Below are positions 1 through 20,148 of a stretch of DNA of 20,148 bases, piece after piece. Below the pieces are notes generated by a model. That model had not been told where the DNA came from, did no database searches, and worked only from the letters and a program-made list of their open reading frames with translations. Origin of the DNA: Wuchereria bancrofti (taxonomy: Eukaryota > Nematoda > Chromadorea > Rhabditida > Onchocercidae); assembly GCA_005281725.1 (NCBI GenBank), contig SSBO01000056.1, forward strand, positions 1 to 20,148. The letters run 5' to 3'. The position numbers and the translations under genes are program-made. Each line of letters begins with the position of its first letter. The stretch's first letter is position 1.

Positions 1-1267
1 AACTTGAATAATACCATCGTGGGTGTCAAGAGCCCTAGCGGATCGTATTGTGAAGCTATAAAGCGAAGAATGTTTCTTTTCGTTATTTCACATTCTTGCA
101 TGGCTTCTGCACGACCTTGATTACGTCTTTTTCGGGTATCCAAGTGATGCCGAGAAGCTTTATGGGCCCATCGGAAATTTTGTCTTCTTTAGGAAATTTT
201 GTCATTCTTCTTTCTTTCATATATTCATTGAAATTCTTATCGTTGGAGGTGAACTCTCGAATGTTCATCGCTGCATCTTTGAATATGGCTTTTGTTTTGC
301 GGTATTTATTTAGCGCCTCCTTTGTTCTTTCGGCTGCTATTAAAACGTTATGAACGTATAAGTTTTTCCTGATTTCTAATGCCGTTCTATTGCCAATAGT
401 CTCTAGGTGATGGTTCAGCGTGGCTGATAAGAAGAAGGGTGAAGCCACAATTCCAAATAGTACTCTCTTAAACCGATAGCTTGTAATGTTTTCTTCGCTG
501 AGAGGTTTTTTCGCGTCCTTTATCCATAGGAATCTTGTACAGTTTCTTTCGTTTGGGTGTAGTTCTAGTTGTAGAAAAGGCTTTTCCACATCCGCAACTA
601 CAGCTATCTTCATCGTACGAAATGGGAAAAGTATTCCGACTAAGTCGGGAAGTATTATGGATCCTTTATACATGACATCGTTCAGGCTTCTTATTCCTTT
701 GAGATGCGTTGAGGCATCGTGGACGATTCTCAGTTTGGGTTTGTGCGGAGCTATAACTTTGTGATGTGGAAGATAGTGAATAATCTCTTCCTCATCCATT
801 TCTGGAGACACTTGTTCAATTATGTTTTGCCTCACCTGGTCTTGAATGGTTTCATCGTATTGGCAGAATAATGCTTTGTTATTTTTGAGCCTGTTTACCA
901 ATGCTTTCAAGCGTTCGTAACATAAGCCGTAGTGACTCACCAACGTATTCTTCGATTCTTTCCATGGCTATCCTTTTAAGGCTTGTTCATCATCGTCTTC
1001 ACGTGGCTTGTCAAGCACTCCTATGAGTTCGAGTCTCCAGAACCGGTCAATATCCTGATTGTCTGATTTGTTGTTCGTGCGGGCTATAACCGTCTGGACT
1101 GCTACTTCATCTGTGCGATTAGCTTCATTAACATAACCGCTACCACTCAACATCTGTCCCATCTTTGTTTCATACAGTATGAATCCAGATTCTAATCTTT
1201 CGTTTGGTTCCAGTCGATAAGATTTCCTAGGTAATCGTTGCCGAGTAGTATATCGGGTTTCTTGCAA
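1..1267 (-). pseudogene. BEL/Pao reverse transcriptase region, broken and partial
   Basis: In an active element this would copy element RNA into DNA. From about 1200 down to 83 one frame reads the protease-RT linker (FWRLELIGV) and then RT, interrupted by one in-frame TAG at 968-970. About twenty residues that the plus-strand relative has at this point are absent. RT landmarks seen are LRIVHDAS, the first catalytic block VVADVEK and SYRFKRVLFG. The second catalytic block, normally YVDD, reads YVHN (347-358), so both aspartates are lost. The frame stops at 83-85; RT/RNase H connection sequence ([11 protein letters not shown]) continues in another frame to the window edge, which indicates a frameshift near 83-90. 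Identity as BEL/Pao RT is confident; it cannot be active. Confidence 0.9.
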
Positions 1268-2249
1268 TAGCTAATGCAACACTCTAATCAATCCCTTTCC
1301 ATCGAAATTGAGGTATCCTGTTCTTGTAAATTCACTACTTCTAATTTTCCGGTTAGTTGCTCTTTGACATAGGCTTCGCATGTAATGATTCCCATTTCCA
1401 GCGTTCTTATACCAAAGTTTGCTTTTGTCATCTGGTGTTCTTTGTTCGTTCTTCCTCCAAATGATGCGATAATAACCTCTTCTTTCGTAACCTCTTGGAG
1501 ATTTGTCGACTGGCTAGATCCTTTGAGATGAAAGTTACCTGCGACTCTGTATCAAATAGTACTAGTGCCCTTGCTTTCAACTTTGGTACTTCCGGATTGA
1601 CTACTTCAATTTCTTGGCACATAAGAAAGACTTTCCTGTTTCGTGACTCTTTTTGGCAAGTTACGCCATTAACTGCATACACAGGTTCCTCTGCCTTTTT
1701 ACTGGAACAGCTTATTTGGCCATTACTCTTGCGTTCGTTGCATAGGGCCGATTTATGCAGTCCCTTGCAATGGTAACACTGCTTGATCTTCGTGTCACAG
1801 TTTTTTGTCGTGTGATCCGGCTTCATGCATTTTAGGCAAGCGTTTATCTCTTTTAAACGCTCATATCGTTGCTTCGATGTAGGATACTCTTTACACTGGT
1901 CATCCCAGTGCTCTTTGTTGCAAAACACGCAGTTTCTCCTAGAGTTCGTTTCTGGTTTTGATTTATCGATTGAAGTAGCCCTCATATTGCCACAGTTGCT
2001 ACTGGTTACCGCGAGAACCGAGGTTTCATTTTTGAATCGCTTCGCGGTCTGGTAGTCTCGCGTCTTTGTATTTCGATTTTGATTTAACTCGTGTTCGCTT
2101 GAGTTCGCTTGATTTTGTATCGCATCTTCGACCTCCAACACTTGCTTTAAGTATTGTCGGAGTTTGCTTACTGACCAGGATTTATCCTTTAGTCTTTGTT
2201 TATGTACTTCTATTAGTATTTGTTTCTTCAGATTTCTTTCGATGAACAT
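1200..2249 (-). pseudogene. BEL/Pao nucleocapsid zinc knuckles and aspartic protease, frameshifted
   Basis: The frame 2249-1428 carries the C-terminal part of gag. Three CCHC-like knuckles follow in order, starting CVFC, CLKC and CYHC; they would bind element RNA. The retropepsin active site is next: the usual DTGS reads DTES (about 1542-1553), so the conserved glycine after the catalytic Asp-Thr is lost. The frame ends in a basic, unrelated tail after a shift near 1495. Further protease sequence continues in a second frame, including the C-terminal LLGNDYL signature (about 1228-1248). Another shift near 1200 leads into the RT-linker frame. At least two frameshifts therefore lie in this block. 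The knuckle-protease-RT order matches the plus-strand copy, but the sequences differ enough to mark another lineage. Confidence 0.88.
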
Positions 2250-2291
2250 CTACCAACTTGTTTGCTCAGTATCTCCTAATTCCTGCAATTG

Positions 2292-3128
2292 TCAGAGTAT
2301 TCTTTCAATCGTTTTGATGTTAGTTCTCCAGCCTCGATCGTTCTTCTTGATGGAGAAGAGGTCATTGTATAGCAGACTCATGATCATATACGTGTCACCG
2401 TATTTCTCCATTAGTATCTCTCGGATGAGATTGTAATTTTCTGGTGATACCTCGTATCCCTTTATTGCTTCTAATGCATCCCGTTTTAAACACGAAAGGA
2501 AATAATTGAATTTTTGGATGTCTGGGAGATTCTGGTTGTGAACTGCTGACTCGAATCCACTCCAGAAGGTTCTCCATTCACGTGGATCTCCGTTGAATGT
2601 TGACAATTGCAGCTGAGGCAATTTCACCGCCGCGATACTGTTTGCTTGGAGGTTTGCCGCGCTTCCTTGTCTCGACAGTTTGGTACTGCTGTCCCGATCT
2701 GATCTGTATTTGTGTATATTTTCCGAGTGTTGGATTAGATCGGTTATTTCATCTCTGTATTTGTTTAAAGTGGTTATTGCTTTCGTCCCTCGACTCATCA
2801 AATTCACAATTCCGTCCTCGTCTTCTACCATTTCTGCATATTTCTTCCAGTCTTCTTCTTGTTGTTGGGAGAAGTATTTCGAAGGATGAACTCTTTCAAT
2901 TCTTTGTCCACGTCCTCCAGCCTACGTACATATATCCTGTCTATCATTTCATTCAATCCTGTCTATCATTTCATTGATATCGCTTCTTTTCTCCTTGCAT
3001 TGCTTATGCATTTCTTCGTAATTTAATTGGTCATCGATGGGTTGCGTCTCCAATCCCTTTATCTCTTCGAAGGCTTCTAGTATTTCTTTTTTCGCCGGGT
3101 TTGCGCTCAAAACTGTCGCAAACGCCAT
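2292..3128 (-). pseudogene. BEL/Pao gag (DUF1759 type), broken
   Basis: Gag would form the particle that packages element RNA. The likely ATG is at 3128 (protein begins MAFATVLSANPAKK), chosen because a longer frame starts only with a TTG inside the primer-binding site. The first piece stops after NEMIDRIE because of a 22-bp tandem duplication (2934-2977). The second piece (2831-2292) holds the diagnostic core: LPQLQLSTFNGDPREWRTFW, then FNYFLSCLKRDALEAIKGYE, a DUF1759 pattern. It stops near 2292. The C-terminal gag/zinc-knuckle frame starts only at 2249, implying another frameshift between. The family call is secure. The coding sequence is a pseudogene. Confidence 0.9.
2934..2977. repeat. 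22-bp tandem duplication inside gag
   Basis: Two adjacent 22-base units (2934-2955 and 2956-2977) share an identical 20-base core, cctgtctatcatttcatt plus its preceding bases, and differ at one base near the end. Since 22 is not a multiple of three, the second copy shifts the minus-strand gag frame and brings a stop codon directly after it. Seen directly in the sequence. Confidence 0.9.
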
Positions 3129-3145
3129 CCCGGCTCGTGGCACCA
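3128..3145 (-). promoter_or_regulatory. Primer-binding site of the minus-strand retroelement
   Basis: On the minus strand this 18-mer begins TGGTGCCACGAG, the TGG start expected of a site pairing with the CCA end of a tRNA. It lies eight bases after the LTR end (..GCGACA). It directly abuts and overlaps by one base the gag ATG. The primer tRNA was not identified. Confidence 0.7.
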
Positions 3146-3178
3146 ACTTATTCTGTCGCGAAATTTTGAATTTGATGC

Positions 3179-3184
3179 TTTATT
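3179..3184 (-). terminator. AATAAA polyadenylation signal in the LTR
   Basis: AATAAA on the minus strand, 10 bases downstream of the end of SL1. If transcription starts at SL1, this signal lies in the LTR R region, as needed for 3' processing of element RNA. Confidence 0.6.
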
Positions 3185-3193
3185 GCTAATTAC

Positions 3194-3215
3194 CTCAAAC
3201 TTGGGTAATTAAACC
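3194..3215 (-). promoter_or_regulatory. Exact 22-nt SL1 spliced-leader sequence inside the LTR
   Basis: On the minus strand these 22 bases begin GGTTTAATTACCC and end AAGTTTGAG, identical over all 22 positions to the nematode SL1 leader. They are followed by GTAATT, so SL1 is followed by GT as in the SL RNA donor. Thirty bases upstream is a TATA-like box. This is not an SL RNA gene: the rest of the SL RNA (Sm site and stem-loops) is absent. The likely role is the start of the LTR R region, so element RNA would begin with SL1; that role is inferred. Confidence 0.93.
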
Positions 3216-3236
3216 ACAAATTTTAAAACACAAAAA

Positions 3237-3246
3237 TTAATATAAA
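3237..3246 (-). promoter_or_regulatory. TATA-like box upstream of the SL1 start
   Basis: TTTATATTAA on the minus strand, with the TATA core beginning 29 bases before the first G of SL1. The spacing is that expected of a TATA box for a transcript starting at the SL1 5' end. Short AT-rich motifs are common in this DNA, so support comes mainly from the spacing. Confidence 0.45.
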
Positions 3247-3576
3247 TCACTTGAGGATACAACTCTTTAGTATAAATTAACAGTATAACATAAGCGGATA
3301 AAGCTAAAGCGTTTTAGAACCCTTGACCCAACCAAACCATATAAGAAAGAAAAACTATAATAATGATTTAGTAAGGAAGTAGGGAGGGATTACTGGATGA
3401 TTTGGAGAACAAGAAGATTAAAAGTCAGTTAATACAGTAATGTAAATGTATAAGGAGATTTAATTTAAAACAAAGAAAGTGTTAACATAAATTGTTAGCC
3501 TTTAGCTACACATTCTTAATTTTACAACCTTGTACATATCACTGTAATTTTATCATCTTTGTTCGCCTTTAGCAAC

Positions 3577-3593
3577 ACTTGGGTAATTAAACC
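3577..3593 (-). repeat. Second, partial SL1 copy (first 17 nt)
   Basis: On the minus strand 17 bases, GGTTTAATTACCCAAGT, match the start of SL1 exactly; the sequence then departs (GTTGC..). It lies 378 bases upstream of the complete copy, in the same orientation. It sits next to a roughly 70-base diverged duplication (gcctttagc motifs near 3500 and 3571). It may be the R start of an older LTR fragment. Confidence 0.75.
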
Positions 3594-3899
3594 ATTTCTC
3601 GTTTGTTGCCGTTATTAACGAAAGATTATCCGTCTATCAGTTAAAATGTCCTATGAACGCGTCGTCCTATTGGTGTCCTAAGAGCGAATCCCTATTATTC
3701 GTCCTCGTAACCGTTTTCTTCTAACGCGACCTAAGCACGCTCTAACACCACCGTTCCCCAACCCGTCGACCCGATGTAATATCCATAATAAGAAATTGCT
3801 CTGCTTATACCGCTGAGAGCGCTTCTTTGTTGAGATCAAATCCACATCGTTAATTTGCTCTTTTATTATCTGGTTGCTCCTTTCCCATTTTTGTGTTGC

Positions 3900-4080
3900 C
3901 TGTTAGGTTGACTCCTTTGTTAGCGCCCTCCCTTGTTTCTTTATTAACAATAAGATCCTTTATACACTATATACAATCCCTTTCTTTAGTTACTATATTA
4001 ATACTTTCGGCCTATTTGCCGACATGAACTTTTGTTAAATTTGTGAACTTAATTGTACTAGTACCTTAATATTTTGCACT
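3900..4080 (+). repeat. Possible degenerate 5' LTR of the plus-strand element
   Basis: A CCCTCCC..TTTCTT..TTAACAA..TTTATA run (from 3926) resembles the same block in the two clearer LTRs. At 4043-4060 a TTAATT..AGT stretch preceded by TTTGTG is a weak echo of SL1 and its upstream bases. No clean PBS or TG..CA ends are visible. The minus-strand LTR may have replaced or eroded this end. Confidence 0.35.
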
Positions 4081-4181
4081 TTTATATAATTGCACCAGTT
4101 TTTTTTGATATTGTAATTTTGTTTCTTTTCTCATTTGTGACTTATACTGTGATTGCTTTTGAGTGTTACGTACCTATTACA

Positions 4182-4754
4182 ATGAGTGCTGGCATTAGAA
4201 AAACAGCTCAAGGAACAGCAGAAAAGCTGCAGGAATTAATTGTGGTCATCCCTCCCTGAATGGAACCACCAGAGAACAGTACCGCACTGGAAACACGACA
4301 ACTTTATGATACCTAACTCAAAAAAGTACAGGACCTAAAGCGCAGAATTAAAGACAGCGTACAGTGCTTCCAACAAAAAGAACAAAGATGGGGAGATATT
4401 ATGGACACTATGGAAAAAGAACAACTAAAGAAGAAGGAACAACTGTATGAAGAGGCCCAAAAAGAAGGTTTTCTACACACACTAGAAATCGGACGACATG
4501 GATTGTTTACGCTAATTTCAAACGTACAACGACTGGAACAAGCTATACAAACCATTGATATGGAAATAGACAGCATAGAATCTCCAACTCCAGTTCCAAC
4601 TGCACCACTTGTCGGTCAAATCCAACTTCCAAAAATGGAAATGAAGACTTTTGATGGCACTCTTACTGCATGACCAGTATTCTGGGATTGGTTCCGAACC
4701 GCCGTATGATCAACCAATCCCTCCGCTAAACAAACGTACCTTCGGGGCTGTCTT
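4182..4754 (+). pseudogene. BEL/Pao gag, N-terminal and middle part, with in-frame stops
   Basis: The ATG at 4182 opens MSAGIRKTAQGTAEKLQELI. The same frame then runs on, interrupted by TGA 4257, TAA 4314, TGA 4671 and TGA 4707, and is continuous with the long open frame starting at 4755. Between the stops lie a charged, coiled-coil-like stretch (KEQLKKKEQLYEEAQKEG) and the start of the DUF1759 core (LPKMEMKTFDG, then FWDWFRTAV). No insertions or deletions are needed to stay in frame: the damage seen here is point stops only. The product would be the particle protein of the element. Confidence 0.85.
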
Positions 4755-6590
4755 GTGGGAGCAGCAGCCTCACTCATAGAACCCTACGTGCTACGGACCC
4801 AGAATTATGAAGTAGTTCTCGCAGCACTAAAAAAGCGATATGAACGGCCGGCAGCAATCAAACAAGCTCTATACAGAGAACTAGAAAGATTGCCTAGAGC
4901 GAAAGAAGGTAATCTACGAACCACTATAGAAGCTATTGATCGAATAATAGAATTACTCGGATTCCAAGGGGAAGATGTTAATTCAACTCTTATAATCTAT
5001 CTCATAAAACAAAAGCTTCCAAAGTCCATATTGGAGAAAATAGAATACGAGAAATCTGAATGGACAGTACCCACCTTAAGAGATCGCCTAGCAACCTTTG
5101 TTATTGCTGAAGAAAATGTGGCAAGTATATTAGGCTATGCCTCAAAAGAATCATACAGTCCGCATTGGGACACAATGGAGATGTCAAAACTGACATCAGC
5201 ACTACCAACGATCAACACGAAACATAATCTCCCGGCAAGAAAAAATGAAGCAACCTTAACGCACCCACCTAGAACGAACAGAAGGTGTTCGTTCTGCACA
5301 AAACCACATCGTACTCATGAATGCCGAAAATTTTCTACACCTGATGAACGCTCGAAACGAGTGGTAGAACTAAAATTATGTTTTTTGTGCTTGAAAGAAG
5401 GACATAGATCAAAAGATTGCAAAGCTTCACAGTGCTTCAAATGCGGGCGAAGACACCATCCGGCATTATGCTCACCTGCAAACAACACGGACAATAAAGT
5501 TACGAAGAACACACCAGTAAATCAAACAACAATCCACCTTGCAACGACAGAAACTAATGCAACATTCGCAAATATCAGAACATCTCCCAATAACCTTACG
5601 CCATTGTGGTGTATAGAAGGATTTGCCAGTAACCCACGAAATCACCATAATAGTAAAAAAGTAATGGTACTCCTGGATACAGGCAGCGAAAGATCTTATA
5701 TCACAAAAAATCTCGCACAGACATTAAAAATGACTGACAGTCAGCACGAGACACTGTCAGTTGGACCTTTCGCAGCAACAAAACCAATCACAATGGAAAC
5801 CAGACGACTTCAGGTCGTCCTTGAAAGCCAGGATCGCCAAACCAAAGAAGTAGTAACCGTCAACACAGTTCCTAGGATCTTACACCGCCCGCTACAATAC
5901 GCCAAAATAAAAATGAATGTAAGACAACGACATGATATCCAAACAGCGTTACAGGAACCTGAATTACTTTTGGGGGCAGATGTCATTTCAAGAATTCTCC
6001 TACCCCAAACAACTCTTCGCCAAGGCAATTTTATTATAATTGCGACAACACTAGGTCAAATAGTAACGCGAGCAGAACCGCCACAATCAATCGACAGCAA
6101 CGTCTGCACGGTAACAGTGGACCCCGTCGAAACATTTTGGAACCTTGAACTGATGGGAATCAAGGAAGACGAAGTCAAAGAAGAAGATATCATAGCTCAG
6201 GAACATTTTGACCGAAATGTCCACACTAATGAAGAAGGAAGAATAGTGGTAAGCTTTCCCTGGAGACCAAAGCAGGATAATTTGCGCCCACTATCAGACA
6301 ATTTTGCACTCTCGTCCGCAAGACTTTACTCCCGGAACAAATTACAATCAAAACCCGAATTAATTTCGCGGTACCATCAGACCATTCAAAACCATATCGC
6401 GAATGGAATAATAGAACCCACAATGTGCCAACACAACAACGAGTATTTCTTCCTGCACCAACCGATTTGGAATGAGAACAATATTTCAACCAAATTACGT
6501 GTTGTCTTTGATGCAAGTGCGAAGCTACAAAAACAGTCAAGCTTAAATGAATATATTTTACGTGGACCCGAATATCGAACTAGAAGATGA
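4755..6590 (+). pseudogene. BEL/Pao gag core, zinc knuckles, protease and truncated RT
   Basis: This 611-codon open stretch continues the gag frame from 4182, so its first Met is not the real start. Residues 1-125 are the rest of DUF1759 (YERPAAIKQALYRELERLP). Three zinc knuckles start at about residues 178 (CSFC), 209 (CFLC) and 227 (CFKC). The retropepsin has an intact LLDTGS (Asp about 308) and LLLGAD (about 405-409). A linker with FWNLELMGIKEDE leads to the RT N-terminus with LRVVFDASA near 580. The frame then breaks at a deletion junction near 6565-6572, before either catalytic RT block. Unlike the minus copy, protease active-site residues are preserved. It cannot make a working RT or integrase. 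Confidence 0.9.
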
Positions 6591-6657
6591 CGAAGATGAA
6601 GAAAAGCTATCCATCCGTCCTCTATTCGGGGGGAGGAAAACGATATCAAAGAGCTAA
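6571..6657 (+). pseudogene. C-terminal tail of pol after the internal deletion
   Basis: A second frame, +1 relative to gag-pol, reads an acidic run LEDDEDEEKLSIRPLFGGRK and ends at TAA 6655-6657. An acidic stretch followed by a polypurine-encoded GGR just before the LTR fits the end of a BEL/Pao pol. The assignment rests on position beside the PPT/LTR more than on a known motif. Confidence 0.55.
6628..6640 (+). other. Polypurine tract
   Basis: Thirteen purines, GGGGGGAGGAAAA, lie between the end of pol and the 3' LTR. This is the expected position of the plus-strand primer for LTR reverse transcription. The LTR start just after it is not obvious, as no TG follows immediately. Confidence 0.65.
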
Positions 6658-6965
6658 GAACAGACTGATAACAAGTCCAGTCATTTTGTTTGCTGCTTTT
6701 CTCGAGTCGGGAGTGCCGCCACAATGGCGGAGCTATAACGTAGTGAACAAAGATTATTGTTTTAAGTGATTTTAATCCGCTTTGTAACCTTAACATCCAT
6801 AAAATCCCTCCCAATTTTCTTCCTTACAAAGTCATTCATTATAGTTTCTTGTTTTGGTATGGCTCGGTTGGGAGGTGTCTAGCTTGCTTATATCTTTAAA
6901 TTATATTTGTATGTTATGTATCAATTCGTTATTGTAATGCTGTATAATTTTTAATGTTAATCTGT

Positions 6966-6987
6966 GGTTTAATTACTCAAGTTTGAG
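6966..6987 (+). promoter_or_regulatory. SL1 spliced-leader sequence in the LTR (21 of 22 bases)
   Basis: Begins GGTTTAATTACTC and ends AAGTTTGAG; the only difference from SL1 is C to T at leader position 12. It is followed by GTTTGA, so the GAG|GT junction is kept. A TATAAT lies 23 bases upstream (6943-6948) and AATAAA starts 9 bases downstream. The location within the LTR matches the minus-strand copy, so SL1 belongs to the LTR family and is not a chance insertion in one copy. Confidence 0.92.
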
Positions 6988-6995
6988 GTTTGAAT

Positions 6996-7001
6996 AATAA
7001 A
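6996..7001 (+). terminator. AATAAA polyadenylation signal in the LTR
   Basis: AATAAA just downstream of SL1, in the same relative position as in the minus-strand LTR. Confidence 0.6.
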
Positions 7002-7017
7002 GTATTTCACAAAGACT

Positions 7018-7735
7018 CCCACAGTACACGTACACAGAACGGAACCAGTACAAATTCGAGAATCTACCAATATCGAAGGCAAAGAAGTCAACGATCTGAA
7101 CTATCAAGAAAGGAAAACTACTTTGTTTCGCAAGGAAGCAGAGCAGTAAGAAAGAAATACTAAATTTGTTTTTACATCATCCATGCATTTATTGCCAAGT
7201 ATAGTGCTACAAATATAGCAGTATTTTGATGATGTTAAAATCTACAAACAATAACTAGCTCGACTATATTCAAAATACTATAAATGTAAGAAAGGAAGAA
7301 CGAATTTACAGGGAAACTGCCAATTAATAAAAAGGTATTTTAAGATTATCAAGCAATAAAAAAAAGTTAAAAAAAGCTTTAAAGTTATATAAAAACAACT
7401 ATCAGTCAGCAATTCGTCGCCTAGATCCAGGATATACAATTCAAGGCCTAACTCTTTCACAGGAAATATCTAAAACGTCCCACAAATAACAGTAAGTATA
7501 CCACAGTTACACTTACTGACATTTAGCGGTGATTCAAAAAGATGGAGGCATTTCTGGAACAGTTCCGATGCCACAGTCTATCACTTCACAAACTGAGTTA
7601 TTTAATGTTCTCTCTAAAAGGAGAAGTCCTTTAGCTGTTAGAGGCAACAATATTGCTTCTCAGAACTAAGACAGCATTAGAAAGACTTTAATCGAAAATT
7701 TTGGAAAGACATCCGTTATAAGATTCTGATTTAAA
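7018..7735 (+). pseudogene. Third BEL/Pao gag relic behind the plus-strand LTR
   Basis: At 7498-7560 the translation reads PQLHLLTFSGDSKRWRHFW, matching the DUF1759 opening of the minus-strand gag (LPQLQLSTFNGDPREWRTFW). After a shift, SYLMFSLKGEVL and then AVRGNNIASQN, and near 7690 TLIENFGKTS, correspond to FNYFLSCLKRDAL.. and LMEKYGD of that gag. An upstream open stretch to the stop at 7147 contains NDLNYQE, resembling DQLNYEE; its distance to the DUF1759 core (about 400 bases) is close to that in the minus-strand gag. Several frameshifts and stops break it. It belongs to a lineage closer to the minus-strand element than to the plus-strand one it follows. Confidence 0.7.
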
Positions 7736-8222
7736 TGTGATAAGTAGTCAACTGAGAACCAATTTAATAATGATTAATTTTAATCCTTTTTGAGATAAAT
7801 CACAAGTTGGTACCCATTCTTGTAATTATCTTTGACGTTATTAAATAGATCTTTTTTATTTTATCAACTGCATGCGTTTGTTTTTTTTTTGTTTTTTTTT
7901 TAATTTGCTATTATTTTCCTATCTTCTTTTTTCTATTAACACTATCTTCGCATGCATTTTTGGTTATTTCTGCTAACTGCATCAGTTCAGGACTAACGTA
8001 TGACTAAGAACAAAATAAGATTTCCTTTTTCTATAAAAGAATTCCGTCCCACATAATTTTTCATTAACAAAAATAAAATAGGAAAAATATGAAAAAGTTA
8101 AGCCTTCCCTTGTGAGACATTTTAAAAGAAAAAAAGGAACAACACATCTGCGACTTGCATAAAATGTTACGCATCTGGAATCATTTTTCTTTTTTTTATT
8201 AGAAAAAAGCAATATTTGCAAA
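7736..8222. other. AT-rich stretch without a recognised gene
   Basis: Contains long T runs (7880-7900) and no convincing reading frame. On the minus strand near 8135-8185 the string DSRCVTFYASRR weakly recalls the ARRHTSFAS region of release factor 2 and may be a further piece of the prfB remnant that lies next to it. Confidence 0.4.
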
Positions 8223-8510
8223 TTAGAATTGCAACATTTCAGCCCAACCACTCTCTGCTCCACTGGCTTCTGAGTACATTTCTATGAAGCAGTCATTATT
8301 ATCCACTTCACTAGTAAATAAGGACTTTATTTCCTTTATCCTTCACTAATCTCTCTAGTTTTGCTAATTCATTTTTTATTTCAAAAAAAAAAATTCATCG
8401 CTTTCAGCAATAACAGATATCACCATACTGATAGCATCGTTATAATCATTTCCTAACTTTGAAAATGGCTCTACGTTATTTTTAATTCTAGAACCTTTTT
8501 CTTCTTTGTT
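8223..8510 (-). pseudogene. prfB: Bacterial peptide chain release factor 2 (RF2) fragment, decayed
   Basis: RF2 recognises UAA and UGA stop codons on bacterial ribosomes. On the minus strand three frames in succession give an RF2-like N-terminal domain: FSKLGNDYNDAISMVISVIA (8510-8394), then after an 11-A run, EIKNELAKLERLVKDK (from 8382), then after a shift near 8325, SLFTSEVDNNDCFIEM and GAESGWAEML, ending in a stop at 8223. The family pattern there is a short acidic helical region, SGEAD.NDCF.E, then AGAGGTES.DWAEML; here GAGGTES is degraded to EASGAES. Nematode nuclear genes are not expected to encode this protein in this form. Length is under a third of RF2. Origin from a Wolbachia-like alphaproteobacterium is inferred. 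It is a pseudogene; no functional role is claimed. Confidence 0.8.
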
Positions 8511-8750
8511 AAAAAAAAAAATTTTACAATAGGTAGTAGGCCAGAGCTAAAGCGCCGACATAAACTTGTATTTAAAGTAGTAGCGTATCCTGTAATCTTA
8601 ACAATGCCTATTGTATTAATCAACAAAAGGATTTGAAAAAAGTTTTGAAAAAGAAACATTTTTGTTTTCTTTTAATATCCGTTATTGCTCACTTCCATAC
8701 TTTATTTGCTCTACCAACAATAATAAATATACTATAAAAATACAGGAATT

Positions 8751-9312
8751 ATGAAATTAAGGAATTATGAACTGCTGGTGATCAACAGCTAACAATAGCA
8801 ATTGCAGGACTAAATGACAACGAAATAATTTTACTTAAAGTTATTAGTTCACTATGGCAAATATTATTGCAAGGACGAACAGACCTGCTCTTATCATTAC
8901 TCACAATAAAACTTTAGCATCGGAGCTTTATCAGGAAATGAGAGAGTTTTTTTTTTGCCACAATGCTGCTGAATATTTCATTTCTCATACATAATTGCTA
9001 TCAATCTGAAGCTTATTTATCACAAACTGACATTTATATTGAAAAAAGTTTCTGTAATCAATGAAAGAATTGATGTGCTGCGTTATTCTGTCGTTTGTTT
9101 CCTACTGAACGTGAGGAGACGATCACTTGAAAGGCGCCTCAGTATAACCATAACTTTAAATGTTGGAAATAAAATTCGTATTGATGATTTCTTGAATAAT
9201 TTAGCTTATAAGCGCTTCAATTTCAGAGCAAATATTTCAGAGTGTGCAGTGATATTATTGATATATTATTTCTTGCTTATTACAATGAAATAGAAAAGAG
9301 ATTTCTAAGATA
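8751..9312 (+). pseudogene. uvrB: Bacterial excinuclease UvrB fragment, decayed
   Basis: UvrB is the damage-verifying helicase-like subunit of bacterial nucleotide excision repair. A start MKLRNYE at 8751 shifts into TAGDQQLTIAIAGLNDNE (from 8771). From 8854 another frame reads [20 protein letters not shown] and [13 protein letters not shown], then EYFIS. Next, after a further shift, come EAYLSQTDIYIEKS, then INERIDVLRYS, then TLNVGNKIRIDDFLNNLAY, and a last shifted piece ending near 9312. The order is that of UvrB residues from about 1 to 200. The Walker A loop (GSGKT) between the second and third pieces is missing, and bases are lost again after LRYS. The C-terminal two thirds is absent. 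Donor most likely a Wolbachia-like endosymbiont. Confidence 0.93.
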
Positions 9313-9327
9313 AATGATTAAATTAAA

Positions 9328-9365
9328 ATAAAATTAAACGATAATATCATATCGTTTAATTTTAT
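9328..9365. repeat. Perfect 16-bp inverted repeat with 6-base loop
   Basis: Left arm ATAAAATTAAACGATA (9328-9343), loop ATATCA, right arm the exact reverse complement (9350-9365). It lies just past the end of the uvrB remnant. It could be a small foldback or a leftover of a bacterial intergenic hairpin. Confidence 0.85.
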
Positions 9366-9607
9366 GAAACATAGAGCAATATTATCAAACATATAGATAA
9401 AATCATCATTTTCCATAAATGCATAATCCATTAGTCCTATTCACTTTATTTATCTTTCTTTTTTTTTAAAGTACATTCTATTACGTTAAAATCATCATTT
9501 TCTCGTTAGGGTATAAGCTGTGTTAGCCTATATTAATGGAAAAGATTCGCTACAATTTTTATGTTTTGGTTTTTTTTTCTCTCAAAAAAGCGAAGTACAA
9601 TGTCAAT

Positions 9608-9646
9608 TTTTCTCTCTCTCCCTCTCCTTCTCCCTCTCTCTATATC
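9608..9646. repeat. CT-rich low-complexity tract
   Basis: Pyrimidine-only or nearly so, built of imperfect TC and CCT repeats. Confidence 0.85.
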
Positions 9647-12569
9647 TCAAAATTATTCGATCTATATTTTCTAATTTGTAACTAATTTTCATAAACTTAC
9701 TAATAGTTGCATTACAAATGAAAAATGATGACTACATCTATATAAGAGTGATGAAGTGGCATGTTGATGACATGTGATGTGTTATTGTTGTGATGGTTGC
9801 TAGCACAACAGATGCTGCTTTCTTTTCCGTTTATTTAACGAACAAAAGTTAAGAGTTTGCTTTTGTTAAGTTTATTTAATGTCTTGTCTGCTCTTCCATT
9901 TTCATACAAGCATTAGAAGATTCCTTTCCGTCTAAATCTTCCAGGACATATAGATTTGACCACTTCTTCCATTTCAGCATCTTTCGTCTGATTTTAATGT
10001 GATAGTTAAATGCGTCTTAGCAATGAATATAGTGATGCTATTCATTTGTTCAATCATTTTCTCACAGCATTATGAAGAATTGAAATCTTCATAGCTTTAT
10101 CTTATTGATTGAGAATTGGTGCATAAACTATGATTTTAACGGCGTTAGAACAGTTCACTCTTCTTTTTATCTTTTTTATTCAATTTTTCAAAGTATTATT
10201 TTGCTGTTGTTCTGTTTATTTGCAACGTTCTACTCATTTATTTTATTTAAATTTAATTGCATTCATTCACTACTTTGTCAATCAATTTTTGCACTCACTA
10301 TAATTTTTTCATTCATTTATCTTGATAAGATCTAAATCTAAACTGTCATTACTTCTTAAACAATTCCGCACACTTTCCAGCCGTTTCTGTATTTTCTTTC
10401 ATTTCTGTCAAAAAAAATTTTTTTTTTTTGGTCCATCTGACCACAAAACCTAATTTTTAACCTAATTTTTCCAAAGTTCAATCGTATAATTGTGCAACAT
10501 TAAGCCAAAATTTTGAAACATTCAATAATTGTTTTGTTTTTTGATTTCTTTTAGTTATAATCTGCACTAAATGTAAGATAGAAGTATGGGAAAGATGGAA
10601 AGATAATGAGAAAAGTGGTAAATTGCCCGTTTTTTACATCAGTTGTGCTTGTTGCGGTAAATGCGGTAAATCAATTTTCATCGTTATCATCATCACTGTC
10701 ACCTTCCATTGAATTCGGATTGTGAAGCAGAGGTCAATTATTCAACTATAATGATGACAAGAAATAGCTTAATCAATAGAAGGCAAAAATTCAGTGATCA
10801 GTGGAGGCATTATTCTTCTCATTGATCCAATAAATAGGAGTTGATCGACAAGGTTATTGAACAAGGTTATTGTTTAAAAGACAACGTTGAGCTACAGTGA
10901 TTAAATAGATTTGAAGAAATTAGAGAAGCATTACTTTGCCAATAAAATTTTCATGTAATGAAAGCAATGTGATCTATTTGCAGGAGAAAAAATGAGAAGC
11001 ATAGTGAGAAAACAATGAAGAGAACATAATTTTCTTTATTATTTTTTTTTTCAACTTTTAAGAATAAAATGGAAGGAGCTGTGAAGTTCATCGATTAGAT
11101 AGTTCCAATCATTATGTTTTTCTTTTATTTTTTAATATGGCGCATTAAGTAATTGGATCATCAATATGAGTTCATGGGTTCAATTTCAATTCAGTTTATG
11201 TTTTTTTTTTTTCAATTCAATTTTCACTTAGCACTAGTTGTCTCATATTGAAATTTTTAACGTGAAATTTCTTCTTTCATACAAATTTGTCTTTTATATC
11301 AAATTCTTTCTTCCATACACTATGCATTCACATTACTTTGCAATGAACTATCTCGTTCAATCAACAATAACAAATTATTAAAAAGGTAGATGATTTATTA
11401 CACCTTTGTATTTGGTAGTAAGGATTAATTTCTTGGTTAATTTTGTAAGTGGTGAAATTGCCAAAGAGAATCTACTGGAATTTTTGATTTGCTCTACTTG
11501 ATACTCAGTTTTTTTTTATCTTGAAGTAAGCATTTATGGTTGATTCTAAATTTGATTATTTTTGTTCTTTCGATATTAATTTGATACGAGAAAATAGAGG
11601 ATTCTTGAGATCCCTCTGCGTCAAAACTGTCACGTTAATATTCTGCGCATTTATCAGTAATTAATTTTGAGCATCTTAGCATCTGTCATGAGGCACTGTA
11701 CTTAGGTCGTTTCAATTTTAACTCTCCAGAAATTTAAGAGCAAGCTTGTTGTCACATTGCTAGAGAAACTGGTTTATCTAGAATTCATCGATGATGTTGT
11801 ACTTAACTTTTTAATAAAGTGGAATTATATTATCATCGGCCATGGTGCATCACAATTTTTGCTTTCAACTTTTGGGTTGTAGTTAATTTTTCTTCCATTT
11901 TTTCTATTTGGCGTTTAGGTGTAAAACATTTATAAGTGAAAGGTGAAAAATGAGATTTTTTGAATAGATAAAATAGAAAAGTTGTCTATTGTTATGAACA
12001 TCAGCGGTAAAAGGAAAATTCGGTAAAAAAAAGTATTTTTGACAATTACTTTAAATTTAAATTCTAGTAAAAAATATTACCTTGGGGGATTCCAAATGAG
12101 AAAGTGTCACGTTATGTCAGAGTAGAAATGATTGATTGATTGCTGTCTTCAATGCATCATTCTTCAATTTATTTGAATGGTTGGTAGTAGGCAACAAATT
12201 TCATTAACGAAATATTTGTGCTTTGCAAATAATACGTATAGATATATCTGTAAATAACAATTTAAGGAAATCAATTGGGGAGCAAATCTATCGGTCGTCG
12301 ACCTTTCATTAATCTGTCATTAGCATTGAATTTCCATTTTTGATCAATAATTTTAGCGGTTATTTGGGTATTCATTCTTTAATTATCCCAAATTGTGACA
12401 ATTATGAATGTTTTTTCACACAAATATCCATCCATTTTTTAATGGTTAAAAAGTACTATTGAAGAGTTGATTTAAATACTCAATGTTACGATGAGCAGAA
12501 TCATTATCTACAATATGTTTTTTTCTACAAATCTAATCCTACAGCATGAAATAATAAACTACCGGTTTA

Positions 12570-13340
12570 GTCAATCGCAGACTTTTGGTAGCAGATTTCA
12601 CAATTTTTACTTTCTACTCAAATAGAGATTTTATTCTCATCAAAATTCCTGAACTTTTAACGTTTTATTAAGTAGACGGAGATTAACAGTGGTGTTATCA
12701 ACGTATGCTTACTTATAGTACGCTTTTGCTTTTAATGTTTTTTCATAATTTGGTCGAAAAGTGGTGTTAATGTTTACTTTTAATTGATATTTAATAATAA
12801 TTAGAACATAATGAGGAATCATTTACAAATACATGATCGGAACATAATCATAATCATAGTAAAATAATCATAATCATGGAATATAATCATAATCAGTAGT
12901 TCCGGCAATCTTTTCTTGTGCTGTTAGCGCAATAATTATGAGCCTAATGTGCCTTTCATTGTGGATTACAATTACTTTAATCAATAGCATCAAAAGAAAA
13001 CGTAAGCATAAATAATTTCAGAAGATCTCAATCGGAGATACCAGATTGTATTTGCTGTATTTTCTTTTTGGTTGCATATTTCACTTTTTACACTTCTGCT
13101 TAGTTAGGATTGAATATTTTTGTTATTAGCGTTAAAAGTTTCTATATAACTTTTCACATATTCTTTCAAAAATATACTTTCTACAAGAAGCAAAAACGTA
13201 CTATGCAACAGGTATACGTTGATAACACTTTTATCAATCTCCTTATGACTTAATAAAACGTTAAAAGTTCAGGAATTTTGATGAGAATAAAATCTTTATT
13301 TGGGTAGAAAGTAAAAAATTTGAAGTCTGTGACTGCAACT
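12570..13340. mobile_element. Foldback or MITE-like element with long terminal inverted repeats
   Basis: Left arm about 12592-12733 and right arm about 13186-13330 are inverted copies of each other. A 48-base block is identical between 12626-12673 and the complement of 13248-13295 (starts AGATTTTATTCTCATC on the left). Similarity extends inward through GTGTTATCAACGTAT and TAGTACG, and more weakly outward through CAGACTT. The roughly 450-base interior has no transposase-like frame. A TA on each side (12568-12569 and 13341-13342) would fit a Tc1/mariner-type insertion, but TA is too common here to count as proof. Non-autonomous DNA transposon is the likeliest reading. Confidence 0.75.
12844..12896. 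repeat. ATAATCATAATCA short tandem repeat
   Basis: Three imperfect units of about 20 bases, each starting ATAATCATAATCA, lie inside the inverted-repeat element. Confidence 0.8.
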
Positions 13341-13849
13341 TACATATTACAACTTTATAATTCGATAACCAATTGAGAAAAAAGATGAAAATTTGTCACT
13401 CTAAGCATCTTATTTGCCAATTCTCCTACACCGTAAACAGTTACTCAGATCAAGAGTTATACAATTATTCTCAAGCAAACATGAATTGTGGATCGATCTG
13501 ATCCGTTTTAAAGAATAGATCATATTATGAGGTTAACATGTATGAGCTTTGCTTCCTTTCATTGCTTCAGCTTATTCTATCTTCTAGCAACATTCACACT
13601 AATCATTATTTCATCTTATTCCTTCATTTTTAATCTATCACTTTATTGATAGAATTTGTACAGAACATCGCCACTTGTTGGTTGCAATTATGCAAGCTCG
13701 TAGCATTTAGTGCAATTCCCTTTCTGAATATTAGCATATCAATTGAATGCCTGACAGTTTCATTAATAATATTGCCTAATTACTGGAATACCTTTTCTGC
13801 TTGTTTCAACAACTTCAAATTTCATTGACTGAAAATTCTCATTTTTTGT
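13341..13849. other. Upstream region of the acetyltransferase gene
   Basis: AT-rich with no convincing exon. A 60-codon open frame (13646-13828) has no family features and is treated as chance. If the gene is trans-spliced, its promoter should lie here; no clear core promoter can be called. Confidence 0.4.
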
Positions 13850-13861
13850 TGTTGCTTCCAG
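13850..13861 (+). promoter_or_regulatory. Probable trans-splice acceptor before the acetyltransferase ATG
   Basis: A pyrimidine-rich run ending TTGCTTCCAG (to 13861) lies six bases before the ATG. No upstream coding exon was found and the protein N-terminus looks complete. A very short leader after a 3' splice site is typical of SL1 trans-spliced nematode mRNAs. It could alternatively be a cis acceptor of a 5' UTR intron. Confidence 0.55.
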
Positions 13862-13867
13862 TTTGAC

Positions 13868-15071
13868 ATGGTGGATACGGATTTTAATGGATTATCCGTG
13901 CATCGAGTCACTGAAACCGATTTTGATTGTGTTAAAAAATTTTTGCTAACCGATTTCTTATACAATGAACCGTTGAACAGATCAGTCAGTCTGAATGCCG
14001 AAGACTCAGATGAACTGTTTAATGGTTAGCTCACTGAATACTGTTCCTTGTTTGCTTGTCGACCGTTATTCATGAAAATTATCAAATTACGAACTGTGAA
14101 ATTTGAATAAAAGGGTCAGGGCCGATTAATCCGTTGTTTTTAACAGATTTGGTAAATAGTGGGATTGCCTCGTCATTATCGTATATGTTAAGAAGACCCG
14201 ATGGAGAGATCGCTGCACTTAGGTTGGCTTCAATACTGAATCGACCGGAAGACGAGCAACGGAATGAAGTATATGCTTATTCCTATCCTTTCAAATTAGC
14301 TCTATATCACGGGAATTATGGAATATCAAATTATCCATAAAAGAAAATTTTCCTTTCCATTTTCATTTTCCAGCATAGTGAAAGGTCATCTGGGAAAAGT
14401 GCAGCAAGTGATAAGAGGAAAGCAACGAAAGCAATTAGATATTGTCCAAAGGCGCAGATTATAATGGATGTTCTTGAGGAACTGGAAAGCAAGGTTTCTG
14501 GATTTGTATTTCTTTCTCTACGTGCAATATTTCATTTTCACTCTTAAACGTCACGTAGCAATCAAATCAATGTTTATTTGCAGATTTGGATTCTCATTGA
14601 TCCGCGATTAAAATGTTTGCTGCTCTGGTCTGTAATTTCAGTGCACAAAGATTACACTAGACGTGGACTTGCTGAAAAAATGCTTTCTTATAAGTTGGAA
14701 GAAGCCAGGCAAATGGGTTGTCAAGGTTGCGTTGCAGAAGCATCCGCATTTAAATCACAATTGGTAATTTTTCAATTTTGACATATAAGATAAAATTAAC
14801 TGCTGATCTTATTTCCCATAAATGGAGTTCCGACTCCTACCTCTCTGACTTGAATTTCTAGATTCTTAATCTTTCAAGTTTTGGGAAGCCATTCTTGATT
14901 TCTCAGATTTCGTGGAATTAATAACTGAATTTGCAGCTATTCAAAAAGATTGGATACGAGACAATCCATGAGATGAAGCTCGGTGACTGGCTTGATGACA
15001 GAGGGCGACAGATTTTCCAATGTGACGACAGCACTGATTGTATACAGATTGTTTTCAAACCATTGCAATGA
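13868..15071 (+). CDS. GNAT acetyltransferase, arylalkylamine N-acetyltransferase-like (5 coding exons)
   Basis: Exons 13868-14024, 14147-14268, 14374-14493, 14584-14763 and 14937-15071 join to 714 bases, 237 residues plus TGA. All four introns (122, 105, 90 and 173 bases) are GT-AG, and every junction keeps frame. The family transfers acetyl from acetyl-CoA to amines, in the cytosol. The N-terminus has DFLYNEPLNRS (E34-P35-L36), matching the glutamate-bearing DEPL motif of animal AANAT-like enzymes. The acetyl-CoA loop is VHKDYTRRGLAEKML (153-167). S187 and S191, spaced four apart just before the FKKIGYE helix, resemble the serine pair of insect dopamine N-acetyltransferase. Usual Q/R at the start of the CoA loop is T158. 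Residues 94-115 form a Ser/Lys-rich insertion. Exact substrate unknown. The gene appears intact. Confidence 0.88.
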
Positions 15072-15121
15072 ATAATTGTTGCAATATAATTCTCGAAATT
15101 TCCGTTTGTTGGGACAACAAA

Positions 15122-15127
15122 AATAAA
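15122..15127 (+). terminator. Candidate polyadenylation signal of the acetyltransferase gene
   Basis: AATAAA 51 bases after the stop codon, giving a short 3' UTR typical of nematodes. Confidence 0.6.
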
Positions 15128-15500
15128 AAAATATGATAACAGCACCGATTCTGTCGACAACCAAATATTATATTGAAATCACCGCTCGCCGACAGCCTAG
15201 AACATAGCAAAAGCTAACTGACCTAAGAAGATCTACGCAACTTGAACCAAAGTTGCTGAGATGGTGAAGAGATGGTGTAATAGGGTCAGAATTAATCCCG
15301 ACGGGAGAGGTTTGGATCCTTTGTGTCATTTAAGTGTTTAAGTGTCGTTTTTTTTTTGTTTAAAAAAAAGCTACTTCAAGTTTGCAAATATCTTCGAGTG
15401 AAAAGTTGAATATTCAGAAAATTAAAATTCATGTTATCTTCTTTTTCTTTCCAGCAAATTTCGGTTTCAGAAGTTTTCATAGTTTTCATGGCTTCTGACA
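15128..15500. other. Intergenic DNA after the acetyltransferase gene
   Basis: No gene recognised. Contains a short direct repeat GAGATGGTG (15260-15280) and a strong acceptor-like tract ending TTTCTTTCCAG near 15455 with no convincing exon after it. Confidence 0.4.
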
Positions 15501-15600
15501 AAGAAGCAGCTCATTCTGGTAAAAATAGCTCATTTTGATGAAAAATAGCTCATTCAAATGAGGAGAATAGGTTATTTTAATAAAAATTAGCTCATTTTAA
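15501..15600. repeat. Degenerate 20-bp tandem repeat, five units
   Basis: Units start at 15501, 15521, 15541, 15561 and 15581. The clearest read AAAAATAGCTCATTTTGATG and AAAAATAGCTCATTCAAATG; the fourth is the most diverged. The period is 20 bases throughout. Confidence 0.8.
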
Positions 15601-17059
15601 TCAAAACTTAACGCACATGTCCTCCTCCTCCTCCAACGACTAATTCCGATCACACCAAGTTATCTATTTTAACAGCTTGCATTGGAACCATCAATGACAC
15701 TGTATTCCGAAGGGTCACATAAACCTGTCATTCTAAAGAATCTCAAATCTGATTATTAAACAGATATGACTTGACTTTGGTCATCACCACTGTATTTAAA
15801 TTCTATTTTTAATTACAAACTTTATCATTTGAATGATTCTAGTTCTCCAAACACTTTTTTAAGTAAGAAAAGACATTTTTAAAAGCTAAAAACTTTCCCT
15901 TTTAGATAACTCGAATCCATTTTCTTTATTTTCAGTATCATATCTATTCCTACCATTCATTTCCCGATATATCATAAAACAGTAAAATACTAACATTATT
16001 TATTCATTCTCAGTTCTTTTTAAAAATGTATGTAAAATGTAAAAATCTACAAAAATGAAGCTTACTTAATAATATATCCATCCAAAACTACTTAAATACA
16101 ACAAACAACACTTCTTCTGCAATTTAAATAATAAATAATGCAGAAAAATAGCTTCAACAGTGTTTATGATAGCTAGAATGACAAGATAAATTAAATACCA
16201 ATCAAAAAATTTTTAACTACAATGAATGAGATAGATAGGTAACGTTGGGGAAATTCTGCAAAATCAAAATTTAAAAATAACTTACACTTGGAAAAATGTG
16301 ACACGAACGGACAAAGAAATTATATTTTTATGGTCTCAAAATGTAATGTTTGCACTTAAATTTGAGATAAAATATCTCAAGATTTAAATATTATGATACT
16401 ATTAAAAAATGATAAAAGAATAAAGTAATTGCCCCCTAATATGGATTACAACTGTTATAATTGTTGTAAACAATTGTGAGTGATACAACGATCGTATCAC
16501 AATATCGTTCTATCACTCACAATGCTTAATTACAATGGCTATTCATCGTGACGTAATATTGGTGTGATATTTAGAATTTTCGAGTTAAATTTGAAACATT
16601 TTGAATGCATATGATTAAAAACTTGCATATATTTGCATACATTAAAAAGAAAATTTGATCTTAATGTCGTACATTAAACATAGAAATGAAGGTAAAAGTG
16701 AAGTATAGAAATACCATCAATAATTAAACCGTACAAATATTCTTGTTTACTTCATAAACAGTTAAATATAGATGAGAGTAAGAAAATTCAGTTCACATCA
16801 AGTAATTTAAGTGTATGTTAGAGGAATTAATCTAATTTAAATGACCTTTGTGCCGAACAGAATTATTCTGACTCAATCTGTACTTAGACATCAACAAAAA
16901 AACATCGAGAAAATGTAAAAAGTTAAGCTCTCAAACAAAGACAGAGGGGAAGTAGCTATTCATGAGAAAACGAGAAGAGTGAGGGAAGAGGAGAGTAGGG
17001 AGCGAAAGTTTGTTTAAAACATTAATAAAAACACGATTGCCAGCGAGTAAAAGTAAAGT
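15601..17059. other. AT-rich region without a recognised gene
   Basis: Contains a short TCC repeat (about 15619-15634), poly-A/T runs, and the hairpin at 16471-16525. No reading frame with protein features was seen on either strand. Confidence 0.45.
16471..16525. repeat. Imperfect 22-bp inverted repeat with 11-base loop
   Basis: Arms 16471-16492 (CAATTGTGAGTGATACAACG..) and 16504-16525 pair at 20 of 22 positions. Weaker pairing continues outward with ATTGTTGTAA on the left and TTAATTACAAT on the right. It could be a small palindromic MITE core. Confidence 0.8.
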
Positions 17060-17290
17060 AGGTTAAGTTGAGTGAGTGAGAGTGAGTGAGTGGGGGTGGG
17101 TAGGTGAGTGAGGGGATGAATGTGCAAGAGAGAGAGTGGGTGGGTGAGTGAAAGTGAGAATGAGAATGAGTGAATGGGCGAGTGAGAGTGTGTAAATGAG
17201 AGTCAGAGTGAATGAGTGAGAGGGAATCGGTGTGTGGGTGAGCGAGAGTAAGTGGATGTGTCGATCAATAGACGTACGAGGGAGAAAAAT
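17060..17290. repeat. Purine-rich GTGA/GAGT degenerate microsatellite tract
   Basis: About 230 bases of imperfect GAGT/GTGA/GGGT/AATG units with very few C, a strong strand asymmetry. A purine-rich shoulder starts near 16930. Confidence 0.85.
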
Positions 17291-20148
17291 GGTAAGTTAA
17301 TAATGGAATCGTGCAATTACAAGAATGAGGGGAATCAATTTTGACCGAAATAGTTAATTATATTGTGAAGAATATCACTGCGCGGATTGATACCAATCGT
17401 AAAAATGTTTCATTTAGTTTAAAAATTTCAACTTTTTAACTATGCAAATGTAGTATATTCTTAATAAACGTTAGTTAACTTATTAAAAATATCCTTCTGA
17501 TTTAGCTGAAGCTTACAAGATAAAACCATTCAATTCCTAGCATTTTTGCTAATTTCTTATTGCAACAGCATAAGTTTATCCAGTTATTATTCATTCCCTA
17601 TTAGTTCGATTTATATTTTTTATTAGTTCAATTTATACTATACGGCGAATCCGTTAGTAAATATCAAAATTGATTGATCCAAACCGATGGATCCGATGTC
17701 GTACTTAAGGCTTAGTATAAATGATTTTTGCTAGTTTATTCGCTAAATATGTTCCATTTGAATTTATTATTCCATCGTATACGCAATTAACAAATAAATA
17801 GCTTTCCTGGCCGTTCTCTCTCAAAGCATAATTTATTGCTAAAATAAATTTTGATATTTTCACATTATTTATCTTTTGTTATTCCTTCGTTCTTCTGCAA
17901 GAATATCAAAATTTGAATTTCTTCCATCCAATCAGATTTGTTTTAAATTTTAATTACGCGACGTTATTGCTATTTTGGGGCAAAATGTATGATTTGAACG
18001 ATATAACAGGAAGTTTCGTACTAGTGCGTACTCGAGTATGATTTCAAGGCTGCATCCTGTTCAAACTACAACGAAAATTTGATTTTGTTTAGCTAAAAAA
18101 TGTTAAATTTCAAGTTCAAGAAGGCTCATCAAAAAGGATTTTCATGCCTGAACCTGTGTACAAATTTTAGTCACCCATAAAGTGCACGAATTTTTTAAAC
18201 ATATAAATTATTCAAAGTATGTTTTCATTGCTTACTTATCACCCGATTTGTTAACCTTAGGAAGATATGAAAAATATTTAAAAGATTTGCAAATAAAGTG
18301 TAAATGTGATGCATTTTTTTGCTTATCATTTTAACCTTCTTTTTTCAACAATTGTTTATTGATTATCATTTCCGACGAAAACTTCCGGTTTTGATATTTT
18401 TACCTTTTTTTTTTTAAATACCAATGACGACTTGTTATATCATGCACGTTCCAATCGGGAAAGCAATATTATATTTATCGATGGAAAAACAATATTAATT
18501 ATCCTCCCTCTCCCATGTTTCATATATTCATTAATTTTATTCTCCATTTTTTTTTTGATCAGAATTTTGTACCTACTTTTATAAGATGGCGCATGTATAG
18601 TTTTTTTTGATCAAACCTACTTTAACATGACATATGATGAAGACGAATGGATTTTTAGTCATATCAATGTTAATAGTATTACATTCAGCTAAAGATTTAC
18701 TAATTGAAATGATTTTGCTCCATTTTATCTTAAGTAAGTCAAATAGAAACTCCTATATTGATCAAATTCAACTATCGGAGAAAAAAATTGCAATAACCTT
18801 CTAATTTCTTTTTTCTTTTTCATACGATAGAAATTTCAGCATTTTAAACTTCATTCAACAAATTTATTTATGAATCCTTTCAAGCAATGCCCCATTATCT
18901 CAAGCTTATATCACGTTAATAAAATATGCGAGTTTTTTTTTTGCCAGATAGAATTACAAGAGTGCTAAACATTAATTTTTATTTCAACAAATTTGCAGGG
19001 TGTTTGTTTATTCATGTCCCTTCAATAAATAGATAAGTTGATCTATATCAAAAATATGAAATGAAAAAGAAACAAAAATACAAATAACCAAATTTTCTGG
19101 AAGCAATAAATATTTATTGTTACTACAGGATTACTGCCGATTCTTATCTGAAAAGACATTCACCGTAAGATTAATTATTTTGTATTTGAAAATGAAACTT
19201 ATTACAACCACAATAGAAATTACTAGCTTAAAGTATTAAAATTATAAGGGACCTATGACTATGCGATGAGAACATGCTTTAATGTAATCCTTCATCAGCC
19301 AATTTATTACAATAGATACCTGAAAAGTTTAAAACAGTATGGACGAAAAACAAATCGCCGTAAGACTGATTTCATTTGCTGACGGAAACGTTTGAAATCA
19401 AAAAATAAAAATAAAAATTTGAATTTGGATAGCAATACACAAACATTGGAAATAAAAGCAAAAACCAGGGCAAGAATTAATTGCGAATGAATTTTAAAAG
19501 CATAAATGTATGTTTCAATATTGAAGGAAGAAAATATTTGAAAGTTTTGAGTCAAAATTCAACTTACGTACAAATTAGAAACAAATCAACATTTGATGAA
19601 ATCAAATTCCAATGAAAAAGAAAACCGCCACACAGCAAATTTGAAATCATTGTTGGAGACCGCTACGTCTATCACTAATGCACCATAATGGAATATATAT
19701 ATTCAATAGCAATCACGACTAAATTACAAAACAAAAAATCGAAAAAAATTCCGCACCAATAAAATCAAAAAGCATTGGTCTTTTCATATTGAATAATAAC
19801 TGATTAAAAGGATACATTGTTTAAATAGTTAATATAACGCCTTTTTTGTAAGCAAATTGATCGACACTTTTCGATGGTTGACATAAAAATTTTAGTCGAC
19901 GATGGAAAATATAAAGAATAGAATATGAGAAGAATTGCTGAAGAAATCTCAGTGAATTATCCAAAAATCAGCAGTGGTAATTTGCAAGCAACGTTTGTAT
20001 GATTATTAATTTTCAGGAAATTCAACAGAAATTTTCATCAATTGAAAGAAACACTTAAGAAAACTGTTTGAGCAGAGTGACAAAAACATAATGTGAGGAT
20101 GTCATATTGAGATGTGTAAATGATATTCGCTATGAAAAGCATAAAAAG
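17291..20148. other. AT-rich region without a recognised gene
   Basis: No exon, RNA gene or element identified. Open frames here are short and hydrophobic or low in complexity. A short frame near 19927-20000 (MRRIAEEISVNYPKI..) faintly recalls a helix-turn-helix of mariner-type transposases, but is too short to call. Confidence 0.45.

Follow-up and report, generated by a model that had tools for sequence, protein, structure and literature searches.

SL1 spliced-leader sequence within LTRs of BEL/Pao-type retrotransposons in a nematode genome: a likely start of the R region

The association of the spliced leader SL1 with Pao-type retrotransposons is partly known, and the data presented here agree with it. 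In Brugia malayi, 316 SL1 sequences have been counted, 120 of them outside SL RNA genes; 60 of these 120 lie within 1 kb of a PAO element, and occasionally two same-strand SL1 copies flank one PAO element (Foster et al. 2020, PMC7181701). The 22-mer and the element class are the same as in the locus described below. In the passages of that paper that deal with these sites, SL1 is called “flanking” and is ascribed to past trans-splicing, while its position within the LTR, a role as R, the shuffling of U3 and U5 halves, and shared variants are not described there. The Gypsy/Ty3 element Cer1 of C. elegans (PMC3315495) is alike in that the element mRNA bears SL1, but in the account given there the leader is trans-spliced onto a spliced mRNA at an internal acceptor, unlike the LTR-encoded SL1 considered here. 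The BEL/Pao elements Tas of Ascaris and Cer7 of C. elegans share with the present elements the peptidase A17, reverse transcriptase, integrase, and LTR architecture; the domains and phylogeny of nematode BEL/Pao elements are among the subjects of PMC554778. The first-pass annotation had suggested an SL-like stretch in the LTR of Tas; the passages and paper listings consulted here gave neither an LTR sequence nor an SL stretch for that element. Nematode SL1 RNA genes (RF00198) contain the same 22-base exon, and the LTR under study shares the next six bases with them as well; these genes, however, encode a full SL RNA, whereas neither the window nor nine scanned LTR loci give an Rfam SL1 match. 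No description of SL1 in LTRs, whether as R or as a junction, was found in the searchable part of the openly licensed literature, and the LTR placement, the modularity, and the R role of SL1 are new as far as searched.

The window, i.e., the whole stretch of 20,148 nucleotides that was analysed, carries the following features of one element, which belongs to a family designated h:

3154..3577, minus strand: 5′ LTR of the window's BEL/Pao element (family h), with the ends TGTTGC...GCGACA read directly
3240..3246, minus strand: TATA-like box (TTTATAT; one mismatch to TATAWAW) that starts 31 bases upstream of SL1
3194..3215, minus strand: exact SL1 (22/22), predicted start of R
3188..3193, minus strand: GTAATT directly 3′ of SL1, the same as intron bases 1–6 of the SL RNA gene in this genome
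3179..3184, minus strand: poly(A) signal AATAAA, 9 bases after SL1
3128..3145, minus strand: predicted primer binding site TGGTGCCACGAGCCGGGA, starting with TGGTGCC, 48 bases after SL1
2295..2918, minus strand: gag-region frame of the window's element (DUF1759, PF03564; E 9.6e-23)
83..964, minus strand: reverse transcriptase frame (RVT_1) of the window's element (E 8.4e-06; a score of 26.1 bits against a Pfam cut-off of 29.6)

The LTR is 424 bp long, read on the minus strand from 3577 to 3154, and SL1 occupies its bases 363–384, with 40 bases from SL1 to the LTR end. The match noticed by the first-pass annotation is confirmed as an exact one (22/22, 3194–3215, minus strand); none of 100 shuffled versions of the window had a match with up to three mismatches, i.e., a chance expectation of 0.00. 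The annotation had also placed SL1 just before AATAAA, 29 bases after a TATA-like box, and outside any SL RNA body. These statements hold: AATAAA lies at 3184–3179 on the minus strand, TATAT within TTTATAT starts 29 bases upstream of SL1 (such a box being weak evidence in AT-rich DNA), and the window has no Rfam match to SL RNA, while three genuine SL1 RNA genes of this genome (L055, L056, and L085), which serve as positive controls, score 112–123 bits. An SL RNA pseudogene as the identity of the LTR SL1 is ruled out by Rfam.

The window's own element runs off the contig start, with one LTR only in the window, and its domains are limited to the gag DUF1759 and the sub-threshold RVT_1. Its candidate primer binding site starts with TGGTGCC; no primer tRNA was matched to it. 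The nearest named relatives of the reverse transcriptase frame are filarial reverse transcriptase and Pao proteins, the best seven being 51–57% identical and coming from Onchocerca, Dirofilaria, Brugia, and Loa. One SL1 RNA gene (L056, 865–1225) lies on the same strand as a 5S rRNA gene and ~165 bases downstream of it, a linkage typical of filarial worms; by both features, the genome is likely that of a filarial worm.

The 22-mer of the window is, with a probability of roughly 0.6, an LTR-encoded copy of the host SL1 in a BEL/Pao element that likely supplies the first bases of the R region. The presence of SL1 in BEL/Pao-type LTRs is itself real and widespread and concerns many families. The genome (86.5 Mb, 108 contigs) has 330 SL1 sites with 0–1 mismatch, and the reversed pattern used as a control gave 0. 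SL RNA genes occupy about six places, five matching SL1 plus 20 bases of the body (≤3 mismatches) and one being the variant L055, although this count would be lowered by collapsed gene arrays in the assembly. Among 92 distinct SL1 contexts (≤2 mismatches, in the loci fetched by then), 87 fall into five multi-copy groups by upstream sequence, one group of three members representing the second SL1 of tandem LTRs; 3 contexts are SL RNA genes, 1 is the window LTR, and 1 stands alone. No SL1 was found in viral contigs.

Two complete elements provide the structural context. The first, L031 (type d), has 398-bp LTRs that are 99.5% identical, with TG...CA ends and a 5-bp GTAAC target duplication; only 11 bases separate its SL1 from the LTR end. 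The LTRs of the second, L032, are ~435 bp long and 100% identical, and its frames match DUF1759, Peptidase_A17, RVT_1, DUF1758, Integrase_H2C2, and DUF5641 above the cut-off and the integrase core rve below it, so that the A17 peptidase, reverse transcriptase, aspartic protease, and integrase of a BEL/Pao element are all represented. SL1 is exact in both LTRs of either element and stands at the same place in both, as the start of R must. The remaining loci are called LTRs by similarity to such repeats. Between its identical LTRs, L032 (1635–7157) has three long frames in one reading frame with single stops between them. The A-type LTR regions L035, L039, L042, and L043 contain an 83–84-bp unit in tandem copies.

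Exact SL1 was the bait for most loci, and its exactness across families is therefore partly chosen; samples anchored in the flank were added for this reason. The first-pass annotation had counted absence of SL1 from other family members against its reading, and the opposite is found. The U3 of the window family has 19 matches in the genome, 12 of which reach the U3 end (11 beyond the window), and SL1 follows in all 12, exactly in seven and with one change in five. Two pairs among the seven exact copies are identical to each other, and the five single changes are all different. In the A family, 20 newly fetched loci of 40 main U3 matches carry SL1, exact in 15 and with 1–2 changes in 5; the other matches were in hand via SL1 itself, lay in the window, or were not fetched. 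In the B family, likewise 20 newly fetched of 40 U3 matches, SL1 is exact in 8 (one base-shifted), altered in 11 by substitutions, an SL1-CACGACA fusion (three), or an insertion (two), and incomplete (N) in 1; five of the 40 matches were not fetched, four of them ending 15–82 bases before the U3 end.

The two sides of SL1 appear to have been exchanged between families. When 150 bases of U3 and the 40 bases that follow SL1 are compared (shuffled identity 44–55%), types b, c, d, and c2h are pairwise 85–95% identical in U3 but only 44–63% identical after SL1, the highest of the latter values belonging to c versus c2h, whose first bases are alike, and the LTR of type d covering only the first 11 of the 40 compared bases, with flank for the remainder. 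D-type LTRs follow the same pattern (92–94% versus 51–56%). The reverse case is provided by six chosen pairs, four of which include a tandem-SL1 LTR: they are 81–100% identical over 11–40 bases after SL1 and 44–55% identical upstream, where shuffling gives means of 48–53% and maxima of 53–59%. Moreover, ten U3 representatives, each with SL1 at 22/22, form three groups without detectable mutual similarity (E 0.001). Pieces 64–88% identical connect types a, b, c, d, d2, f, g, and i with one another, directly or stepwise, while neither the window U3 nor the D-type U3 matches any other representative at E 0.001. Given three U3 groups without detectable similarity and the observed switches, SL1 is the single stretch shared by all representatives and the probable site of half exchange. 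Such a modular junction fits SL1 as the start or most of R, with U5 possibly exchanged through SL1-only homology.

LTRs at six loci (L038, L044, L052, L020, L027, and L030) contain two SL1 copies each, 54 or ~122 bases apart, the second one preceded by GG or GGG, as if a cDNA had passed from the 5′ end of one SL1 to a different RNA. Apart from these G runs, an extra G at the U3/SL1 boundary, which might derive from the cap, was seen in one copy (L080); a genome-wide check for it listed 13 places, without their letters, at least two of which are ordinary E-type LTRs (L018 and L073).

In most sites, the placement of poly(A) signals is what would be expected if R were located at SL1. Of 87 exact sites outside SL RNA genes, 47 have an AATAAA that immediately precedes SL1 (in one case with a single extra base in between), and 23 have one that starts 4–14 bases after it, the distance being 8 bases in 20 of the 23 and 9 in the window. 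The remaining 17, which speak against this reading, have no AATAAA between 60 bases before and 70 bases after the SL1 end; these sites comprise types e and f, tandem second copies, type d with an E/F-type U3, one c2 with a B-type U3, and two c2 with a D-type U3. The placement of AATAAA fits an RNA that would begin at SL1 and end in or just past it. Since the type d LTR ends 11 bases after SL1, an R starting at SL1 cannot exceed 33 bases there. Retroposed poly(A) copies, which could map the RNA 3′ end, were sought for B-type LTRs only, and none were found.

The proposal of the annotation that SL1 begins R thus finds support in the expected position and in family-wide retention, but not in promoter spacing, as TATA-like boxes keep no fixed distance across 13 LTR junctions: TATAWAW occurs with 0–1 mismatch in eight, starting 25 to 50 bases upstream, and only with 2–3 mismatches in five (types e, c2, e2, h2, and i). 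Its other proposal, a copy of exactly 22 bases, stands as regards the 22/22 match, but the limit of the copy is blurred, because base 24 is T in 12 of the 13 junctions, a regularity not expected of a block that stops at base 22, and because the match of the window family is six bases longer in 8 of 12 copies.

The mechanism suggested by these data is as follows. Transcription would start at the first base of SL1, so that element RNA would begin with SL1 without trans-splicing, its 5′ end resembling that of an ordinary trans-spliced worm mRNA, which is the likely benefit. R would consist of SL1 first and, in some families, mostly of SL1, and the RNA 3′ end would fall in or just after SL1. SL1 could then serve as the common homology in first-strand transfer, and strong-stop cDNA of one family might pair, through SL1 only, with the 3′ SL1 of a different family, thereby swapping U5. 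An extension of this scheme, which we put forward tentatively and consider possible rather than probable, is that the host leader acts as the shared R of a whole retrotransposon community, in which any element RNA that begins with SL1, whether encoded or trans-spliced, primes on the 3′ SL1 of any family. If so, SL1 would be a recombination currency reassorting LTR halves, and new U5s would be recruitable even from families without SL1. If the reading of SL1 as an encoded leader is true, the elements bypass or exploit trans-splicing, they offer a natural test of the role of SL1 for an mRNA, and the swapping of LTR halves through 22 bases is explained; besides, RNA sequencing anchored on SL1 could, in such worms, mistake LTR transcripts for those of trans-spliced genes.

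The strongest competing view, unlikely in our estimate, is that host trans-splicing adds SL1 anew in each cycle and reverse transcription then renews the SL1 of the LTR. It would account for exact 22-base copies with unrelated sequence behind them, and it accords with the interpretation offered in the SL1 passages of Foster et al. 2020 (PMC7181701), where SL1 near PAO elements represents leaders once added to expressed RNA and then integrated. However, the junction has no CAG-type acceptor, only SL1's own GAG preceding the downstream sequence, so that no canonical 3′ splice site is seen. Variants shared between copies speak to the same question. In the young A family (71 sites matching a 60-base junction pattern with up to 3 mismatches, tallied by eye), SL1 is exact in 59, and there are 15 changes in the 22 SL1 columns versus 15 in 38 flank columns; SL1 is kept no better than its flanks, which means that standing copies decay without protection, a point against the preferred reading as well. 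The change CCAAAG is common to three A copies on C3, C9, and C12, two of which also have a GAC change. If these copies are separate insertions and not products of segmental duplication, a possible alternative, SL1 was copied from the element in those cycles. The shared variants thus argue that SL1 is probably inherited from the LTR and not renewed by trans-splicing every cycle. In the B lineage (108 sites, 100 of them listed and 86 of these with letters, examined by eye), SL1 is changed in 6 of 86, badly changed SL1s being left out by a search pattern that contains SL1, and three flank variants are common to ~34, 12, and 8 sites. Exactness across distant families combined with ordinary decay within them fits either constraint on active copies or exchange with intact SL1s.

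Type i deserves separate mention in this respect, as its SL1 runs into the final 38 bases of J (L006:780–886), an LTR-like family whose own copies are without SL1, an arrangement that re-addition by the host would explain. Nevertheless, none of the J copies seen (letters from three) has an AG at the corresponding place, and an origin of type i by canonical trans-splicing onto J was rejected because of this missing acceptor. A 107-base SL1-less J query matches 38 places: 26 nearly in full (~104–122 bases), 4 partially, and 8 in the last 38 bases only, at least five of these eight beside SL1 sites. Since 26 of the 38 places match nearly all of a query lacking SL1, some repeats of this kind do without SL1, which counts against a general need for it. 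At L033 and L034 (C3:9162500–9180500), type-i LTRs form two equally spaced inverted pairs, each of which encloses an 856-residue minus-strand frame, gag-protease in the one that was scanned.

It is also conceivable, although rather improbable, that SL1 is kept as an internal promoter, with a factor of the SL RNA genes binding the SL sequence and setting the start, which would be compatible with SL1 as the beginning of R. Transcription of SL RNA in Ascaris extracts requires the SL sequence itself, and the inconsistency of TATA boxes across LTR types points in the same direction. Against it, the 100 upstream bases of 13 LTR junctions and 3 SL RNA genes share few 8-mers, at least 11 bases out of register, and a promoter held in common by U3 and SL RNA genes was rejected for want of an in-register match in this set. 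A search for literature on the SL promoter found none.

A capture of R from unspliced SL RNA, with SL1 plus GT serving as a 5′ splice site that would make SL1-leader mRNAs in cis, is quite improbable. In its favour, SL1 with GTAATT in the window is identical to the start of the SL RNA gene over 28 bases (28/28), and the window family continues after SL1 with GTAATT in 8 of 12 copies, GTAACT in 2, and GTAGTT in 2. GT follows SL1 in 8 of 13 junctions, and the T at base 24 noted above is compatible with such an origin; in L032, TTTCATTCAG ends 20 bases before the first ATG after SL1. On the other hand, representatives of types e, f, g, i, and e2 have AT, CT, or TA after SL1, and the splice donor is therefore not general. 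The window's element has its first ATG after SL1 at 3128, where the predicted primer binding site ends, so SL1 before this ATG needs no splice. Finally, chance or a passive passenger sequence without function, for which the decay of A-family SL1 at the pace of its surroundings could be cited, is contradicted by the genome-wide counts (0.00 expected in the window, 0 for the reversed control in 86.5 Mb) and by SL1 in three U3 groups lacking mutual similarity, and may be practically dismissed.

Thus, an LTR-encoded SL1 at the likely start of R is the preferred reading. Other parts of the window carry further traces of SL1-bearing LTRs:

3578..3593, minus strand: bases 1–16 of the SL1 of another (D-type) LTR, cut by the insertion of the window's element
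4713..6587, plus strand: gag-protease frame (DUF1759 and DUF1758, by domain matches) upstream of an A-type LTR
6714..7008, plus strand: part of the A-type LTR, from a TGCCGC start at 6714 through SL1 and AATAAA
6966..6987, plus strand: SL1 of the A-type LTR with one change (CCC to CTC; 1 mismatch)

The left junction at 3577/3578, where the window's element sits inside the D-type SL1, occurs once in the genome with up to one mismatch. A matching right-hand junction (the LTR end followed by CCAAGTTTGAG), which may belong to the same insertion, also occurs once, on another contig (G000 C9:10786440). An integration preference for SL1 was considered and set aside: a single left and a single right junction, at up to one mismatch, give no sign of targeting. 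Farther along, the window contains an inverted repeat of 82 bases (12592–12673 and 13248–13329), whose arms are 94% complementary and 574 bases apart.
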